From Thermoplasmata archaeon (lineage in GTDB: Archaea > Thermoplasmatota > Thermoplasmata > Lutacidiplasmatales > UBA184), in assembly GCA_021819135.1 (NCBI GenBank), contig JAKASE010000011.1, positions 1-64,000 on the forward strand: 64,000 nucleotides of DNA, in the 5' to 3' direction. Shown one piece after another: positions 1-64,000 of the stretch. The first letter of the stretch is position 1, and every line of letters begins with the position of its first letter. A program made the position numbers and the translations under genes. Below the pieces are notes generated by a model that was not told the origin of the DNA, made no database searches, and worked only from the letters and a program-made list of their open reading frames with translations.

Positions 1-62
1 TTCTCGAGATGCTGCTTGACGGCGTGCAGTCGGAGACGAACATCCTCCTTGACCAAGGCCAC
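1..62 (-). CDS. Partial CDS, N-terminus only, possible transposase
   Basis: A minus-strand reading frame starts at a GTG (complement of 60-62) and runs off the left edge of the window, giving about 20 residues beginning VALVKEDVRLRLHAVKQHLE. The family cannot be identified from so little. It lies just inside a pair of short direct repeats that look like an insertion-sequence end, so it may be the start of a transposase lying mostly outside the window. This is inference from context; the charged, helical N-terminus is only compatible with it. Confidence 0.3.
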   Translation of the reverse strand, partial: MALVKEDVRLRLHAVKQHLE

Positions 63-75
63 CCCTTCCCGGGGG

Positions 76-115
76 CGGCAATATGTCCTGACAATTCAGA
101 CGGCAAGATGTCCTG
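76..115. repeat. Paired 15-bp direct repeats, probable IS end
   Basis: CGGCAATATGTCCTG at 76-90 recurs as CGGCAAGATGTCCTG at 101-115 (14 of 15 identical, 25-bp period). Repeated TGTCCTG-type subterminal motifs are seen at the ends of IS21/IS481-like elements, and a minus-strand ORF leads off the window just to the left. The other end of the element is not visible, so the IS assignment is tentative. Confidence 0.35.
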
Positions 116-136
116 CTACTGCACACCTAGGTCCGT

Positions 137-874
137 ATGAACGCCGGCCGTTTGGCGGCCCGCGTGGAGATCCGGGGCTGCCTCCTGCCGGAGGACCGGC
201 GCTACGACCTTGAGGCCGACGTCTGGTGGCTCGAGGACGGGGAGAAGGGGGTCGGCCGGATCGGGCTCCTCGGTACCCTCGCGGCGTTCGCGGGCCCCTT
301 CCGTACGTTCACGTTCCGGCCGGTGGAACCGGTGGTCGCCCGCGGCCGCTCGATCGCGACCGTGGAGAGCGTGCGGTTCACCGGCGCGGTCCGTCTCCCG
401 TTCGACGCGGAGCTCCTCGCGCGAAACGAGCGCCTGGTCGAGCGACCGCGTCTCGTGAACGACGACCCGTACGGGGCCGGCTGGGTCGCCCGAGTGCGGG
501 CCGTGCGACCGGAGGATCCCGGGCGACTCCTCGAGGAGGCGGCCGCGATCGCGGGGCGCATCGAGGAGCGGATCGTCCGACAACGGATCCGCTGCTGGCC
601 GCAGACCCCCGACCTCGAGCTCTACGAGATCGGTCTCGAGTGCTCGGCGGTCCTTACCCGGCTCAACGAGGAGCTCGCCCGGAGGGGCCCGGGCGAGGCG
701 GTACTGCTCGTGTCGGACGATCCCACCAGCCCGATCGAGATGGTCCGCTGGTCCGATGACACCGGACACACGCTCCTCACGCACCGGGTGGAGGGGGGGC
801 TCCACCACTTCCTCGTGCGGAAGGAGGCCGACCCCCGTCCCCGTCGCCGGGGGGCCGATGGGGCGAGGGGCTAG
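137..874 (+). CDS. GcvH-like domain fused to a TusA-like domain, lipoyl lysine replaced
   Basis: 245 residues with two sulfur/lipoyl-associated domains. Residues about 12-125 follow glycine-cleavage H protein: the VES(V)x stretch at 76-80, then LVNDDPYGAGW at 106-116. In the H-protein family the residue after ES-x is the lipoylated lysine; here it is Arg80 (codon CGG at 374-376), so lipoylation there looks impossible. Residues about 160-232 resemble TusA/SirA: a single Cys169 where the CPxP motif would be (here CSAV), VSDDP at 192-196, and a C-terminal TGHTLL...FLVRK pattern. TusA proteins carry sulfur as a persulfide on this Cys. A role in sulfur relay is inference. It converges on a rhodanese gene 12 bp away. 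The ATG at 137 is the first plausible start. Confidence 0.7.
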   Translation: MNAGRLAARVEIRGCLLPEDRRYDLEADVWWLEDGEKGVGRIGLLGTLAAFAGPFRTFTFRPVEPVVARGRSIATVESVRFTGAVRLPFDAELLARNERLVERPRLVNDDPYGAGWVARVRAVRPEDPGRLLEEAAAIAGRIEERIVRQRIRCWPQTPDLELYEIGLECSAVLTRLNEELARRGPGEAVLLVSDDPTSPIEMVRWSDDTGHTLLTHRVEGGLHHFLVRKEADPRPRRRGADGARG

Positions 875-886
875 TTCCCGCCGGTC

Positions 887-1750
887 CTACTTCTCGATCG
901 GGGTCCGCACGAGATTGCCCCACTCGGTCCACGATCCGTCGTAGTTCCGGACGTCCGGGAACCCGAGCAGGTAGCGAAGCACGAACCAGGTGTGGCTCGA
1001 CCGCTCGCCGATCCGGCAGTAGGTGTAGACCGGGTGCGTGGGCTGGATCCCCTGCGACCCGTAGAGCGCCTCGAGCTCCTCGCGGGACTTGAACGTCCCG
1101 TCCTCCTGCACCGCCTGGGCCCAGGGGACGTTCTTCGCGCCCGGGATGTGTCCGCCGCGCTGGGCGTGCTCGGCGGGGTACTCGGGGGGAGCGGTGACCT
1201 CCCCCGTGAACTCCTTCGGGCCGCGAACGTCGACCAGGTGAAGTTCGCCGGCCCGGACCCGGGGAAGGGCCGCGCGGACGTCGTCGAGGTAGACCCGGAG
1301 CTTCGCGTCCGGCGGGGAGGCCCGGAAGTTCCCCGGGCGGGGGACCGGGACCTCCTTCGTGAGCGGCCGGTCCTCGGAGATCCACTTCTTGCGGCCCCCG
1401 TTCAGGAGGACGAGGTGCTTCGCCCCGTAGTAGGCGAACACCCAGAAGGCGAACGCCGCGAACCAGTTGTTGTAGTCCCCATAGAGGACGACGGTCGTGT
1501 CGCCATCGACCCCGGCCCCGGCGAGGAGCGCGGTCATCGCCTCCCGGCTCAGGATGTCCCTCGCGACCGGGTCGTTGATGTCCCGGCGCCAGTCGAACAG
1601 GACCGCGCCCGGGATGTGGGACATCGCATAGTTCGCGGCCGGGTCGTAATCGACCTCCGCGATGCGTACCTTCGGGTCGGAGAGATGCGCCGCGAGCCAC
1701 TCGTTGTCGACCAGTACCTCAGGGTGAGCGTACGACGCCAACGACTTCAC
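887..1750 (-). CDS. Thiosulfate/3-mercaptopyruvate sulfurtransferase (tandem rhodanese)
   Basis: 287 residues, the normal size for a two-domain rhodanese. The N-terminal domain contains AEVDYDPAANYAMSHIPGA and lacks a catalytic cysteine. The C-terminal domain has LVDVRGPKEFTGE, GGHIPGAKNVPW and the active-site loop YCRIGERSSHTWF, whose Cys forms the persulfide. The CRIGERS loop is the SseA/thiosulfate-sulfurtransferase type found in actinobacteria and archaea. The start is a GTG; a TATA-like box at 1777-1784 lies about 26 bp before it, consistent with a nearly leaderless transcript. It converges with the GcvH/TusA fusion gene, which suggests but does not prove a shared sulfur-transfer role. 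Confidence 0.9.
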   Translation of the reverse strand: MKSLASYAHPEVLVDNEWLAAHLSDPKVRIAEVDYDPAANYAMSHIPGAVLFDWRRDINDPVARDILSREAMTALLAGAGVDGDTTVVLYGDYNNWFAAFAFWVFAYYGAKHLVLLNGGRKKWISEDRPLTKEVPVPRPGNFRASPPDAKLRVYLDDVRAALPRVRAGELHLVDVRGPKEFTGEVTAPPEYPAEHAQRGGHIPGAKNVPWAQAVQEDGTFKSREELEALYGSQGIQPTHPVYTYCRIGERSSHTWFVLRYLLGFPDVRNYDGSWTEWGNLVRTPIEK

Positions 1751-1776
1751 CTGCGTCCGGAGCGGGAGCGCTGCCC

Positions 1777-1784
1777 GAATATAC
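1777..1784 (-). promoter_or_regulatory. TATA-like box of the rhodanese gene
   Basis: GAATATAC on the plus strand (GTATATTC on the transcribed side) is centred about 26-30 bp upstream of the GTG at 1750, the usual archaeal TATA-to-start distance for a leaderless mRNA. Confidence 0.5.
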
Positions 1785-1840
1785 GTTCTCCGGTGTGTGT
1801 AAATTCACCCGATCCGTGGGGGTCCCGTGACCCGGACGGC

Positions 1841-2158
1841 CTACCCGCGCCGCCCGCGCTTCGGGAGCGCCACGTCCGACACCTCGACCGTTTCCGGATC
1901 GAACCCGAGCTTCCCGAGCTCCTCGCGGATCCGGGCCCGGTGGTCCCCCTGGAGATAGACCTCCCCCTCCACGACCGAACCGCCGGTCGCGAGGCGGTTC
2001 TTGAGCTGGCGGGTGATGTCGGGAAGGTCGACGCCCGGCGGGAATCCCGAGATGACGGTCGCCGGCTTGTTGTACCGCCGGGGCTCGGCCCGCACGCGGA
2101 TCCGGGCGGTCTCTCGGTCGAGCGCGGACAGGATCTCGTCGAACTCCTCGTTGCCCAT
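1841..2158 (-). CDS. Translation initiation factor aSUI1 (eIF1 homologue)
   Basis: 105 residues of the SUI1/eIF1 family, the normal length for archaeal members. Recognisable are RRYNKPATVISGFPPGVDL, the LKNRLATGGSVVEGEVYLQG stretch and GDHRARIREELGKLGF. eIF1 acts on the small ribosomal subunit to police start-codon selection. It is monocistronic here, with no obvious TATA box close by. This is one of the clearest archaeal markers in the window. Confidence 0.92.
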   Translation of the reverse strand: MGNEEFDEILSALDRETARIRVRAEPRRYNKPATVISGFPPGVDLPDITRQLKNRLATGGSVVEGEVYLQGDHRARIREELGKLGFDPETVEVSDVALPKRGRRG

Positions 2159-2323
2159 TGTTGGATCTCTCTACCGTCCTCCCGAACGGGAAGGATGGAG
2201 CGGTAACGGGGGGTTCCGGACCATGCAGCCGGCCCCGGGGAGGGACGCTACGAGGGAGGAGGGATTCGGAGGACTCACCATGCCTACCATGCCGGGGGTG
2301 CGCTTGAACATTTCCTTCCGCGG

Positions 2324-3106
2324 TCAGAGTTCCCCCCAGCGGTAGAGCCGGAGGGTGATCGTCAGGACGACGACGGTCGTGGCCGCGAGGAGCCCGGCGT
2401 AGGTCAGCATCTCGAGGGGGCTCGCCGGAGTGATCCCCATCGCACCCTGGACCAGGAGGGCGGCGTACGTCGCCGGAAGGAAACGGGCGGCGTCCTGCCA
2501 GAGGGGCGGAAGGACCGTGATCGGGTAGTACAGGGGGGAGAGCATGCCGAGGATCGTGAACGTGAGGTTGCCCACGGGCCAGATCTCCCGCTGGGTACGG
2601 ATCCGGCTCGAGATCGCGATCCCGATCGACGAGAACAGCACCCACAGGGTCGCCAGGCTGACGAATAGGACGAGCCCGGCGTAGGGGGTGAGCGGCACCC
2701 CGTCCTGCCCGCCGACCCACGCGAGCATGCCGGCAAGGATCACGAGCGCCGGGAGCATCGCGATGAGGTTCGAGAAGGCGATCCCGAACAGGTACCGGAG
2801 CCTCCCGAGCGGGCTCGCGACGAACATGTCCTGGAGCGAGCACTCGATCCGCCAGGTCGCGCTGTCGCCGAGGACCCAGGAGCCGATGTTCTGCATCGTG
2901 AACAGCATGGCCCCGACGATCTCGAGCGGGAAGAGCGACGGGGGCGAGATGAACGACAGGAAGTACAGGAAGATGAACGGCAGCAGGATCGGCGCGATCG
3001 CCACCGCTGGGTTCCGACCGATCCAACGCCATCCGATGATCAGGAAGGCCGGAAGCGCGCGGCCCCCGGTCGGTACGTTCGGGAACTCCTTGGTCACACC
3101 GGCCAT
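2324..3106 (-). CDS. ABC-2 type transporter permease
   Basis: 260 residues with about six hydrophobic segments: IAPILLPFIFLYFLSFI near residue 35, then others near 60, 110, 140, 175 and 235. The layout fits an ABC-2 exporter permease, including a long loop with charged residues and the late NLTFTILGMLSPLYYPI segment common to the family. It is the third gene of an operon: the upstream permease stops 1 bp before this start, and the ATPase precedes that. The substrate cannot be read from sequence; drug, lipid or polymer export are all possible. Confidence 0.85.
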   Translation of the reverse strand: MAGVTKEFPNVPTGGRALPAFLIIGWRWIGRNPAVAIAPILLPFIFLYFLSFISPPSLFPLEIVGAMLFTMQNIGSWVLGDSATWRIECSLQDMFVASPLGRLRYLFGIAFSNLIAMLPALVILAGMLAWVGGQDGVPLTPYAGLVLFVSLATLWVLFSSIGIAISSRIRTQREIWPVGNLTFTILGMLSPLYYPITVLPPLWQDAARFLPATYAALLVQGAMGITPASPLEMLTYAGLLAATTVVVLTITLRLYRWGEL

Positions 3107-3107
3107 C

Positions 3108-3869
3108 TCACGCCCCCTGGACGGTGCGCCGGGCCCACACGATCGCGAAGAGGAAGACCGACACCGTCTCGACCAGGAGCCCCCCGACCGCGAGCTCGAG
3201 CTGGCCGAGGGAGAGCGCGGTCGCCCCGATCGCGTGCTGCATCAGCGCCGCGGCGGCGCTCGGCGGCATCAAGAGGGCGATCGGCTGCAGCGCCGTCGGG
3301 AACTTCCCGAACGGGTAGAAGACCGGGGGCAGGACGCCGAACGCGTTGAAGAAGAGGCTCGAGTACGCCCATATCGCCCGGTTGTCGCGGAAGAACGTCG
3401 AGAAGACGTACCCGAGCGACGCGGCGAACAGCCAGACGGCCGCCGCGAGCAGGAGCAAGAGCCCGACGGACGCCGGGGCGAAGCCGATCACGACCTCGGC
3501 GAGGACCCCAAGGATCACGACCGGAGTGAGGTAGACGACCAGGATCCCGACGGAAAGGCCGAGAAAGTACGCCTCGGGCGAGAGGGGACCCGCGAGGTAG
3601 AGATCGTTCGCCTTGTGGTCGATGCGGATGTACGCGGCCTCGTTGAGGACCCGCTGACCCATCGCGAACATCGAGAACAGGATCGCCCCCACCAGGGCGA
3701 CCCCGATGAGCCCCGGGGAGAGGATCCACACGAAGACGAGCAGCACCCCCTGGACGACCATCGAGGTCGCCATGGCGAGGTTCTCGTGGGCCTGGACCAG
3801 GGCCTCAGTCCACAGGAACGCGAGGAGTCCCCGGAACGGGGCCGGGGCGACGACGTCGCTACTCCTCAT
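3108..3869 (-). CDS. ABC-2 type transporter permease
   Basis: 253 residues with six predicted membrane segments, starting with VVQGVLLVFVWILSPGLI near residue 40. The segment near residue 180 (LFFNAFGVLPPVFYPFGKFP) matches the conserved late region of ABC-2 permeases, as in the neighbouring permease. The gene overlaps the 3' end of the ATPase gene by 11 bp and is followed after 1 bp by the second permease. The two permeases probably form a heterodimeric pore driven by the one ATPase. Confidence 0.85.
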   Translation of the reverse strand: MRSSDVVAPAPFRGLLAFLWTEALVQAHENLAMATSMVVQGVLLVFVWILSPGLIGVALVGAILFSMFAMGQRVLNEAAYIRIDHKANDLYLAGPLSPEAYFLGLSVGILVVYLTPVVILGVLAEVVIGFAPASVGLLLLLAAAVWLFAASLGYVFSTFFRDNRAIWAYSSLFFNAFGVLPPVFYPFGKFPTALQPIALLMPPSAAAALMQHAIGATALSLGQLELAVGGLLVETVSVFLFAIVWARRTVQGA

Positions 3870-4785
3870 TGATCGACCGCCCGACGACCCGGAGGAACGC
3901 CTCCTCGAGCGTGACCGGACCGACCGTCGCGGTCAGTCTCGACCGCACAGCGAGGTCCATGAGCTCGCCGATCCGCTCGGGGGCCACGATCACGCTCAAG
4001 TGCTCCCCGTCCGCGACGCAGGCTCCGAACGATCGGAACGCGTCCACCTGCACCGCGCCCTGGGGGATCGTGACCTTGAGGGTCCCCCCGACGGACCGCT
4101 TCAGGTCGTCGGCGGTACCGCTCACGAGCACCTCGCCTCGCTCGACGATGTAAAGCCGATGGCTGAGCGCTTCGGCCTCGTCGAGGTAGTGGGTCGTGAG
4201 GAGGATCGTCGACCCGCGCTGGGTCAGGGTGCGCAGCGACTCCCAGACGTCGCGACGGGCGAACGGGTCCATGCCGATCGACGGCTCGTCCAGGAAGAGC
4301 AGCGGGGCCTCGGTCGCGATCACGGTGGCGACCATCGTCCGCTGGCGCTGGCCGCCCGAGAGGGTGATCGCGAGCCGGTCGGCGATCTCGGTGAGGCCCA
4401 TGCGCTCGAGCGACTCCTCCGTGCGCGCCTTCGCCGTCTCTCGAGAGAGCCCGCGGGTCCGCAGGTAGGTGTAGACCTGCTCCCGGGGCGTGAGGTGGAA
4501 GAATGGCTTCCCCTCCTGCGGGACCACGGCGATGTACGGGCGGGCCCGGTCCGGGTTCCGCGCCACGTCGTGCCCGAAGACCTCGATCGACCCCGAGGTC
4601 GGACGGAGGAGCGTCGAGGCGATCTTGAGGAACGTCGTCTTGCCCGCGCCGTTACGGCCCAGGAGCGCGACCCGCTCGCCCCGCCGCACCTCCATCGAGA
4701 CGCCCGCGAGCGCTTCGACCGACGGGCCCCCGCGCGTGGTGTAGACCTTGCGCAGCCGTTCGCTGCGCAGCGCCTCGCCCGTCAT
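3859..4785 (-). CDS. ABC transporter ATPase subunit (exporter, DrrA/CcmA type)
   Basis: 308 residues. Walker A is GRNGAGKTT at 43-51, the signature is LSGGQRQR near 142, Walker B is LLFLDEPSIGMD near 160-171, and a LLTTHYLDEAE switch-histidine region follows. The C-terminal 80 residues are the usual accessory domain of ABC-2 exporters of the DrrA type. It is the first gene of a three-gene operon with two permeases. A TATA-like box at 4811-4818 lies about 29 bp upstream of the ATG. Confidence 0.92.
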   Translation of the reverse strand: MTGEALRSERLRKVYTTRGGPSVEALAGVSMEVRRGERVALLGRNGAGKTTFLKIASTLLRPTSGSIEVFGHDVARNPDRARPYIAVVPQEGKPFFHLTPREQVYTYLRTRGLSRETAKARTEESLERMGLTEIADRLAITLSGGQRQRTMVATVIATEAPLLFLDEPSIGMDPFARRDVWESLRTLTQRGSTILLTTHYLDEAEALSHRLYIVERGEVLVSGTADDLKRSVGGTLKVTIPQGAVQVDAFRSFGACVADGEHLSVIVAPERIGELMDLAVRSRLTATVGPVTLEEAFLRVVGRSINEE

Positions 4786-5115
4786 GGGCGCGCGTGAGCC
4801 GCCCCCCCGTATTTATCGAGACACCCTGACACGTCCCGCTGCCGGACCTTCCGTGACCCGACCGCGACCTTCGGCTCCCGGCGACGGGACCCGTCGTTCG
4901 GCGGGGTCCTCCGGCCGACCCGGAACGGATGGCGGGGATAGGGTCACCCCACCGGAAGAGCCCCACGGACCCCGCTTCCGTGGACCGGATCGTAAGGGTA
5001 GCCGAGGGAGAACCGGGCGGGCCTGTTCCACACGCCAGTGTACCGGGGAGGCGGACCGACCGCGTACCCGGCGGGACCCCCCTCGGTCGGAGCGGGAGGG
5101 ACCAGCGCGCGAGGA
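4786..5115. other. Intergenic region with promoter of the ABC operon
   Basis: About 330 bp without a convincing gene between the flippase stop and the ABC ATPase start. The minus strand carries CGATAAAT at 4811-4818, a TATA-like box placed about 29 bp before the ATPase ATG. No RNA gene or repeat was seen in the rest. Confidence 0.5.
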
Positions 5116-6855
5116 TCAGATCGGGGGCCGGGAGTTGCTGCTATGGTTCGGGTCAGGGTCGGGCGGGGGCGCGATCTCGGGGAACTCCCGCGTCCCGGTG
5201 AACACCTCGGGGAGCTCGGTCGATCGCAGGGCGAGCGTCCGGCTCACGTCGAAGGGGGCCAGGTCCGGCGTGCTCTCCTTCCAGCAGATGCGGGCGAAGA
5301 GCTCCCGCAGCCGGTACGGCACCCCAAGCGAGGCGCCGATCCGACGAACGTCCCCCCGCGTCAGCTCCCCGACGCCGGCCAGGATGAGGACGTACGCGAC
5401 GAACCCGATGATGACCGCCGAGAGCAGCTGGTACCATGCACTGACCGGGAACAGATGGGCGTGGTTCAGGGTCCAGAGCGCCCCGAAGGAACCCGCCGCG
5501 CTGAGCGTGATCGCCGCGATCGGACGCGGGTGGATGTGGACCTGGATGAGCGACTCCATGAAGTAGGTGTTGAGGAAGAGCGCCGCCCCCGAGGAGGCGA
5601 GGATGACGACGGACCCCACGACGAGCCCGTCGCCGACCGGAAAGAGATGCAACACGCCGAACGGAGGCATGAGGAGGGCGACCAGCCCGAACAGCACGAC
5701 CACCTGGGTGCTCGTGATGTAGAGCTCGAGGCGCTGGCGACCGATCGCGTTGATCGTCGACTGGATGATCTGGCTCAGCGCGAGCGGCAGGGCGCTGACC
5801 ACCAGGATCGCGAGCGGGATCGACCCGGGCCCGGCATAGAGACCGTTCTGGAAGACATTGAGGAAGTTGTACCGGTACGTGACGAGGGCGACGACCCCCG
5901 GGACGAGGATCATCGCCGAGTACCGTAACGCCTGCCAGGTCGCCTGACGGACCGGCTCGAGCTCCCGTCGTTTGAACAGTCCCGCGATGTAGGGGAACAG
6001 GGGGGTGGTCACGGCCCCCGGGAACGAAAGCACCAGGATCCGCCAGCCGTTGGCCGCGAGGAAGATCGAGAGCTGCTGGTTGCCGAGGGCTCCGGCGATG
6101 ATCAGGGGGACGACGTTGGTGACCATGTAGTTGAGCAGGAGGCTCGCCATGAGGGGCCACGCGAACCGGTACAGGGTGGCGAGCTCCAGCCAGCGGACCT
6201 GTCGGAGCTTCGGGAGGATGGCGGGGATGGCGAACGCGGCCCCGGCCGCCGCCCCGACGGCGTAGGCGATGGTGATCCCTTCGACCGTCTGGAGATAGTA
6301 CGTGGCGTAGATCAGGAGGGGCAGCCGGGCGAGCGACTCGATCAGGGAGGGCAATTGGGCGCGGAGGGAGTTCCCGAGCCCGATGAACATCGAGTTGTAG
6401 ATGGTGGAGAACGACCAGAACAGCGGAAGGAGGAGAAAGATCCCGAACGAGGCGAGGTTGCCCGTGAAGGTCGCCCCGGGCACGACGAGGGGGAGCACGA
6501 GGAACAGGATCGCCCCCGCGACGCTCATCGTCGTGAGACGGACCGCGAGGTACGTCGACGTGTTGTCGGTCGCCGGTTTGCCCCGGGCCAGGAAGTACGT
6601 GTAGGCCGAGCCGAGGCGCAGGTCGGCGACCCCGTTCACCGAGGAGCCGATCAGGAGGAACAGCTGGGCCGTCCCGATGAGCGCCTGGCCCGTCGGGCTG
6701 ATGCCGATGTGCTTTGCGAGAAAGATGCTACCGATCAGACCGAGCAGCTGGACCGAGAGGCTCGTCGCGAAGACGACCCCCGAACTGAGGGTCAGGGAGT
6801 ACGCCGGCCGGGGGACCGAGTCCGGATGGGAGGACGGACCGCTCGAGGACCCCAC
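5116..6855 (-). CDS. Polysaccharide/oligosaccharide flippase-like membrane protein (MATE/MOP superfamily)
   Basis: 579 residues with about 14 hydrophobic segments from residue 20 to 505, followed by a soluble tail of about 70 residues. The N-terminal pattern (GVVFATSLSVQLLGLIGSIF then LAKHIG) and repeated six-helix halves resemble Wzx/PST flippases, which move lipid-linked sugars across the membrane in cell-surface glycan assembly. The start is a GTG; ATG-like alternatives lie inside the coding region. A TATA-like GATATGAA (complement of about 6883-6891) sits upstream. No glycosyltransferase genes are adjacent, so the substrate is unknown. Confidence 0.8.
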   Translation of the reverse strand: MGSSSGPSSHPDSVPRPAYSLTLSSGVVFATSLSVQLLGLIGSIFLAKHIGISPTGQALIGTAQLFLLIGSSVNGVADLRLGSAYTYFLARGKPATDNTSTYLAVRLTTMSVAGAILFLVLPLVVPGATFTGNLASFGIFLLLPLFWSFSTIYNSMFIGLGNSLRAQLPSLIESLARLPLLIYATYYLQTVEGITIAYAVGAAAGAAFAIPAILPKLRQVRWLELATLYRFAWPLMASLLLNYMVTNVVPLIIAGALGNQQLSIFLAANGWRILVLSFPGAVTTPLFPYIAGLFKRRELEPVRQATWQALRYSAMILVPGVVALVTYRYNFLNVFQNGLYAGPGSIPLAILVVSALPLALSQIIQSTINAIGRQRLELYITSTQVVVLFGLVALLMPPFGVLHLFPVGDGLVVGSVVILASSGAALFLNTYFMESLIQVHIHPRPIAAITLSAAGSFGALWTLNHAHLFPVSAWYQLLSAVIIGFVAYVLILAGVGELTRGDVRRIGASLGVPYRLRELFARICWKESTPDLAPFDVSRTLALRSTELPEVFTGTREFPEIAPPPDPDPNHSSNSRPPI

Positions 6856-6920
6856 GGTGACCGGGAGCGGATGATGGGGCCCGGTTCATATCCCCGTCGG
6901 GTCGAGGGGCACGACGGTCG

Positions 6921-7325
6921 TCAGTCGCCGGCGCGGGACGCGGGCGGCTGTTCGTCCGACCCGCTCTCGTAGAGCTCGACACAGACCCCGTCGGGATCGG
7001 TGAGGAACACGAGACGGTCGCTCCCCTCGCGGAACGGCGGAATGCGCACCCGGGCCCCGAGACGGAGCAGGCGTTCCATCGCCTCCTCGAGCCGATCGAC
7101 CCGGAACCCGAGGTGGTCGAGTTCGTCCCCCTCACGATACGGCGGCTCTCCGGGGTAGTAGTTGAGCTCGAGGACCGCACCCGAGACCGGGTCCCGGAGC
7201 TCCTGCCAGAGCCCTCCTGCGGTCATCCGACCCGACGGGCCCGCCCGCAGGCCGAGACCCTCGGTGTAGAAGCGGACGGATCGGGCCATATCCCGCACGC
7301 GGATCCCGGTGTATTCGAAAGGCAT
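6921..7325 (-). CDS. VOC-superfamily protein (glyoxalase/bleomycin-resistance fold)
   Basis: 134 residues with the paired beta-alpha-beta-beta-beta pattern of the VOC fold: FEYTGIRVRDMARSVRFYTE at the N-terminus, LELNYYP near 55, DHLGFRVDRLEEA near 73, and FLTDPDGVCVELYES near the end. The His in DHLGF and the Glu in VELYE occupy the usual metal-ligand positions. Substrate unknown. It is divergent from the MarR/MFS operon. It closely resembles the VOC protein at 18449-18844, sharing LNYYP and a final DPDG block, so the two are probably paralogues. Confidence 0.85.
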   Translation of the reverse strand: MPFEYTGIRVRDMARSVRFYTEGLGLRAGPSGRMTAGGLWQELRDPVSGAVLELNYYPGEPPYREGDELDHLGFRVDRLEEAMERLLRLGARVRIPPFREGSDRLVFLTDPDGVCVELYESGSDEQPPASRAGD

Positions 7326-7457
7326 CGGTCGGTCGCCCGGGGGAGACGGAGCCTCCCAAGAGCCTTACGACCGACGGGTCTTGCCTGCCGTGCCCGCGGG
7401 AGCCGCTCCTCCTTCGAACCGGGGAGAGACGGCCTCCCATGAGCCGGCGTCGCATAC

Positions 7458-7477
7458 TAGTTAGGTTTATCTAACTA
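7458..7477. promoter_or_regulatory. Palindromic operator overlapping the TATA box of the MarR/MFS operon
   Basis: TAGTTAG-N6-CTAACTA is a perfect 7-bp inverted repeat (20 bp overall) in a short AT-rich island. The spacer and right arm (GTTTATCTA, centred near 7468) form the only TATA-like box, about 26-29 bp upstream of the ATGs at 7491 and 7497. A MarR dimer bound here would block TBP, so autorepression is the natural reading. Confidence 0.7.
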
Positions 7478-7490
7478 TTAAGCTACGTTC

Positions 7491-7991
7491 ATGATAATGC
7501 CCGAGACGGTCACGGTTCCGCGTTCCACCCCGGCCGAGGTCTGGCCGGCGCTATGGGACGTGATGGTCGAGACCCGGCTGATGGGCAAGCAGTTCCTCCA
7601 CCGCCGGCGGCTCACCATCGGCCAGGCCATGACGCTTCACTGGATCGAGCGGGACCGGGGCCTCCGACTCTCCGAGCTCGCCGAGGGACTCGGGATCTCT
7701 CGCCCCGCGGCGACCTCGCTCGTCGACCTGCTGGCGGCGCAGGGCTGGGTGGTCCGGGAACGATCCACGACGGACCGTCGGGAAGTACGGGTCCGCCTCG
7801 CGGCCCGCGGCCAGCGGGTCCTCGATTCGCTGGAGGAGGAGATGGAGCGCTCGGTCCGCGAGGCGATCGATGCGCTGCCGTCCTCGGTCCGCGCCCCGCT
7901 CGCCAGTTCCCTACCGGCGCTCGCCCGGGAGCTCCGCGCCCGCCGCGAGCGTCTTTCCGCCCACTCGGAGGGGGCCGGGCCATGTCCGTGA
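7491..7991 (+). CDS. MarR-family transcriptional regulator
   Basis: 166 residues with a winged-helix core: the recognition-helix region RLSELAEGLGISRPAATSLV lies near residues 62-81, and the wing RSTTDRREVRVRLAARGQRV lies near 90-109. MarR proteins are dimeric repressors that usually control an adjacent efflux pump and release DNA on binding a ligand. The gene overlaps the downstream MFS gene by 10 bp. ATG at 7497 is an alternative start two codons in; it fits the TATA position slightly better. A palindromic operator at 7458-7477 precedes it. Confidence 0.92.
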   Translation: MIMPETVTVPRSTPAEVWPALWDVMVETRLMGKQFLHRRRLTIGQAMTLHWIERDRGLRLSELAEGLGISRPAATSLVDLLAAQGWVVRERSTTDRREVRVRLAARGQRVLDSLEEEMERSVREAIDALPSSVRAPLASSLPALARELRARRERLSAHSEGAGPCP

Positions 7992-9526
7992 GCCGTTCGG
8001 CGGATGCCCCGGCTGCGGCGAAGGGCGCCGGGGGCCGCTACGACGCCGCATACGCCCGTCGCGTCATGATCATCCTCGCCGGGATCATCACGCTCGTGCT
8101 CTACATCGAAGGGATGCTCACGCCCTCGCTCCAGAGCATCCAGACCGAGTTCGGCATCACGACGGGTCAGGCGAGCCTGATCCTCTCCTCGTACATCGTC
8201 ACCGGGGTCGCGTTGAGCCCCGTGGTCGGCAAGCTCGGGGACATCTACGGCAAGAAGAAGGTCCTCGGCATCGTGATGCTCCTCTATGCGGCCTGCGTCT
8301 CGGTCACCGGTTTCTCGCCGAGCTACGGCTTCATGGTGGCCGCCCGGGCGTTCCAGGGCATCGGGCTCACGATCTTTCCCCTCGGGATGAGCCTCGTCCG
8401 CGAGGAGTTCCCCCGGGAGATGGTCCCTCGGGCGCAGGGGTTCCTCAGCGCCATGTTCGGCGCCGGGTTCGCGATCAGCCTCCCGCTCGGCGCGTGGGTT
8501 TCGAACAGCTACGGTTGGCGCGCCACCTACCACTCGGCGATCCCGTTCGTGATCCTCCTCGCCGTCCTCGTCTTCCTCCTGGTCCGTGAGTCCGAGTACC
8601 GCCGGCCGGAGACCCGGGTCGACTACGTCGGTGCCTCCCTGCTCGGGGCCTCCCTCGCGCTCGTCGTCCTCGGGCTCTCGGAAGGCTCGGCCTGGGGCTG
8701 GCTCTCCACCCCCACGCTCTCGCTGTTCCTGGCCGGCGTCGTCCTCCTGGTCCCCTTGGTCCTCTTCGAGACCCGGTACGCCCGCGCGGGCGGCGAATCG
8801 ATCCTCGACCTGCGACTCTTGCGGAGACGGAACGTCGCCGTGACGAACGTGCTCGGTCTGGTCGCCGGGCTCGGGATGTACCTCGCCCTCCTCTCGATGG
8901 TGTACCTGCTCGAGCTGCCCGGGATCTCGGGAGGCTACGGCATGTCGATCTTCGGCGCCGGTCTCTCGCTCGTTCCCCTCGCGCTCGGGATGCTCATCTT
9001 CGCCGCGATCGCCGGCGTGCTCGTCTCGCGCGTGGGGACCCGCCCGATGACCGCGATCGGCTCCGCGGTGACCGCCGCCGCGTTCCTCGCGGCGATCCCG
9101 CACCACCCCCTCAACACGCTGCTCGTGATCGAGTTCTTCATGGGCGCCGGGATCGGCATCGTCAACGCGGGGATGATCAACCTCCTCGTGCTCACGGTCG
9201 AGCCCCGGGACATGGGCCTCGCGACCTCGATGTCCGCGGTATTCCGGAACGTCGGGAGCGCGGTCGGCGCGCCGCTCTCGGGGACCCTGCTCACGACGTA
9301 CGTGACCTCGATCCTCGTGCCCGGCTTCGGCTACCTGCCGAAGTTCCTGGCCTTCCAGATCGCCTTCGCGATCGCTGCCGCCGTCTTCGCGTTCTCGGGC
9401 GGGTTCGTCCTCTTCGGGCGCGAGGTGCTCGGCAAGAGCTCGGCCATCGCCCCCGAACCCACCCCGAGGTCGGCCGCGCCTCCGGCCGAGAGCACCGCCG
9501 CCCCCGGGATCCCCGTTCCGGAGTAG
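7982..9526 (+). CDS. MFS drug-efflux transporter (DHA2-like)
   Basis: 514 residues from the ATG at 7982, inside the 3' end of marR. About 14 hydrophobic segments are visible. Motif A-like GKLGDIYGKKKVLG is near residue 80, and the central loop RPETRVDYVGASLLG is typical of DHA2 pumps. DHA2 pumps export drugs or toxic organics in exchange for protons. Overlap with marR means co-transcription and translational coupling, so expression should follow MarR derepression. The C-terminal 40 residues are Ala/Pro-rich and probably disordered. Confidence 0.9.
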   Translation: MSVSRSADAPAAAKGAGGRYDAAYARRVMIILAGIITLVLYIEGMLTPSLQSIQTEFGITTGQASLILSSYIVTGVALSPVVGKLGDIYGKKKVLGIVMLLYAACVSVTGFSPSYGFMVAARAFQGIGLTIFPLGMSLVREEFPREMVPRAQGFLSAMFGAGFAISLPLGAWVSNSYGWRATYHSAIPFVILLAVLVFLLVRESEYRRPETRVDYVGASLLGASLALVVLGLSEGSAWGWLSTPTLSLFLAGVVLLVPLVLFETRYARAGGESILDLRLLRRRNVAVTNVLGLVAGLGMYLALLSMVYLLELPGISGGYGMSIFGAGLSLVPLALGMLIFAAIAGVLVSRVGTRPMTAIGSAVTAAAFLAAIPHHPLNTLLVIEFFMGAGIGIVNAGMINLLVLTVEPRDMGLATSMSAVFRNVGSAVGAPLSGTLLTTYVTSILVPGFGYLPKFLAFQIAFAIAAAVFAFSGGFVLFGREVLGKSSAIAPEPTPRSAAPPAESTAAPGIPVPE

Positions 9527-9666
9527 GAACGGACCCGCGGTCGGGCGGAGGCGCCCGAACCCCCCTGAGCTTCGCAGGGCGGACTGAGCCCCGGGGACGC
9601 GGGAGATGCCGGACGGACCTCTTCCGGCGCGAACCCTTTTGCCGAACCGACCGCTGCCTCCGCCCC

Positions 9667-10554
9667 ATGACGCGCCGGTACCGGTTCGTCTGGGTCGATG
9701 TGTTCGCGTCCGCCCCGCTCGAGGGCAACCCGCTCGCGGTCTTTCCCGACGCGCGCGGGCTCTCGGATACCGAGATGCAGTCGGTCGCCCGGGAGACCTG
9801 CCTCTCCGAGACGACGTTCGTCTTTCCAGGGGAGGAGGCGACCGATCGGGCGCGGGGGTTCCGGACCCGGATCTTTGCCGTGATGGGAGAGATGCCGTTC
9901 GCCGGCCACCCGACCCTCGGGACGGCGAGCGTCCTGCGGGCCGAGCGCGGAGGGGATGCGATCGCGCTGCTCGAGAACGTCGGCCGGATCCCGGTCACGT
10001 TCACCCCGCGGGACGGGCGGGTCTTCGGGGAGATGGTCCAGGTCGATCCCACGGTCGGGGCGGTCCACGACACGGAGGAGGTGGCGAGAGCGCTCGGCGT
10101 CGACCGCACGGAGCTGAGCGACGAGGCCCCGGTCCAGACGATCTCGACCGGCAACCCGTTCGCGATCGTCCCGTTCCGCCGACGGGCCGTCCTGGAGCGC
10201 CTTCGACCGGACGTCGGGCGGATGGACGACTACCTCGGGCGCTCCGACGCGAAGTTCTTCTACCTCGTTACCCGGGAGACCCGCGACCCCTCGGCCGCCC
10301 TCCACGCCCGGATGCTCTTCGCGGGCGGGGAGGACCCGGCGACCGGTTCGGCCGCCGGGCCGGCGGCCGCCTGGATGGTCCTCCACGGTCTCGCCCGGCC
10401 CGACGCGCCGCTCCTCGTGGAGCAGGGCTGGGAGGTCCATCGGCCGAGCCGCATCCACGCGCGGGCCGGCCTGGAGGACGGCCGGCCGGTGCAGGTGCGG
10501 GTCGGAGGGTTCTCGGTCCCCGTCATCCACGGGGAGCTCACGCTCGGAGACTGA
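9667..10554 (+). CDS. PhzF-family isomerase-like protein
   Basis: 295 residues of the PhzF fold. Recognisable blocks are RRYRFVWVDVFASAPLEGNP at the start, ARETCLSETTFVF with the catalytic Glu of the family near residue 54, GEMPFAGHPTLGTA near 77-90, and FAGGEDPATGSAAGP near 220-235. Members isomerise small cyclic or amino-acid-derived substrates; most, including this one, have no known substrate. It appears monocistronic. Nothing nearby suggests phenazine synthesis. Confidence 0.88.
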   Translation: MTRRYRFVWVDVFASAPLEGNPLAVFPDARGLSDTEMQSVARETCLSETTFVFPGEEATDRARGFRTRIFAVMGEMPFAGHPTLGTASVLRAERGGDAIALLENVGRIPVTFTPRDGRVFGEMVQVDPTVGAVHDTEEVARALGVDRTELSDEAPVQTISTGNPFAIVPFRRRAVLERLRPDVGRMDDYLGRSDAKFFYLVTRETRDPSAALHARMLFAGGEDPATGSAAGPAAAWMVLHGLARPDAPLLVEQGWEVHRPSRIHARAGLEDGRPVQVRVGGFSVPVIHGELTLGD

Positions 10555-10615
10555 GGCTTCCGGAGTGCGTTCGGGAAGCCGGAAGGGCCTCGGCCGTCGC
10601 CGAGGAGGTCCTGGG

Positions 10616-11194
10616 CTAGCCCGATCGGATCAGCGATCGGATGTCGGGCCGTGCCAGCTCCTCGCGGACGTACGCGATCCGCTCCCGGAGCGTCGACTCG
10701 TTGCCGAACTCCCGGGCGATCTCCTCCACGTGCCCGAGGCGATCCACGGCGACCCCGTCGATCACGTTCGTGACGATCTTCTCGGCGTAGGCCCGCCACC
10801 GCTTCGTCAAGAGCCGCGTGTACCACACGGCCTCCGGGGAGGAATAGGCGATCCCGTCCGCCTGGGTGGAGGCCTTCTCGGCGAGGAACCGATAGAACTC
10901 CTCGCCGGCCTTCTTCCCGGAGAACGCGGCGGAGTTGATCACGTCGAGCGGGACGCCGCCCTGGGACCGGATGCGGAATCGGGCCAGGTGGCGGTCCTCC
11001 CAGTCGAACACGAGGTCGGGATCGGTGCGGAGGGTCTCGATCGACCGAACGAAGTCGGCGGTCGCGACCATCACATCCACATCGTGGGTCGACGTCGCCG
11101 CGTTCCGGGCGACGGCCTGGCCTCCGATGACGACAAACCGTATGCCGTGGCGTCGCAGGATCTCGTCGGCGGCGCGCACCTCGGGCTCCGTCAT
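10616..11194 (-). CDS. Nucleotidyltransferase-fold protein (AbiEii/MNT-like)
   Basis: 192 residues from the ATG at 11194. The nucleotidyltransferase signature is present: VVIGGQAVARNAATSTHDVDVMV carries the GG helix start and a DxD metal pair. Such proteins transfer NMPs to tRNA or protein and are common as type IV or VII toxin-antitoxin components. The start overlaps the stop of the upstream gene by 4 bp (ATGA), so the pair is translationally coupled. Which partner, if either, is toxic cannot be told; the unrecognised upstream partner would be the candidate antitoxin by analogy with AbiEi/AbiEii order. Confidence 0.75.
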   Translation of the reverse strand: MTEPEVRAADEILRRHGIRFVVIGGQAVARNAATSTHDVDVMVATADFVRSIETLRTDPDLVFDWEDRHLARFRIRSQGGVPLDVINSAAFSGKKAGEEFYRFLAEKASTQADGIAYSSPEAVWYTRLLTKRWRAYAEKIVTNVIDGVAVDRLGHVEEIAREFGNESTLRERIAYVREELARPDIRSLIRSG

Positions 11195-11757
11195 CCTCCC
11201 TCCGCGAGCGCCGGGTTGTTCCGCTCGATCCACCGGAGTTCCTCGCGCGGGAGCGGCGTACCGACCTTCGGGAGTGCCGGGGCGAAGTCCTGGAGCCGGA
11301 CCTTCGTCGCCGCGGCCTCGAGGCCCTCGTTGCGGACGCGGCGGTAGAGCTCGTGGGGATCGATCGACCGACGGTTGCGGGTCGCTACCACGCGGGCCGC
11401 GAGCGCGTCGAACCGGAGCAGGAGCGTGACCAATTCCTCGACCCCGGGCTCGCGAAGCGCTTCCTCGTCCCGCACGGGCAGGATCCGATAGTCCGAGGAG
11501 ACCTTGCGGGAGAGGGCCTCGGGGACCGCGAGCCACGGCCGGAAGTGCACGGGATAGCCCTTCTCGGTGACCCACTCCGCGGTCACGAGCAGCGCCGGCA
11601 CCCGGTGCCGCCGCAGTCGCTCCACGTCCTTCGGGGTCCGCACATGGGGCCGGAACTCCTGGCGCGGACGACCCCGCAGCCGGGGGACTCGGATCCGCAT
11701 CTCGGGCGGCAGGGCCCGCTCGCCGGGCTCCCGCATCAGGCTCGCTTCGAGCCGCAT
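11191..11757 (-). CDS. Unknown protein, first gene of a nucleotidyltransferase pair
   Basis: 188 residues from the Met at 11757; an ATG at 11775 adds six residues, but the strong TATA box at 11781-11790 would place transcription start near 11757-11760, favouring the shorter form. The protein is rich in Arg and Glu, soluble, and has no winged-helix motif that I can recognise. Segments such as RTPKDVERLRRHRVPALLVT and EELVTLLLRFDALAARVVAT suggest an alpha/beta fold. The tight coupling to a nucleotidyltransferase is the main clue. Function not assigned. Confidence 0.6.
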   Translation of the reverse strand: MRLEASLMREPGERALPPEMRIRVPRLRGRPRQEFRPHVRTPKDVERLRRHRVPALLVTAEWVTEKGYPVHFRPWLAVPEALSRKVSSDYRILPVRDEEALREPGVEELVTLLLRFDALAARVVATRNRRSIDPHELYRRVRNEGLEAAATKVRLQDFAPALPKVGTPLPREELRWIERNNPALAEGG

Positions 11758-11780
11758 CGACGGAAATACCGCCATCTAAG

Positions 11781-11790
11781 TATATATATT
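11781..11790 (-). promoter_or_regulatory. Strong TATA box of the nucleotidyltransferase operon
   Basis: TATATATATT, in one of the few AT-rich stretches of the window, lies about 27 bp before the in-frame ATG at 11757. It argues for leaderless initiation there. Confidence 0.65.
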
Positions 11791-11823
11791 AAACGGCAAA
11801 TCTCGGCCCCGAAATGGGTTCGC

Positions 11824-11850
11824 CCCCCGTGCCGGAGTCGGCACCGGGGG
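11824..11850. terminator. GC-rich hairpin downstream of the zinc-ribbon gene
   Basis: CCCCCGTGCCG (11824-11834) pairs with CGGCACCGGGGG (11839-11850) around a GAGT loop with one bulged base. It lies between the zinc-ribbon gene and the start of the next operon, both on the minus strand. There is no T-run after it, so a terminator role is only a possibility. Confidence 0.3.
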
Positions 11851-11889
11851 CGGGTTCCGAAGCGTGCCTCGGTGGAGCGAGCCTCGGGC

Positions 11890-12120
11890 TCAGCTCTTCT
11901 TCTCTTCCTCGGAGCCCTTGAACCCCTTCTTGGCTCCCGAGGCGAACCCCTTCACGCCGCCGACCAGTCCGCGACCGACCTTACCCGCCACCTCGCCCGT
12001 CCTTTCGGCGGCGTGGACGGTCCCCGCTCCGGCGCGCTGTCCGAAAGAGACCGGTCGTCCGCACGCGGCACAGGTCTTCGCTCCCTCGGCCAGCTCGGCT
12101 CCGCATCCTTCGCAGTTCAT
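11890..12120 (-). CDS. Small zinc-ribbon protein
   Basis: 76 residues. The first 21 residues hold a zinc ribbon with two CxxC pairs (CEGCGAELAEGAKTCAAC). The rest is Gly/Lys/Ala-rich, with the repeated pattern VGGVKGFASGAKKGFKG, and ends in EEEKKS. The ribbon is the zinc-finger double-ribbon type found at the N-terminus of many archaeal membrane or regulatory proteins; here it stands almost alone. The glycine-rich tail could be amphipathic. Function unknown. Confidence 0.75.
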   Translation of the reverse strand: MNCEGCGAELAEGAKTCAACGRPVSFGQRAGAGTVHAAERTGEVAGKVGRGLVGGVKGFASGAKKGFKGSEEEKKS

Positions 12121-12225
12121 GGAGGCACCCCAAGAGAGGAGGTGGGCGCCTTCCCTTACACTTTGCGTTCTCGCGCGAAAGGACCACCGAAGAGACGGGG
12201 GGAGATCGGTCGCCCCGGCTGCGGG

Positions 12226-12870
12226 TCACCGGGGCGGGGGCTGCGGCCGAGTGCGCCGGACCAGCCGGGCGTCGTACGTGGACGGACCCTCTCCGTCCGC
12301 CCCGCGGTGGAACTCGGTACGCACGAAGAGGAAATCGCGTTCGAGGACCTTCGTCACCTCCGCCAGGGACGGTCGATGCGGGGGACCCCATGGAGTCGTA
12401 TGCTCCCGGGCGACCCAGGAGAGGAGGAGGACGCCGCCGGGGCGGAGCACCCTCGAGACCTCACGCGCGTACGTCGCGCGGCTCGCGAGCGGAAGCGTGT
12501 GAAAGCACCCGTTGTCGATCAGGCCATCGAACCGGGCCGCCGGGAACTCGAGGGCGAGGGCATCCCCGACCCGGAGGCCCGGCGAGAGCTTCTCCTCCCG
12601 GGCCCGCTCGAGCGCGGCGGAGATCGCCCCCGGAGAGAGATCGATACCGTGGGCGTCGAATCCGTTCCGCGCCAGAAAGAGAACGTTCGAGCCGGCGCCG
12701 CACCCGACATCGAGCACCGACGCACCGGCGGGCAGGAAGGCGTCCGACACCGCCCGGGCGACGTGGGCGCTCGGCGTCGGCTCGAACCAGGGGAGGTCCC
12801 GGTACGATCGGCCATCGTACGCCGAGGCCCAGAACGCCCGTTGTTCGGAAGAACTGCCCTGGCGGGCCAC
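12226..12870 (-). CDS. SAM-dependent class I methyltransferase
   Basis: 214 residues from the GTG at 12870, which is preceded by a GGAAGG stretch. The frame is open further upstream to 13050, but that part lacks recognisable protein character. Motif I is VLDVGCGAGSNVLFLARNG, the acidic residue after strand 2 is in HGIDLSPGA, and LIDNGCFHTLPL follows strand 4, as in thiopurine S-methyltransferase/TehB-like enzymes. Substrate unknown; small thiol, metalloid or other small molecules are typical for this group. Confidence 0.8.
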   Translation of the reverse strand: MARQGSSSEQRAFWASAYDGRSYRDLPWFEPTPSAHVARAVSDAFLPAGASVLDVGCGAGSNVLFLARNGFDAHGIDLSPGAISAALERAREEKLSPGLRVGDALALEFPAARFDGLIDNGCFHTLPLASRATYAREVSRVLRPGGVLLLSWVAREHTTPWGPPHRPSLAEVTKVLERDFLFVRTEFHRGADGEGPSTYDARLVRRTRPQPPPR

Positions 12871-13043
12871 CCCTTCCTTTCCCACAGACCCGGGAGTACG
12901 CACGCAGGTATTCGAGCTGTTGCCCGGTACTCTGCCGCGGAGTGCGTCACCGCGGGGTACCGCACGACCCCGTCGTTCCGGTCTCAAATACGGCGGAATC
13001 ATGCTCGGGGCCCGGTAATCCCGCCTTGCGCGGGTACGAGTAG

Positions 13044-14774
13044 ATGACACGGGTGGCAGATCTCCTGGTCGACCTGCTTCGCGCCGAAGGGGTCCGATCG
13101 GTCTTCGGGGTCGCCGGGGACTCGCTGAACGCGGTCACGGATTCGCTGCGGCCCCGGGACGACATCCGCTGGGTCCACATGCGTCACGAGGAAGCGGCGG
13201 CGTTCGCCGCCGGCGCCGTCGCCCAGCTGACCGGCCGCCTCGGCGCCTGTGCCGGAAGCTGCGGCCCGGGAAACCTCCACCTCATCAACGGCCTCTACGA
13301 TGCCCATCGGAGCCGGGCGCCCGTCCTCGCGATCGCGGCGCAGGTACCGAGTCCCGAGATCGGATCCGAGTACTTCCAGGAGACCCATCCCGAGGAGGTC
13401 TTTCGCGAGTGCAGCCACTTCCGCGGGGTCGTCTCCTCGCCGGAAATGCTCGAACCGGTGACCCGAGAAGCGATCCGGGTCGCGAAGGCGGAGCACGGGG
13501 TCGCGGTCGTCGTGCTGCCGGGCGACATCGCCGAGCGGTCGGTCGTCCCGGGGCCGGCGCCGCGGTCACCGCCGACGCTGGCCCCACCCTCGGCCGACCC
13601 AGCGCCGAGCGGCCCCGAGCTCGACCGGCTCGTGGAGCTCCTGAACGGGGCGCGGAAGGTCACGATCCTCGCCGGGGGCGGCTGCCGAGACGCGCGGGAC
13701 GAGGTGCTGGCGCTCGCGGCCCGGCTCCGCGCACCGATCGTCCACACGCTGCGTGCGAAAGAGTTCCTCGAGCACGACAACCCCTACGACGTCGGCATGA
13801 CCGGGCTCATCGGGTTCTCCTCGGGATACCATGCGATGGGGGACGCCGACCTCCTGGTCCTCCTTGGCACCGACTTTCCCTATCGGCAGTTCTACCCCGC
13901 CACGGTCCGGAAGGTCCAGGTCGACCGGGACGCCCGGCACCTGGGACGACGCACGCCCGTCGATCTCGGCGTCGTGGCGGACGTGGGGTCTACCGTGCGG
14001 GCGGCCCTGCCCCGCCTGACGCCGAAGGCCGACAGCGGTCATCTCACCCAATCGATGGCCCACTACGGCCAGTCGCGCCGCGCCCTCGACGAGCTCGCGG
14101 TCGGGGAGACGGGGTCGGTTCCGCTCCACCCCCAGTTCGTGGCCCGGGTCCTCGACGAGCTCGCCCCCGACGATGCGATCTTCACCTGCGATGTCGGCCT
14201 GCCGACGGTCTGGGCGGCCCGGTACCTCCGCCTGGGCGGCCGCCGGCGCCTCGTCGGGTCCTTCTGGCACGGGTCGATGGCGAATGCGCTCCCCCAGGCG
14301 ATCGGGGCGCAGCGCGCCTTCCCCGACCGTCGGGTGATCAGCCTCTCGGGCGACGGCGGGCTGTCGATGCTCCTCGGGGAGCTCCTCACGCTCCGTCAGG
14401 TCGACCTGCCGGTCAAGATCGTCGTCTTTGACAACCGCTCGCTCGGATTCGTCCAGCTCGAGCAGAAGTCCGCGGGGTTCCTCGAGTCCGGTGTCGACCT
14501 CGTGAACCCGAACTTCGCCGAGCTCGCCTCCTCCGCCGGGCTCCTCGGCCTGCGGGCGGAGCGGCCCGAAGAGGTCCGCCCGATGCTCGGCGAGATGCTC
14601 GCGCACCCCGGTCCCGCGCTGCTCGACGCGGTCGTCGCGCGTCAGGAGATCGTGATGCCGCCGACGATCGAGCCTTCGATGGTGAAGGGCTTCGGGCTCT
14701 GGCTGATCAAGGCGATCCTGAGCGGGCGCGGTGACGAGATCGTCGACCTCGCGAAGGTGAACCTGTTCCGCTGA
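13044..14774 (+). CDS. poxB: Pyruvate dehydrogenase (quinone)/pyruvate oxidase-like ThDP enzyme
   Basis: 576 residues with three domains. The N-terminal PYR domain has FGVAGDSLNAV, the HEEAAAFAAGA catalytic Glu region and GSCGPGNLHLINGLYDA. The central domain binds FAD in this family. The C-terminal PP domain has the ThDP motif SGDGGLSML ending in VVFDNRSLGFVQLEQ. The GDSLN motif and the tail KGFGLWLIKAILSGRGDEIV are hallmarks of PoxB, whose C-terminal helix binds membranes, and set it apart from acetolactate synthase. PoxB converts pyruvate to acetate and CO2 with electrons going to quinone. Acetolactate synthase activity cannot be excluded. Confidence 0.85.
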   Translation: MTRVADLLVDLLRAEGVRSVFGVAGDSLNAVTDSLRPRDDIRWVHMRHEEAAAFAAGAVAQLTGRLGACAGSCGPGNLHLINGLYDAHRSRAPVLAIAAQVPSPEIGSEYFQETHPEEVFRECSHFRGVVSSPEMLEPVTREAIRVAKAEHGVAVVVLPGDIAERSVVPGPAPRSPPTLAPPSADPAPSGPELDRLVELLNGARKVTILAGGGCRDARDEVLALAARLRAPIVHTLRAKEFLEHDNPYDVGMTGLIGFSSGYHAMGDADLLVLLGTDFPYRQFYPATVRKVQVDRDARHLGRRTPVDLGVVADVGSTVRAALPRLTPKADSGHLTQSMAHYGQSRRALDELAVGETGSVPLHPQFVARVLDELAPDDAIFTCDVGLPTVWAARYLRLGGRRRLVGSFWHGSMANALPQAIGAQRAFPDRRVISLSGDGGLSMLLGELLTLRQVDLPVKIVVFDNRSLGFVQLEQKSAGFLESGVDLVNPNFAELASSAGLLGLRAERPEEVRPMLGEMLAHPGPALLDAVVARQEIVMPPTIEPSMVKGFGLWLIKAILSGRGDEIVDLAKVNLFR

Positions 14775-14857
14775 CGCGTCGCGGGGCATCATCACGGCTA
14801 TCTGGACGGCGAGCTCACCCGGACGGGTCGCCGCCGGGAGGGACGGGAGGTCGGACC

Positions 14858-15781
14858 ATGACGGACCGGAGGAAGTTCCGTATCGGGGTCGTACAGATGT
14901 CGGCGACGCCGGATCCCGAGGAGAACCTCGAACGGGCGATCCGGCTCGTCCGAACCGCGAGGTCCCGCGGCGCCGATGTGATCGCCCTGCCCGAACTGTT
15001 TCGGTCGCAGTACTTCTGCCAGCGCGAGGACCACGCCCTCTTCGACCTCGCCGAGCCGATCCCCGGGCCGACGGTCGATCGCCTCGCGGCGCTCGCTCGG
15101 GAGATCGGGGTCGGTATCCTCGCGCCGGTCTTCGAGCGGCGCGCCCCCGGGATCTACCACAATTCGGTCGCGGTGATCGAGCGGGACGGCGCGCTGGCCG
15201 GGATCTATCGGAAGATGCACATCCCGGACGACCCTCTCTACTTCGAGAAGTTCTACTTCACGCCGGGGGACCTCGGCTTCCGGTCGTTCCGGCTCCACGC
15301 GGGCCGGGTCGGCGTGCTGATCTGCTGGGACCAGTGGTACCCCGAGGCGGCGCGCATCACCGCGCTCACGGGGCCCGACCTCCTCGTCTATCCCACGGCG
15401 ATCGGTTGGCACCCGGGCGAGAAGGAGGAGTTCGGAGAGGCCCAGCACGACGCCTGGAGGACGATCCAGCGCGGTCACGCCATCGCGAGCGGGGTCTACG
15501 TGGCGGTCCCGAACCGGGTCGGGCTCGAGCACGGGGACGTCCGTGGCGACCGGGTCGACGGGCCGGGCATCGAGTTCTGGGGGAGTTCGTTCGTCTGCGA
15601 CCCGTTCGGCCGCGTGCTCGCCGAGGCCCCGGCGGACCGGGAGGAGATCCTGGTCGTCGAGGTCGACCCCCACGAGGTCGAACGGATCCGCCGGCACTGG
15701 CCGTTCCTCCGTGACCGGCGGGTCGATGCCTACGGTCCGATCGCCCGGCGGTACCTCGACGAGCCGGGCGGCGCGGTATGA
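14858..15781 (+). CDS. aguB: N-carbamoylputrescine amidase
   Basis: 307 residues of the nitrilase superfamily with the Glu-Lys-Cys triad: Glu46 in IALPELF, Lys119 in YRKMHIPDDP and Cys156 in LICWDQWYPE. The sequence FTPGDLGF followed by GIEFWGSSFV is typical of AguB. It hydrolyses N-carbamoylputrescine to putrescine, CO2 and ammonia. A GGGAGGTCGG Shine-Dalgarno stretch precedes the ATG. Its stop overlaps the start of the agmatine deiminase gene by 4 bp, so the two enzymes of the agmatine-to-putrescine route are coupled. Confidence 0.93.
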   Translation: MTDRRKFRIGVVQMSATPDPEENLERAIRLVRTARSRGADVIALPELFRSQYFCQREDHALFDLAEPIPGPTVDRLAALAREIGVGILAPVFERRAPGIYHNSVAVIERDGALAGIYRKMHIPDDPLYFEKFYFTPGDLGFRSFRLHAGRVGVLICWDQWYPEAARITALTGPDLLVYPTAIGWHPGEKEEFGEAQHDAWRTIQRGHAIASGVYVAVPNRVGLEHGDVRGDRVDGPGIEFWGSSFVCDPFGRVLAEAPADREEILVVEVDPHEVERIRRHWPFLRDRRVDAYGPIARRYLDEPGGAV

Positions 15782-16860
15782 GCGGAGCGCCGGGACCGGC
15801 GACGCCCCGCCGCCTCGGCTACCGGATGCCCCCCGAGTGGGAACGACACGCGGCGACGTGGATCGGTTGGCCGGGGGCGAGAGGTGACTGGCCCGGCAAG
15901 TTCTCCTCGATCCCCTGGGTCTATGCCGAGATCGTACGTCAGCTCCGCGGGGAGGAGACGGTCGAGGTCCTGGTCTCGGACGCGCCGCAGGAAAGGCGCG
16001 CCCGTCGAGTGCTCGATCGCAGCGGGGTTGACCGCACCAACGTCGTCTTCCGGGTCTGTCCGATGGACCGAGGTTGGCTCCGCGACTCCGGGCCAACGTT
16101 CCTGGTGCGGGAAGGGGCCGCCGACACCGAGCGGGTCGGGCTGGTCCACTGGCAGTTCAACGCCTGGGCGAAGTACGACGACTGGGAACGGGACCGGCGG
16201 GTCCCCGAGTTCGTCGCGACCGTTCGGCCCGGACCGTTGTGGAGGCCCGAGCGGGCCGGCCGATGGGTCGTCCTGGAGGGCGGAGCGTTCGACGTCGACG
16301 GCGCCGGGCTCCTGCTCGCCACCGACGAGTGCCTCACCGGGGAGGTGCAGGCGCGCAATCCGGGATGGACCCGGACCGATTACGAGGAGGTCTTCCGGGA
16401 GTACCTCGGGATCGACGAGGTCGTCTGGCTCCCGGGAGGGATCGCGGGGGACGATACGCACGGTCACATCGACGACGTGGCCCGGTGGGTCGGCCCCCGT
16501 ACGGTCGTCACCGTGACCTCCGACCGGCTGGCGGACCCCGACAGGCAGATCCTCACGGAGAACCGGGCGGCGCTCGAGACGTTCCGCACGCGTGACGGCC
16601 GGCGTCTCGAGGTGCGCGAGCTCCCGGCGCCGCGCCCCGTGAGCTTTGGCGGTCGGCGTCTGCCCGCGAGCTACGCCAACTTCTACGTCGCGAACCGTAC
16701 GGTGCTGGTTCCGACGTTCGATGACCCGAACGACCCGGTGGCGATCGATGTGCTGCGACGCGCGTTCCCGGGCCGGGAGGTCGTGGGGATCCACGCACGG
16801 GACCTCGTGTGGGGTCTCGGCACGGTCCACTGCCTGACCCAGCAGCAGCCGGCGCTGTAG
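15778..16860 (+). CDS. aguA: Agmatine deiminase
   Basis: 360 residues, normal length. The family blocks RMPPEWERHAATWIGWP, RGWLRDSGPTFLV, GDDTHGHIDDVARW and the C-terminal GLGTVHCLTQQQP are present, with the catalytic Cys352 in the last. It converts agmatine to N-carbamoylputrescine and ammonia, the step before AguB. The 4-bp overlap with aguB indicates a two-gene operon. Agmatinase (SpeB) is the more usual archaeal route, so the pair may have been acquired from bacteria. Confidence 0.93.
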   Translation: MSGAPGPATPRRLGYRMPPEWERHAATWIGWPGARGDWPGKFSSIPWVYAEIVRQLRGEETVEVLVSDAPQERRARRVLDRSGVDRTNVVFRVCPMDRGWLRDSGPTFLVREGAADTERVGLVHWQFNAWAKYDDWERDRRVPEFVATVRPGPLWRPERAGRWVVLEGGAFDVDGAGLLLATDECLTGEVQARNPGWTRTDYEEVFREYLGIDEVVWLPGGIAGDDTHGHIDDVARWVGPRTVVTVTSDRLADPDRQILTENRAALETFRTRDGRRLEVRELPAPRPVSFGGRRLPASYANFYVANRTVLVPTFDDPNDPVAIDVLRRAFPGREVVGIHARDLVWGLGTVHCLTQQQPAL

Positions 16861-16981
16861 TCCGAACGGCGCGGGCGCGTGAGACGGCCGGGCGAGAGGG
16901 GCCGGGGGGTTCACGCGCCCGAACGATCTCGGATACCTGATGTAGGTCGCGGTCTCTCGAAGCGCCGCCCCGAGGGATCCT

Positions 16982-17794
16982 ATGGAAGAACGATCGGTCC
17001 GGATTCCGAGCGGAGACCGTGAGATCGACTGCTACCTCGCGATCCCGCCGCACCCGAAGACCTCCCTACCGGCCGTCGTCGTGATCCACGAGATCTTCGG
17101 CGCGGACGAGCACATCCGCGATGTCGCCCGGCGCTTCGCCGCCGAGGGATACGTCGGGGCGGCACCGAACCTCTTCTCCGGAGAGCTCCAGCACATCCTC
17201 ACCCCTCCGAACATCGCCCTCGCGATGCAGGCGCTCGCCCAGGCCCCTCCCGACCTCCGTCAGGACCCGTCCAAGATGTCCGCGTTCATCGCGACGCAGC
17301 CGTCCGAACGGCGCCCGGTCCTCGAGGCCCTGGGGCGGGTACGGGATGCGCGGGCGCAGGCGGGGTTCGCCCGGGACCTGGTCGCGGTCACCCGCTTCCT
17401 CGCCCGTCTGCCCGAGGTCGACCCCGAGCGGATCGGCTCGGTGGGGTTCTGCTTCGGAGGAGGGCTGTCGGCTCGGCTCGCCACCCAGGACCCCGAGCTC
17501 CGGGCCGCCGTGATCTTCTACGGCCAGAACCCGCCCCTCGCCGACGTCCCGGGGATCCATGCCGACGTGCTCGGCCTCTACGCGAGCGAGGACCCGGGGA
17601 TCACGGGAACGGTCCCCGAGCTCGAGCAGGCGATGCGCTCCGCAGGCAAGCACTTCGAGCACCACGTCTACCCGGGGGCGAAGCATGCCTTCTTCAACGA
17701 CCGTCGCCCGAACTACCACGAGGCAAGTGCGAAGGACGCATGGCCCCGGGTCCTCGGATTCTTCGGTCCACGGCTCCTACCGCATCATGCGTAG
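16982..17794 (+). CDS. Dienelactone hydrolase family protein
   Basis: 270 residues, alpha/beta hydrolase. The nucleophile Cys157 lies in GSVGFCFGGG, the acid is Asp204 in YASEDPG, and His235 lies in YPGAKHAFF; Glu37 in VVIHEIFG matches the residue that switches the Cys in dienelactone hydrolase. The region around 70-120 is longer than in the classic enzyme. Members hydrolyse lactones or esters; the substrate here is unknown. Confidence 0.88.
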   Translation: MEERSVRIPSGDREIDCYLAIPPHPKTSLPAVVVIHEIFGADEHIRDVARRFAAEGYVGAAPNLFSGELQHILTPPNIALAMQALAQAPPDLRQDPSKMSAFIATQPSERRPVLEALGRVRDARAQAGFARDLVAVTRFLARLPEVDPERIGSVGFCFGGGLSARLATQDPELRAAVIFYGQNPPLADVPGIHADVLGLYASEDPGITGTVPELEQAMRSAGKHFEHHVYPGAKHAFFNDRRPNYHEASAKDAWPRVLGFFGPRLLPHHA

Positions 17795-17862
17795 CCGGAT
17801 CGCCATCCCACCGCGCGCGCCGTGGCCGAAACGGCGATGAGGCGGAGCGCGATCCGGCCCCC

Positions 17863-18405
17863 ATGAGCCCGCGCCCGATCTCGCGCCGCTCGGAACTCCT
17901 CACGCCGGCCCAGGCCCGCCGACTGTACGCGTACAACCGGCGCGTCTTCGACCGGTTCGTCCGAAGGATCCGGGGGCTGTCGTGGAAGGATGCGAAGCGG
18001 AAGCGCGAGATCGGCCACCAATCGCTCTTCGACACCCTCGTTCACATCCTCAACGTGCACGAGGTCTGGCTCGGATACATCCTGTCGGGCCGCGGCTCGG
18101 ACCGGGAGCTCGAGACGCTCTTTCGGGATGGGACCCGGCACCCGAAGGACTGGGCGGGGTTCCGAGCCTACCATCGGAGGGTCTGGGCGATCGTCGACGG
18201 GTACATGGCCCGGGCGACCTCTGCCCGTCTCGCCGGCCCGGTGCACGCCTTCTGGATGCCGGGACACTACACTGCGTCGGACGCCCTGATGCAGACGTCG
18301 TTCGAGCAGGCCCATCATCTCGGGGAGATCATCGGCGCGATGTGGCAGCAGGACCTCGCCCCGCCCGAGATGACCTGGATCCGCGTGGGGAGCGGGGGTC
18401 ACTAG
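17863..18405 (+). CDS. DinB-family (YfiT-like) putative metal-binding protein
   Basis: 180 residues from the ATG at 17863. A four-helix-bundle pattern is visible, with the DinB-type histidines in LVHILNVHEVWLGYIL and in FEQAHHLGEIIGAMW. DinB proteins bind a divalent metal through three His residues, and several act as thiol-dependent transferases. The remaining part (RDGTRHPKDWAGFRAYHRR) is typical of the loop between helices. It follows the dienelactone hydrolase gene by 68 bp on the same strand and may share its transcript. Confidence 0.75.
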   Translation: MSPRPISRRSELLTPAQARRLYAYNRRVFDRFVRRIRGLSWKDAKRKREIGHQSLFDTLVHILNVHEVWLGYILSGRGSDRELETLFRDGTRHPKDWAGFRAYHRRVWAIVDGYMARATSARLAGPVHAFWMPGHYTASDALMQTSFEQAHHLGEIIGAMWQQDLAPPEMTWIRVGSGGH

Positions 18406-18448
18406 CGCCGGCGACCGGGCCCCGCCGGCGGACCGCCGGTCCTCGGGG

Positions 18449-18844
18449 TCACTCCGACGGGGGACCGAAGAACTCGAGCCAGTTGCCGTCCGGGTCCCGG
18501 GTGTACACGATGTTCTCGTGCGGCTCCCGGATGCGGGCCACGATCGGGAGACCGCGCCGGCGGAGCTCGGCCTCCCATGCCTCCACGTTCGAGACGCGAA
18601 AGCCGAAGTGGTCGAACTCGGTACCCTTGCGGAACGGCTCGTAGAACCGATTCGACCGGGGATAGTAGTTCAGCTCGACGCGCTGCCGCGCACCGGGGAA
18701 GATCAGGTGGACCCACCGGCCCCCGTGACCCATCGTCCCCCGTGCATGGACGCGGAAGCCCATCTTCCGGTAGAATCGCAACGAGCGTTCGAGGCCCCGG
18801 ACCCGGATCCCGCTGTACACGTACTCGACCCGTACGTTCGTCAC
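18449..18844 (-). CDS. VOC-superfamily protein
   Basis: 131 residues. The VOC pattern YVYSGIRVRGLERSLRFYRK, LNYYPRSN, DHFGFRVSNVEAW and TRDPDGNWLEFFG is clear; His in DHFGF and Glu in WLEFF are the likely metal ligands. It is close in pattern to the protein at 6921-7325. The start is a GTG placed exactly about 26 bp from a TATA-like box at 18867-18874. Substrate unknown. Confidence 0.85.
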   Translation of the reverse strand: MTNVRVEYVYSGIRVRGLERSLRFYRKMGFRVHARGTMGHGGRWVHLIFPGARQRVELNYYPRSNRFYEPFRKGTEFDHFGFRVSNVEAWEAELRRRGLPIVARIREPHENIVYTRDPDGNWLEFFGPPSE

Positions 18845-18866
18845 GAGCTCGGAAGAGTCCTCGCGG

Positions 18867-18874
18867 GATATAGC
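18867..18874 (-). promoter_or_regulatory. TATA-like box of the VOC gene
   Basis: GGATATAG on the plus strand (CTATATCC on the transcribed side), centred about 26 bp from the GTG at 18844, so the mRNA is probably leaderless. Confidence 0.5.
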
Positions 18875-18930
18875 CGACGACCCCGCCCCGGATCGGGTCC
18901 CGGATCCTCGGGGCCCGGGGCGTGCGCGTG

Positions 18931-18940
18931 GTTCGTATAC
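18931..18940 (+). promoter_or_regulatory. TATA-like box of the adenylyltransferase-like gene
   Basis: GTTCGTATAC ends about 21 bp before the ATG at 18961; the centre-to-start distance of 25 bp predicts a leaderless mRNA. It is divergent from the VOC promoter 60 bp away. Confidence 0.5.
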
Positions 18941-18960
18941 CCCCGGTCCCTGCTCCCGTC

Positions 18961-19839
18961 ATGGTGCGCGGCGGGTTTGGCCCGATCCTGGAGAGGTTCC
19001 GGGTCTGGGCCGAGGCGGAGCCGGCGGTGCGCGGGGCGATCGTCGTGGGCTCCCAGGCCCGGACGGTCGCCCCCGCGGATGAATGGTCGGACCTCGACCT
19101 CGTGATCTTCCACGACTCCCCCGAGTCGCTCGTCGATTCGCCCGAGTGGGTCCATCGCTTTGGCCCGGTGGTCCTGACGACCGTCGAAGAGACCGCGCTA
19201 TTGCACATGCGGGAGCGACGGGTCCTGTACTCCGACGGCCAGGACGTCGATTTCTCGGTGTTTCCGGCGGCGGCGTTGACGCTCGTGGCCGAGAGCGGGG
19301 AGGGACTGTCGGTGCTCGCGCGGGGGGTGGAGGTGGTGGTGGACAAGGACGGCCACCTGGCATCGATCCCGAGCGCGGTCCGAGCGGCATCGGCCGTGCC
19401 CGCACCTCTGCCGGATGAGGCGGAGTTCCAAGCCGTGGTCGCCGACTTCTGGTACCACGTGCTCTGGTCCGCGAAGAAGCTCCGGCGGGGAGAGCTGTGG
19501 ACCGCGAAGATGGCGATGGACGGTTACCTGAAGCGGCTCCTGCTCCGCCTGATCGAGTGGCAGGCGATCGTGCGCCGGGGGAGCTCCGTCGACGTGTGGC
19601 ACTCGGGCCGATTCCTCGAAGCGTGGGCCGAGCGCGACACCCTCGCCCGCCTGCCCGCGACCTTCGCGAGGTACGATGCGGCGGACCTCGCCCGCGCGCT
19701 GAATGAGCAGAGCCGATTGTTCTCGGATCTCGTGCACGAGGTCGCGCGCGCCCGGAGCTGGGACGCGCTCGACGCCGCGGAGTCCCGGGTCCGCGAGCTG
19801 ACCGGGGCGCTCCTGAAGGGGACCGACCGTTCGGGCTAA
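18961..19839 (+). CDS. Aminoglycoside 6-adenylyltransferase-like nucleotidyltransferase
   Basis: 292 residues. The N-terminal nucleotidyltransferase domain has VVGSQARTVAPADEWSDLDL with the paired acidic residues and a third acid in GQDVDFSVFP. The helical C-terminal domain contains WYHVLWSAKKLRRGELWTAK and a later WGARDxx-type segment as in AadE/streptomycin adenylyltransferase relatives. Some relatives modify aminoglycosides; others act on unknown targets. Resistance should not be assumed for an archaeon. Confidence 0.75.
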   Translation: MVRGGFGPILERFRVWAEAEPAVRGAIVVGSQARTVAPADEWSDLDLVIFHDSPESLVDSPEWVHRFGPVVLTTVEETALLHMRERRVLYSDGQDVDFSVFPAAALTLVAESGEGLSVLARGVEVVVDKDGHLASIPSAVRAASAVPAPLPDEAEFQAVVADFWYHVLWSAKKLRRGELWTAKMAMDGYLKRLLLRLIEWQAIVRRGSSVDVWHSGRFLEAWAERDTLARLPATFARYDAADLARALNEQSRLFSDLVHEVARARSWDALDAAESRVRELTGALLKGTDRSG

Positions 19840-19957
19840 GGATCTCCATCCGTAGCTCCCCGGTTGCGGCCCGCGACGTTCCTGCCGGGGCGCGGATCGG
19901 GCCGCCCGGTTGGCGGCTCGGGTCCGCCGCGATCCGGGAAGCCGAGAGTCACTCCCC

Positions 19958-19965
19958 TATAGGGA
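19958..19965 (+). promoter_or_regulatory. TATA-like box of the MBL-fold gene
   Basis: CTATAGGG centred 25 bp upstream of the ATG at 19986, which predicts leaderless initiation. Confidence 0.45.
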
Positions 19966-19985
19966 CCGGCCGCTAGCCCGAGGCG

Positions 19986-20924
19986 ATGCCCGCCGCATCA
20001 CTCCCGCGCTCGGAGCACTACTCGTTCGAGGTCCTGGAGGACGGGATCGGCTTCGGCCGGGCCCGGGCCGAGGGGACGGCTCTCTCGAACACGGGGGTCG
20101 TCGACCTCGGAGGGTCGACGCTCATCTTCGACACCAGCCTTACCCAGCGATCGGCCCGGGAGATCCGCGATGCCTCGATGGTGCTGACCGGCCGACCTCC
20201 CTCCCTGAGCGTGAACAGCCACTGGCACCTCGATCACATGCTCGGCAACCAGGTCTTCGCGGACCGGCCGATCTACGCCTCCCGCCGCACGGGGAAGATC
20301 CTCCGAGAGAGGCGGGCCGAGCTCGACAGGGAACTTGCCCGTGAGAGCCTCGAGGCGGAAATCCGGCAGCTCGAGATCGACCAGCGCGCGAAGGGCCTCG
20401 TAGGAAAGCCCTCCCCGTTCGACGGGGCGCTGAGGCTCAATCGTGCCCTGCTCGACGAGACGGGCGACCGCCGACTCACGCTCCCGACCGACGGGTTCGA
20501 CCGGGAGCTCCGGCTCCCGGGGGACCGGGACGCCCGGCTCCTCTCCTTCGGGGCCGGACACACCGAGAGCGACACGGTCCTCTTTCTCGGGAAGGCCCGG
20601 GTCATCTTTGCGGGCGATCTGGTCGTCGCGGGTACCCACCCGAACGTGCTCTCGGGGGATCCGGAGCACTGGCTCACCGTGCTCGACGAGATCGAGGCGC
20701 TGCGGCCGGAGCGGATCGCGACCGGACACGGTCCGCTCCGGTCGACCGAGGGGCTCGATACGATGCGGGACTATCTCTCGACCGTCGTCGAACTCTCCCG
20801 CGCGCCGGGGGAACCGGAGATCCCCGCGCGATTCCGGGAATTCACCGAACCGGATCAGTTCGCCCGCAACCTCGCGCACCTCCGCGCCCGGTCATCGGCG
20901 ACCCACGGCTCTCGTGGCCCGTGA
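19986..20924 (+). CDS. Metallo-beta-lactamase-fold hydrolase
   Basis: 312 residues. The metal motif HxHxDH is HWHLDH at 79-84, with a further His in GAGHTESDTVLF and Asp in VIFAGDLVVAG, and a late TGHGP block. The arrangement resembles the glyoxalase II/quinol-type MBL hydrolases. An insert of about 60 residues, rich in Glu and Arg, sits after the first motif (residues about 100-160). Substrate unknown. Its stop overlaps by 4 bp a small ORF, which in turn overlaps the 3-methyladenine glycosylase gene. Confidence 0.85.
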   Translation: MPAASLPRSEHYSFEVLEDGIGFGRARAEGTALSNTGVVDLGGSTLIFDTSLTQRSAREIRDASMVLTGRPPSLSVNSHWHLDHMLGNQVFADRPIYASRRTGKILRERRAELDRELARESLEAEIRQLEIDQRAKGLVGKPSPFDGALRLNRALLDETGDRRLTLPTDGFDRELRLPGDRDARLLSFGAGHTESDTVLFLGKARVIFAGDLVVAGTHPNVLSGDPEHWLTVLDEIEALRPERIATGHGPLRSTEGLDTMRDYLSTVVELSRAPGEPEIPARFREFTEPDQFARNLAHLRARSSATHGSRGP

Positions 20925-21184
20925 TCGCGGCGGTCGGCAACGAAGGGCCGAGGGGCCATTCTGCACCCGCGAACGGACGCGAGCCGCTTCGGCGACGCGT
21001 GGTCCGCATCGTACATCTCCCCGAGCACGGTCGCGAGTTGTGGGGACTTCGAGGTCCGCTTCGATACGAGTTCGCCGACCTCGCGGACCCCATCCCTGAA
21101 CGCCGGGGCGCGCGGAGGGTGGTACCCCCTCCCAGCGTGGCGCTGGGTTATCCACCGGACGGGCTCCCGCCGGTGACCGCATGA
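20921..21184 (+). CDS. Small hypothetical protein, weakly supported
   Basis: 87 residues from a GTG. It has no recognised domain; the N-terminal third is low complexity, and the middle (VVRIVHLPEHGRELWGLRGP) looks more protein-like. The main argument for a real gene is position: its start overlaps the upstream MBL stop by 4 bp and its stop overlaps the downstream ATG by 4 bp, which would be unlikely twice by chance. It could still be an intergenic spacer. Confidence 0.35.
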   Translation: MIAAVGNEGPRGHSAPANGREPLRRRVVRIVHLPEHGRELWGLRGPLRYEFADLADPIPERRGARRVVPPPSVALGYPPDGLPPVTA

Positions 21185-21768
21185 AGCGCTGTCCGTGGGG
21201 CGCCTCCGGCGACCCGTTGATGCAGGAGTATCACGACCGGGAGTGGGGCACTCCGGTCCACGACGATCGGCGGCACTTCGAGTTCCTCGTCCTGGAGGGC
21301 GCGCAGGCCGGGCTCAGCTGGTCCCTCATCCTGCGGAGGCGTCCCGGCTACGCGCGTGCCTTCAGCGGTTTCGACCCGGCGCGGGTGGCCCGCTACACCC
21401 CCGAGCGCGTCCGTCGCCTGACGCAGGAACCGAGCATCGTCCGCAACCGCCGCAAGATCGAGTCGGTGGTGCAGAACGCGAAGGCGTTCCTGGCCGTTCA
21501 GCGGGAGTACGGTAGTTTCGACACGTACTGCTGGCGGTTCGTGGGGGGCCGTCCTCGCCAGAACCGCTGGCGATCCGCGAAGGAGGTTCCGATCACGACC
21601 GACGAGTCGGACGCCCTCAGCCGAGACCTGCGGGAGCGGGGCTTCGGCTTCGTCGGTTCGACGATCATCTACTCCCACATGCAGGCCGTGGGCATGGTGA
21701 ACGACCACCTGACCGGCTGCTTCCGCCACGCTCAGCTGCGGGACGGCGACCACGGCCCCGCGCTATAG
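21181..21768 (+). CDS. tag: DNA-3-methyladenine glycosylase I
   Basis: 195 residues, normal length for Tag. The N-terminus RCPW(G) and YHDREWGTP carry the zinc Cys4 and His18, and the other zinc ligands are in the C-terminal NDHLTGCFRH. FEFLVLEGAQAGLSWSLILR contains the catalytic Glu region. Tag removes 3-methyladenine from alkylated DNA as the first step of base excision repair. It lies last in a run of three overlapping plus-strand genes. A second alkylation-repair gene (ATL) lies at 50294-50713. Confidence 0.94.
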   Translation: MKRCPWGASGDPLMQEYHDREWGTPVHDDRRHFEFLVLEGAQAGLSWSLILRRRPGYARAFSGFDPARVARYTPERVRRLTQEPSIVRNRRKIESVVQNAKAFLAVQREYGSFDTYCWRFVGGRPRQNRWRSAKEVPITTDESDALSRDLRERGFGFVGSTIIYSHMQAVGMVNDHLTGCFRHAQLRDGDHGPAL

Positions 21769-22194
21769 TTCGGACACGCAGCGGTAGAGTGGACCGATCA
21801 CGCCCCAGGAGTCCTTCATCGGACCTCCTTCGAGCTCGGCGACCAGGTAGCTCTCGTTCCACTCCCGGAACCGGGGGTCCGCGTTCCACAGGGTGATCCC
21901 GGTCGTCACGAGCCGGCGAGGGGGTTTGGCGCGCGGGTCGCGGACCGAGAGCCCGTCCATCGTGAACATCAGCCGGGGCCCCTCGGACGTCGTCAGGATC
22001 CCGCGCAGTCGAGGGAGGAACACGCCGTCCGGCCTCAATCGGGCGAAGTTCGTGGCGTGGACGATGCCATGAAGACGGCCCGCGTCGAGCGTACCGGTCA
22101 GGATGCCGTAGACCTGTCCGCCCTCCGGATACGGGGTCTCCTCGTCGACCGCGGTGTAGATCAGCTCGATCCGGCCGACCTTCTCGAGCCGCAT
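21763..22194 (-). CDS. DUF3237-like protein
   Basis: 143 residues, predicted all-beta. The pattern GGQVYGILTGTLDAGRLHG at the N-terminus, then RLRGILTTSEGPRLMFTMDG, and PRFREWNESYLVAELEG near the end resembles DUF3237 (AttH/calycin-like barrels). The assignment is by overall pattern only. It overlaps the end of the tag gene by 6 bp on the opposite strand. No function is known for the family. Confidence 0.55.
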   Translation of the reverse strand: MRLEKVGRIELIYTAVDEETPYPEGGQVYGILTGTLDAGRLHGIVHATNFARLRPDGVFLPRLRGILTTSEGPRLMFTMDGLSVRDPRAKPPRRLVTTGITLWNADPRFREWNESYLVAELEGGPMKDSWGVIGPLYRCVSEL

Positions 22195-22328
22195 GGCCGC
22201 AGCCCGGGGAAACGGCTGGTGGAGGTCAAAGCGCCGATAGGCGCAATCCGAGGGTCCTCCCGTCCGGGTCCCGCGGTCGGTTCAAATACTCGGGCCTCCG
22301 AGTCCGGTGCGGAGCGGCCCTGGATCCG

Positions 22329-22571
22329 ATGCTGCGTTACGGTCTCCTGGGAGGGGCCCGACCGAAGATGCCCTGGGAGCTCTTCGTCACCATCGGGGCG
22401 GCCTCCGCGGGTGCCGGACTCGCGTTCGCCGTGCTGTTCCCGCTCTGGACGACCTACTTCGCCCTCGGCGCGGTCGAGCTCGGCGTCTTCGAGGCCATCG
22501 GAGCCGGTCTCCTGACCGCGGGGTGGTTGCGGCGCCGGGGCGCCTCTCGGGGCGCCGTCCCACCCGGCTAG
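22329..22571 (+). CDS. Small two-helix membrane protein
   Basis: 80 residues with two hydrophobic segments, about 17-37 and 42-66, then a basic tail (WLRRRGASRG). A TATA-like TCAAATACTC lies about 40 bp upstream. No family recognised. The frame sits between two genes and has no competing reading. Confidence 0.5.
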   Translation: MLRYGLLGGARPKMPWELFVTIGAASAGAGLAFAVLFPLWTTYFALGAVELGVFEAIGAGLLTAGWLRRRGASRGAVPPG

Positions 22572-22885
22572 GCCGAGCGCTCCCGGGCCCTCGAAGTTAC
22601 GGGTCGGCCCCGCCGGGGCCACCCGGGCAGCGGATGGAGCGCGACTGGCATTCGGATGGGGTGAGTACTCCCGGATTGCGGAAAGCGAGAGACCTCTCCG
22701 GATCTCCCTCCGGATCCTCAAAGAACGCGAATCGCTGTCCCCCGGGTCGCGGAGCGGGCGCCGCCGCGAAGTGGACCCCAGTACTGCGGGGTCGTTGGCA
22801 CCGGTCCGAACGAGTGCCCCGCACCGGGCCCGATCCCGGAGGGTCGGGAGGTAGAAGAGAAGGGTGGACTATCGGTCCCACGCCC

Positions 22886-24442
22886 ATGCCGTTGCTGGGA
22901 AGCGAGCGCGCTCCGGTCCCCGGCGCTCGAGCGATCGGAGAATCGATCCCCGAGGCGACGATCACCATCACGCTGCTCCTGCGTCGGCGCTCCGACGTGG
23001 CCCCGATTCCTTCGCTGGAGGAACTCGGGCGAACCGTCACCGGCGATCGGGAGCCCCTTTCTCGCGAGGTGTTCTCCTCCCGGCACGGGGCGCACCCGGA
23101 CGATCTTCGGGCCGTGCGGGATTTCGCCTCCGCCCGCCGGTTTCTCATCGAATCGGAGTCGGTCGGGGGCCGTACGGTCCGCGTCGCCGGTCCGATCTCG
23201 GAGGTCGCCCGGGCCTTCGGAGTCTCGCTGAAGCGCTGGGCGTACCCGGGAGGCTCCTACCGGGGTCGGGTGGGCCCCGTGGTCCTGCCTCCGGAGCTCG
23301 AACCGATCGTGGTCGGGGTGTTCGGGCTCGATGACCGGCCTCAGGCCCGACCCCACTTCCGCCGCCACGGGACGGCGGCGGCCACCGACGCCTCCTACAC
23401 GCCTCCCGAGGTGGCGTCGGCCTACGGCTTTCCGCCCGGCACCGACGGCGCCGGGACGACGGTCGGGATCCTCGAGCTCGGGGGAGGATACCGACCAAGA
23501 GATCTGACCGACTACTTCGAGACCCTCGGCCTTCCGGTCCCCGAGATCGTCGCGGTCTCGGTCGATGGTGGTCAGAACGCGCCGACCGGCAGCCCGGACG
23601 GACCCGACGGGGAGGTCGAGCTCGACATCGAGGTCGCGGGGTCGGTCGCGCCCGGGGCCCGGATCGTCGTCTACTTCGCGCCCAATACCGACCAAGGATT
23701 CCTCGACGGGCTCACCACGGCGTTCCATGATACGACCTATCGTCCCGCCGTCGTGTCGATCAGCTGGGGCGGGCCGGAGGACACCTGGACGGCCCAGGGC
23801 CGGAGCGCGATGAATGCCGCATGCGAGGACGCGGCGACGATGGGGATCACGGTCCTTGCCGCCTCCGGCGACCAAGGAGCGACCGACGGGAGCGGCGGCG
23901 CCCTCACCGTGGACTTCCCGGCATCCAGCCCGTTCGCGACCGGCTGCGGGGGCACGCGTCTCGTCGTCGCGAACGGACGCGTGGCCTCGGAGACCGTTTG
24001 GAACGCGGAGGCGATCGGCGAGGGCGCGACGGGCGGTGGCGTCAGCGAGGTCTTCGCGCGACCGACCTTCCAGTCCTCCGCGTCGGTCCCGCCCGCCCCG
24101 AACGGGTTTGCCGGGAGGGGGGTGCCGGACGTCGCGGGGGACGCGGATCCGGCCACCGGATACTCGGTTGAGGTCGATGGGCTCCGTACCGTGATCGGGG
24201 GCACGAGCGCCGTCGCGCCGCTCTGGGCGGGACTGGTCGCCCGCCTAGCGCAGTCCCTCGGACGCCCGCTCGGGTACCTCAATCCGTGGCTCTACCGCCC
24301 GGCGGAGGCGGCGACGTTCCGCGACATCACGAGCGGGAACAACGGAGGATATTCGGCGGGCCCCGGTTGGGACCCCTGCACGGGGCTCGGAAGCCCGAGC
24401 GGGGCGAAGCTCTTGGCGGCGCTCCGCGGGCTACAGCCCTAG
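22886..24442 (+). CDS. Sedolisin/kumamolisin-type serine-carboxyl peptidase (S53)
   Basis: 518 residues from the ATG at 22886. Residues 1-165 form the pro-kumamolisin activation domain (EVFSSRHGAHPDDLRAVRDF is characteristic). The catalytic domain follows: Glu243 and Asp247 in GEVELDIEV, the oxyanion Asp329 in ASGDQGA, and Ser441 in GGTSAVAP, the S53 triad plus Asp. The calcium site is at the C-terminus (FRDITSGNNGG...GWDPCTGLG). Sedolisins work at acid pH. No signal peptide is visible at the N-terminus, so the export route is unclear. The gene converges with a terpene-cyclase-fold gene, overlapping by 4 bp at the 3' ends. Confidence 0.92.
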   Translation: MPLLGSERAPVPGARAIGESIPEATITITLLLRRRSDVAPIPSLEELGRTVTGDREPLSREVFSSRHGAHPDDLRAVRDFASARRFLIESESVGGRTVRVAGPISEVARAFGVSLKRWAYPGGSYRGRVGPVVLPPELEPIVVGVFGLDDRPQARPHFRRHGTAAATDASYTPPEVASAYGFPPGTDGAGTTVGILELGGGYRPRDLTDYFETLGLPVPEIVAVSVDGGQNAPTGSPDGPDGEVELDIEVAGSVAPGARIVVYFAPNTDQGFLDGLTTAFHDTTYRPAVVSISWGGPEDTWTAQGRSAMNAACEDAATMGITVLAASGDQGATDGSGGALTVDFPASSPFATGCGGTRLVVANGRVASETVWNAEAIGEGATGGGVSEVFARPTFQSSASVPPAPNGFAGRGVPDVAGDADPATGYSVEVDGLRTVIGGTSAVAPLWAGLVARLAQSLGRPLGYLNPWLYRPAEAATFRDITSGNNGGYSAGPGWDPCTGLGSPSGAKLLAALRGLQP

Positions 24443-25404
24443 CTCGCCGGGATCCGGGTGAGTATGCTCAGCGCCTCGACGGTCGCCCAGCGGCTCGGCA
24501 GGGTCGGCTGCTCGAGTCGCAGTGGGAAGACCGGACGCTCGAACACATACCCCCCCTTCGAGGCGTCCAGGTCGGGGTGGTCGGCATCCAGCGCCCAGGT
24601 GCCGTCTGGGCGCCGCTTGCTCTCGAGCCACCGCAACGCCGGACGGAGACGCCGGTCCCCTCCGTAGCCGAGGCGGGTAAGGACACGGAGGCCGACCAGG
24701 AGATCGTAGTAGTAGTGGTTCGGATAGTGGATGCGGAACCAGGGCGGGTAGCGGTCCTTTCCTTCCTCGGAGAGGTGACGGGAGAGGTAGAACTCGGCCC
24801 CCCGTTCGATCGACCGACGGACCGGTCCGCTCCGGGTGCCTTCGGGGATCTCCGCGAGGGCGGCGAGCCCTTCCCAGCCGTCGAGCGTCCCGGTCCGCGA
24901 GGGAAAACAGTGCCAGCCGCCGTCCGGCTTCTGCGACCGGACGATCCAGTCGATGCCTCGCTGGACGCCCGGAAGGTCGAGGTAGCCGAACCGCGCCAGG
25001 TAGCGGACCGTGTTCCCGACGATGCAGATCTCGGCGTCCTTATCCGCGAGCCCGTTGCCACGGATCTCCCACCGTCGGATGATCAGCTCCGCCATGCGGC
25101 GGATCCGAGGGTCGCTCCCGGTCATCCCGAGGTCCGAGAGCACGATCGCGCGCCAGTTCGTCACGAGGTACTTCGGCACGTAGAGGTCCCGGCCGGCGGA
25201 CCCGGGGGTGCCCCAGTGGCCGTCAGGAAACTGGCCCTCGAGCAGCGCCGCCGCCCACCCGGTCTTGCCGATCGACCGACGGGCGGCCCGCACCGCAGGG
25301 TCTCCGGCGGGCCGACCCTCCACCTCGGTGTAGTACCGGAAGCGGACGCTCGGGTCAGACTTCCGTCCCGTGAGCCAGGATCGGAGTTGGGGGGATACGC
25401 GCAT
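24439..25404 (-). CDS. Prenyltransferase/squalene-cyclase-fold repeat protein (paralogue A)
   Basis: 321 residues from ATG 25404 (a GTG lies one codon upstream). It consists of alpha-alpha hairpin repeats with QW-like motifs such as VRSQKPDGGWHCFPSR and LESKRRPDGTWALDAD, as in squalene cyclases and prenyltransferase beta subunits. The class-defining DxDD acid of cyclases is not seen, so catalysis is doubtful. HYYYDLLVGLRVLTRLGYG is shared almost verbatim with the protein at 42366-43424, its paralogue. A TATA-like TAGTATTATC (complement of 25430-25440) lies about 30 bp upstream. Confidence 0.75.
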   Translation of the reverse strand: MRVSPQLRSWLTGRKSDPSVRFRYYTEVEGRPAGDPAVRAARRSIGKTGWAAALLEGQFPDGHWGTPGSAGRDLYVPKYLVTNWRAIVLSDLGMTGSDPRIRRMAELIIRRWEIRGNGLADKDAEICIVGNTVRYLARFGYLDLPGVQRGIDWIVRSQKPDGGWHCFPSRTGTLDGWEGLAALAEIPEGTRSGPVRRSIERGAEFYLSRHLSEEGKDRYPPWFRIHYPNHYYYDLLVGLRVLTRLGYGGDRRLRPALRWLESKRRPDGTWALDADHPDLDASKGGYVFERPVFPLRLEQPTLPSRWATVEALSILTRIPAS

Positions 25405-25407
25405 CAC

Positions 25408-25843
25408 CGGTTGGGAGGTTTGCCACCTGATAATACTATAGAAACTATCGTCGTCGACCCGGTCACGAAGGGAGGAAACCGCCTCTCACGGGGACTCGAT
25501 CGAGTTCGGCCTCCCCCGCCCCGAAGGTCACGACCCCGGCGAGACGGGGGATCCATCCGTACGAAGGGGACGACGACCCAAGGGCCGGAGGTATCTCGGT
25601 CCGCGTGGCGAATGCGGAGGCTTCGTGGTCGGAAGGGCCGCTCGCGCAGGCGGGGACGGCGAGCTCGCCCGCGACCCTCGGCTGGCATCGCCGGGAGGAG
25701 ACGGTGCGACCCGACGCGCCGTGTCGTCCGTGGACGGGCCGTGGACCGCCCGCTCACGCGAGACTCTATGCCACGAGATCCCGCCGGAACCCTCGTTCGT
25801 CGGACGGTGACACATGCGCCGCGTCGGTTCGATCCCCGGAAAC
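25408..25843. other. Intergenic region, promoter only
   Basis: About 436 bp between AcnX and the terpene-cyclase-fold gene. An AT-rich patch at 25428-25448 (minus-strand TATA of the latter gene) is the only structure I see. No convincing ORF or RNA. Confidence 0.5.
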
Positions 25844-27322
25844 CTATACGACGATCCGGGAGAGGATCTCCTGCGGCGTGTCGAAGATCACGTTCTGACG
25901 GCAGAACCGGGGGAGGTACTTCCCGGCCTTGGCCGAACTGGTCGCCGTGGTGCGATGGCCCATCTCCTCGATCGGAGAGACCACCATGCAGGTGTCGGCC
26001 ACGACGTGACCCCCGGCCGCCTCGACCGTGGCGACGTACCCGAGCCTGTCGGAGAGGGTCTTCACCGCCCGCGACGTACAGACCCACAGGGTGACGCCGG
26101 ACCGGATCCGCTTTCCCTCGAGGTACGCGGCGATCTCGCGCACCTCGTCCAGCGAGGCGTGCGGGCACCCGAACGTCACCAGATCGAGCTCCTCGGGCCG
26201 GCCGGTGTTGAGCGTCCGTTTCGCGTCCTCGAGAACGGCCCGATCGATCTCGATCGTCTCTTCGACCCGGTCGAGCGAGACCCGGTGGGCCTGGGCCTCC
26301 GGGGTCACCCCCTCGATGTGATAGAGATCGATGGACCCCGAGGCGGCCCCGGCGGCGCTCAGGGCCTTGAGCTCCTCGACGCTCGGCCGGGACGTGATCC
26401 CGGTGAGGTAGGGAATCCGCCCGTGGACCCGGGTTCCGAGGGCGTACCCCAGCAGTCCGAAGTCGACCGGGCCCCGTAGCGCTTCGGTCACGCGGACCTC
26501 GAGCCGGGGCTGCCGGTTCTCCGGTAGATGCAATCCGTACCGGGGGCCGTAGCCGGCGATCGCGTAGAGGAGCGTGCTCAGGCCCGACTCCCGGTTCGTC
26601 CGGATCCCGAGGACGGAGTTCGCGTAGCTCACCACCGAGGACTCCGAGAGGAACGCGTCGGTGAACGGCGGGGGCATGGCACCGGTGAGATACGGCGTGC
26701 AGGTGACGGTCGGCGTGGCGCCCATCCGTAGGTAGATGTCGATGATCTCCTGCTGCTTCTGGGCGAACGCCTCGGGGAAGCCCAGCGACCGCCAGTCCTC
26801 GAGGTCCATCCCCGCCGGATTGATGGTGACGTGCTTCGCCCGGAACCGGTACCGGCTCCCCCAGTAGCGCCGGAGCTCTAGACCGGTGTCGGTGATCGTC
26901 TTGTAGGAGACCCCAGCGATCTGAACATGATCGGCGGGAACGAACTCGTCGGTCCCGAGGAGCTCCGCCGCCCTCGCCAGGAAGTCGGCGACCTCCCCCG
27001 TGACCCCGAGGGCCTCCAGACGGCCCCGGTCGACGGGCGTCCTCGGCGCCCCGAGGATCTCGACGTCGATCTTGCCGAGGATGGCGCCCCAGAGCGTGAT
27101 CGGGTCGGCCCGCTCGAGCCGGATCCTCTTCGGGGCCCGTCCTCGGACGGCCAGGTTCACGATGCGGTCGGATCCGACCGTCGACCCGGAGGCCCCGGGA
27201 TATCTCAGCGAGACGCCCGCGAGGCTCCGGCCATAGAGCTCGTGGGCCGGGTTGATGACCACCCCGTCCGGGTCGACGTCGTCGAGCCAGGAGATCGGCT
27301 GGGAGGTCCGAAGTTCGTCCAC
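25844..27322 (-). CDS. Aconitase X, small and large domains fused; probable phosphomevalonate dehydratase
   Basis: 492 residues. Residues about 8-90 are the small swivelling domain (PISWLDDVDP, AHELYGRSL, GASGSTVGS with Ser47), and about 100-492 the large domain (FVPADHVQIAGVSYKTITDT, PAGMDLEDW). The three likely [4Fe-4S] ligands are Cys208 (VTCTPYLTG), Cys386 (TFGCPHAS) and Cys445 (DTCMVVSP). The first beta strands of the small domain seem absent. The start is a GTG with a GGGAAGG Shine-Dalgarno 4 bp before it. In archaea AcnX dehydrates phosphomevalonate to anhydromevalonate phosphate; the UbiD gene 10 bp upstream encodes the next step, which makes that role much more likely than hydroxyproline dehydration. 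Two separate subunits are more usual in archaea. Confidence 0.88.
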   Translation of the reverse strand: MDELRTSQPISWLDDVDPDGVVINPAHELYGRSLAGVSLRYPGASGSTVGSDRIVNLAVRGRAPKRIRLERADPITLWGAILGKIDVEILGAPRTPVDRGRLEALGVTGEVADFLARAAELLGTDEFVPADHVQIAGVSYKTITDTGLELRRYWGSRYRFRAKHVTINPAGMDLEDWRSLGFPEAFAQKQQEIIDIYLRMGATPTVTCTPYLTGAMPPPFTDAFLSESSVVSYANSVLGIRTNRESGLSTLLYAIAGYGPRYGLHLPENRQPRLEVRVTEALRGPVDFGLLGYALGTRVHGRIPYLTGITSRPSVEELKALSAAGAASGSIDLYHIEGVTPEAQAHRVSLDRVEETIEIDRAVLEDAKRTLNTGRPEELDLVTFGCPHASLDEVREIAAYLEGKRIRSGVTLWVCTSRAVKTLSDRLGYVATVEAAGGHVVADTCMVVSPIEEMGHRTTATSSAKAGKYLPRFCRQNVIFDTPQEILSRIVV

Positions 27323-27332
27323 GGTCCTTCCC

Positions 27333-28622
27333 TCAGGCGCCGGAAGGGAACTCGGCCCGCTTCATCTTGAGCTCCTTCTCCGGAGGAACGACGAGCGGTC
27401 GTGTCGCATCGATCCCGAGCTTGCTGCCGATCCCGTCCGGCGTCGCCATCGGGTCGAGGCTGGATCCCTTCGAATCCGTGAACACGCGCTCCTTACCGGC
27501 CTCCCAGTACATCGTGACGGCGTAGTTGACCTCGTTCGGGTCCGTGACGTCCACGTCGCGGTCGACGATCGTGATCTTCTTCAGGCTCCGATGTCCCCGG
27601 ATCGCCGCATCGATCGCCGTCCGCGGGTCCGCCTCGCTACGCTTGTCGATGGCGATGACCACATCGAGCCAGCCGCTGCCCCCCTCGGTGAGGTGGACGT
27701 TCCGGACCGAGAGTCCCGCGTCGGTGAGCGCCCGGTGGATGGTCGGGGTACGGGGCGCTCCCATGAGGATCCGGTGCTCGTTGCCTCCCGGGAGCAGCGC
27801 ATGGAACACGGCCCCCGGGCGCATCGCGATCCGGTCGATGACGAACACCGGCTGGACCCGGACCACGTCGTAGGTATTGGTCAGGTCGACGAACGGGCCC
27901 TCGCGGGCGGTCTCGTCGTGCACGATCCGACCCTCGAGGACGATCTCCGTGTCCACCGGGTAGCTCGTCGGGTTCGTCTTGGCCCTCGTGATCTCGATCG
28001 CTCCCTCGAGAGCGGCGGCGATCCCGAGCTCGTAGGTCCCCCGCTCGACGCTGGTAGCGCCCGCCACGAGCACCCCGGAACTGTTGCCGATCCCGATCGC
28101 GACCGGGAGGTCCTCCCCGTGATCGCGCGCGTCGAGGTACATCGTGTGCAGGTCGCGTTTCTCCACCAACCGTCCGACGAACCGGTCCCGGCCGATCTTG
28201 GCGAGCCGATGGAACGAGAGGTTCTTCGAGCCGCCCCGCTCGGCAAAGACCACCGCCGAGGTCACGTACGGGCCCTGGTCCTTCGGATAGTGGGTGAGGA
28301 TCGGAAGCCGGTCGAGGTCGGGCTCGGAGTACACGAACTCCCCGCGCCCCTCGCGGACCGGCCCGGGGTGTTGCATGGCCGACGTGAGCGTCTCGATCCA
28401 CGCCTCCTTGCGGATGCCGAGGCTCGCCCCGAGGAGGTCCATGGAGCTGAGGAGGTTGCCGGCGACCGGGAGCTCGCTCCCCTCCACGTTCTCGAAGAGG
28501 ACGGGACGACCCTCGTTCCTCTTCAGGAGCGCGGGGATCTCGAACCGTGGGCTCACGCGCGTGCCGATACGGAGCAGCCGTCGGTCAGACTCGAGCCGGG
28601 CCAAATGCTCTCGGAACTTCAT
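27333..28622 (-). CDS. UbiD-family decarboxylase; probable anhydromevalonate phosphate decarboxylase
   Basis: 429 residues, full length for UbiD. Typical blocks are VLFENVEGSELPVAGNLLSS, LDRLPILTHYPKDQGPYVTS, NLSFHRLAKIGRDRFVGRLV, GAALEGAIEITRA-type glutamates near 215-225 and HALLPGGNEHRILMG. UbiD enzymes use prenylated FMN supplied by UbiX (not in this window). In the archaeal mevalonate pathway a UbiD homologue decarboxylates anhydromevalonate phosphate to isopentenyl phosphate. It is the first gene of an operon with AcnX, which supports this role. Confidence 0.88.
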   Translation of the reverse strand: MKFREHLARLESDRRLLRIGTRVSPRFEIPALLKRNEGRPVLFENVEGSELPVAGNLLSSMDLLGASLGIRKEAWIETLTSAMQHPGPVREGRGEFVYSEPDLDRLPILTHYPKDQGPYVTSAVVFAERGGSKNLSFHRLAKIGRDRFVGRLVEKRDLHTMYLDARDHGEDLPVAIGIGNSSGVLVAGATSVERGTYELGIAAALEGAIEITRAKTNPTSYPVDTEIVLEGRIVHDETAREGPFVDLTNTYDVVRVQPVFVIDRIAMRPGAVFHALLPGGNEHRILMGAPRTPTIHRALTDAGLSVRNVHLTEGGSGWLDVVIAIDKRSEADPRTAIDAAIRGHRSLKKITIVDRDVDVTDPNEVNYAVTMYWEAGKERVFTDSKGSSLDPMATPDGIGSKLGIDATRPLVVPPEKELKMKRAEFPSGA

Positions 28623-29092
28623 GATCGGTCTCCGTTAGCCCCGGCGCGTGACGTGGGGCGGACGCGGCCTCGTCACGGTTCCCTCTCGAACATCGCCCGC
28701 CGGGACCCGCATGGCCGCGCCTCGAGCCGGGGGAACCCGCGATAATCCTTCCGTCGGGCGAGCTTTCCGAGGGGCGGCTGCACGCGGATCGGGGAGGCCG
28801 GTACGGTCGTCCAGTTCGTGCCGGATGCGATGGCCTCTCGTCCTGGGCGCAACCGCTCGGACATTTCCTTCCGGACAATGGGAGCCCTGCGCGTCACCCG
28901 CACAGGCTCCGCCCGCCGAGGGACCGACGCACCCTGAGCGCATTAGGTACGGCGGAAGCGACCGCGTCAAGAGCCACGCCTCCCCAACGTCGAGCCCACT
29001 GGTCGCGGAGGGTAGGGGACGGCGCCGTGAACTGCACGAGGAGTGGCACCCGCCTCCGACCGCTATCCCGCCACTTTGGGTGTCGAAAGAAC
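28623..29092. other. Intergenic region left of the insertion element
   Basis: About 470 bp upstream of the UbiD gene up to the IS66 element. No convincing ORF on either strand and no clear TATA box. Rejoined to the right flank across the 8-bp duplication, it forms an intergenic stretch of about 1 kb; nothing in it looks like a disrupted gene. Confidence 0.45.
29085..29092. repeat. Target-site duplication, left copy
   Basis: GAAAGAAC immediately outside the left inverted repeat; identical to 30766-30773. Confidence 0.88.
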
Positions 29093-29106
29093 GTAACGAC
29101 TCAGCT
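29093..29106. repeat. IS66 terminal inverted repeat, left
   Basis: GTAACGACTCAGCT. The transposase stop codon (complement of 29101-29103) lies inside this repeat. Confidence 0.88.
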
Positions 29107-30669
29107 TGCTGGCCGGGCTGACGGAGGTCCGAGGCCGGGTTGAGGTAAGGCGCCGAGACGGCCGCTCACGATCTCCCAGAACCGGTGCTCCCGCTTCGCG
29201 CACGTCCGCCAGACCGTGAGCAGCCGCTCGAGGACACGCGCTCCCTGTTCCGTTCGCCGTCCCCCGGAGATCTTGCGATGTACGACCACCACCCGCACTT
29301 CCCGTTCCGCCTCGTTCGAGTTCCACGACGTCCCGGGGTCTCGCACGAACGTGAACAGTGTCTCGAGGCGCTGGCCCAACTCGTCCGCGATCCGCACCGC
29401 GTCCGGGTCTCGCCACGCCCGTGTCAGGAACCGCCCCATCGACCGCACCGCCCGACGATACCGACGCGCGCGAGCCGCCCCGGACGCCTTCGGATACCGC
29501 TCCGTCCACCGCACCTCCTTTCGAAGGCGAGCACGAACCCCCGCCGCGAACCGAAGGAACTCCTCCGGCGGCCGACCGGCCCGAAGATACGTCGGCTCCT
29601 CTTTCTTCAGCAGCCCTCTCGGTCGAATCCCGTGGCTTGCCTCTACCTTCTGCAGCCACCGATTCGCGTGCACCAGATCCATCTGGTGTCCTGCCTCCCG
29701 TACCGAGTTGTAGGCGTCCAGCCCGTCGTGCGTGAGCTTCCCGCGATACCCAGCCCACATCGTGGCGGCCTCGTCCCCGCCCCGACCTTCTTGGATCTGG
29801 TAGACCGTCAGGGTCGGGGAGGTCCCGACCCACAGCCATTCCATCCGACCCCCCACCGGCATCCCCGTCTCGTCCCCTTCCGCGTGTGGGGTCCGCTTCG
29901 CGTCCCGCAGTTCCTCCCCCAGCTCCCGATACGTCGTGTCGAGGGACTCCGCAACCCCCTCTTCCATCGCGATCAGCGACGCCACGCTCACCTCGAGGTC
30001 GTGGCGCATCCGCAGCAGCTCGGCGATCTTCTCGAACGGCATCCCCAACACGCGGAGTTCCGCCACGAACGCCTTGAGGCGAGGACCGAACTCGCCTCGG
30101 TACGCCTCGGGGATCGGCGCGTGGACCCGCGCCCCGCACCCGGGGCATTTGTAGCGGAGCACGACGAGGTCGAAGATCTCAAGGCCCGGGGCGGGGAGGT
30201 CGGTGACGGGCCGTTGCCACGAATCGGCGGGAGCGCCGAGGTCGTGGGCGCACTTCGGACATTCCTTCAGGTCGAGGATCCGAGGCGGGGCATTCGGAGT
30301 CGGTCGAGGGCGGGTCGTCCCAGGGTGTCCGGGCTGGCCACCCGTGGGTCGACGCTTCGTGTCGGGCGGTGGGGACTGCCGGAAGAAGACCCGACTCGAG
30401 GGGACCCCGACCGAGGCCGCCGTCTTGGCATCGGTACCGAGGACCGAGAGGGAGGTACGCAGGCGGTCGAGCGCGGCCCTCAGCGCCGAGTGCTTCTCGC
30501 GCGAGCGGGCCCTCTCCTCGCGGAGGCGACGGATCTCCTCCCGCGCCTCCCGAAGCTCGCGCTCCTGCTTCTCCTTCTCCTCGAGCAGTTCCGCGAGCCG
30601 TCTCCGAGAGACGAGAATCGAATCGTCCGGGGTGTTGGCCGCAAAGAGCCTCGGAAGGTCCGCGAGCAA
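29101..30669 (-). CDS. IS66-family transposase
   Basis: 522 residues. The N-terminus has a leucine-zipper-like coiled coil (residues about 25-75, Glu/Arg-rich). Next come the IS66-type linker RRPTGGQPGHPG, a zinc finger (CPKCAHDL...YKCPGCGARV), a helical region with LRMRHDLEVSVASLIAMEEG, and the DDE catalytic region starting DETGMPVGGRMEWLWVGTSP and continuing ...HDGLDAYNSV. The C-terminus has NSNEAEREVRVVVVHRKISGG, typical of IS66 Tnp. The start is a TTG; later GTG codons are alternatives. The ORF is intact and flanked by proper ends, so the element may be active. Confidence 0.93.
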   Translation of the reverse strand: MLADLPRLFAANTPDDSILVSRRRLAELLEEKEKQERELREAREEIRRLREERARSREKHSALRAALDRLRTSLSVLGTDAKTAASVGVPSSRVFFRQSPPPDTKRRPTGGQPGHPGTTRPRPTPNAPPRILDLKECPKCAHDLGAPADSWQRPVTDLPAPGLEIFDLVVLRYKCPGCGARVHAPIPEAYRGEFGPRLKAFVAELRVLGMPFEKIAELLRMRHDLEVSVASLIAMEEGVAESLDTTYRELGEELRDAKRTPHAEGDETGMPVGGRMEWLWVGTSPTLTVYQIQEGRGGDEAATMWAGYRGKLTHDGLDAYNSVREAGHQMDLVHANRWLQKVEASHGIRPRGLLKKEEPTYLRAGRPPEEFLRFAAGVRARLRKEVRWTERYPKASGAARARRYRRAVRSMGRFLTRAWRDPDAVRIADELGQRLETLFTFVRDPGTSWNSNEAEREVRVVVVHRKISGGRRTEQGARVLERLLTVWRTCAKREHRFWEIVSGRLGALPQPGLGPPSARPAS

Positions 30670-30751
30670 TCGTACGCCTCGATGGACGAGGCGTGGGAGG
30701 GCCGGAAATCAGTATCGGTCGACAGGAAGCTCACGGCCCCTCGGGCCACGG

Positions 30752-30765
30752 AGCTGAGCCCTTAC
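30752..30765. repeat. IS66 terminal inverted repeat, right
   Basis: AGCTGAGCCCTTAC on the plus strand, the inverted partner of 29093-29106. Confidence 0.88.
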
Positions 30766-30773
30766 GAAAGAAC
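30766..30773. repeat. Target-site duplication, right copy
   Basis: GAAAGAAC, identical to 29085-29092. Confidence 0.88.
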
Positions 30774-31340
30774 CGATGCGACCGATTGTATGCCAAGGTG
30801 CACCGCTGTCCCGGACCCTACGCGGGGCACGACCTGACCTGGACCCCGGAGCGGGGGTGGCATAAGGACACGGTCGACCGAACGACGTTGGTGGGCGGCA
30901 CCGGGGACCCCGGGCGGAGCCGGGGGGGACCGACACCCGAAGGGAACGATCGACCGGGCGGGGTCATCCACGTCCTCAGGGCGTCGTCCTAACCTTGAGC
31001 CCGAGCCGGCCCCGATGGGCGTCCTCGCCGGTGGGCCCCGCAACCGCGACGTCCTCGTTCGGGTCTCACAGCGGGCGTGACGGCATCGCCTCTGGCGAAC
31101 GCGCGAGTAACCCTGGGCCGTCCCTCGCGCCTTCCGGGCCCGGAGCAGACCGGCTCGATCGCTTTCGAGATGCGGCGGCCGAGTGCGCGGGCGGTCCCCA
31201 CTAGCGCCCCTCGGGGGCGAATGACCCCCGTTCCGGTCGCCCCCGGGGATCGATGGACCGGGGAGGGCGGCGGCCCGGGGTCAATGTCGTTTCACGGACC
31301 AGCTTTCGTCCCGTGCCGGGATCATGGGCGGGTGAGTCCG
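30774..31340. other. Intergenic region right of the insertion element
   Basis: About 570 bp without a gene I can support. Several open frames exist but are Arg/Gly/Pro-rich products of high GC. An in-frame extension of the next gene back to 31077 is open but low in protein character. Confidence 0.45.
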
Positions 31341-31607
31341 ATGGAGCCGGCATCGGTCACGAAGAGCGGACCTGGACGGACCGAAAGGGAACTGTTGACG
31401 GGAAGCTGGCGATGGCGCATCATCGCCTCGATCCTCGGCCCGGTGGCATGGCTGAGCTTCACGTTGCTCTACGTGGGATTCTGGGCGACCGGGTTCTCCG
31501 TGTTCCAAAGCGTGATCGTGATTCTGGTCTCCGTGATCGTGCTCGGCGGTGTGATGGGAGCGATCTGGACGTCGTGGGGTCCGAAGTTCCCGTCCCACTG
31601 GGATTGA
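31341..31607 (+). CDS. Small two-helix membrane protein
   Basis: 88 residues from the ATG at 31341, which follows GGTGAG. The hydrophobic segments are about 29-52 (IIASILGPVAWLSFTLLYVG) and 55-78 (FQSVIVILVSVIVLGGVMGA), with a short conserved-looking tail WTSWGPKFPSHWD. Family not recognised. It converges with another membrane protein gene. Confidence 0.6.
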   Translation: MEPASVTKSGPGRTERELLTGSWRWRIIASILGPVAWLSFTLLYVGFWATGFSVFQSVIVILVSVIVLGGVMGAIWTSWGPKFPSHWD

Positions 31608-31654
31608 ACCGATCGGCGGCCCGGGAACGGTCCGGGCCCCCGCGCCGGACCGGC

Positions 31655-32092
31655 TCAGCGGTCGGCCGCCGGGCGGGACCGGACGCGGCGGCCCACGAAG
31701 TACAGAGAAAGAAGGACGACCTCGGCGAGGAGGACCACCCCAGCCCCGGTCCGGGAGAAGGGGGAGAGGATCAGCGGCAGGATGCCCATGAAGCCAAAGA
31801 CGCTGGTCAGGAACATGGTCGTCCCCAGCTTGTCGAGAAGGCTGAACGTCTGCGATAGTCCACCGGCGATCTCGAGGAAGGCGAGCGTGGAGACGCTGCA
31901 GATCGCGCTCACGACCGCGACGTAGGTGACCACCGTCTCGAAGTAGCCCTCCCCGCTGAGGGGACCGAGCGGAACGCGGAACGCTCCCGGCGAACCGAGG
32001 ATGAGGACGAGAGCGGTCAGCGTGAGGCCCGTGAACAGTGCCGACACGATGAGCGCCTGCTGATGGAGCACGCTTCCACGGGTATCGGGCAT
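31655..32092 (-). CDS. Four-helix membrane protein of unknown function
   Basis: 145 residues with four hydrophobic segments near 14-33, 53-75, 88-110 and 115-133, and a short basic tail (RRVRSRPAADR). No motif points to a family. The start is the ATG at 32092 (MPDTRGSV). Confidence 0.6.
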   Translation of the reverse strand: MPDTRGSVLHQQALIVSALFTGLTLTALVLILGSPGAFRVPLGPLSGEGYFETVVTYVAVVSAICSVSTLAFLEIAGGLSQTFSLLDKLGTTMFLTSVFGFMGILPLILSPFSRTGAGVVLLAEVVLLSLYFVGRRVRSRPAADR

Positions 32093-32159
32093 CGGATGGC
32101 GGCCGGTCGATAGCGCGGCCCACTTGGAACCTAGCGGTACGACGGGACCGCGGACCGGT

Positions 32160-32543
32160 TCACACGCGCTGACCGAACGACCACCCGCGTTTGTCGATCA
32201 CATCGAAGGGGTTTCCCTCCGGATCGCCGAGGGTCGCGAAATCGCTGCCCTCGGTCGCGGGTCGCAGGACCGTCGCCCCCAGGGCGACAAGTCGTTCCAC
32301 CTCCCGCGTCGGGTGGGACGAGTAGAGGTCCAGGTGCACCCGGTAATCTTCGAGTGGGCCCCCTGCGGTCCGGTTGAGCGAGAGGTTGGGCCCTCGGCCC
32401 TGGGGGTCCTTCAGCACGACTCCGTCCTCTTCAGGCGGGTCGCGGGGCACGTACCCCAAGGCGGCCTGCCAGAATTCCTGCATTCTGGGAAGATCGGAAC
32501 AGTCCACGACGATCGAGCCGATCCAGAGGCTTCCCGACTCCAT
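32160..32543 (-). CDS. VOC-superfamily protein (glyoxalase-like domain)
   Basis: 127 residues. The pattern LWIGSIVVDCSDLPRMQEFW, ALGYVPRDPPEEDGVVLKDP, VHLDLYSSH and ATLGDPEGNPFDVID fits the Glyoxalase_6 type of VOC proteins. A TATA-like GCGTTAAACC (complement of about 32573-32583) lies about 33 bp upstream. Substrate unknown. Confidence 0.8.
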   Translation of the reverse strand: MESGSLWIGSIVVDCSDLPRMQEFWQAALGYVPRDPPEEDGVVLKDPQGRGPNLSLNRTAGGPLEDYRVHLDLYSSHPTREVERLVALGATVLRPATEGSDFATLGDPEGNPFDVIDKRGWSFGQRV

Positions 32544-32781
32544 GGCTCCCCGCCCAAGGGCCCATGGTCGCCGGGTTTAACGCTTCTCACCCCCCACGCC
32601 TGCCCGGGGGTCGGTTCCCGGACCCCGACCGACCCCGTTCGGGAATCCTGCCGCCGGGAGACCCTCACCCCTATGTCCGTCGCGTGAAAGGCCCGCCCGA
32701 GGCGACCGCGACGGGAGGGGACGGGAGGCCGGCGCTCGGGCACACGGGCCCAAGGCCGTGGGCCGGAGCCCGGAGCATGAC

Positions 32782-33642
32782 CTACGCCGGGACTCCCGCC
32801 AAGGCCGCCGGCACCGATGCCGGACGGTGCTCGGCCAGCCACAGGTCGTACGCCCGACAGAGGTTCCCCACTCCGGGAAGGATCACTGCAAGAGAGAGCA
32901 CGGAGAACACGTTGAACGCCCAGAAGAAGGAGGAGAACGCCGCACCCAAACCCACGATCGCGCCGGCGACCATCAACGAACTCCCCCCTTCCAGGAGGGC
33001 CCGCTCGTTCGGCGTCGCGATCGCGCCCAGCAGCTCGGACAGGTGGCGCGTCCCATAGTAGTAGATGAGGACCAGGACGGCTCCCGTGGCCAGTCCGGAG
33101 GCCGCCGATCCGACCGCGCCCTCGAACCCACCCGCACCGAGCCATGACAGGATCCCGTTGACCCCGGCGAACGTGGCCGAGACGACGATCGCGGCGAGCA
33201 CGAAGACGAGGAACAGCCACAGCGTGACGCTGTGATCCCGGCGCGCCTGGAGGCAGGCGGCAGCGTGGGCCGGCCCCATCTCCGGTGCCGCGGAGGTCAT
33301 GCCCAGGACGCCGCGACGCCAGGCGATCAGTCCCAGCACCCCGAAGACGATCATGACCACGACGAGGATCGCGATCGTGACCCCCAGCGCGATCCCCACA
33401 CCGATCTGAACGCCGGTGATCCAGTCGACAGAGAAGGAACCCCCCGGCTGCGGGATCTTTCCGAAGGTGCCGATCTCGACAAGATAGCTCTCTACGAGGA
33501 CCAGCACCGAGGTGACCAAGGCCATCCATGTCACGGCTCGGAGCCGGCCCAAGGCGCTCCGAAGCGTGGTGGCACCGGCCACCGTTCCTCCCGTGTATCC
33601 GGTCGCAAGCGGAGTGGTGTTTCCAGCCACCGCGGGCGTCAT
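32782..33642 (-). CDS. Six-helix membrane protein, possibly DUF973-like
   Basis: 286 residues. Hydrophobic segments lie near 37-57, 77-107, 140-165, 180-200, 222-245 and 248-265. There is a short insertion before the second helix (FGKIPQPGGSFSVD). The layout of an LxxLxxxTW first helix and long glycine-rich later helices resembles DUF973 archaeal membrane proteins, but the match is by impression only. Function unknown. Confidence 0.55.
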   Translation of the reverse strand: MTPAVAGNTTPLATGYTGGTVAGATTLRSALGRLRAVTWMALVTSVLVLVESYLVEIGTFGKIPQPGGSFSVDWITGVQIGVGIALGVTIAILVVVMIVFGVLGLIAWRRGVLGMTSAAPEMGPAHAAACLQARRDHSVTLWLFLVFVLAAIVVSATFAGVNGILSWLGAGGFEGAVGSAASGLATGAVLVLIYYYGTRHLSELLGAIATPNERALLEGGSSLMVAGAIVGLGAAFSSFFWAFNVFSVLSLAVILPGVGNLCRAYDLWLAEHRPASVPAALAGVPA

Positions 33643-33921
33643 GACTACCCCCGCAGGTTGTGGGCTTTCGAAGGCATAGACCGTAGGTCAATCCCGGTCT
33701 ACCAGCCCCCCACGTCATCCAACGACCGGTCGCCCTTCGCCCCGATCTTCGTCGTGACCCCCTCGGTCGGACGGCGAGGGGCGGCATCGTACGGGCCGGC
33801 GCCGAACGCACGGCCATCACGAGCCCCGGGATAGGCAGGGAAGCCGCCCACGGCCCGGCTTCACCGACCTCGCGTCGGATCCGCCCGAAGGCCTAACGCG
33901 GAGCGACGCCTGCTCGGCGCG

Positions 33922-34947
33922 ATGAGCGCCACCCTCCCCGAGCTCCTGATCGCGCTGACAAAGAGCGACGCGGTCGATGCGCTGGTGCCGGAGGTGTTGC
34001 CCGGCGTCCCATGGGCGTACCTCGACGGGAGCCGGCCCTCCGATCGGAGCTCGGTCCGAGCCATGCTGGTCGGGGGCCATCCACACGACCTCGCCGACTT
34101 CGACGCTCGTACGACCCCCCAGCTCCGGTTCGTCCAGGCGGTCTGGACGGGCCTTGACCGCTTTCCGCTCGATCGTTTTCCCGCCGCCGTATCGATCGCC
34201 GGGAACGTCGGGGGCTTTGCCCCATATGTGGCCGAGCATGCGGTCGCGCTGGCGCTCAGTGCGGCGCGCGACCTGCACGGGGCGCAGAGTGCGATCGACG
34301 CGGGGCGACTCCGTCCTGCGCCCCGCCAGAGGACACTCGTGGATGCCACCGCGGTCATCCTGGGCTACGGGATGATCGGGCGGGCGATCGCCGCGCGGCT
34401 CGTCCCGTTCGGCACGAGGGTGGTGGGGCAGAACCGCGCGGGAACTCCGGAGGCGGGGGTCGCGGAGATGTTCTCGGCCTCCCGGCTCCGGGACGCGGTC
34501 CGGGCGGGATCGTTCCTCTTCGATGTCCGTCCGCTCACCCGGGCCACCGTAGGTACCATCGGCACGGTCGAGCTCGAGGCGATGGCCCCCGACGCCGTGT
34601 TCGTGAACGTGGGTCGTGCCGGGACCGTGGATGAGGGGGCGCTCTACGAGCACTTGCGAACCCACCCGGAGTTCCGCGCGGCCTTCGACGTCTGGTGGGA
34701 GGAGGACCGGGTCCACGGCACCCTCACCCCGCGGTATCCGTTCTCCCGCCTGCCGAACTTCTACGGTACTCCGCACTGTGCCGACGCGTTCGCCGAAGCC
34801 GGTACCCGGGCCGTTCGCATGGCCCTCGAGAACCTGGGGCGCTATTTCCGGGACGGCCGCCCGCAGTTCGTCGTGGACCGAAGCGAGTACGAGGCGCCTC
34901 TCCCGCCCTCATCTTCGCGGGCCGAGCGCCGGGCGCCCGCGCCCTAG
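33922..34947 (+). CDS. D-isomer 2-hydroxyacid dehydrogenase-family protein
   Basis: 341 residues. The NAD-binding Rossmann motif is VILGYGMIGRAIAARL at about 136-151, followed by the family motifs FDVRPLTRATVGTIG, MAPDAVFVNVGRAGTVDEGAL and FDVWWEEDR, and TPHCAD near the C-terminus where the catalytic His lies. The catalytic Arg is the one in DVRPLT. The substrate is probably a 2-hydroxy/2-oxo acid. The last 20 residues are Arg/Ala-rich and poorly conserved in type. Confidence 0.85.
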   Translation: MSATLPELLIALTKSDAVDALVPEVLPGVPWAYLDGSRPSDRSSVRAMLVGGHPHDLADFDARTTPQLRFVQAVWTGLDRFPLDRFPAAVSIAGNVGGFAPYVAEHAVALALSAARDLHGAQSAIDAGRLRPAPRQRTLVDATAVILGYGMIGRAIAARLVPFGTRVVGQNRAGTPEAGVAEMFSASRLRDAVRAGSFLFDVRPLTRATVGTIGTVELEAMAPDAVFVNVGRAGTVDEGALYEHLRTHPEFRAAFDVWWEEDRVHGTLTPRYPFSRLPNFYGTPHCADAFAEAGTRAVRMALENLGRYFRDGRPQFVVDRSEYEAPLPPSSSRAERRAPAP

Positions 34948-35125
34948 AGGCCCGTTCTACTGCGGTACCCTAGTCTCGAGTCCATGCCTTGCCGGAAACC
35001 GACCGCGCGGATCGGGTGACTCCCGCGAGCGACCGGCACGCCGGGAACGCCGGTCCGCGGCCGCCTGTGGCGCGCCAGCGCCAACGCCAAAACGGGGGTC
35101 GGCTACCCCCCGCGGAGAGGGTGGG

Positions 35126-35560
35126 ATCACGGCGGAGTTCCGAGCCAACGCGATCTGGCGGGGAGGGGTCGAGAACGAACTGGACGACGGCCGCGGGCAT
35201 TCCTACCTCATCGACGTGACCCGGCAGGAGGGCGGGCAGGACCGGGGAACATCGGGGTTCGAGCTCGGTCTCCTGTCGCTCGCCGGGTGCATCAACGCGG
35301 TCTTCGCGCTAGTGGCGAAGCGGCGAAAGCTCGTCTTCGAAGAGATGCGCACCGAGCTCGTCGGCGACCGTCCCCCCAAGGCCCCCACCTATACCGCGGT
35401 CCACGGGGTGTTCCGGATCCGGACGAAGGCCCCCAAGGAGGAGGTAGAGACCGCGCTTGCCCTCACCGTGCGGATCTGCCCGATCGGCGCCCTGTTCGAA
35501 CAGGCGAAGATCCCCGTCGAGGTGCACGCGGTCATCACGGCGCCCGAGGTCAGGGCCTGA
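35126..35560 (+). CDS. OsmC-family protein, apparent ATC initiation codon
   Basis: About 144 residues of the OsmC/Ohr fold: FRANAIWRGGVENELDD, GTSGFELGLLSLAGCINAVF with the family Cys near residue 62, and a second Cys in VRICPIGALFEQ near 117. These two cysteines reduce peroxides in OsmC/Ohr proteins. The reading frame is open upstream but contains no ATG, GTG or TTG near the domain start. ATC at 35126 stands where the initiator is expected, after a GGAGAGGGTGGG stretch. Either initiation is non-standard, the base has changed (ATG to ATC), or the start is elsewhere. Confidence 0.75.
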   Translation: MTAEFRANAIWRGGVENELDDGRGHSYLIDVTRQEGGQDRGTSGFELGLLSLAGCINAVFALVAKRRKLVFEEMRTELVGDRPPKAPTYTAVHGVFRIRTKAPKEEVETALALTVRICPIGALFEQAKIPVEVHAVITAPEVRA

Positions 35561-35860
35561 GGGCCCGGGCGACCCGGCCCGCTCCCGGCGCGTGTACCCT
35601 TCCCTCGGCCATCGGAGTTCCCGAGCGATCCGCATCCTCGGAACCGTCCGAGATCGGGGTCCAGCACGAGGTCCGAACGAGGTGACGGTTCGAGACCCAC
35701 GACGCCGGGCCTCCGCGGCGACGACCGGCCCGTCGCACTCTCCCCCTCTTGGCGGAGCGCGAGATGGCAGAAGGGTCCCTCCAACTCCTCGGGACCCCTG
35801 ACGGGTTCGAACGACGGGCCACCGCCGCGAATGGACCGCGGACGGCAGACGGCGCGACTT

Positions 35861-35870
35861 GGGATAAGTA
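35861..35870 (+). promoter_or_regulatory. TATA-like box of the second ABC operon
   Basis: GGGATAAGTA, centred about 27 bp before the GTG at 35893, which predicts leaderless initiation. Confidence 0.45.
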
Positions 35871-35892
35871 GTCCAGAAACGGTGGGTCGGAC

Positions 35893-36612
35893 GTGTCCGC
35901 CTTGCCCGGATCCGCAGGAGTCAGGGCCGACGCACCCCTTCCTTCGCTCCTCGGCGTCACGATCCGCCGGTCGATGGTCGTGGGGCGCATTTCGCTCCTC
36001 CTCGGAGGAGCGATGATCGTGCTCTACTCGGCGGCCTTCGGCATCGGCGGACCGCTGTTCATCAACATCGGTTCTGTCATCCTGCCGGTCTTTGCCGTAT
36101 CGGGAGGGCTCGGCGGTGCGCTGGTCTTCACCAACGACCGGACCAAGGGGGTCCTTGAGTACCTCGTCGCCTACGGCGTCTCCCCCCGACAGATCCTCGC
36201 GAACGCGCTGCTCGCCGGGATCGTCCAGGTGTCGATCGTGCTCGGCGCCGGGGTCGGGGCGGGCCTCACCACGTACCTGCTCAGCGGCTATCCGCTCACC
36301 CCCGCGCTCTTCGAGGTCCTGCTCGCCTACACCTTCCCGATGAGCTACCTCACGGTGACGCTGATGACGACCGTGGGGGTCTACTGGACCACGCTCTCCT
36401 CGCCCCGCGCCGGGCTCAACAGCCCCCTCGGCGTACTTCCCCTCATCGGGGTCGCTCCGACCACCGGGCTGCTCCTCCTCGCGCTGACCCTAGGAAGCTA
36501 CTCCGGCCGGGCCCTCCTGATCGGGGAGCTGGCCCTCTTCGTCGTGCTCGTTTCCCTGCTCGCCCGTACGGACCGATTCATGCCCCCCGAGCGAATGCTG
36601 TCTCCTGCCTAG
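35893..36612 (+). CDS. ABC-2 type exporter permease
   Basis: 239 residues starting at a GTG. Six hydrophobic segments are visible, with the family-like stretch LVFTNDRTKGVLEYLVAYGVSPRQILANALLAG after the second helix (the cytoplasmic coupling region). The partner ATPase gene starts 18 bp downstream. Only one permease gene is present, so the transporter is probably a homodimer at the membrane level. Confidence 0.82.
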   Translation: MSALPGSAGVRADAPLPSLLGVTIRRSMVVGRISLLLGGAMIVLYSAAFGIGGPLFINIGSVILPVFAVSGGLGGALVFTNDRTKGVLEYLVAYGVSPRQILANALLAGIVQVSIVLGAGVGAGLTTYLLSGYPLTPALFEVLLAYTFPMSYLTVTLMTTVGVYWTTLSSPRAGLNSPLGVLPLIGVAPTTGLLLLALTLGSYSGRALLIGELALFVVLVSLLARTDRFMPPERMLSPA

Positions 36613-36630
36613 TCGGAGCAGGCGTCGTCG

Positions 36631-37524
36631 ATGTTCCGAGCCGGAGCGCGAAGCATCCCGAGCCCGACCCCGGACGGTGGCGTCTCCCTCGCCTGTCGTT
36701 CGCTCTCCTCGGGCTATGGGAAACAGACCGTCCTGCACGAGGTCTCGTTCACCATCGACGAACCCTCCGTGTACGTCGTCCTGGGGCCGAACGGCGCCGG
36801 CAAGACCACCCTCTTCCGGACGATCGCCGGCATCCTGCGGCCCACGGCCGGGGAGGTCATGATCGACGGGGTGCCGATCCGACAGCAGGGGTCCCGAGAC
36901 CACCTCCACTACCTGTCCCACATGGACGGAATGCCCGACGGGCTGACGGTCCGTGAATGCCTCGATTTCTACGCGCGGGTCGAGCGGGCCACGCCCGCCG
37001 ACGTCGAGCGGGTCCTGGATCAGCTGGAGATCCGGGAGTTCACGAAGAGCTTCATCTCGAAGCTGAGCGCGGGGCAGCGCAAGCGGGTGTCGATCGCGCG
37101 GGTGTTCCTGCGCGAGCGGGCGATCTACCTCATGGACGAGCCGACCGCGAACCTCGATCCCAAGGTCGCGCGCGAGATCCGGACCCTCATCCTCAACCTG
37201 AGCCGGGAGCGGATCGTCCTCTACTCGTCGCACAATCTCTTCGAGGCCCGGGAGATCGGCCGGTACGTGATCACGCTCCGTGGGGGCGCGCTCACCCTGT
37301 TCGACCGGATGGAGAACGTCCGCGCGGCCCACTTCGTCATCGGGGTCCGCACCCTCACGCCGACCCCCGCGCTCGAGGGTTGGGAGCGGAGCGGGGACTA
37401 CTACCTCCGCGAACTCTCGGGCCCGGAGGAGGTCCCCGGCCTCATCCACGACCTCGAGGCCCGGGGCGTCCGGCTCCGCGAGGTCCGCGAGATGGAGAAC
37501 CCTCTCGAGGACCTGTTCACCTAA
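36631..37524 (+). CDS. ABC transporter ATPase subunit
   Basis: 297 residues. Walker A is GPNGAGKTT at 52-60, the signature LSAGQRKRVSIA near 149, Walker B YLMDEPTANLDP near 168, and SSHNLFEA carries the switch His near 200. The C-terminal domain of about 75 residues is typical of ABC-2 exporter ATPases. It forms an operon with the permease 18 bp upstream. Substrate unknown. Confidence 0.9.
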   Translation: MFRAGARSIPSPTPDGGVSLACRSLSSGYGKQTVLHEVSFTIDEPSVYVVLGPNGAGKTTLFRTIAGILRPTAGEVMIDGVPIRQQGSRDHLHYLSHMDGMPDGLTVRECLDFYARVERATPADVERVLDQLEIREFTKSFISKLSAGQRKRVSIARVFLRERAIYLMDEPTANLDPKVAREIRTLILNLSRERIVLYSSHNLFEAREIGRYVITLRGGALTLFDRMENVRAAHFVIGVRTLTPTPALEGWERSGDYYLRELSGPEEVPGLIHDLEARGVRLREVREMENPLEDLFT

Positions 37525-37585
37525 CGCGCGAGGGCGGACCGGGTCCGAGCCGCGACGCGACGAGGAACGCGTGGGTCGACTCGTC

Positions 37586-39601
37586 TCACCAGATGCGGAC
37601 GAGCTCCGTTCGGCCGGAGGGACCGGCGCCCGGGGACCCGAACGCCTCGTGGAACGGGCCGAAGTTCATGAGGGGAGTGACGGCGCGGTACCGGGCCGGA
37701 GCGTGGGGGTCGAGGACGAGGCGTCGCCGCAGCTCGGCCTCCGTGTAGTTGCACCGCCAGACCTGCGCCCATGAGACGAAGAACCGCTGTTCGGGGGTGA
37801 GACCGTCGATCTCCCGTCGCTTCTCCGGGTGCTCGGAGAGATCGCGCCGGAGCGCCTCGAAGGCGATGCTAACGCCGCCGAAGTCCGCGATGTTCTCCCC
37901 GAGCGTGAGCTCGCCGTTCACGTGGAGGCCGGGCAGGACCTCGCCGATCTCGTAGAGGCGCACGATCTCCTTCGCCCGCGCCCCGAACTCCGCGGCGTCC
38001 TTCTCCGTCCACCAGTCCCGGAGGTTGCCATCGGCATCGGACCGTCGGCCCTGATCGTCGTAGCCGTGCGTGATCTCATGGCAGATCACCGCTCCGATGC
38101 CGCCGTAGTTCACCGCATCGTCCAGCGACGGGTCGAAGAACGGAGGCTGGAGGATCCCGGCCGGGAAGACGATCTGGTTCTGCGTCGGTTCGTAGTAGGC
38201 GTTGACCGTCTGGGGGGTCATCTCCCACTCGTTGCGGTCGACCGGCCCGCCGATGCGGGCGTTCTGCCGGTGGAACTCGAAGGCCGCCGCGCGCCGTACA
38301 TTCCCGAGGAAGTCCCCCCGCTCGACCCGGACGGACGTATAGTCCCGGAACCGGTCCGGGTGTCCGATCAGGGCCCGGAACCGGTCGAACTTCGCGAGCG
38401 CCTGGTGCCGGGTCTCGTCCGACATCCAGCCGAGGCGGCTCAGTCGGTCCCGGAAGGTCGCCGAGATGAAGCGGACCATCTCGTCCATCTTCGCCCGGGC
38501 CGCCGGCGGAAAGTGTTCCTCGACGTAGATCCGGCCGAGCGCCTCTCCGAGGAGCTGGTCGATCACCAGAGCGGCCCGCCGCCAGCGGGGTTCCGGGGTC
38601 TGCTGGCCGAGCAGCTTCCGGTGGAAGAAGTCGAAGTCCTCCGCCTCCGCCCGGTCGTGCAGGTACAGGGCGCAGGCGTGGAGGAGATGCCAGCGAAGGT
38701 AGACCTTCCAGTCCGATAGGGGTCGCGCCTTCAGCATGCGCTCGAGCGACGAAAGGAACTCCGGCTGTCCCACCACCAAGTAGGACGGGACAGGCCCCCC
38801 GATCCCCGCGAGGTACTCCGCGAGAGGGAGCCCGGGCCAGGAGGGGGCAAGGTCGGGGGTTCCGACCCGATTGTAGTTCTTGATCCGGTCCCGCAGCTCC
38901 GTCCGCGATCGGCTTGCGGTCGCGAGCTCGGTCTCGATGGCCAGCACGGTGGCGGCGTCCGCCTTGGCCCGCTCCGCGGGCACGCCCCACAATCCGAACA
39001 TCCGGGCGAGGTGGTCGCGGTAGCTCTCCCGGATCGCGGCGAACTTCTCGTCGAGGTAGTACTCCCGCGTGGGGAGCGAGAGGCCCCCCTGGTAGAGGTA
39101 GAGCGCGTAGTGTCCGCTGTCCTTCTCGTCGGCGGGCGCGAACGCGTGGAACAGTCCCGAGGTGCCGGTCGCGTGGAGCTGCGCGAGCACCCGGAAGAGC
39201 TCCACCGGGCTTTCCACCCGATCGATGGCCGCGCGCTCGGCGTCCAGCGGCGTGAACTGAAGGGTCTCGAGCCGATCGGTCTCCATCGCCGACGCATAGA
39301 AGTCGCCGACCTGCCGGAGCGGACCCGGGATAGACGCCCCCGACACCGAACGGGCTCGCTCCAGGATCTCATGAAGCACCTCGAAGGTTCGTTCCTGCAG
39401 TTCGTTGAACGCTCCCCACCGGGACTTGTCGGACGGTACCGGGTTCGAGCGGAGCCAGTTTCCCGCCGCGTAGGTGTAGAAGTCCTGCAGGGGGGACGCC
39501 GACCGGTCCATGTATCCCGGCGAGAACGCGGGGTCGGGTACGGGCCCGGCGGGGCCTGCAGAATCGCCAGCACCAGGGGCGAACGGCTTCGACGCGGTCA
39601 T
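37586..39601 (-). CDS. M13-family (neprilysin/PepO-like) zinc metallopeptidase
   Basis: 671 residues. The zinc motif HEITH is at 508-512 in AVICHEITHGYDDQGR, with the third ligand Glu in GENIADFGGVSIA near 565. The N-terminal signature is NFYTYAAGNWLRSNPVP-like (DFYTYAAGNWLRSNPVPSDK), and NAYYEPTQNQIVFPAGILQP is the characteristic substrate-binding loop. Bacterial PepO and eukaryotic neprilysin cleave peptides of up to about 40 residues. No signal peptide or membrane anchor is visible, unlike neprilysin, so it is probably cytoplasmic. C-terminal RVW-like ending is replaced by ELVRIW. Confidence 0.93.
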   Translation of the reverse strand: MTASKPFAPGAGDSAGPAGPVPDPAFSPGYMDRSASPLQDFYTYAAGNWLRSNPVPSDKSRWGAFNELQERTFEVLHEILERARSVSGASIPGPLRQVGDFYASAMETDRLETLQFTPLDAERAAIDRVESPVELFRVLAQLHATGTSGLFHAFAPADEKDSGHYALYLYQGGLSLPTREYYLDEKFAAIRESYRDHLARMFGLWGVPAERAKADAATVLAIETELATASRSRTELRDRIKNYNRVGTPDLAPSWPGLPLAEYLAGIGGPVPSYLVVGQPEFLSSLERMLKARPLSDWKVYLRWHLLHACALYLHDRAEAEDFDFFHRKLLGQQTPEPRWRRAALVIDQLLGEALGRIYVEEHFPPAARAKMDEMVRFISATFRDRLSRLGWMSDETRHQALAKFDRFRALIGHPDRFRDYTSVRVERGDFLGNVRRAAAFEFHRQNARIGGPVDRNEWEMTPQTVNAYYEPTQNQIVFPAGILQPPFFDPSLDDAVNYGGIGAVICHEITHGYDDQGRRSDADGNLRDWWTEKDAAEFGARAKEIVRLYEIGEVLPGLHVNGELTLGENIADFGGVSIAFEALRRDLSEHPEKRREIDGLTPEQRFFVSWAQVWRCNYTEAELRRRLVLDPHAPARYRAVTPLMNFGPFHEAFGSPGAGPSGRTELVRIW

Positions 39602-39737
39602 GGTACTCCGTCGGGAGTGGCCAACCCCGCACCGAATTTAACCGCAAGCGGAAGGGCCGCCCTGTACCCGGGCGGGGGCGCGGCACCGTTTCCGCCGGCG
39701 GGGAGGCGAAGTGGCCTGTCTTCTAGAGAACCGGACC

Positions 39738-41009
39738 ATGGTGCCGCGGGTGCCGTGCGTGGAGGACAAGGACGTCTCCGCGAGCCTCTTGGCGGTACGA
39801 CGCTTGGCCGTCGCGCGGCAGCACCTCCCGGGGAGCTGGCCCGTCCGGGCGACCGGAGCGAGGATCGTCTCGACGGTCCGGGACCTGGGCTACGTCCAGC
39901 TCGACCCGATCGAGCTCGTGGCCCCCGCCCATGTCCTGACCTTATGGAACCGCCTCGGGAACTTCCGGCGGTCCGATCTCGATCGTCTCCTCTGGAAGGA
40001 GAAAAGGCTCTTTGAGGCCTGGAGCCACGCGACCTCGATCGTTCCGACCGCGGACTACCCGATCCACTACTCGATCATGCACCGGTACCCGGAGTCGCTG
40101 TCCCGGTCCTGGGGGTATTGGCGCGATCAGGCACGCCGGTGGCTGCGGACCCACGCCGAACTTCGGCGACAGGTGCTCGGAGAACTCCGCCGAGGCCCCC
40201 GCCGGGCGAGCGAGTTCGAGGCCCACGCCCGGACCCGCTCCCCGGGAGGCGGATGGTCCTCGGGCAGCGACGTCACGACCATGCTCACCCACCTACAGCT
40301 GCGCGGTGAGGTGATATTCGTGGGCCGGGGGGGCAACCAGAAGACCTGGGGGCTCGCGAAGGAGTTCCTGCCGAGCTGGGTGGACCGCCGGGTTCTCCCC
40401 GAGCGGGAGGTGGAACGAAGGGGGGTGGAGCGGAGCGTACGGGCCCTCGGCGTCGCCAACTCCACCGAGATCAACACCTACCTCCTCCGGGGGCGCTACC
40501 TGCACCTTCGAGAGACCCTGGAGCAGCTGCGCGCGGAGTTGGTACTCCATCGGATCCGGATATCCGGCATCGAGGGCCGGGACCCCCGCTATGTCCACCA
40601 CGGAGACCTCCCGCTCCTCGAGTCCCTCGCAGCGGACGACTGGGAGCCGAGAGTCTCTCTTCTGAGCCCGTTCGACAACCTCCTGCACAATCGGGACCGG
40701 GTGCGCCGGCTCTTCGGGTTCGACGTGCGCTTCGAGCTCTACGTCCCCAAGAGCCAGCGACGGTTCGGGCCATACGTCCTGCCGATCCTGTGGGGCGATC
40801 GGTTCATCGGTCGGCTCGGTGCCCGCTTCGACAAGGATCACCATTCGTTGCGAGTGCTCGCCGTGCACGCCGAACCGGGGGCGCCGCCCGAGAAGAATGT
40901 CGGGACCCGAATCGCCGAGAAGGTCGACCGGCTGGGGGAGCTCGTGGGAGCGAGCGAGGTCACCTACGAGGGCCCGGTGCCCGACGCGTGGAGCGCCTCC
41001 CTCCACTGA
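39738..41009 (+). CDS. YcaQ/AlkX-type winged-helix DNA glycosylase-like protein (HTH_42)
   Basis: 423 residues from the ATG at 39738; a GTG at 39711 would add nine. The family features are several tandem winged helices, the QΦD motif as QLD in YVQLDPIELV, AWSHATSIVPTADYPIHYS, and PFDNLLHNRDRVRRLFGFD near residue 305. In bacteria YcaQ/AlkZ proteins unhook DNA interstrand crosslinks formed by alkylating agents, using the QΦD/QΦQ motif. Function in archaea is not established. Confidence 0.85.
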   Translation: MVPRVPCVEDKDVSASLLAVRRLAVARQHLPGSWPVRATGARIVSTVRDLGYVQLDPIELVAPAHVLTLWNRLGNFRRSDLDRLLWKEKRLFEAWSHATSIVPTADYPIHYSIMHRYPESLSRSWGYWRDQARRWLRTHAELRRQVLGELRRGPRRASEFEAHARTRSPGGGWSSGSDVTTMLTHLQLRGEVIFVGRGGNQKTWGLAKEFLPSWVDRRVLPEREVERRGVERSVRALGVANSTEINTYLLRGRYLHLRETLEQLRAELVLHRIRISGIEGRDPRYVHHGDLPLLESLAADDWEPRVSLLSPFDNLLHNRDRVRRLFGFDVRFELYVPKSQRRFGPYVLPILWGDRFIGRLGARFDKDHHSLRVLAVHAEPGAPPEKNVGTRIAEKVDRLGELVGASEVTYEGPVPDAWSASLH

Positions 41010-41043
41010 TGGGCCGGAGTCCCTGGCCGGAAGCGTTCGCGGC

Positions 41044-42084
41044 CTAACGCTCGGACGCCGGTGCGTCCATGCGCAGAAGCTGCTTGCCCAGGTTGTCGCC
41101 CGAGAAGAGCCGGGCGAGCCCTTTCGGCGCCTCTCGGAGCCCCTCCAGCACGTCTTCCCGAGGCCGGAGGCGTCCCGATCGGAGCATCGGCAGCATGGCA
41201 TCGAACGCCTCGGTCCGCCGATCGAGGTAGTCGCGACCGAGCAGGCCCTGCATGCGTCCGTTGACCATGATGAGGTTCGCGTAGTTCGTGAGACCGGGTG
41301 GCGGCGGGTCGGCCCGATACAACGAGGTCACCCCGCACAGGACGACGCGTCCGCCGGAGCGCAGCCGTCCCACGGCGAGATCGAGGGTCGAGCCCCCGGA
41401 ATTGTCGAAGTAGATGTCGATGCCTTCGGGGCACAGTTCCGAGAGGCGCGTTCCGAGATCCTCGGTGTGGTAGTTGATCGCGGCGTCGATGCGGGCCCCG
41501 CGGAGGAGCCAGTCGCACTTCGCGGCGCTTCCGGCGATCCCGATCACCCAGAGCCCCTCGAACTTGGCGAGCTGGGACGCGATCGATCCCACGCCCCCCG
41601 CGGCCCCCGAGATGACGAACGTCTCGCCCGGCTTCGGCCGGGCGACCTCCTTCACTCCGAAATACGCGACCAAGCCTGTGAGTCCGAGCGCACCCGCGGC
41701 CCAGTTGGGCGGCACCCCGTCCGGCACCCGGTAGGTCGGCGTGAACCCCTGTCCGTCCGTGACGGTGTAGTCCTCCCAGCCCGCGTGGCCATGGACGATG
41801 TCCCCCGGCGCGAAACCGGGGTGGCGGGAGGACACCACTTCCGACACGGCGATGGTACGCATGACCGAACCCAGCGGGATCCGGCCGTCGTCCGGCTCCC
41901 CCTCGGCCGGTCGGCCGATCAGGAATATCTGCGTGGGATCGAACGAGAGCCAAAGGTTGCGGACCAGGATCTGCCCTTCGCCCGGTTCGGGGACCTCGGA
42001 CTCTTCCCAGCGGAAGTTGGCGTCCCCCAACTCTCCGTCCAGGCGCTTCGCGACCAGCCACCGGCGATTCACCCGATCCGGCAT
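41044..42084 (-). CDS. NADP-dependent medium-chain oxidoreductase (CurA/leukotriene B4 dehydrogenase type)
   Basis: 346 residues from the ATG at 42084. The N-terminal GroES-like domain contains LVRNLWLSFDPTQIF, the nucleotide domain GAAGGVGSIASQLAKFEG, and DIYFDNSGGSTLDLAVGRL follows. It lacks the zinc ligands of alcohol dehydrogenases and so belongs to the zinc-free reductase branch that reduces alpha,beta-unsaturated ketones or aldehydes with NADPH. Substrate unknown. Confidence 0.9.
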   Translation of the reverse strand: MPDRVNRRWLVAKRLDGELGDANFRWEESEVPEPGEGQILVRNLWLSFDPTQIFLIGRPAEGEPDDGRIPLGSVMRTIAVSEVVSSRHPGFAPGDIVHGHAGWEDYTVTDGQGFTPTYRVPDGVPPNWAAGALGLTGLVAYFGVKEVARPKPGETFVISGAAGGVGSIASQLAKFEGLWVIGIAGSAAKCDWLLRGARIDAAINYHTEDLGTRLSELCPEGIDIYFDNSGGSTLDLAVGRLRSGGRVVLCGVTSLYRADPPPPGLTNYANLIMVNGRMQGLLGRDYLDRRTEAFDAMLPMLRSGRLRPREDVLEGLREAPKGLARLFSGDNLGKQLLRMDAPASER

Positions 42085-42365
42085 TCCGGTTCCATGCGAC
42101 GACCCGGACGGTCGCCACCGGCACGAGACGGGGAGGTCGGAATATACCTGACCCGACCAGGAACGTCCAAAACGCGGGTACCGCTGCGAGGTGCTTGACC
42201 CAAGGTCCCGTTCCTGTCCCCGAGCGAGCTCCGAGAACAGCGGGTCCCTCTCTCGTCGGTCGGCTCGACCAAGAGACCCGCCGGGCCCCGGCCCGATCGC
42301 GCCCACGGGAGATCGTCCGGCCGCCGGGTCAGGTGTGCGTTCGCGCGGGCTGGGTCCTCAGGATT

Positions 42366-43424
42366 TCAACCCGAGGTACTACTCGGGTGGGCGCCGTCGC
42401 GCTGCGCGTCAGCGGCGGGGCCCGAACGCGCCGGGGAGCGCGCTCCGGGGACCCGAGCGAGCACCAATCGCGCGCGGAGCGTGACCATCTTGGCGGGCTT
42501 TCCCGCGTTCTCGACCGTCAGCGGGGTTGGGCGCTTCGTCGGGTGTTCGGCATACCACTTCGCCGACTCGGGGTCCGGGTCCGTCTGGTCCGCGTCGTGA
42601 TTCCATCGGCCGTCGGACCGCCGCTTCTGGCGCAGGAGGTCCAGCGCGAACCCGAGCCGCGGATCGGCCCCGTAACCGAGGGCGGTCAGGCAATCCAGGC
42701 CGACCAGGAGGTCGTAGTAGTAGTGCGTCGGCCAGTGGAACCGGTACCACGGTTCGTACCGATCCCCCTGCCGGTGGAGCTCGCGCTCCAGGTAGTACTC
42801 GGCGGTATGTTCGACGCACTCGCGCATGGCGGGGGTCCACTTCGGGCGGGGGTACTCGGCGAAGGCGGCCAGTCCCTCCCACGCGTCGAGCGAGCGACTT
42901 GTCGCGGGTCCCTGCGATGAGAACCGGCAGCTCCAGCCGCCTTTCGGGTGCGCCGTCTCGACCAGCCACTCCATCGTCCGTCGTATGCGCGGGTCGTCGG
43001 CGTACCCGATCCGGATCAGGGCCCGCACCATGTTGGCCGTGTAGCAGTGGTGTCCCTTGCCCTTCCCCAGCCCTCCGACCCCGCCCCCCAGCAGGGGAGA
43101 GTTCCGCATCCAGAGCTCGCTCGAGGCTTCGACCTCGGGGATGTCCCGGGACGCTCCCAGGTCGGCGAGCGCCAGCATGTTCCAGTGGGTCCCGGTGAAC
43201 CGGGGCTCCATCCGATTTCGCGGGTGACCCCACCAACCACCGGGATCGCGTCGGGCCAGGAGGTCACGGACCCAACCCGTCGTGGGGATGGCGTCGCGGG
43301 CCATCCGTACCTGCGGGTCCGACTCAGGCCTGCCCAGCAGCCGGGTCAGGGTGAGGTAGCGGACGGACGGCTGGTTCGGTTCCAGCAGCCATTCGACCAC
43401 CGGGTCTGCCACACGTGTGGCCAA
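42366..43424 (-). CDS. Prenyltransferase/squalene-cyclase-fold repeat protein (paralogue B)
   Basis: 352 residues of alpha-alpha repeats with QW-like motifs (RRSDGRWNHDADQTD, TAHPKGGWSCRFSSQG). HYYYDLLVGLDCLTALGYG matches the protein at 24439-25404 nearly residue for residue, and RDIPEVE/GTHWNMLALADLG matches its NWRAIVLSDLG region. No DxDD motif is seen. The C-terminal 30 residues are low complexity and may be a tail. Function unknown. Confidence 0.75.
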   Translation of the reverse strand: MATRVADPVVEWLLEPNQPSVRYLTLTRLLGRPESDPQVRMARDAIPTTGWVRDLLARRDPGGWWGHPRNRMEPRFTGTHWNMLALADLGASRDIPEVEASSELWMRNSPLLGGGVGGLGKGKGHHCYTANMVRALIRIGYADDPRIRRTMEWLVETAHPKGGWSCRFSSQGPATSRSLDAWEGLAAFAEYPRPKWTPAMRECVEHTAEYYLERELHRQGDRYEPWYRFHWPTHYYYDLLVGLDCLTALGYGADPRLGFALDLLRQKRRSDGRWNHDADQTDPDPESAKWYAEHPTKRPTPLTVENAGKPAKMVTLRARLVLARVPGARSPARSGPAADAQRDGAHPSSTSG

Positions 43425-43542
43425 CGTGAGACGCCCTATCTCTGTTTGCTCGCTCCGTAGCGCCGCGTTGCAGTACGGACCGCGGAGCGTCCGTGCCCCG
43501 CACGAACATCGCCCCGGACCCGCCCGGCAGAGCGCCCGGTCC

Positions 43543-44001
43543 TCAGCTCACCGCCTTGCGGACCAGTGCGACGATCTGGGCCTCTTCCTCGGGGCCGAGC
43601 TCCTGGAGCGCGAATTCGGTGGGCCACAGGCGGCCGGCGTCCAAATGCGCCTCATCGCTGAAGCCCAGCGTCGCGTAGCGCGTCTTGAACTTCCGGGCGT
43701 CCCGGAAATAGCAGACGACCTGGCCTTCCGGGTTGGCGTACGCCGGCATCCCGTACCATGTCCGGGGAATCAGGCCGGGGGCGTGGGCCTTCATGATCGC
43801 ATGGAGTCGCTGGGCCATGACCCGGTCCGACGGCTCCATCGCAGCGATCTTCGCGAGAACGTCACGCTCTCCGTCTCCTGGTTTCGCGCGCGAGCGCGCC
43901 CTCCTCTCGCGGACGGCCTCCTTCATCGCGGCCCGTTCTTCTGCCGTGAATCCGCTCTCGGAGTCGCGCGCCCTCTCGTTCCGACGGCTCTTGGCGGTCA
44001 T
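43543..44001 (-). CDS. DUF1801 (YdhG-like) protein
   Basis: 152 residues from the Met at 44001. A basic, charged N-terminal region of about 50 residues is followed by the DUF1801 domain: MAQRLHAIMKAHAPGLIPRT then WYGMPAYANPEGQVVCYFRD and a closing EEEAQIVALVRKAV helix. The conserved MPAY-like strand is a hallmark. Function of the family is unknown. Confidence 0.8.
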   Translation of the reverse strand: MTAKSRRNERARDSESGFTAEERAAMKEAVRERRARSRAKPGDGERDVLAKIAAMEPSDRVMAQRLHAIMKAHAPGLIPRTWYGMPAYANPEGQVVCYFRDARKFKTRYATLGFSDEAHLDAGRLWPTEFALQELGPEEEAQIVALVRKAVS

Positions 44002-44104
44002 GCGATACGGCACTCGGGCCCCTCTCTTCAAGCCTACACTGTGGCCTCCGGGGTGAACCGTGGCCCCGGGCCCGGTCGGTGAGCCGTTCACCCGGAGAGT
44101 TTCG

Positions 44105-44533
44105 CTACCCCGACGGGCGGAATGGCTCTCTCCCCAGGAACAGCGTGGAGCGATCCACAAAGCAGAGCTTGTTCCCGAACGGGTCCCTGAGATAGAACGA
44201 CCGCTCTCCCCAGGGTCGGTCGGCGATCGGATCGAGGATCTCGGCCTTGAGTCGTATCGCACGGCGAAGTACGCCTTCGAGGTCACCGACCGAGAAGTAG
44301 AGATGGTCCGGGTTCGGTCCGAGGCTGAAGGGGTCCGTGTCGGCCCGGGGATCGAAGCAGGCCAGGATCGTTCCACCGCAGTCGAAGTAGTGACGCCCGG
44401 AACTGACCCGCACGCCCTTCATCGCCAGCAGCTCGGAGTAGAATCGTTCGGCGCGATCGATATCCGACACCGGGAGGATCACCCGAAAGAGCCGGGGGGT
44501 TTCGAGGGAGCTTGGGTCTCCCGCTTCGGACAT
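44105..44533 (-). CDS. VOC-superfamily protein
   Basis: 142 residues from the ATG at 44533. FRVILPVSDIDRAERFYSEL, GRHYFDCGGTILACFDP, DHLYFSVGDLEG and YLRDPFGNKLCFVDR show the paired VOC motifs; His in DHLYF and the acidic position before LCF are the usual metal site, here Lys-Leu-Cys-Phe, so the second ligand may differ. Substrate unknown. Divergent from another VOC gene 107 bp away. Confidence 0.82.
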   Translation of the reverse strand: MSEAGDPSSLETPRLFRVILPVSDIDRAERFYSELLAMKGVRVSSGRHYFDCGGTILACFDPRADTDPFSLGPNPDHLYFSVGDLEGVLRRAIRLKAEILDPIADRPWGERSFYLRDPFGNKLCFVDRSTLFLGREPFRPSG

Positions 44534-44640
44534 GTTCCGGGATACTCCCGGAAGCATGAATACCGCGCGGGGCGCCGTCCGCCGTGGGCCGCGATCACCC
44601 CGTTCGAAACCGTTACGTACCGCTCCCGGACTGGTCCGTC

Positions 44641-45027
44641 ATGTTCCAGACCGGTTTCGTCAACCTCTATACGCGAGACATCCACGCCGGGCTGCGGTTC
44701 TACCGGGACCTCCTCGGCTTCCGGGAGACCTTCCGGGCTCCCAAGGAGGGTCCCCTCGAGCATGTCGAGCTTACGCTCAACGGCTTCGGAATCGGGTTGG
44801 GCACGGTCGAGGCCGGGAAGCGGGTCCACGGCGTCGACGCCGAGCCAGGCCGCCCGGCCATGGTCCTCGTCGTGTGGACCGAGAACGTCGACCGGGCGTT
44901 CGAGCAATTGACCCGGGCAGAGGTACCGGCGGTGCAGCCCCCTCACAACACCGGCAATAGCAATCGCACCGCCCTCCTGCGGGACCCGGACGGCAATCTG
45001 GTCGAGATCGTCTCCAAGGTGGCGTGA
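44641..45027 (+). CDS. VOC-superfamily protein (glyoxalase I-like)
   Basis: 128 residues. FVNLYTRDIHAGLRFYRDLL, HVELTLNGFGIGLGTVEA, MVLVVWTENVDRAFEQL and LLRDPDGNLVEIV show both halves of the fold; His in EHVEL and Glu in LVEIV are candidate ligands. Substrate unknown. The start is the ATG at 44641. Confidence 0.85.
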   Translation: MFQTGFVNLYTRDIHAGLRFYRDLLGFRETFRAPKEGPLEHVELTLNGFGIGLGTVEAGKRVHGVDAEPGRPAMVLVVWTENVDRAFEQLTRAEVPAVQPPHNTGNSNRTALLRDPDGNLVEIVSKVA

Positions 45028-45329
45028 GACCGGAAGCGGGGACTCCCTCCGTCGGCTCGGAGCGATCCGCCCCGCGGGCCTGCCCCGTCTCCGAGCAGGA
45101 GAACGACGAGCTCGTCTACTTCGACGCGATTCGGGTCCTATACCCCATCACGAACCTCCGCCCGATCGTCGGCTCCGACGGGACCTGCGGTCGGACCCGA
45201 GGTCGCCACCCTGATGGAGCAGGGCGGTCGAAGCCCGGAGATGGGAACGGTCCGGGGTTGCGGTCGGCCCGGGATCTCCTTCACGTGGAGCCGCACCGGT
45301 GGGGTGCGACCGTATCGGGTCGTCGTGGG
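45028..45329. other. Short intergenic region, possible remnant
   Basis: About 300 bp between the VOC gene and the Fes-like esterase. A frame opening at GTG 45024 (4-bp overlap with the VOC stop) has a protein-like start (NDELVYFDAIRVLYPITNL) but then drifts into low-complexity sequence through the 3' end of the antisense esterase. I do not call it a gene. Confidence 0.4.
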
Positions 45330-46664
45330 CTATCGCGCCCGAGCCCGTCGATCGACCTCGGGCCGGGACCTCGCCCGCCTCCCGCGCATCGACCCTCCGA
45401 GGAGCCGCTGAAGGCCGGTGGCGAGCGTGCCCCGCCAGCAGACGTAATCGTGGCCGCCCGCGAACTCCGCGTAGCGCACGGGGTAACCCTTGGCGGTCAG
45501 CACATCCCTGAGATACCGTACGCCGGTGAGCAACGACATCTGCATGCCGGGGAACACCGTCCCTTCGAACGTCCCGGCATCGAGGTAGAAGGACGTCCGC
45601 CCGGTCGGAGCGACCGCGTACTCCCGGATGAGCGTGGCCGGCGCGTCGGGGTTCCCGCCGCCGGTCCACTGGAACGCCCCCGACTGTGCGAGGACCTTGC
45701 CGAAGAGCCGGGGGCATCGCAGCGCCGCATACGCGGCGGTGAGTCCGCCGAGGCTCGAACCGGCGATGACCGTACGGGACGGCTCCGGGACGATCCGGAA
45801 CTGCCGCCGGAGCCAGGGAATGAGCTCGCGGGAGAGGAACCGGACGAACGCCGGATTGTGCGCGAGCTCCTGCACCCGGGCGTGGAGGGCGTTCCCGACG
45901 AGCACCAGCACGGAGGGACCGATCTCGCCCGAGGCGACCAGGTTCTCGACGATCGTCGGGGCCGGTATCATCGTCCGATAGGCGAGTCCGTCGAGGATCA
46001 CGATCAGGTTGCCCGTCCCTCGGGCGGGAGGCCCGTGTTCGGGCATGTACACTGAGACCGACCGCTCGGAACCCAGCGCCCGGCTTCGCATCGAGCGGTG
46101 GGTCACTGTCCAGTGCGAGGGTCCGCGGCTCTGGACCCAAGGCTCCGGCGGGGCTCCGGGCAGGCTCGCGATCGAGAGGGTCAGCGGTGCGTCGCCCTCC
46201 CGGTCATCGGGACCCGGGGGCATCGAGAACTCGGAGGCGTTCGCCGGGTCCGCCTCCAGGCTGCGGAGATACTGCCCCCATGCCTTGCCCGGCGCGCCCA
46301 TCCCGGGCGTCGGTCCGGGCGAGAAGGCATAGACCCCGCGGGTCCCCTTCGGCGCGCTCAGCGTCCGATACCACGCGCCCGTCCGCCCCACGGGGAGGAG
46401 CGCCGACTCTCCCCGGAGCGGGTTCACGAGGGGGCTGTAGATCGAGGGCGTCGTCACTTGGCGTCCGGGCCTCCAGACAAAGGTGATCCGGAACCGCCCG
46501 GGTTCGCCCGGGATCCGCTCGACGATCGGCAAGCCGCCCGCGGTCAGGTTCGACCACGCACGTTCGATCCGTGCCCGTCCGCCGGCCTGGGCCGCCTGCC
46601 GGAACCCTCGGAGTCTCGGACTCTCGATGCGTAGGGAGGCCGACCGGTCGGTCTTCGTTCCCAC
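45330..46664 (-). CDS. Enterochelin-esterase (Fes)-like alpha/beta hydrolase
   Basis: 444 residues. The N-terminal half is an early-set/Ig-like domain (FRITFVWRPGRQVTTPSIYS), as in Fes. The C-terminal half is the esterase-D fold: RSVSVYMPEHG, VILDGLAYRTM, the nucleophile in IAGSSLGGLTAAYAA near 305, and FAGGHDYVCWR with the catalytic His near 413. Fes hydrolyses ferric enterobactin to free iron; relatives cleave other esters. No siderophore synthesis genes are nearby, though a metal-chelate importer lies at 61403-64000. Confidence 0.85.
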   Translation of the reverse strand: MGTKTDRSASLRIESPRLRGFRQAAQAGGRARIERAWSNLTAGGLPIVERIPGEPGRFRITFVWRPGRQVTTPSIYSPLVNPLRGESALLPVGRTGAWYRTLSAPKGTRGVYAFSPGPTPGMGAPGKAWGQYLRSLEADPANASEFSMPPGPDDREGDAPLTLSIASLPGAPPEPWVQSRGPSHWTVTHRSMRSRALGSERSVSVYMPEHGPPARGTGNLIVILDGLAYRTMIPAPTIVENLVASGEIGPSVLVLVGNALHARVQELAHNPAFVRFLSRELIPWLRRQFRIVPEPSRTVIAGSSLGGLTAAYAALRCPRLFGKVLAQSGAFQWTGGGNPDAPATLIREYAVAPTGRTSFYLDAGTFEGTVFPGMQMSLLTGVRYLRDVLTAKGYPVRYAEFAGGHDYVCWRGTLATGLQRLLGGSMRGRRARSRPEVDRRARAR

Positions 46665-47193
46665 GGATGGACCTCAGCTCGGTACGAACACGGTCCCGGG
46701 GACGTAAAGGGTTCCGCGTCGGGGACAGGGGCCTGACCCTTCGAATACGTCGCGGAGTTCGGGAGACCCGGCCATCACCCCCGAGTCCGGAGGCGATTCC
46801 CCGGCGAGGGAAAGGTATTGGCCGGGTCCCGGGGGCTCTACGCGACGATCTTCCGCGGCCCTCCGGAGTCCCGTCCGTTCGATGACCACACGGACTGCGC
46901 ATGACCGTTCCCGCCGGGTTTCTGGAAGGTCCCGGTCATCGAGACTGGAAGGGCGCGGCTCCGCGGCTTCCACCGGCGACGCTTCGGGCAAGCGGACATC
47001 GCCCGGACAAGCGACGTCTTCGGCCAGGAGGGGATCGATGTCGGCGAGGCCGAGACGCTCGAGGACGTCGGTCGAAGGGCGACTTCGTGGATCGCTCGGG
47101 GCATCCGCCTCGGCCTCTACCAGGACCTCGGCCGTTCCCGCCACCGGGCTCGTTCGGGCACGCCGGGTACGGGGACGCGACAAGGAACGGAAG
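46665..47193. other. Intergenic region without a supported gene
   Basis: About 530 bp between the esterase and the DHA2 transporter. Several ORFs cross it, but none has a plausible start or recognisable protein. A plus-strand stretch near 46905-47140 has unusually protein-like codon use (RGIRLGLYQDLG) after an in-frame stop; it could be a decayed gene. Confidence 0.4.
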
Positions 47194-48963
47194 CTAGGGG
47201 TCCGGAGGGTCGGCGGAGAGGTCGGGGAGGGGAACCGTCGACCGGTCCGCATCCGTGACCCCGTAGATAAATCGGCGGCCGCGGAGCCCGGAGATGACGG
47301 CGCCACCGAGCGTGAGACCTCCCGCGACCAGGAACGCGCCCGAGATCGCCGATCCGAAGCTCGACTGGATCGCGGAAGCGAAGAAGTGGGGGGCGAGGAG
47401 AGTCGCCTCGACCGACGGGGGCAGCGCGGTCCAGCCGGGGGCTCCGGCGACGGTCGAGAGGATCGACTGCATCGGGTTCTCGCCCAGGAAGGCCCCGAAG
47501 AGCGCGCCGGTCGGATTGGAGGCGATCGCCGCGGCGAGCATGGAGGAGTCCGGGCTGGGCACGCCGGCGGCGCCCAACGCCCCGGGCACACTGCCCCCGA
47601 GCCCCGAGGCGAGGCTCAGGATTACGACCGTGAAGAAGATCGCGAGCGAGAGCTGCTGGCCGGTGTTCTGCAGCGTGGCGAGCATCCCCGATGCGGCCCC
47701 CCGGTGCTCCGCCGGTACGGAGCTCATCACGGCCGCGGCGTTGGGCGACGCGAACATCCCCATCCCGCTCCCGTTGACGAAGAGCAGCACGCCCATCTGC
47801 CAGTAGTCGAACTCGACCGGCAGGAGCGCGAGCGCGAAGAAGGTGAGGGCCGCTATCGACATTCCGATCGTCGCGAGGGACCGGGCACCATGCCGGTCGG
47901 AGAGCCAGCCGCTGAGCGGTCCGGCGGTGAGGAAGCCCGCGATCATCGGCATCATGAGCACGGCCGCCCAGAACGGGGTCTCGCTGAAGCTGTACCCGTG
48001 CGCCGGGAGCCAGATCCCCTGGAACCAGATCACGAGGAGGAGCATGAGCCCGCCCCGGGCGAGCGAGCCCAGGAACGCGGCCGACGTGCCGGCGGCGAAC
48101 GAACGGATGCGGAAGAAGCGCAGCTGGAACATCGGATACGCGACCCGGGACTCGATGACCACGAAGGCGAGCAGGGAGGCGACGCCGGCGACGAGCGCGG
48201 CGATCACCCACGGCGAGCCCCATCCGGTGGAAGAGGAGCCGTACGGAAGGAGCCCGTAGGTGACCCCGACCAGAATAAGGGTGAGCCCCGCCGCGAACGT
48301 CGCGTTACCGGGGAAATCGATCCTCTGGTTCGGGGCGCGTACCGAGGTCTCCCGGAGCTTCGCGTACGCCCATACCGTCCCGAAGACCCCCACCGGCACG
48401 CTCACGAGGAAGATCAGGCGCCAGGTCGGCAGCACGAACGGCCCGAAGTGGAGGTCGGGGACGCTCGCGAGGAGCCCGCCCACGATGAGCCCGACGAGCG
48501 ACCCGCCGATGAAGGCGATCTGGTTCACCCCCATCGCCTTCCCGCGCTCGTTCACCGGGAAGGCGTCCGTGAGCAGGGCGGCGGAGTTCGCGAACAGGAA
48601 GGCGGCGCCCACGGCCTGGATCAGTCGAAAGAAGACGAGCGCCCAGGCGCCGGTGGTCCCGTACCACGGCTCGACGAACAAGAGAATCGAGCCGGTGGAG
48701 AAGACGGCGAACCCGAAGTTGTACATGCGGGCCCGCCCCCACATATCGGAGAGGCGCCCGATGGTCACGAGGAGGGTCGCGGTCACGATCCCATAGCCGA
48801 GCAGGAGCCAGATCAACACGGGGAAGTTGGTGACCGAGAACGGATTCACGCCTACGCCCCGGAACACGACGGGCAGGCTGATCAGGAGGATCGACCCGTC
48901 GATGGAGGCCAGCAGGCCCCCCAACGTCGTGTTGGAGAGCACGGTCCACTTGTAGGCCACCAT
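47194..48963 (-). CDS. DHA2-type MFS multidrug efflux transporter
   Basis: 589 residues from the ATG at 48963; a GTG at 48984 would add seven. Fourteen hydrophobic segments are visible. The N-terminus YKWTVLSNTTLGGLLASIDG holds the acid typical of DHA2 TM1; GRLSDMWGRARMYN is motif A, and NERGKAMGVNQIAFIGGSLVG is motif C-like. The central loop LRETSVRAPNQRIDFPGNA is also typical. Substrates are probably hydrophobic cations or drugs. A long extracytoplasmic loop near 455-545 is Ala/Pro-rich. Confidence 0.9.
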   Translation of the reverse strand: MVAYKWTVLSNTTLGGLLASIDGSILLISLPVVFRGVGVNPFSVTNFPVLIWLLLGYGIVTATLLVTIGRLSDMWGRARMYNFGFAVFSTGSILLFVEPWYGTTGAWALVFFRLIQAVGAAFLFANSAALLTDAFPVNERGKAMGVNQIAFIGGSLVGLIVGGLLASVPDLHFGPFVLPTWRLIFLVSVPVGVFGTVWAYAKLRETSVRAPNQRIDFPGNATFAAGLTLILVGVTYGLLPYGSSSTGWGSPWVIAALVAGVASLLAFVVIESRVAYPMFQLRFFRIRSFAAGTSAAFLGSLARGGLMLLLVIWFQGIWLPAHGYSFSETPFWAAVLMMPMIAGFLTAGPLSGWLSDRHGARSLATIGMSIAALTFFALALLPVEFDYWQMGVLLFVNGSGMGMFASPNAAAVMSSVPAEHRGAASGMLATLQNTGQQLSLAIFFTVVILSLASGLGGSVPGALGAAGVPSPDSSMLAAAIASNPTGALFGAFLGENPMQSILSTVAGAPGWTALPPSVEATLLAPHFFASAIQSSFGSAISGAFLVAGGLTLGGAVISGLRGRRFIYGVTDADRSTVPLPDLSADPPDP

Positions 48964-49086
48964 GGGAGGCGAGAGGCTTCCCACGACGGGGTTTCAAGTT
49001 GACGGGTCCGTTGGCGCCCCGAGCCGCTCTGCCGTACGACGGTCGCGGCGTTATCCGCGTACGCCCCCTGACCGGCCCAGGCGATC

Positions 49087-49638
49087 ATGACGAGCGAAGG
49101 GGCGCGCGGGAGCGGACAGGGCTGGCACCTAGAAGGGCTCTCCGCCGACGGGCCGTTTCCGGAGTTCGCGGACAAGCTCCATCTCTTCGGTCAGTTCGTG
49201 GGGGACTGGGAGATCCTGGAGTGTCGGTATCTCGAGGACGACGGGAGCTGGTCCACGTCCCGCGGACGGCTCCACTGGCGATGGATCCTGGACGGCCGGG
49301 CCGTGCAGGACATCTGGACCACCATTGACGAGAGGACACACCGGTCGGTACCGGTGGGCACCACGGTGCGGTTCTACGACCCGAAGATCGACGCCTGGCA
49401 CAGTCTCTGGCTCTCCCCAAGCCAGGGCGTGGTCCGTAGCTTCATCGGTCGGCCCCGGGGCTCGGAGATCGTCCTCGAGGGCACGAACAGTCGAGGGAAC
49501 CCGGTACACTGGATCTTCTCGGAGATCCGTCCGGATTCGTTCCGCTGGCGGGCCGAGGAGCTGCGGAACCCTCCGTCGGGCTGGGTCCTCTACGAGGAGA
49601 TGCGCATCCAACGTGCCGGTTCCCCCCCGAAGAAGTAG
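49087..49638 (+). CDS. DUF1579-like lipocalin-fold protein
   Basis: 183 residues, mostly beta strands: LHLFGQFVGDWEILECRYLE near residue 30, WRWILDGRAVQDIWTT near 63, VRFYDPKIDAWHSLWLSPSQ near 94 and EIVLEGTNSRGNPVHW near 123. This is the calycin-like pattern seen in DUF1579 and related domains, including a FxGxW motif. Function unknown. The methyltransferase gene downstream overlaps its 3' end by 26 bp if it starts at GTG 49613. Confidence 0.6.
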   Translation: MTSEGARGSGQGWHLEGLSADGPFPEFADKLHLFGQFVGDWEILECRYLEDDGSWSTSRGRLHWRWILDGRAVQDIWTTIDERTHRSVPVGTTVRFYDPKIDAWHSLWLSPSQGVVRSFIGRPRGSEIVLEGTNSRGNPVHWIFSEIRPDSFRWRAEELRNPPSGWVLYEEMRIQRAGSPPKK

Positions 49639-50266
49639 GACCGCCGGGGGCGGCGTCGACCGCGCCCCGCGACCCCGGCCACCGAGCTACGAAGCGAGGT
49701 TCGACCTCCTGGGCTGGTCGCTGATGGGCCACATCCAGCGGCTCCGACGGACCCTCCCTCGCGACCCCCCTTCCTTGCTCGACCTCGGCATGGGGCGGGG
49801 ACGCGACCTCATCTGCTTCGCCCGGCGGGGGTTCCGGGTCCTCGGGGTCGACCTCGCGTCCGAGGCGATCGAGAAGGGAGAGCGGCGCGCCGAGCGGCTG
49901 GGCGTCGCCATCCGTACCGTGCGGGCCGACCTTCGTTCCTACCGGCCGAGAGGGCGGTTCGATGTGGTCTACTCGAACGGCACGCTGTCGTGCCTTCCAC
50001 CGGAGCTCCGCGCCGCCCGGTTCGGGGACTTCCAGTCGGCCACCGTTCGGGGAGGGATCCACGCCGTGAACGTCTTCGTTCCGGGCCCGCGCGGGCCCTC
50101 ACCGCCCGACGAGCAGGGTCTCCCCTACCGGCCCGGGGAGCTCGCGAACCGGTACGCCGGCTGGGAGATCCTTGAGTCTCGCGAGATCGACTTCCCCTGC
50201 CATTACCGTGGAGGCGCACCCCACCGGCACCGGCTCGAGGCACTGGTGGCGAGAAAGCTCGACTGA
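49613..50266 (+). CDS. SAM-dependent methyltransferase (TehB-like)
   Basis: 217 residues from the in-frame GTG at 49613; the start is uncertain. Motif I is LLDLGMGRGRDLICFARRG, motif II VLGVDLASEAIEKGERRAER, and RADLRSYRPRGRFDVVYSNG gives motif III and the strand-4 region. SYEARFDLLGWSLM precedes motif I. TehB-like enzymes methylate tellurite or selenium compounds, but most members have unknown substrates. Convergent with the ATL gene. Confidence 0.78.
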   Translation: MPVPPRRSRTAGGGVDRAPRPRPPSYEARFDLLGWSLMGHIQRLRRTLPRDPPSLLDLGMGRGRDLICFARRGFRVLGVDLASEAIEKGERRAERLGVAIRTVRADLRSYRPRGRFDVVYSNGTLSCLPPELRAARFGDFQSATVRGGIHAVNVFVPGPRGPSPPDEQGLPYRPGELANRYAGWEILESREIDFPCHYRGGAPHRHRLEALVARKLD

Positions 50267-50293
50267 TCTCGAGCGCCTTCCCGGTGTCCGCGT

Positions 50294-50713
50294 TCAGCGG
50301 ACCCCGCCCGGCGTTCGGGTCGTCCCCGACCGGCGGCCCCGGCCGCCCCGTGGGACCGGCACCGTCGCTGGAGGGCCCGGGCGGCACGCCGGAGACCACT
50401 CATGGAGGTCCATGCGGACCCGTCCTCCGCGGAACGTGACCCCTTCCATCTCCAGACGGAGCCGTTGTTCACGACCCTCCCCGCCCGAGAGCGCGATCCG
50501 GCCGCCAACGGCCACGACCCGATGCCACGGGAGCCCGTCGGCCCGCTGCAGCGCCCACACGGTCAGGCGGGCCGCTCTCGGGAATCCGGCGACCTCGGCC
50601 ACCCGGCCGTACGTGATCACCTTCCCTCGGGGCACCCGGGCGATCACCTGAAGCAGCCGACCAAGCGGGGAAGAAGTGGGCCGTCGCCCGGAAGGCGCCA
50701 CCGCGCGGTCCAT
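50294..50713 (-). CDS. Alkyltransferase-like (ATL) DNA repair protein
   Basis: 139 residues from the ATG at 50713. It is the MGMT DNA-binding domain: LLQVIARVPRGKVITYGRVA near 20-39, the helix-turn-helix with arginine finger FPRAARLTVWALQ, and LPWHRVVAVGG, where Trp63 takes the place of the alkyl-acceptor Cys of PCHRV. ATL proteins therefore bind O6-alkylguanine without repairing it and channel it to nucleotide excision repair. A C-terminal Arg/Pro/Gly tail of about 35 residues goes beyond the usual domain. Confidence 0.85.
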   Translation of the reverse strand: MDRAVAPSGRRPTSSPLGRLLQVIARVPRGKVITYGRVAEVAGFPRAARLTVWALQRADGLPWHRVVAVGGRIALSGGEGREQRLRLEMEGVTFRGGRVRMDLHEWSPACRPGPPATVPVPRGGRGRRSGTTRTPGGVR

Positions 50714-50882
50714 ACGATCGGTCTCTCCTACCCCGGCACGTCGGGGCCCCCCCCATAGCGAACGGGTACTCGAACCCTGCGTCGGGGAACTCCCGTCGCG
50801 GAGCGCCCCTCCCGCTCCTCGGCGATTCCGGGCCACCGAAGGTAGTTGTATCGACCGAGCGTTCGGCCCATGAACGGCGGTC

Positions 50883-50944
50883 CGAGCGGCCATGAGGGTC
50901 ACCGTACTGGGGACGAGCGGCCATGAGGGTCACCGTACTGGGGA
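50883..50944. repeat. 31-bp tandem duplication covering the start codon of the MBL gene
   Basis: A 31-bp unit, CGAGCGGCCATGAGGGTCAC and 11 further bases, occurs at 50883-50913 and again at 50914-50944 with no difference, and its first 7 bases recur at 50945-50951. It duplicates the start region of the downstream gene. Because 31 is not a multiple of 3, the upstream ATG (50892) reads out of frame with the real gene (ATG 50923). Confidence 0.92.
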
Positions 50945-51675
50945 CGAGCGGCGCGTGGCCCGCCGCGGGCCGGGCCTGCAGCGGCTACCTCCTCGAGTCG
51001 GGGGACGCGCGCCTCGTCCTGGACCTCGGATTCGGGGTCCTTCCCCGCCTCTTGGAGCGATGCCCCGCGGCGCAGCTGACGGCGGTGTTCCTCTCGCACG
51101 CGCACGCTGACCACTGCGTCGACCTCTACGGCCTCTTCCGGGCACTCCGGCTCTCCACTCCGCCGCTCCCGTCGCCGCCGATCTTCGCCTCGGAGGAGGT
51201 GGTGCAGCGGGTCGGCGGTCTCGACGGTCCCGGGGGCCCCGACCGACTCCGTCGGGAGCTCGACCTGCGTCCGCTCCCCGGAGGAGACCCGCTCGAGGTC
51301 GGGCCGTTCCGCCTCCGTGCCTTCGAGCTCCCGCACTTCGTCCCCAATCACGGGGTCCGGGTCGAGGCGAAGGGTCGCGTGGTCGCATACACGGGCGATA
51401 CCGGCCCTTCCGACCGCGTGCTCGACCTCGCCCGCGACGCCGATCTCTTCCTCTGCGAGGCCACGTTCCAGACGCCCCCGCCGGAGCAGGGGCCGCGATA
51501 CCTGCTCTCGGCCACCGAAGCCGGAGAGTACGCGCGTGCGGCGGGGGTACGGCAATTGATGCTCACCCACTTCTGGCCGGGGGAGGACCGGAGCCGTTCT
51601 AGGGTGCTCGCGGCGGCCGCGTACGGAGGACCGGTGAGCATCGCGGAAGAGGGGCTCACGGTCGACGTCGGCTGA
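50923..51675 (+). CDS. Metallo-beta-lactamase-fold hydrolase (RNase Z-like)
   Basis: 250 residues. The N-terminus MRVTVLGTSGAWPAAGRACS and the metal motif HAHADH at 59-64 are typical of RNase Z/ComA-type MBL proteins; further ligands are in ELPHFVPNHG, YTGDTGPS and LTHFWPGED. It is shorter than true RNase Z (about 300) and lacks an obvious exosite arm, so it may act on small phosphodiesters or be an RNase of the same superfamily. The ATG at 50923 is preferred over the duplicate ATG at 50892, which is out of frame. Confidence 0.85.
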   Translation: MRVTVLGTSGAWPAAGRACSGYLLESGDARLVLDLGFGVLPRLLERCPAAQLTAVFLSHAHADHCVDLYGLFRALRLSTPPLPSPPIFASEEVVQRVGGLDGPGGPDRLRRELDLRPLPGGDPLEVGPFRLRAFELPHFVPNHGVRVEAKGRVVAYTGDTGPSDRVLDLARDADLFLCEATFQTPPPEQGPRYLLSATEAGEYARAAGVRQLMLTHFWPGEDRSRSRVLAAAAYGGPVSIAEEGLTVDVG

Positions 51676-51771
51676 CCGGACCGGGTCGAGCTCTCCCTCG
51701 CGAAGTCCCGGCCGTCGGCTCGGGTGGGACGGGGCGTCATGGGGGACCGGGAGTAAATAGTCGCATCACCG

Positions 51772-53619
51772 GTGCCGGTGTCTCCGCCGGAACCTTCTCT
51801 CGGCGACACCAACACGATGCGCTCCTCGGACCCGAACCTGTCCCCCGCACCGGAGGCGCCCGACTGGCGCACGCCGGCCGAGATTTGCGAGTACCGTACC
51901 ACACCGGATTACGCCGAGACCCTCGCGTTCCTGGAACGGATCGCCGCCGCATACCCTCGCACGGTCCACCTCGAGGGTTTCGGCCGGACCGGAGAGGGCC
52001 GATATCTCAAGGTCGTGGTCGTCTCACGCGACGGGGAGTTCGACCCCGCGTCGATCCATGCCTCCGGCCGCGTGATCCTCCTCGTCCAGAACGCGATCCA
52101 TGCCGGGGAGATGGACGGCAAGGATGCCTGCCTCGCGCTCCTGCGCGACATCGTCCGGAAGCCCGAGGCGAGCCGCCTCCTCGATCGCGTCGTGCTCGTG
52201 TTCATCCCGGTCTACAACATCGACGGTCACGAACGTCGATCGCCGTACCACCGGATCAACCAGCGGGGACCGGAGCGTGCGGGCTGGCGGGCCAATGGGA
52301 CGAACCTCAACCTGAACCGAGACTACCTGAAGGCGGAGGCCCCCGAGACCCGGGCGTCCCTGCGCCTGTTCCATCGCTGGCTGCCGGACTTCTTCGTGGA
52401 CAACCATGTCACCGACGGGGCCGATTTCCAGTACGACGTCACCTTCGCGATTGACGATACGCCGGACGTGTTCCCCGCGACGGCCGACTGGATTCGAAGC
52501 GCCATCACTCCCGAGCTCGTGCGTCGGGTCGACCTCGCGGGCCACTCCGCGTTCCCGGCCCCGGTCTTCCTGAAGGACGACACCGATCCCGCCCGGGGGC
52601 TCGTCTTCAACGAGAACCCGCCGCGCTTCTCCACCGGGCAGATGATCCTCGAGAACCGGCCCGGGCTTCTGGTCGAGCTGCACATGCTCAAGGAGTACCG
52701 GAGGCGGGTCACCGGGAACTACGCGATCCTGCGGGCGCTCCTCGAGCTGCTGAACCGGGACGCGGACCGGCTGGTTTCCCTGAACCAGGAGGCGGACCGG
52801 GCGGCGGCCACCCTCGGCGCGTCGGGCCGTGCGGGCTCGGAGTTTCCCCTGGTCGTGGCGGGCTCCGGGGAGACCACGACGATGCACTTCCTCGGATACG
52901 CCTACGAGCGGGCCCGGAGCGAGGTCTCCGGGACGATAGGCATCCGGTACGGGACCGAGCCCCAGACCTGGACGATCCCCGTGGAGACGGGCGTCTCGAT
53001 CGCCGCCTCGATCGTGCCCCCGGCGGGATACATCATCCCGCCGCCCTGGACGCGGGTCATTGACGTCCTGGAGGCCCACGGGGTGAGCCTTCGCCGGACC
53101 ACGGCCGAGTGGACGGGACCGGTGGAGCGGTACCGCTGTTCGGGGATGGTCCGTCCGAACCTCCCGTTCGAGGGTCGCTACCCGATCCTGCGCGGCGGGA
53201 ACGTCGAGCGGGAGATGGGCCACTTCGGCGAGTGTCACCGGGTCCTCGAGACCCTGACCTTCCCGACCGGTTCGGTCGTCGCTCCCCTCGCCCAGAGGCT
53301 TTCGAAGGTCATCATCCACTGGCTTGAGCCGGCGGCCCCGGATTCCGCGCTCCGATGGGGGTTCTTCGACCCGATCTTCGAGCAGAAGGAGTCCGGCGAG
53401 GCGTACGTCCTCGAGTCGCTGGGCCGGGAGGAGATGCACCGCTCCCCGGAGCTCCGGGCCGAGTTCGAGCGACGGCTCTCGAGCGATCCGTCCTTCGCGG
53501 CGAGCCCGACCCGCCGCCTCGCCTTCTTCTACGACCGGTCCCCCTGGGGACTCGCGAACCGGGTCGGGGAGTACCCGGTCGGCCGGCTCCGTTCGCTCGA
53601 TGGCATCCCGCTGACCTGA
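51772..53619 (+). CDS. M14-family zinc carboxypeptidase
   Basis: 615 residues from a GTG; an ATG at 51817 is an alternative. A TATA-like AGTAAATAG about 22 bp upstream supports the GTG. The zinc ligands are His110 and Glu113 in NAIHAGEMDGKD and His212 in FVDNHVTDG, and substrate binding is by Arg183 in LNRDYLKAE. The metallocarboxypeptidase domain spans about residues 40-335; the remaining 280 residues are a beta-rich C-terminal part. No signal peptide is visible. This large form resembles the M14 subfamily found in Bacteroidetes and some archaea. Confidence 0.88.
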   Translation: MPVSPPEPSLGDTNTMRSSDPNLSPAPEAPDWRTPAEICEYRTTPDYAETLAFLERIAAAYPRTVHLEGFGRTGEGRYLKVVVVSRDGEFDPASIHASGRVILLVQNAIHAGEMDGKDACLALLRDIVRKPEASRLLDRVVLVFIPVYNIDGHERRSPYHRINQRGPERAGWRANGTNLNLNRDYLKAEAPETRASLRLFHRWLPDFFVDNHVTDGADFQYDVTFAIDDTPDVFPATADWIRSAITPELVRRVDLAGHSAFPAPVFLKDDTDPARGLVFNENPPRFSTGQMILENRPGLLVELHMLKEYRRRVTGNYAILRALLELLNRDADRLVSLNQEADRAAATLGASGRAGSEFPLVVAGSGETTTMHFLGYAYERARSEVSGTIGIRYGTEPQTWTIPVETGVSIAASIVPPAGYIIPPPWTRVIDVLEAHGVSLRRTTAEWTGPVERYRCSGMVRPNLPFEGRYPILRGGNVEREMGHFGECHRVLETLTFPTGSVVAPLAQRLSKVIIHWLEPAAPDSALRWGFFDPIFEQKESGEAYVLESLGREEMHRSPELRAEFERRLSSDPSFAASPTRRLAFFYDRSPWGLANRVGEYPVGRLRSLDGIPLT

Positions 53620-53834
53620 CTCGAGGTCGTCCCTCCCGTGGGAGACGGTCGGTACGTGTCCACGGGCCGATCCCGCCGAGAGCGCTGCCGACGGTCACCG
53701 TCGTAGCCCGCCGCCCCCGGTCCCGGCGATACCCGTCTTGGACCGGCGGGGGCGGCCCACCGCTCCCCCACGGGACACGAGGTCAAACGGGGTAGACCTC
53801 ACCCTGATGAACCCCTCGAGCGCGGGGACGATGC

Positions 53835-54191
53835 GTGCCGGTGCGTCGCGTGGTCGTGGTGGCCGAGACCCAGAGCCTCGCCGGCTCGATCCGCGACCTA
53901 CTGCATGCATCCGGGATCACCACCGATCTGGTCCATCCCCTGGAGGCGCTCGAGACGCTGGGGGAGCGGGCGGGACCGGTCGGCCCGTCCCTGCTCGTCG
54001 TGGCGAGCAACGGCCGACAGAGCGAGACGGCGCGGCGATGGATCCACGGGGACTTCCCCGGCTCCACGATCGTCGTCGTGGGATCGCGGGATCCGGCCCT
54101 CTTGCGCGCGCCCCACATCTCGACGGTCCCGCTGCCGCTCCGGCCAGAAGCTCTCGTCACGCTCATTCAGCAACGGATGACCGCGAGCTAG
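53835..54191 (+). CDS. Receiver-like domain protein without the phosphoacceptor
   Basis: 118 residues with the alternating beta-alpha pattern of a CheY-like receiver: RRVVVVAETQSLAGSIRDLL, a hydrophobic strand SLLVVASNGRQSE where the phosphorylated Asp is expected, STIVVVGSRDP and a final TVPLPLRPEALVTLI. The acidic pair after strand 1 and the Asp at the end of strand 3 are missing, and the usual Lys near the end is Leu/Arg. A pseudo-receiver used as a binding platform is the best reading. The start is a GTG. No kinase or output domain is nearby. Confidence 0.55.
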   Translation: MPVRRVVVVAETQSLAGSIRDLLHASGITTDLVHPLEALETLGERAGPVGPSLLVVASNGRQSETARRWIHGDFPGSTIVVVGSRDPALLRAPHISTVPLPLRPEALVTLIQQRMTAS

Positions 54192-54216
54192 CGGGGAGAC
54201 GGGGAGCCGGGCCCCG

Positions 54217-54951
54217 CTAGGGTCGGCCGTGGATCCCCACGAGCAGGCCGCGTCCGGGAGTGAGGCCCTCTCTCTGGAAGCGCGCCGTGAGCCCGGCCGA
54301 CTCCATGAGCGCCAGCAACCGGTCCCGGGGGACCAGGAGCCCGATGTCCACCTCTTCGAAGTGTCCGATCGGGCGCCCGTTCTCCCCGATGAGGTAGTGA
54401 TAGTGGACCGCCGAATGGCCCCCTCGCCGCGAAGAGTACGACATGCGGACGACCGTCGCTGACGGGCCCCGGTGGGTCACGAGATGGGTGAACGACGAGT
54501 GATAGTCCGAGGGATCGATCCACGGCTCGATGATCGCGACCCCCCCGGGCTTGAGATGACGGGCGAAGTTCGCGAAGGCGGCCCGGAGGTCTCGTTCGGT
54601 CGCGAGGTGTCCGATGGCGCTATAGAGACAGCTCACCACATCGAAGGTCTCGTGAAGCGCGAAGGTCCGCATGTCACCGAGGACCAGCCGGACCCCGGGG
54701 AGGCGTCGGCGCGCCACGCGGAGCATCGCGCGGCTCGCGTCGAGCCCCGTGACCGTGTAGTGGCGGCGCAGGAAGCTCAGGTGGCGGCCGGTGCCGCAGC
54801 CGACGTCGAGCCACGCCCGACCCCGGGAGCGGCCGGCGCTCTGCGCCAGGGACTCAAGGAATCGGGTCTCCGACCGGTAGTCCTTGGCGCCGACGAGATC
54901 ATCGTAGTGATCGGCCAGTCGATGGAACATGAGCGGTCGGTTCGGAGGCAT
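54217..54951 (-). CDS. SAM-dependent methyltransferase
   Basis: 244 residues. FHRLADHYDDLVGAKDYRSE precedes motif I (AWLDVGCGTGRHLSFLRRHY), then TGLDASRAMLRVARRRLPG, FDVVSCLYSAIGHL and LKPGGVAIIEPWIDP. The pattern is the small-molecule class I type, similar to enzymes that N-methylate sugar amines or glycine. Substrate unknown. Confidence 0.85.
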   Translation of the reverse strand: MPPNRPLMFHRLADHYDDLVGAKDYRSETRFLESLAQSAGRSRGRAWLDVGCGTGRHLSFLRRHYTVTGLDASRAMLRVARRRLPGVRLVLGDMRTFALHETFDVVSCLYSAIGHLATERDLRAAFANFARHLKPGGVAIIEPWIDPSDYHSSFTHLVTHRGPSATVVRMSYSSRRGGHSAVHYHYLIGENGRPIGHFEEVDIGLLVPRDRLLALMESAGLTARFQREGLTPGRGLLVGIHGRP

Positions 54952-55100
54952 CGCGGGATCCCCGGTCCACGGTCAGGCTCGGGTCACGGCGCCGTATGGA
55001 AAAAGGGATGGGGTCGACCCGGGGGCCGCAACTCCGGGCCAACAATCCCGGACGCCTGGTCAGGGGGCGGTCGTGCCCACCCCCCGGTTCGGAGCGAGGC

Positions 55101-55640
55101 TCACCCGGGGGTCTGGTCGATCGAGCGGACCAGCGCGCGCGAACTGCGATGGAGCGACCCGACGAGGAGGATCGCGGAGAGGAGGTAGAGCCAGGACGAC
55201 CACGTGGCGAGGGTTGTCACCCACACTCCCGCCTGGTGGGCGTACCTTGTCCCGGCCAGGAGGGCTCCCAGCACGATGGGGAGCACGGGAAGGCAGCACA
55301 TGCAGCTCGCGATGGCCGTGAACACGCTCAGCACCATCGCCGGTCCCGTGGCGGTCCGAACGACGCCGTGATGCGCACAGGCCATGGCCGCGCGGTTCGC
55401 CCGAAGGCCGACCAGGAGCGTGAGGGGCATGAGCGCGCCGAACGCCACGATCACGACCCCGTCTCCGGCGGTCAGCGGATGGAGCGAGCGGTACGTCATC
55501 AGGGCCAGGAACAGGAGGGACGTGACGGCCCACGCGAGCAGGAACCCCCCTCGCACCCAGGGCGGATAGAACAGGATGCGGAGCGCTCGCACCTCCGGTA
55601 CGAGGGTATCCGCCGGCCGGCGAGGGGTCCCGCGTCGCAC
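55101..55640 (-). CDS. Membrane protein with a CMCC motif, last gene of the cupredoxin operon
   Basis: 179 residues starting at a GTG. Four or five hydrophobic segments are visible; the third and fourth lie around the motif SCMCCLPVLPIVLGALLAG (Cys residues near 112-115), and Met/His/Cys-rich NRAAMACAHHG precedes it. Clustered membrane cysteines are often used for metal or redox work. It lies 15 bp after the cupredoxin gene on the same strand, so a copper-related role is inferred from context. Confidence 0.6.
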   Translation of the reverse strand: MRRGTPRRPADTLVPEVRALRILFYPPWVRGGFLLAWAVTSLLFLALMTYRSLHPLTAGDGVVIVAFGALMPLTLLVGLRANRAAMACAHHGVVRTATGPAMVLSVFTAIASCMCCLPVLPIVLGALLAGTRYAHQAGVWVTTLATWSSWLYLLSAILLVGSLHRSSRALVRSIDQTPG

Positions 55641-55655
55641 GGCCGGCCTCCCGCT

Positions 55656-56363
55656 CTACCCCGCGACGAACGCCCCGAACATCCCTCCCGCGGCCTGACC
55701 GGGGTACGTGCAGAGATACCAGTAGTCCCCCGGTGTGGAGAGCGTGAACCCCATCGACTGCGACCAGTACATCCCGCCCTGGGGTTCGCCCATCATCGTC
55801 GATCCCCACATGCCGTACGACCCGGCCATCATCCCTCCGCCCATCATCGGGTACTCCCCGTACGGCGGGGCCTGGGTGGAGAGGATCCAGTCGTGGGTCA
55901 TCGAAGGGTCCATGTTGACGACCCTCACGGCCATGGGCTCCCCCACGGGGACGTGGATCGTCGGGTTCACGAGGCCGTTCACGACGAACGTCATGCCGTG
56001 GTCTTCGGGAGACATGACGATCAACAGCTGCGGAGCGCCCGGGTGCATCCACAGCGTGTCGTTCGACGCATAGGCGGTGGCGTCGGCGGTGGAGACGTTC
56101 TGCCACCGATCCAGCTGGGCGACGCTCGCGAGCTGGGGGCTCGAGCGGCTCGTCCCGGTCACGTTCGCGGGGGAGCCGAGAGACGTCGTGAGCAGCGTTC
56201 CGGCTACGACGATCGCGGCGATTCCGACCGCCACTCCGACCAGGACCGACACTCGCCCCCATCTCGTGCGTCCTCGGGGACTTCCCGGGTGGGCCCAGGC
56301 CGTCACCCGCCCGGGAAGGCCCGGGACCGGCGGCACGCCGTCCGACCGGTCGGATCCGTTCAT
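55656..56363 (-). CDS. Membrane-anchored sulfocyanin-like cupredoxin with Met-rich loop and altered ligand
   Basis: 235 residues with a transmembrane anchor at about 38-58 and an outer cupredoxin domain (about 95-235). The sulfocyanin/rusticyanin ligand set would be His-Cys-His-Met. Here His157 (MTHDW), Cys218 (WYLCTYPG) and Met228 remain, but the residue five after the Cys is Gln223 instead of His. Between His and Cys lies a loop with nine Met (173, 174, 178, 179, 185, 190, 191, 198, 204). Such Met clusters bind Cu(I). Electron transfer or copper buffering outside the membrane is likely. Its start overlaps the preceding SHOCT gene by 4 bp. Confidence 0.82.
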   Translation of the reverse strand: MNGSDRSDGVPPVPGLPGRVTAWAHPGSPRGRTRWGRVSVLVGVAVGIAAIVVAGTLLTTSLGSPANVTGTSRSSPQLASVAQLDRWQNVSTADATAYASNDTLWMHPGAPQLLIVMSPEDHGMTFVVNGLVNPTIHVPVGEPMAVRVVNMDPSMTHDWILSTQAPPYGEYPMMGGGMMAGSYGMWGSTMMGEPQGGMYWSQSMGFTLSTPGDYWYLCTYPGQAAGGMFGAFVAG

Positions 56364-56551
56364 GCGAGGGCTCCGACCGGGCCGGTGAGGTCCCCGAGGA
56401 TCTTCAGGAACTCCTCTCTCGAGATCTCCTGTCGGGCGTACCGAGCCCAGAGGACGCCCACCGGGTCGGACGGCCTCAGCCGTCTCCAGTCCTCCCGAGA
56501 GATCGCACCGCTCGCATACAGCCAGTCCGTTCGTGCGCTAGGTCCGCTCAT
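56360..56551 (-). CDS. Small SHOCT-domain protein
   Basis: 63 residues. The SHOCT motif DPVGVLWARYARQEISREEF at residues about 28-47 is clear, with LYASGAISREDWRRL before it as a second, partial copy. SHOCT domains are short helical modules often joined to membrane proteins for oligomerisation. It overlaps the neighbouring genes on both sides by 4 bp (ATGA), so all are translated together. Confidence 0.75.
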   Translation of the reverse strand: MSGPSARTDWLYASGAISREDWRRLRPSDPVGVLWARYARQEISREEFLKILGDLTGPVGALA

Positions 56552-56919
56552 GGTTTCCTTTCCCTTTCCATCAGGTCGCTGCGGATCCGCAGGTAGTCGT
56601 CTCGCGAGACCTCGTTCCGGGCATACCGGGCGTCGAGGATCTCGAGGGGGCTCGAGGTCGGGGCCGGGGTCCCGGTCGCGACCGGCTCCCGGGTCCCGAC
56701 CAGCACTGCGACGAGGAGCACGACCAGGATCACGGCCGGGACCACCATCATCACGGCGGCCCAGCCCCAGTTCGAGCCCCCCATCATCCCGTAGTCCCCA
56801 CCGGCGTAGCCGCCATGCCATGTCCACATCGTGATCGCCCCGAAGATCGCCATCAGCGCGATCGCGACGACGAGGGCGATCCCAAGCCAGGTCAGCGGGT
56901 TCGTGCGCGAGTTCTCCAT
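56548..56919 (-). CDS. Membrane protein with C-terminal SHOCT domain
   Basis: 123 residues from the ATG at 56919, which has an excellent GGAGGTGA Shine-Dalgarno 6 bp upstream. Hydrophobic segments are about 11-33 and 52-76, and the linker has a short Met/Gly run (YGMMGGSNWGW). The SHOCT motif SPLEILDARYARNEVSRDDY is near 90-110. First gene of the cupredoxin operon. Confidence 0.75.
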   Translation of the reverse strand: MENSRTNPLTWLGIALVVAIALMAIFGAITMWTWHGGYAGGDYGMMGGSNWGWAAVMMVVPAVILVVLLVAVLVGTREPVATGTPAPTSSPLEILDARYARNEVSRDDYLRIRSDLMERERKP

Positions 56920-57030
56920 GCCTGTCACCTCCGTTCGACCGTCATGCTGGAAGGGTGCTGAAAAGGCCCTTAGAGGTGCGGCGAAAACCCGACAACCAAT
57001 TGCACGGATCCGCAAAAACGTCCGATAGAC

Positions 57031-57651
57031 CTAGGGGGAACGGAGCGTCGCTCGGACTCGGTTCGACATCCCCTGGCGCTGCCGTACCACGAGCCCCCGG
57101 CCCTCGAGCTTGTCGAGGAGGCGGCTCACCTTCGCATCGGAGAACGAGGTCGACCGAACCAGGTCCCGCTGGAGCGCGTCGCCCCCGCTGGTGAGCAGGA
57201 CCCGCATCAATTCCTGCTCATCGCCGTCCAGGAGTCGCAGGACCACGTGCTCGAGCTCCGTGGCCGACGCGTCGGCCGTCGCGCGGGGGACCATCACGGG
57301 CGCGGGTTCCCGAGCCGGCGACATTCCGAGCGGGGCCCGGGTCATGAACAGGTAGGCTGCGGCGATCCCGGCAATGAGCGCGGCGAGCAGGATGAAGATC
57401 GAGACGAACACGACGATCGCCATCGGAAGGGTCTGATGGGGTACGATGAACGGGATGGCGATGAGGAGACCGAGGAGTACGGCGGTGCCCGCGAGGACGG
57501 CCTTCACCAGCAGGCGGGTCCGCACGATGGGAAGGGGCGGCTCGACCCGGACCGATGTCCGAAGTCCGCGTTGGAGCGGCAGCACCGGGGGATCTCCGAA
57601 CTTTCGAGCGGTCTCGCCCATTCCGTGTCCTTGGGCGGTCGGCTCTCTCAT
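57031..57651 (-). CDS. Membrane-anchored winged-helix (MarR/TrmB-like) regulator
   Basis: 206 residues (alternative start ATG at 57621, MGETARKF). Two hydrophobic segments lie near 54-76 and 81-108. A C-terminal winged helix follows: VVLRLLDGDEQELMRVLLTS, ALQRDLVRSTSFSDAKVSRL and EGRGLVVRQRQGMSNRVRAT. DNA-binding domains tethered to the membrane are common in archaea. It sits between copA and the cupredoxin operon on the same strand. GTGAA-N6-TTCAC at 57661-57676 lies just upstream of its start and may be an operator. Confidence 0.75.
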   Translation of the reverse strand: MREPTAQGHGMGETARKFGDPPVLPLQRGLRTSVRVEPPLPIVRTRLLVKAVLAGTAVLLGLLIAIPFIVPHQTLPMAIVVFVSIFILLAALIAGIAAAYLFMTRAPLGMSPAREPAPVMVPRATADASATELEHVVLRLLDGDEQELMRVLLTSGGDALQRDLVRSTSFSDAKVSRLLDKLEGRGLVVRQRQGMSNRVRATLRSP

Positions 57652-57660
57652 TACCCTTGA

Positions 57661-57676
57661 GTGAATCCGCGTTCAC
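57661..57676. promoter_or_regulatory. Inverted repeat upstream of the membrane-anchored regulator
   Basis: GTGAA-N6-TTCAC, 10 bp before the ATG at 57651. Short arms make chance occurrence possible. Confidence 0.3.
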
Positions 57677-57910
57677 CCGGCGGAGTGACGGACCGGACGC
57701 GCCGGGATCACGGACGGGAAAAGGGCCCGGGAAGCGGTCCGAACCATTCGACAGAGGCATCCGTCGCGCGGGGGCGACGACCGCGGTGGGCTCCCCAGAG
57801 GCCGCCGGAGCTTCGTCCGATCGCTCTCGCACGGCTTCGGAGCGTCCGCGGCGCGGGTCGTTCCCACACCGGTCCCGTTCCGGGTAACATGGGATCGTTC
57901 CTTCCGGGGA

Positions 57911-59983
57911 TCACTCCAGGGACACGAACCGCAGGGAGAGGGAGTTCAGGACCACGGAGGTGGAGGAGAGCGCCATGGCGAGGGCACCCGTGATGGGGAG
58001 GATGTTGTAGATCCCCAGTCCGAAGGCCGGGACCAGCGCGCCCGCGGCGATCGGCAAGAGCACGGCGTTGTACCCGAGGGCCCAGGTCAGATTTCCCCGC
58101 ACCTTGCCGACGGTCCTCCGCCCGGTGCGCAGCGCGAGCGCCACACCCCGGAAGTCGGATCGGACCAGGACCACTCCCCCGGTCTCCTTCGCCACGTCCG
58201 TGCCGGCTCCGATCGCGATCCCGAGGTCGGCCGCGGCGAGCGCGGGGGCATCGTTGATCCCGTCGCCGACGTACCCCACACGCTTCCCCCGGTGCTGGAG
58301 CTCCTGGATCAGGGCGAGCTTTCCCTGCGGGGTCATCCGTGCGTGGACCTCCTGGATCCCGACCTGCCGGGCCACGTTCTCGGCACTCGCCTCGTGGTCT
58401 CCCGTGACCATGACCACCGAGATCCCGTCGGTCGCGAGCGCCCGGACCGCCTCCTTCACGCCGGGGGCGATCTCGTCCGAGAATCCGAGCAGGCCGGCGA
58501 GCCGCCCGTCCTCGAGGACGAGCGACCAGCTCTTCCCCTCGGACTCGAGACGGCGGGCTTCCCCCGCAAGCGGACCGAGTTCGACCCCGGTTTCGGGGGC
58601 GGCCGACCCCCGGAGGACCGAGGCCGAGCGGCCGTCGATCTGCCCGCGGATGCCGCGGCCGGGTTCCGCCGTGACATCCCGGAAGACGAGGGGGGTCGTC
58701 CCTTCCCGCTGCGCGCGCTCGCAGACCGCACGCGCGAGAGGGTGCTCGGATCCCTGTTCGAGACCGGCGGCCACGCCGAGGAGCTGGGCCGGGGCCACGC
58801 CAGGGGCGGGCAACAGGTCGGTGAGGCTGGGCTCGCCCCGGGTCAGCGTCCCGGTCTTGTCCGACAGCACCACGTCGATCTGGCTCGCACGCTCGAGGGA
58901 GTCTCGGCCCTTGAACAGGATCCCTTCCTCGGCGGCCCGTCCCGTCCCGACCACGATCGCCGCGGGCGTCGCGATACCGAACGCGCACGGGCAGGCAATG
59001 ATCACCACCGAGACGAACACCAGAAGCGCGATGGTGAAGCCCACCCCGGCGAGGAGGAACCAACCCAAAGCGGCGGCCGCGGCGAGACCGATGACCACGG
59101 GGACGAACCGCGAGGCGATGCGGTCGGCCAGCTTCTGGAGCGGGACTCGGCTCGTTTCGGCTTCGGCCACCAGCTGACCGATCTGCGAGAGGAGGGTATC
59201 CGCCCCGACCTTGGTGGCCTCCATCGTGAGCAAGCCCTCCCCGTTGATGGCTCCGGCGATGACGGGGTCCCCCGGCTTCTTCTCCACGGGCATGCTCTCG
59301 CCGGTCAGGACCGACTCGTTCACGGACGAGTGGCCTTCGACGACCTTGCCGTCCGTCGGAAATCGTGCCCCGGGACGGACGCGGAGCCGGTCGGAGACCT
59401 GGACCTCCGACACCGGCACCTCGACCTCCTGCCCGCCCCGGAGGACGAAGGCCGTGGTCGGCACCTGCTCCTTCAGCTTCCGAAGGGAGCCCCGGGCCCT
59501 CTCCCGGGTGAGATGCTCGAGGTAATTGCCCGTCAGGATCAGCGTGACGATCAGCGCCGAGGCGTCGAAGTAGTAGTTCGGGGGAAGAGCGGCCGGAAGG
59601 ACGACGACCACCGCACTGTACAGGAAGGCGATCGTCGTTCCTACCGCAATGAGGATGTCCATGTTCCAGACGCGATTGCGCATCGCATCGAACGTCCCGT
59701 GATAGAACTGGAGTCCGGGGTAGAACTGCACCACCGCGGCCAACCCGAACGCGGCCCAGGGCCAGCCCGGGACGGGGTGCAAGTACGAAAGGGCGAGGAT
59801 GGCGATGGAGAGCGGCCAGCCGACCGCGAGTCGCTGCCGGAGCCGCGTCAGCTGACGTTCCGGGGCCGAGAACTCCTGCAGACACGAGGTCGAGCAGAAG
59901 AAGTAGGTGCGGTTCTCGCGGGCGAGGGTCAGCTCCGCGGAATGTTCGTCCACGAACATCCCGCAGATCGGATCCGTCGCCAC
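57911..59983 (-). CDS. copA: Cu(I)-transporting P1B-type ATPase with N-terminal YHS-like domain
   Basis: 690 residues. The N-terminal 45 residues form a YHS/TRASH-like metal domain (DPICGM...YFFCSTSCLQEF; Cys7, Cys30, Cys34) in place of the usual GMxCxxC heavy-metal domain. Eight membrane helices follow; CPC is at 331-333 in TM6, the phosphorylated Asp375 in DKTGT, SEHPL in the nucleotide domain, and YN in TM7 with MALSS in TM8, the Cu(I) signature of P1B-1 ATPases. It exports Cu(I) across the membrane. The gene follows the free YHS protein by 27 bp and shares its operator region. Confidence 0.93.
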   Translation of the reverse strand: MATDPICGMFVDEHSAELTLARENRTYFFCSTSCLQEFSAPERQLTRLRQRLAVGWPLSIAILALSYLHPVPGWPWAAFGLAAVVQFYPGLQFYHGTFDAMRNRVWNMDILIAVGTTIAFLYSAVVVVLPAALPPNYYFDASALIVTLILTGNYLEHLTRERARGSLRKLKEQVPTTAFVLRGGQEVEVPVSEVQVSDRLRVRPGARFPTDGKVVEGHSSVNESVLTGESMPVEKKPGDPVIAGAINGEGLLTMEATKVGADTLLSQIGQLVAEAETSRVPLQKLADRIASRFVPVVIGLAAAAALGWFLLAGVGFTIALLVFVSVVIIACPCAFGIATPAAIVVGTGRAAEEGILFKGRDSLERASQIDVVLSDKTGTLTRGEPSLTDLLPAPGVAPAQLLGVAAGLEQGSEHPLARAVCERAQREGTTPLVFRDVTAEPGRGIRGQIDGRSASVLRGSAAPETGVELGPLAGEARRLESEGKSWSLVLEDGRLAGLLGFSDEIAPGVKEAVRALATDGISVVMVTGDHEASAENVARQVGIQEVHARMTPQGKLALIQELQHRGKRVGYVGDGINDAPALAAADLGIAIGAGTDVAKETGGVVLVRSDFRGVALALRTGRRTVGKVRGNLTWALGYNAVLLPIAAGALVPAFGLGIYNILPITGALAMALSSTSVVLNSLSLRFVSLE

Positions 59984-60010
59984 GGGCCCCGTCCGCGCTC
60001 GCCGATGCGC

Positions 60011-60181
60011 TCAGTGGGGGTGGGTCGGGGGGCTCGAGGCGGCCGAGGGGTGGCGGGCATCGTAGGTCGCCTTGCAGTGAGGGCTGCAGAAGTAGACGGT
60101 CTCGGCGCCGTAGACCCCTTTCGCGGCCGCCCGTTCCGTATCCACGCTCATCCCACAGATCGGATCCTTCGCTCGGGACAT
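60011..60181 (-). CDS. Free YHS-domain protein, probable copper chaperone
   Basis: 56 residues, MSRAKDPICGMSVDTERAAA then YFCSPHCKATYDARHPS and a His-containing tail (PPTHPH). The three Cys are the same YHS set as at the N-terminus of the ATPase encoded 27 bp downstream, so the two domains may exchange copper. GGAGAGG precedes the ATG, with a TATA-like GGTTTATTTA (complement of about 60212-60223) behind it. Confidence 0.8.
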   Translation of the reverse strand: MSRAKDPICGMSVDTERAAAKGVYGAETVYFCSPHCKATYDARHPSAASSPPTHPH

Positions 60182-60183
60182 GA

Positions 60184-60211
60184 TAATGCCTCTCCACAGT
60201 CCAGGGCATTA
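60184..60211. promoter_or_regulatory. Inverted repeat TAATGCC...GGCATTA in the YHS/copA promoter
   Basis: Perfect 7-bp arms (60184-60190 and 60205-60211) with 14 bp between, lying between the minus-strand TATA box and the YHS start, where a bound repressor would cover the transcription start. The arms share TAATGC with the repeat at 60300-60320. Confidence 0.6.
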
Positions 60212-60299
60212 GGTTTATTTAACGTCCACTTCGGACCGTCACAACCGCGGTGACCGCTCTTGCGGAAGGCGGCCTTCCCGTGGCGCCACGTCCTCGAAG

Positions 60300-60320
60300 T
60301 ATAATGCAAATCGCATTATA
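60300..60320. promoter_or_regulatory. 21-bp palindrome TATAATGC-N5-GCATTATA
   Basis: Perfect 8-bp arms separated by AAATC, in the intergenic region between the YHS/copA genes and the divergent CGNR regulator. The AT-rich arms may double as a TATA element for the regulator gene. Same half-site as 60184-60211, so both are probably bound by the same protein. Confidence 0.65.
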
Positions 60321-60411
60321 TGTCCGTTAGATGCCCTCACCGTAGAAGGCAGCGCCCGAACGAGGAGGGCAACGGATCGGTCCGCTGGCCTCCGTCGGAC
60401 TGACCCCACGA

Positions 60412-61020
60412 ATGTCGGATCACACACACCCTCACCGAGTTCCCCGGGGACCGCGCGGGGAGGACAGCCACCCGGTGTCCTGGGGACTCGCCGTCGATTT
60501 CGCGAACACCGTGGCGTGCCAGGCCTGTCGGTGCTCGGACGTTCTGTCCGACCCGGAGACCTTCACGCGGTGGAACCGGGCTCATCCGGAGCTTCCGGAC
60601 GTAAGTGCGACCACCGCCCTGCGAGGGGATCTGATCTCTCTGCGCCGGGACGTGCGAGCGATCTTGGAACGTCAGGCCGCCAAGAGACCGCCGACCTCGG
60701 CGTCGGTCGGTCGGCTCAACCGGGTCCTGCGGACCTCGAGCACCCACTGGCGCGCCGAGTTCGTCGAGCGGCGGTGGGTCCTCACGGAGGTCCCCGAAGG
60801 GCTGTCGCCCACGCAAGAGTGGAGGTGGCGGGTGGCTCGCGCGACCGTGGACCTGTTGGCCGGGACGCTGGGCGGGAAGCTCCTCAAGTGTCGGGCTCCG
60901 ACGTGCGACCACTTTGTCGTCCGTCGGATGCGCGACCAGCTCTGGTGCTCGCCGGCCTGCGGGAACCGCGTCCGGGTGGCACGGCACTACGAAAGGGTGA
61001 GGCGGCGGGCCGCCGCGTGA
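60412..61020 (+). CDS. CGNR zinc-finger (ABATE-domain) regulator, candidate copper sensor
   Basis: 202 residues. The N-terminal ABATE domain starts after a His-rich tail (SDHTHPHR) and contains a cysteine cluster, Cys36, Cys39, Cys41, in VACQACRCSD. The C-terminal CGNR zinc finger (CRAPTCDHF...WCSPACGNRVRVARHYER) is complete and ends in a basic DNA-binding stretch. ABATE-CGNR proteins are stress regulators of poorly known ligand. Position opposite copA and the shared TAATGC repeats suggest it senses copper through the N-terminal cysteines. Inference. Confidence 0.8.
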   Translation: MSDHTHPHRVPRGPRGEDSHPVSWGLAVDFANTVACQACRCSDVLSDPETFTRWNRAHPELPDVSATTALRGDLISLRRDVRAILERQAAKRPPTSASVGRLNRVLRTSSTHWRAEFVERRWVLTEVPEGLSPTQEWRWRVARATVDLLAGTLGGKLLKCRAPTCDHFVVRRMRDQLWCSPACGNRVRVARHYERVRRRAAA

Positions 61021-61114
61021 GAGCCGTACTCGGGCCCATGGCTCCCTGGTGCCTAAGGTCGAGACCCTCGGAAGCCGGGTACCCCGGTCGGGGGACTTCG
61101 GACCTCCGGGGCAG

Positions 61115-61274
61115 TGGGAGCACGGGGATTTGAACCCCGATATGCGGGTCTCTCCGCGCGCTCCAGTCATTCGTCATGGGGGCGCGAGGCGCCCCTCCGC
61201 AGACCCAAATCCCAGGGGATCGTTCGATCACCCTGACTGGAGCCCGCTGGTCTGCCAGATTAGCCTATGCTCCC
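61115..61274 (-). tRNA. tRNA-Trp (CCA) with 87-nt intron
   Basis: Exons: 61237-61274 (5') and 61115-61149 (3'), intron 61150-61236 on the minus strand, giving a 73-nt mature tRNA. The acceptor GGGAGCA pairs with TGCTCCC, anticodon stem GCGGG with CCCGC, anticodon loop CTCCAG|A, T arm CGGGG-TTCAAAT-CCCCG, discriminator A. The intron follows position 37, the canonical archaeal site. GGAG in the intron, 3 nt (AGA) before the 3' exon stem, can pair with CTCC of the anticodon loop to give half of a bulge-helix-bulge motif. The D stem has a weak C-A pair. CCA is not encoded. Confidence 0.9.
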
Positions 61275-61402
61275 ACGGCGCTACGGGGGAGCCTCCGGGA
61301 AGATATCCTTTGTCGTGACCGGACCGCGGCGGCCCTAGGACGGCCCGGCGGGTGTCGGCAGGGTCGGAACGCTTATGTGAAAGCGCGTTTGCCTCCAATC
61401 CA

Positions 61403-62422
61403 ATGTCCTTTAAGGCCGGTGGTCCCGCGCCCCCCACGGGAAGAACCGTTTCCACCATGTGGGTCGCCGTGATCGCGCTCGTGGCCGTCGGCGCGGGCGT
61501 CGCCGGGACCTCCACCTACTTCGCGCTGAACCCTGCGGCCCAGCCCACCCCCGCGCACTCGATCGGGATCACCGACGACCTCGGGCGGAACGTGACCGTC
61601 CCGATCGATCCGGCTCGGATCGCGGTCCTGAGCCCGAGCATCATGGACGAGGTCTACCGCCTCGGTCTGCGGACCCACGTGGTCGGGGTGGACTGCTATG
61701 CCGCGGCGTTCGGGGGGTTAACCACCGACTACTCGTCCGATCAGATCGCGCTGTGGAACCTGACCCCCTCGATGTGTGTGCAGGTCGCTCCGACCCTTTC
61801 TCCCGAGATGCTCGTCAATCTCACCCCGTCGCTGGTGCTTGCCTCGACGATCGACCCGCTCGGGCCGATCGAGAAGATCACGACCCAGCTCGGCGTCCCG
61901 CTCGTGGTTCTCCAGCCCGCGACCCTGAGCGGCATTCTGGTCGACGACTCCCTCCTCGGCGAGATCTTCGGAGTACAGTCCACCGCTTCCGCGCTCAACG
62001 CGGAACTCGCCGCCGAGCTGTACCATGCGACCAACCTTACCGTGACGGAGTCCTTCCCCTACGTCCTGGTCACCTACTCGGACGACTCGAACGGGTACTG
62101 GACGTTCGGGCCCAGCACCTTCGGGGAGTCGCTGATCGAGCTCGCGGGGGCGACGAGCATCGCCGCGAACGCGACGATGCAGTGGCCGGAGCTCTCTCCG
62201 GCGCAGATCCTGTACGCGAACCCAAGCGTCATCGTCTACGGGTACGGCTTCGGCCTCAACGAGAGCAGCTACGCGGGCGGCCCCGACTGGTCCCAGTTCG
62301 GGGCGGTGCAGGCGGGGAACGTGAGCGGCATCGACTCGAACTGGATCACCGAGCCGGACCCGACCATGATCCTGGACGGGCTCCCGACCCTCATCGCCGA
62401 CTTCCATCCCGGTACGGTCTGA
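61403..62422 (+). CDS. ABC importer substrate-binding protein (cobalamin/Fe-siderophore type), membrane-anchored
   Basis: 339 residues from the ATG at 61403; the frame opens 51 bp earlier at a GTG. A hydrophobic anchor (VAVIALVAVGAGVAGTSTYF) is at about 20-39, then ITDDLGRNVTVPIDPARIAV begins the BtuF/FepB-type periplasmic-binding domain. DEVYRLGLRTHVVGVDCYAA, LVLASTIDPLGPIEK and TFGPSTFGESLIELAGA are typical. It captures a metal chelate outside the cell and delivers it to the permease encoded 15 bp downstream. Confidence 0.88.
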   Translation: MSFKAGGPAPPTGRTVSTMWVAVIALVAVGAGVAGTSTYFALNPAAQPTPAHSIGITDDLGRNVTVPIDPARIAVLSPSIMDEVYRLGLRTHVVGVDCYAAAFGGLTTDYSSDQIALWNLTPSMCVQVAPTLSPEMLVNLTPSLVLASTIDPLGPIEKITTQLGVPLVVLQPATLSGILVDDSLLGEIFGVQSTASALNAELAAELYHATNLTVTESFPYVLVTYSDDSNGYWTFGPSTFGESLIELAGATSIAANATMQWPELSPAQILYANPSVIVYGYGFGLNESSYAGGPDWSQFGAVQAGNVSGIDSNWITEPDPTMILDGLPTLIADFHPGTV

Positions 62423-62437
62423 GCGGCTCCGAGCCCC

Positions 62438-63535
62438 GTGGCCCCCCCGCGTGCCCCCCGGTCGCTCGCGCGCCGGCTCGCCGGCCCGGCCGGCATCGGC
62501 CTCCTCGCGGTCGCGGGCCTTCTGCTCCTGGCCCTCTCCTCCCTCCTCGGCAACCAGGCGGTCCCGGTCGGGGTCGGGTTCCGGATCCTTCTCCACGAGC
62601 TCTCGGGGGGGGCCCTGTTCTCCGACCCCTGTGCCGGGACCGGGGTCTCGCCGGCCCACTGCTCGGCCCTGACGTTCATCGTCTGGCAGCTCTACCTTCC
62701 CGAGGTACTGCTCGCGCTCGTCGTCGGCGCAGCCCTCGGCCTCTCGGGGGGCGCGCTGCAGGGCGTCTTTCGGAACCCGCTCGCCGACCCGTTCCTCCTT
62801 GGGATATCGAGCGGCGGAACGCTGGGGGCCGCGATCCTCTACGTGTACCGCATCGGGGTGGGCCAGGCGGACCTGTACCTGCCGCTGTTCGCCTTCCTGG
62901 GGGCCATCGCGACCGGCCTCCTCATCCTGGGGGTCGCGCGGGGCCGCCATAGCTCGGTCGAGACCCTCCTGCTCACGGGGGTCGCGATCGCGAACCTTCT
63001 CGGCGCGGTCCTCGCGCTCGTGCTCCTGTACAACCCGGTCGGCGGCGAGCAGGTGACGTTCTGGCTCCTCGGCAACCTCGGACTCGCCTCGTGGACGGTC
63101 GACGGGATCGCGGTCGGGGTCGTCCTCATGCTGGGAACCGTCCTCGTGCTCTTTGGCCGGGACCTCAACCTCCTCCAGCTCGGCGCCGACGTGGCGCAGA
63201 GCTCCGGGGTGAATGCGAATCGGGTGCGTCTCCACGTCATCCTGCTCGCCTCGATGATCACCGCGATCGCGGTCGCCTTCACGGGGGTGATCGGCTTCGT
63301 GGGGCTCGTCTCCCCCCATGTGGTCCGCCGGATCGTGGGCTCGGACTATCGTGTGGTGCTGCCCGGGTCCGCGATCGTCGGGGCGTTGTTCCTGCTCGGC
63401 GCCCGGGACGTGAACTATCTCGCCTTCCCCTCCTCCGTCCTGCCGATCGGGATCTTCACGGCGTTCTTCGGGGTCCCGTTCTTCCTCTTCCTCCTCTACC
63501 GCCAGCGCCGCCTCGCCCCGATGGAGGGTCGGTGA
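62438..63535 (+). CDS. ABC importer permease (FecCD/BtuC family)
   Basis: 365 residues starting at a GTG. About ten hydrophobic segments lie along the chain. The family motif [20 protein letters not shown] near 105-124, then [11 protein letters not shown], and [36 protein letters not shown] and GARDVN match BtuC/FhuB proteins. The stop overlaps the ATPase start by 4 bp. Confidence 0.92.
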
Positions 63536-64000
63536 CCGCGGACTCCGCCCCCCCCGCCCTGGCCCTGCGAGGGACGACCGTCCGGTACGGGGACCGGGTC
63601 GGGATCGAACGGGTGGACCTCTCGGTCGCGCGGGGGGAGTTCGTCGCGCTGACGGGTCCGAACGGTTCCGGCAAGACGACCGTGATGCGCGCGGCCCTCG
63701 GCTTCCTTCCGCCGTCGGAGGGTTCTGTCGAGCTCTTCGGCCGGCCCGTCGGGACGCTCTCGATCCGGCAACGGGCTCGCTCCGTCGCCTGGGTGCCCCA
63801 GGAAGAGTCCCTTCGGGACAATATCTCGCTCCTGGAGTACGTGCTCTACGGTCGGTACCCGTTCCACTCGTTCCTCGACCGGGAGACCGCGGCGGAGCGC
63901 GCTCGGGTCCGCGAGCTGCTGCATACGCTCGCGCTCGAGGACCGGGCCGAGGACGGCGTGCTCTCGCTCAGTGGCGGCGAACGCCAGCGCGCGATCCTGG
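63532..64000 (+). CDS. ABC importer ATPase (FecE/BtuD type), cut by window end
   Basis: GTG start overlapping the permease stop (GTGA). The first 156 residues are visible: RGTTVRYGDRVGIERVDLSV, Walker A GPNGSGKTT near 43, the Q-loop WVPQEESL, and the signature LSLSGGERQR near the edge. Walker B and the C-terminus lie outside the window. It powers the permease encoded just upstream. Confidence 0.9.
   Translation, partial: MTADSAPPALALRGTTVRYGDRVGIERVDLSVARGEFVALTGPNGSGKTTVMRAALGFLPPSEGSVELFGRPVGTLSIRQRARSVAWVPQEESLRDNISLLEYVLYGRYPFHSFLDRETAAERARVRELLHTLALEDRAEDGVLSLSGGERQRAIL

Follow-up and report, generated by a model that had tools for sequence, protein, structure and literature searches.

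The locus described here appears to encode a copper-export circuit controlled by a regulator of the ABATE/CGNR family. It lies at positions 57911-61020 of the window, that is, the whole stretch of 64,000 nucleotides analysed from contig JAKASE010000011.1 of a Thermoplasmata archaeon, and consists of copA, a gene for a free YHS protein and a divergent ABATE/CGNR gene. The scenario we favour, with a probability of roughly 0.6, is that a dimer of the CGNR protein represses the YHS-copA genes until Cu(I) binds to a CxxC motif of the regulator, and that the YHS protein carries Cu(I) to CopA. The features on which this scenario builds are as follows.

57911-59983, minus strand: copA, with a GTG start; E1-E2 ATPase and hydrolase domains.
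59855-59977, minus strand: N-terminal YHS domain of CopA (Pfam YHS, residues 3-43, E 1.1e-6, 29.0 bits, slightly below the curated Pfam cut-off of 30.3).
60011-60181, minus strand: gene for the free YHS protein, 56 aa (Pfam YHS, E 6.3e-7, 29.7 bits, likewise slightly below the cut-off of 30.3).
60184-60211, no strand assigned: putative operator 1, TAATGCC-N14-GGCATTA, with perfect 7-base arms, ending 2 nt short of the YHS start codon.
60214-60222, minus strand: TATA-like box TTAAATAAA of the YHS-copA promoter, identified by eye and abutting operator 1.
60300-60320, no strand assigned: N5 repeat TATAATGC-AAATC-GCATTATA, an exact match.
60302-60329, no strand assigned: candidate operator 2, a degenerate N14 pair TAATGCA-N14-TCCGTTA upstream of the CGNR gene.
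60412-61020, plus strand: ABATE/CGNR regulator gene, 202 aa (Pfam ABATE 3.9e-15, zf-CGNR 1.7e-9).
60517-60528, plus strand: CxxC motif (Cys36 and Cys39), the putative Cu(I) site, found in 24/24 archaeal proteins.

The gene content agrees with what had originally been predicted from this DNA: the free protein and the pump are both matched by the Pfam YHS model, and Pfam likewise identifies the gene divergent from YHS-copA as a CGNR/ABATE gene. The YHS of the window contains the motifs DPIC and FCSPHC. The CopA translation has no HMA match, and inspection by eye reveals CPC, YN and MxxSS motifs on a P1B core, a combination of membrane motifs that we take to be the signature of P1B-1 Cu(I) ATPases; CopA is thus predicted to be a P1B-1-like Cu(I) ATPase. 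A DUF7343/MarR-type gene (57031-57651) is located downstream of copA. The region 60900-61500 gives an Rfam match to a tRNA, while ARAGORN reports none there.

The association of the CGNR gene with copA extends well beyond the window. Among Thermoplasmata-type relatives, 21 of the 24 testable CGNR genes adjoin YHS-copA (15/15 in the genus and 6/9 in sister genera), so the linkage whose absence in relatives was to count against the original prediction is in fact common. It should be borne in mind that the profile with which CGNR genes were detected derives exclusively from copA-linked proteins and may therefore favour linked genes, and that the count leaves out the copies of genomes G003, G027 and G033, which are cut by contig ends, as well as a weak match near a contig end in a genome of another family (G308, locus L231). 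The CGNR gene was found in 18 of the 78 genomes of the genus while YHS-copA is widespread, which means that most members of the genus control copA otherwise.

The original prediction also placed two TAATGC-based inverted repeats between the divergent genes, and both are present, the exact N5 repeat and operator 1. Its idea that the genes share operators is strongly supported, via the repeat with N14 spacing and not the N5 repeat that it stressed. A genome-wide search found the N5 core (TAATGC-N5-GCATTA, at most one mismatch) once in the 2.2-Mb genome, and with up to three mismatches there are three matches in the window against 2.1 expected. Of the 21 linked loci, that of the window alone has an N5-type site, so the N5 repeat is specific to the window and is rejected as the main operator. 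It overlaps candidate operator 2, whose arms match at five of seven positions and which differs from the operator pattern by three mismatches.

The N14 palindrome, in turn, recurs in all 21 linked loci, 20 times with the N14 spacing and once with N15, so that linkage to copA and a shared putative operator go together in the relatives. A strict scan for the N14 form (62 rows, 59 of them with at least 600 nt upstream) recovered it at 19/21 linked but 0/41 unlinked copA loci, and sister-genus loci fetched after the rule had been fixed had it in five cases out of five. Could such palindromes simply be chance features of AT-rich promoters? At loose stringency this might seem so: operator 1 is the sole match in its genome with up to two mismatches, but three mismatches already yield 17 sites and the reversed control pattern 65. 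A regulon search with the loose pattern (two to three mismatches) was for the same reason swamped, which leaves exact and near-exact matches as the ones that can be relied on. However, spacers of 0-30 other than N14 were nearly empty across 54 copA loci (full 600 nt available in 39/42 unlinked ones), and shuffles of 16 linked regions gave a mean of 0.035 loci with a site (57 loci in the test; L097, which has no YHS motif, was left out). The exact pattern has nine matches in the 78 genomes, all at CGNR/YHS loci; the operator of the window is absent from these because one flank differs. The chance explanation is contradicted by these observations and retains next to no credibility.

The identity of the binding protein is suggested by the fact that the palindrome follows CGNR, not copA, through the five or more changes that the CopA tree requires. 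Genome G002 is a case in point, with the palindrome at its CGNR-linked copA (locus L012) and not at its other one (L053); at L012, where copA and YHS are split, the palindrome is kept at each promoter. A tree-corrected test could draw on five well-supported pairs, a number with which p = 0.05 is out of reach. The two-fold symmetry of the conserved palindrome fits binding by a putative dimer, the half-site centres of the 28-bp element being 21 bp, or two helical turns, apart. From these patterns we consider the CGNR protein very probably the palindrome-binding factor. It is quite improbable that the CGNR gene is a mere passenger and the palindrome is bound by another factor, unlinked or neighbouring; the MarR-type gene downstream of copA would be a candidate, but it occurs at the window locus only (1/59 loci, and 0/10 further loci), and its product is rejected as the binder, just as the co-occurrence of the palindrome with CGNR speaks against any such factor.

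As for the sign of regulation, the placement of the palindrome argues for repression. In the window, as in most relatives, it lies at the YHS start codon just downstream of the TATA-like box, and AT-rich boxes resembling TTAAATAAA can be seen by eye at the same place in many of them; a protein bound there should exclude RNA polymerase. In 15 of the 21 loci no more than 3 nt separate the end of the site from the YHS start codon, and the same holds for operator 1. Five loci of the 21 deviate: their palindrome stands on the CGNR side, 38-52 nt ahead of YHS, an arrangement more in keeping with the CGNR protein activating YHS-copA from a shared operator, or using that operator to repress no gene but its own. 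An activating role has been proposed for CopR of Pyrococcus furiosus, whose binding site, in the available text of its description, is upstream of the TATA box of copA (PMC7830388). Given the blocking position in the majority of loci, we regard activation or pure autoregulation as unlikely, and the CGNR protein as probably a repressor at the YHS-copA promoter.

The protein itself is a regular member of its family, with an ABATE domain followed by a CGNR treble-clef zinc finger, both matched by Pfam above the cut-off. The four zinc-finger cysteines (C160, C165, C179 and C183) are invariant in an alignment of 61 proteins, comprising that of the window and 60 of the best 80 of 371 relatives from a contig scan. 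An AlphaFold2 model (pLDDT 88.6) matches the structure 3h0n in Foldseek (E 1.6e-7, TM 0.63/0.69), while a search of solved structures with the CGNR profile gave nothing at E 0.1. The three N-terminal cysteines to which attention was originally drawn are all present (Cys 36, 39 and 41), but the idea of a three-cysteine sensor has to be reduced to a CxxC motif, as the first two are kept in 24/24 archaeal CGNR proteins and the third occurs in one. In the model the CxxC sits in a hairpin-like stretch. Neither of its cysteines is found in any of the 54 aligned bacterial homologues among the best 80 of the 371 relatives; a separate check of 74 bacterial-titled loci was confined to residues 1-110 of ORFs that had been called automatically and did not all have a reliable start. 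Judged from these alignments, the CxxC is a feature of the archaeal ABATE/CGNR clade.

Gene context and this clade-specific motif together make a copper-sensing role of the CGNR protein likely, and we have reasonable confidence that a copper-type metal is the signal. When cytoplasmic Cu(I) rises, it would bind to the CxxC knuckle of the ABATE domain and the dimeric one-component regulator would leave the 28-bp palindrome. Alternatively, the CxxC may respond to redox state or to metals in general; the palindrome-bound protein would then sense thiol/disulfide stress or a soft metal other than copper (Ag, Hg or Zn), and its targets would include envelope and thiol genes besides copA. Three CxxC-type CGNR genes indeed lie away from copA (L226, L228 and L229, the last being identical to L122). 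That of L122 shares an operon with genes for a SHOCT-like protein, a redoxin (AhpC-TSA, 3.7e-16) and a membrane protein, and N14 palindromes precede this operon and a DoxX gene in a stretch devoid of copA; the copA operon of L012 is divergent from a redoxin gene, and L226 is near an ABC ATPase gene. Against this broader role stand the 21 of 24 genes located by YHS-copA and the palindrome at the YHS start in most cases, and we consider it possible but rather doubtful.

The likely carrier of the copper may be read from the metal-handling repertoire of the genus. HMA domains were detected in only one of its 78 genomes and in none of the 25 high-quality ones, compared with 13 of 14 controls; one genome with CGNR, G088, does have HMA. 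A free-YHS match accompanies copA at 50 of 58 loci (at L091 the match overlaps the pump's own domain, although an upstream YHS ORF is visible there). The rarity of HMA makes YHS a likely candidate for the copper carrier of the genus, and it lends some support to the originally proposed YHS-to-YHS relay, which we find somewhat more plausible than not: the free protein would hand Cu(I) over to the corresponding domain of CopA, which would then export it. Within the genus, all matches of the TRASH model PF08394 fall on frames of pump length or on a YHS protein, and the genome studied here has none; the 12 pump-length frames were counted as CopA, nine because their positions are those of copA genes and three by length alone, and one other frame, of 255 aa, is a YHS protein. 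CsoR-type genes occur in 16 of the 78 genomes, the present one not being among them. That CGNR has replaced CsoR is not borne out, as the two are not mutually exclusive (CsoR in 5/18 CGNR genomes versus 11/60 others).

CsoR, CueR and CopY are copper regulators controlling copA. The predicted system resembles theirs in that a metal-responsive protein of the one-component type would switch a copA operon, but the CGNR fold is unrelated. Its structural counterpart is instead Jann_2411 (3h0n), the founding ABATE/CGNR structure, a dimer with a treble-clef zinc finger proposed to be a ligand-dependent regulator, which has the same two-domain fold at 17% identity; the ligand, operator and targets are left undefined in the available text of the founding paper (PMC2954205), and the archaeal clade adds the CxxC in the ABATE domain. 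The literature searched yielded no function or operator for this widespread family, and the locus makes it directly testable by offering a specific sequence of 28 bp as the putative operator, two cysteines as a candidate site for the metal, and YHS-copA as a physiological target. The two-cysteine motif and the 28-base palindrome, its most likely seat, also render the archaeal CGNR regulator recognisable in a group of uncultured archaea.

The YHS component, too, has precedents. The available account of the adenylyl cyclase of Mycobacterium phlei argues that its YHS domain, with one Asp and three Cys, binds copper (PMC4626032); there it is a sensor fused to an enzyme, whereas here it is a free protein and a pump domain. 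The free YHS protein is a candidate equivalent of CopM/CopZ-type carriers, small metal-binding proteins encoded with CopA that pass Cu(I) to it. Described archaeal cop clusters, namely copTMA of Saccharolobus solfataricus, copR-copA of P. furiosus and copYZB of Ferroplasma acidarmanus, share with the window, as far as the available text of the reports goes, a small TRASH/YHS-type metal-binding protein, a copper P1B ATPase and a regulator gene, in some cases transcribed divergently from copA (PMC5328820, PMC7830388). The regulators differ: CopT, CopR and CopY are there described as combining an HTH with a TRASH sensor, whereas the protein of the window matches only ABATE and zf-CGNR in Pfam and bears the CxxC. 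The locus thus points to copper handling built on YHS domains without HMA domains, and we lean slightly towards regarding it as representing a new class of copper sensors, in which an archaeal ABATE/CGNR branch with an acquired CxxC would stand in for CopT/CopR as the control of YHS-copA, in a lineage largely devoid of HMA-type copper handling where Cu(I) would pass through YHS alone.

The places originally predicted for copA, a free YHS gene and a divergent CGNR gene were borne out by the window coordinates and by Pfam:

57911-59983, minus strand: CopA (E1-E2 ATPase and hydrolase domains, plus YHS at residues 3-43)
60011-60181, minus strand: free YHS gene, with a Pfam YHS match
60412-61020, plus strand: CGNR gene, divergent from the other two (ABATE, 3.9e-15; zf-CGNR, 1.7e-9)

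The two YHS matches score slightly below the Pfam cut-off (29.7 for the free protein and 29.0 for CopA versus 30.3 bits), despite which both carry the DPxCGM and FCS-type cysteines. CopA contains CPC, YN and MxxSS motifs, together the P1B-1 signature. As a copper-export operon the locus is of a known type, and its regulator belongs to a family that we have not found described in a copA-controlling role: a literature search on CGNR, ABATE, copper and DNA binding, with subscription titles mostly outside reach, yielded the structure paper and otherwise, to judge by titles, abstract openings or term counts, passing mentions or unrelated work.

The pairing of this CGNR regulator with a putative palindromic operator is strongly supported by sequence comparison. 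Both predicted TAATGC-based inverted repeats are present in the intergenic region, but the N5 form stressed originally is not the conserved element, as relatives keep a 14-nt spacer. The repeat TATAATGC-N5-GCATTATA has an exact copy at 60300-60320, and the proposed genome-wide search showed TAATGC-N5-GCATTA to be unique at up to one mismatch in the window's own genome (2.2 Mb on 47 contigs, completeness 91%). TAATGCC-N14-GGCATTA (operator 1, 60184-60211) is likewise the sole match there at up to two mismatches, and a degenerate N14 pair (60302-60329) overlaps the N5 repeat.

For comparison, copA regions were gathered across the genus and searched for palindromes whose 7-base arms each have TAA at the outer end, with a 14-nt spacer and at least five of seven positions matched. 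In the first set, such a palindrome lies upstream of copA in 10 of 12 loci with a CGNR neighbour (linked) versus none of 42 without one; among other spacers from 0 to 30, just 3 and 24 yielded one linked locus each. With four linked loci added and the rule set at four of seven, the counts are 14/16 versus 0/41 (Fisher 1.6e-11); under the five-of-seven rule 12/16 linked loci have it, and dinucleotide shuffles of the 16 linked regions gave a mean of 0.035 loci with a site (maximum 2). All five copA-linked loci from sister genera fetched after the four-of-seven rule was fixed (L222-L225, L230) carry the palindrome. The final scan of 62 copA loci stands, at four of seven, at 19/21 linked (16/21 at five of seven) versus 0/41 unlinked. 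The two missed loci are L012, where palindromes precede a separate YHS gene and the copA-holding operon, and L200, with a spacer of 15; the N14 palindrome is therefore found at 20 linked loci and an N15 form at one, the window being counted by operator 1. YHS-copA promoters without CGNR (among L041 and L052-L097) lack the palindrome, and a rhodanese-like gene apparently lies upstream in many CGNR-less copA loci, as judged by eye.

The exact pattern CTAAYG-N18-CRTTAG, scanned over 78 genus genomes, occurs in nine places, all adjoining CGNR at YHS-copA or a YHS gene, and in 9/18 CGNR genomes versus 0/60 others (Fisher 2.7e-7); the reversed-pattern control matches four genomes, none with CGNR. 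One genome, G002, has two copA genes of the YHS type, and its CGNR-less copy (L053) lacks the palindrome. A local, dedicated regulator would fit these results.

The linkage of CGNR to copA in relatives, on which the original prediction had been staked, holds. A profile derived from copA-linked proteins detected CGNR in 18/78 genus genomes; three copies run off a contig, and all 15 others adjoin YHS-copA (in L012 CGNR converges with copA and diverges from YHS). In sister genera six of nine are linked to copA. The CopA tree implies nine changes of CGNR label, of which well-supported branches force five or more, and the palindrome tracks CGNR in a mean of 4.8 of five independent pairs with none against, five pairs being too few to reach p 0.05. 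Among unlinked genes, L226 (5495-7668) has a CxxC-type CGNR gene beside an ABC-transporter ATPase instead of copA, and in L228 an N13 palindrome precedes the start, with no metal gene recognised in that stretch. In L122 (the same locus as L229; 3381-7884), which contains no copA, an N14 palindrome (four of seven) precedes an operon that encodes a SHOCT-like protein, then a redoxin, then a membrane protein with no Pfam match and a CxxC-type CGNR, and a second (five of seven) precedes the DoxX gene that comes after this operon; the CGNR regulon may thus extend to thiol or envelope functions.

In 15/21 loci no more than 3 nt separate the palindrome from the YHS start codon; operator 1 is equally close, the site listed for the window being its second one, outside the 15. 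By eye, an AT-rich TATA-like box adjoins the far end in many of these loci, so the site fills the TATA-to-start space. The YHS-copA message looks leaderless, and this placement would argue for repression. In L018, L019, L020, L054 and L089 the palindrome lies 38-52 nt upstream of YHS, closer to the CGNR gene, a placement that would allow activation or autoregulation.

The three predicted N-terminal cysteines are present in the window protein, but only the first two form a conserved set: a CxxC directly follows the first ABATE helix in 24/24 testable archaeal proteins, and the third cysteine occurs in the window protein alone. In an alignment of 61 proteins (the window's plus 60 from the best 80 of 371 relatives) none of 54 bacterial rows has a cysteine at either position, while the zinc-finger cysteines are invariant; a coarser look at 74 loci with bacterial titles found no CxxC cysteines either. 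An AlphaFold2 model (pLDDT 88.6 overall, 94-95 around the CxxC) assigns residues 36 and 41 to a strand or a bridge, and with Cys39 lying between the two the stretch forms a knuckle-like hairpin. The closest solved structure is 3h0n (Jann_2411), reported to be a dimer whose zinc finger is of the treble-clef type and whose ligand was left undefined (PMC2954205). The L020 and L054 proteins have an altered finger, WCAMALCGNRVKA replacing WCSPxGCGNRxRV, and their half-site is TAACTAC in place of TAATGCC; a specificity code is possible, but the TAACTAC arm also occurs in L122.

Three further window features deserve mention. Downstream of copA lies a membrane-anchored DUF7343/MarR-type protein (57031-57651, minus strand; Pfam), with none at other loci among 59 searched. 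A protein that is cupredoxin-like by eye (55656-56363, minus strand; no Pfam match) ends in CTYPGQAAGGM, its Gln standing where such copper sites have His. An Rfam tRNA match (61115-61274, minus strand; 42.1 bits), not detected by ARAGORN, is 160 nt long, so a long intron probably interrupts this tRNA gene, whose anticodon reads by eye as CCA (Trp).

As to copper handling, HMA (PF00403) is found in 1/78 genus genomes (G088, a CGNR genome) and in 0/25 high-quality ones versus 13/14 control genomes; outside the genus 6/8 relatives have it. A free-YHS match accompanies 50/58 copA loci. The TRASH model PF08394 matches 13/78 genus genomes, each match being either a frame of pump length or a YHS protein, and nothing in the window's own genome, a silence that is weak evidence because the model detects only 2/14 control genomes. 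Copper handover from the free YHS protein to the YHS domain of CopA would be the natural reading, and we infer that such a relay operates and that CGNR senses copper. The known archaeal cop cluster comprises CopT/CopR, CopM and CopA (PMC5328820, PMC7830388); the pump and carrier here are of the same kind, whereas the regulator is not of the CopT/CopR kind.
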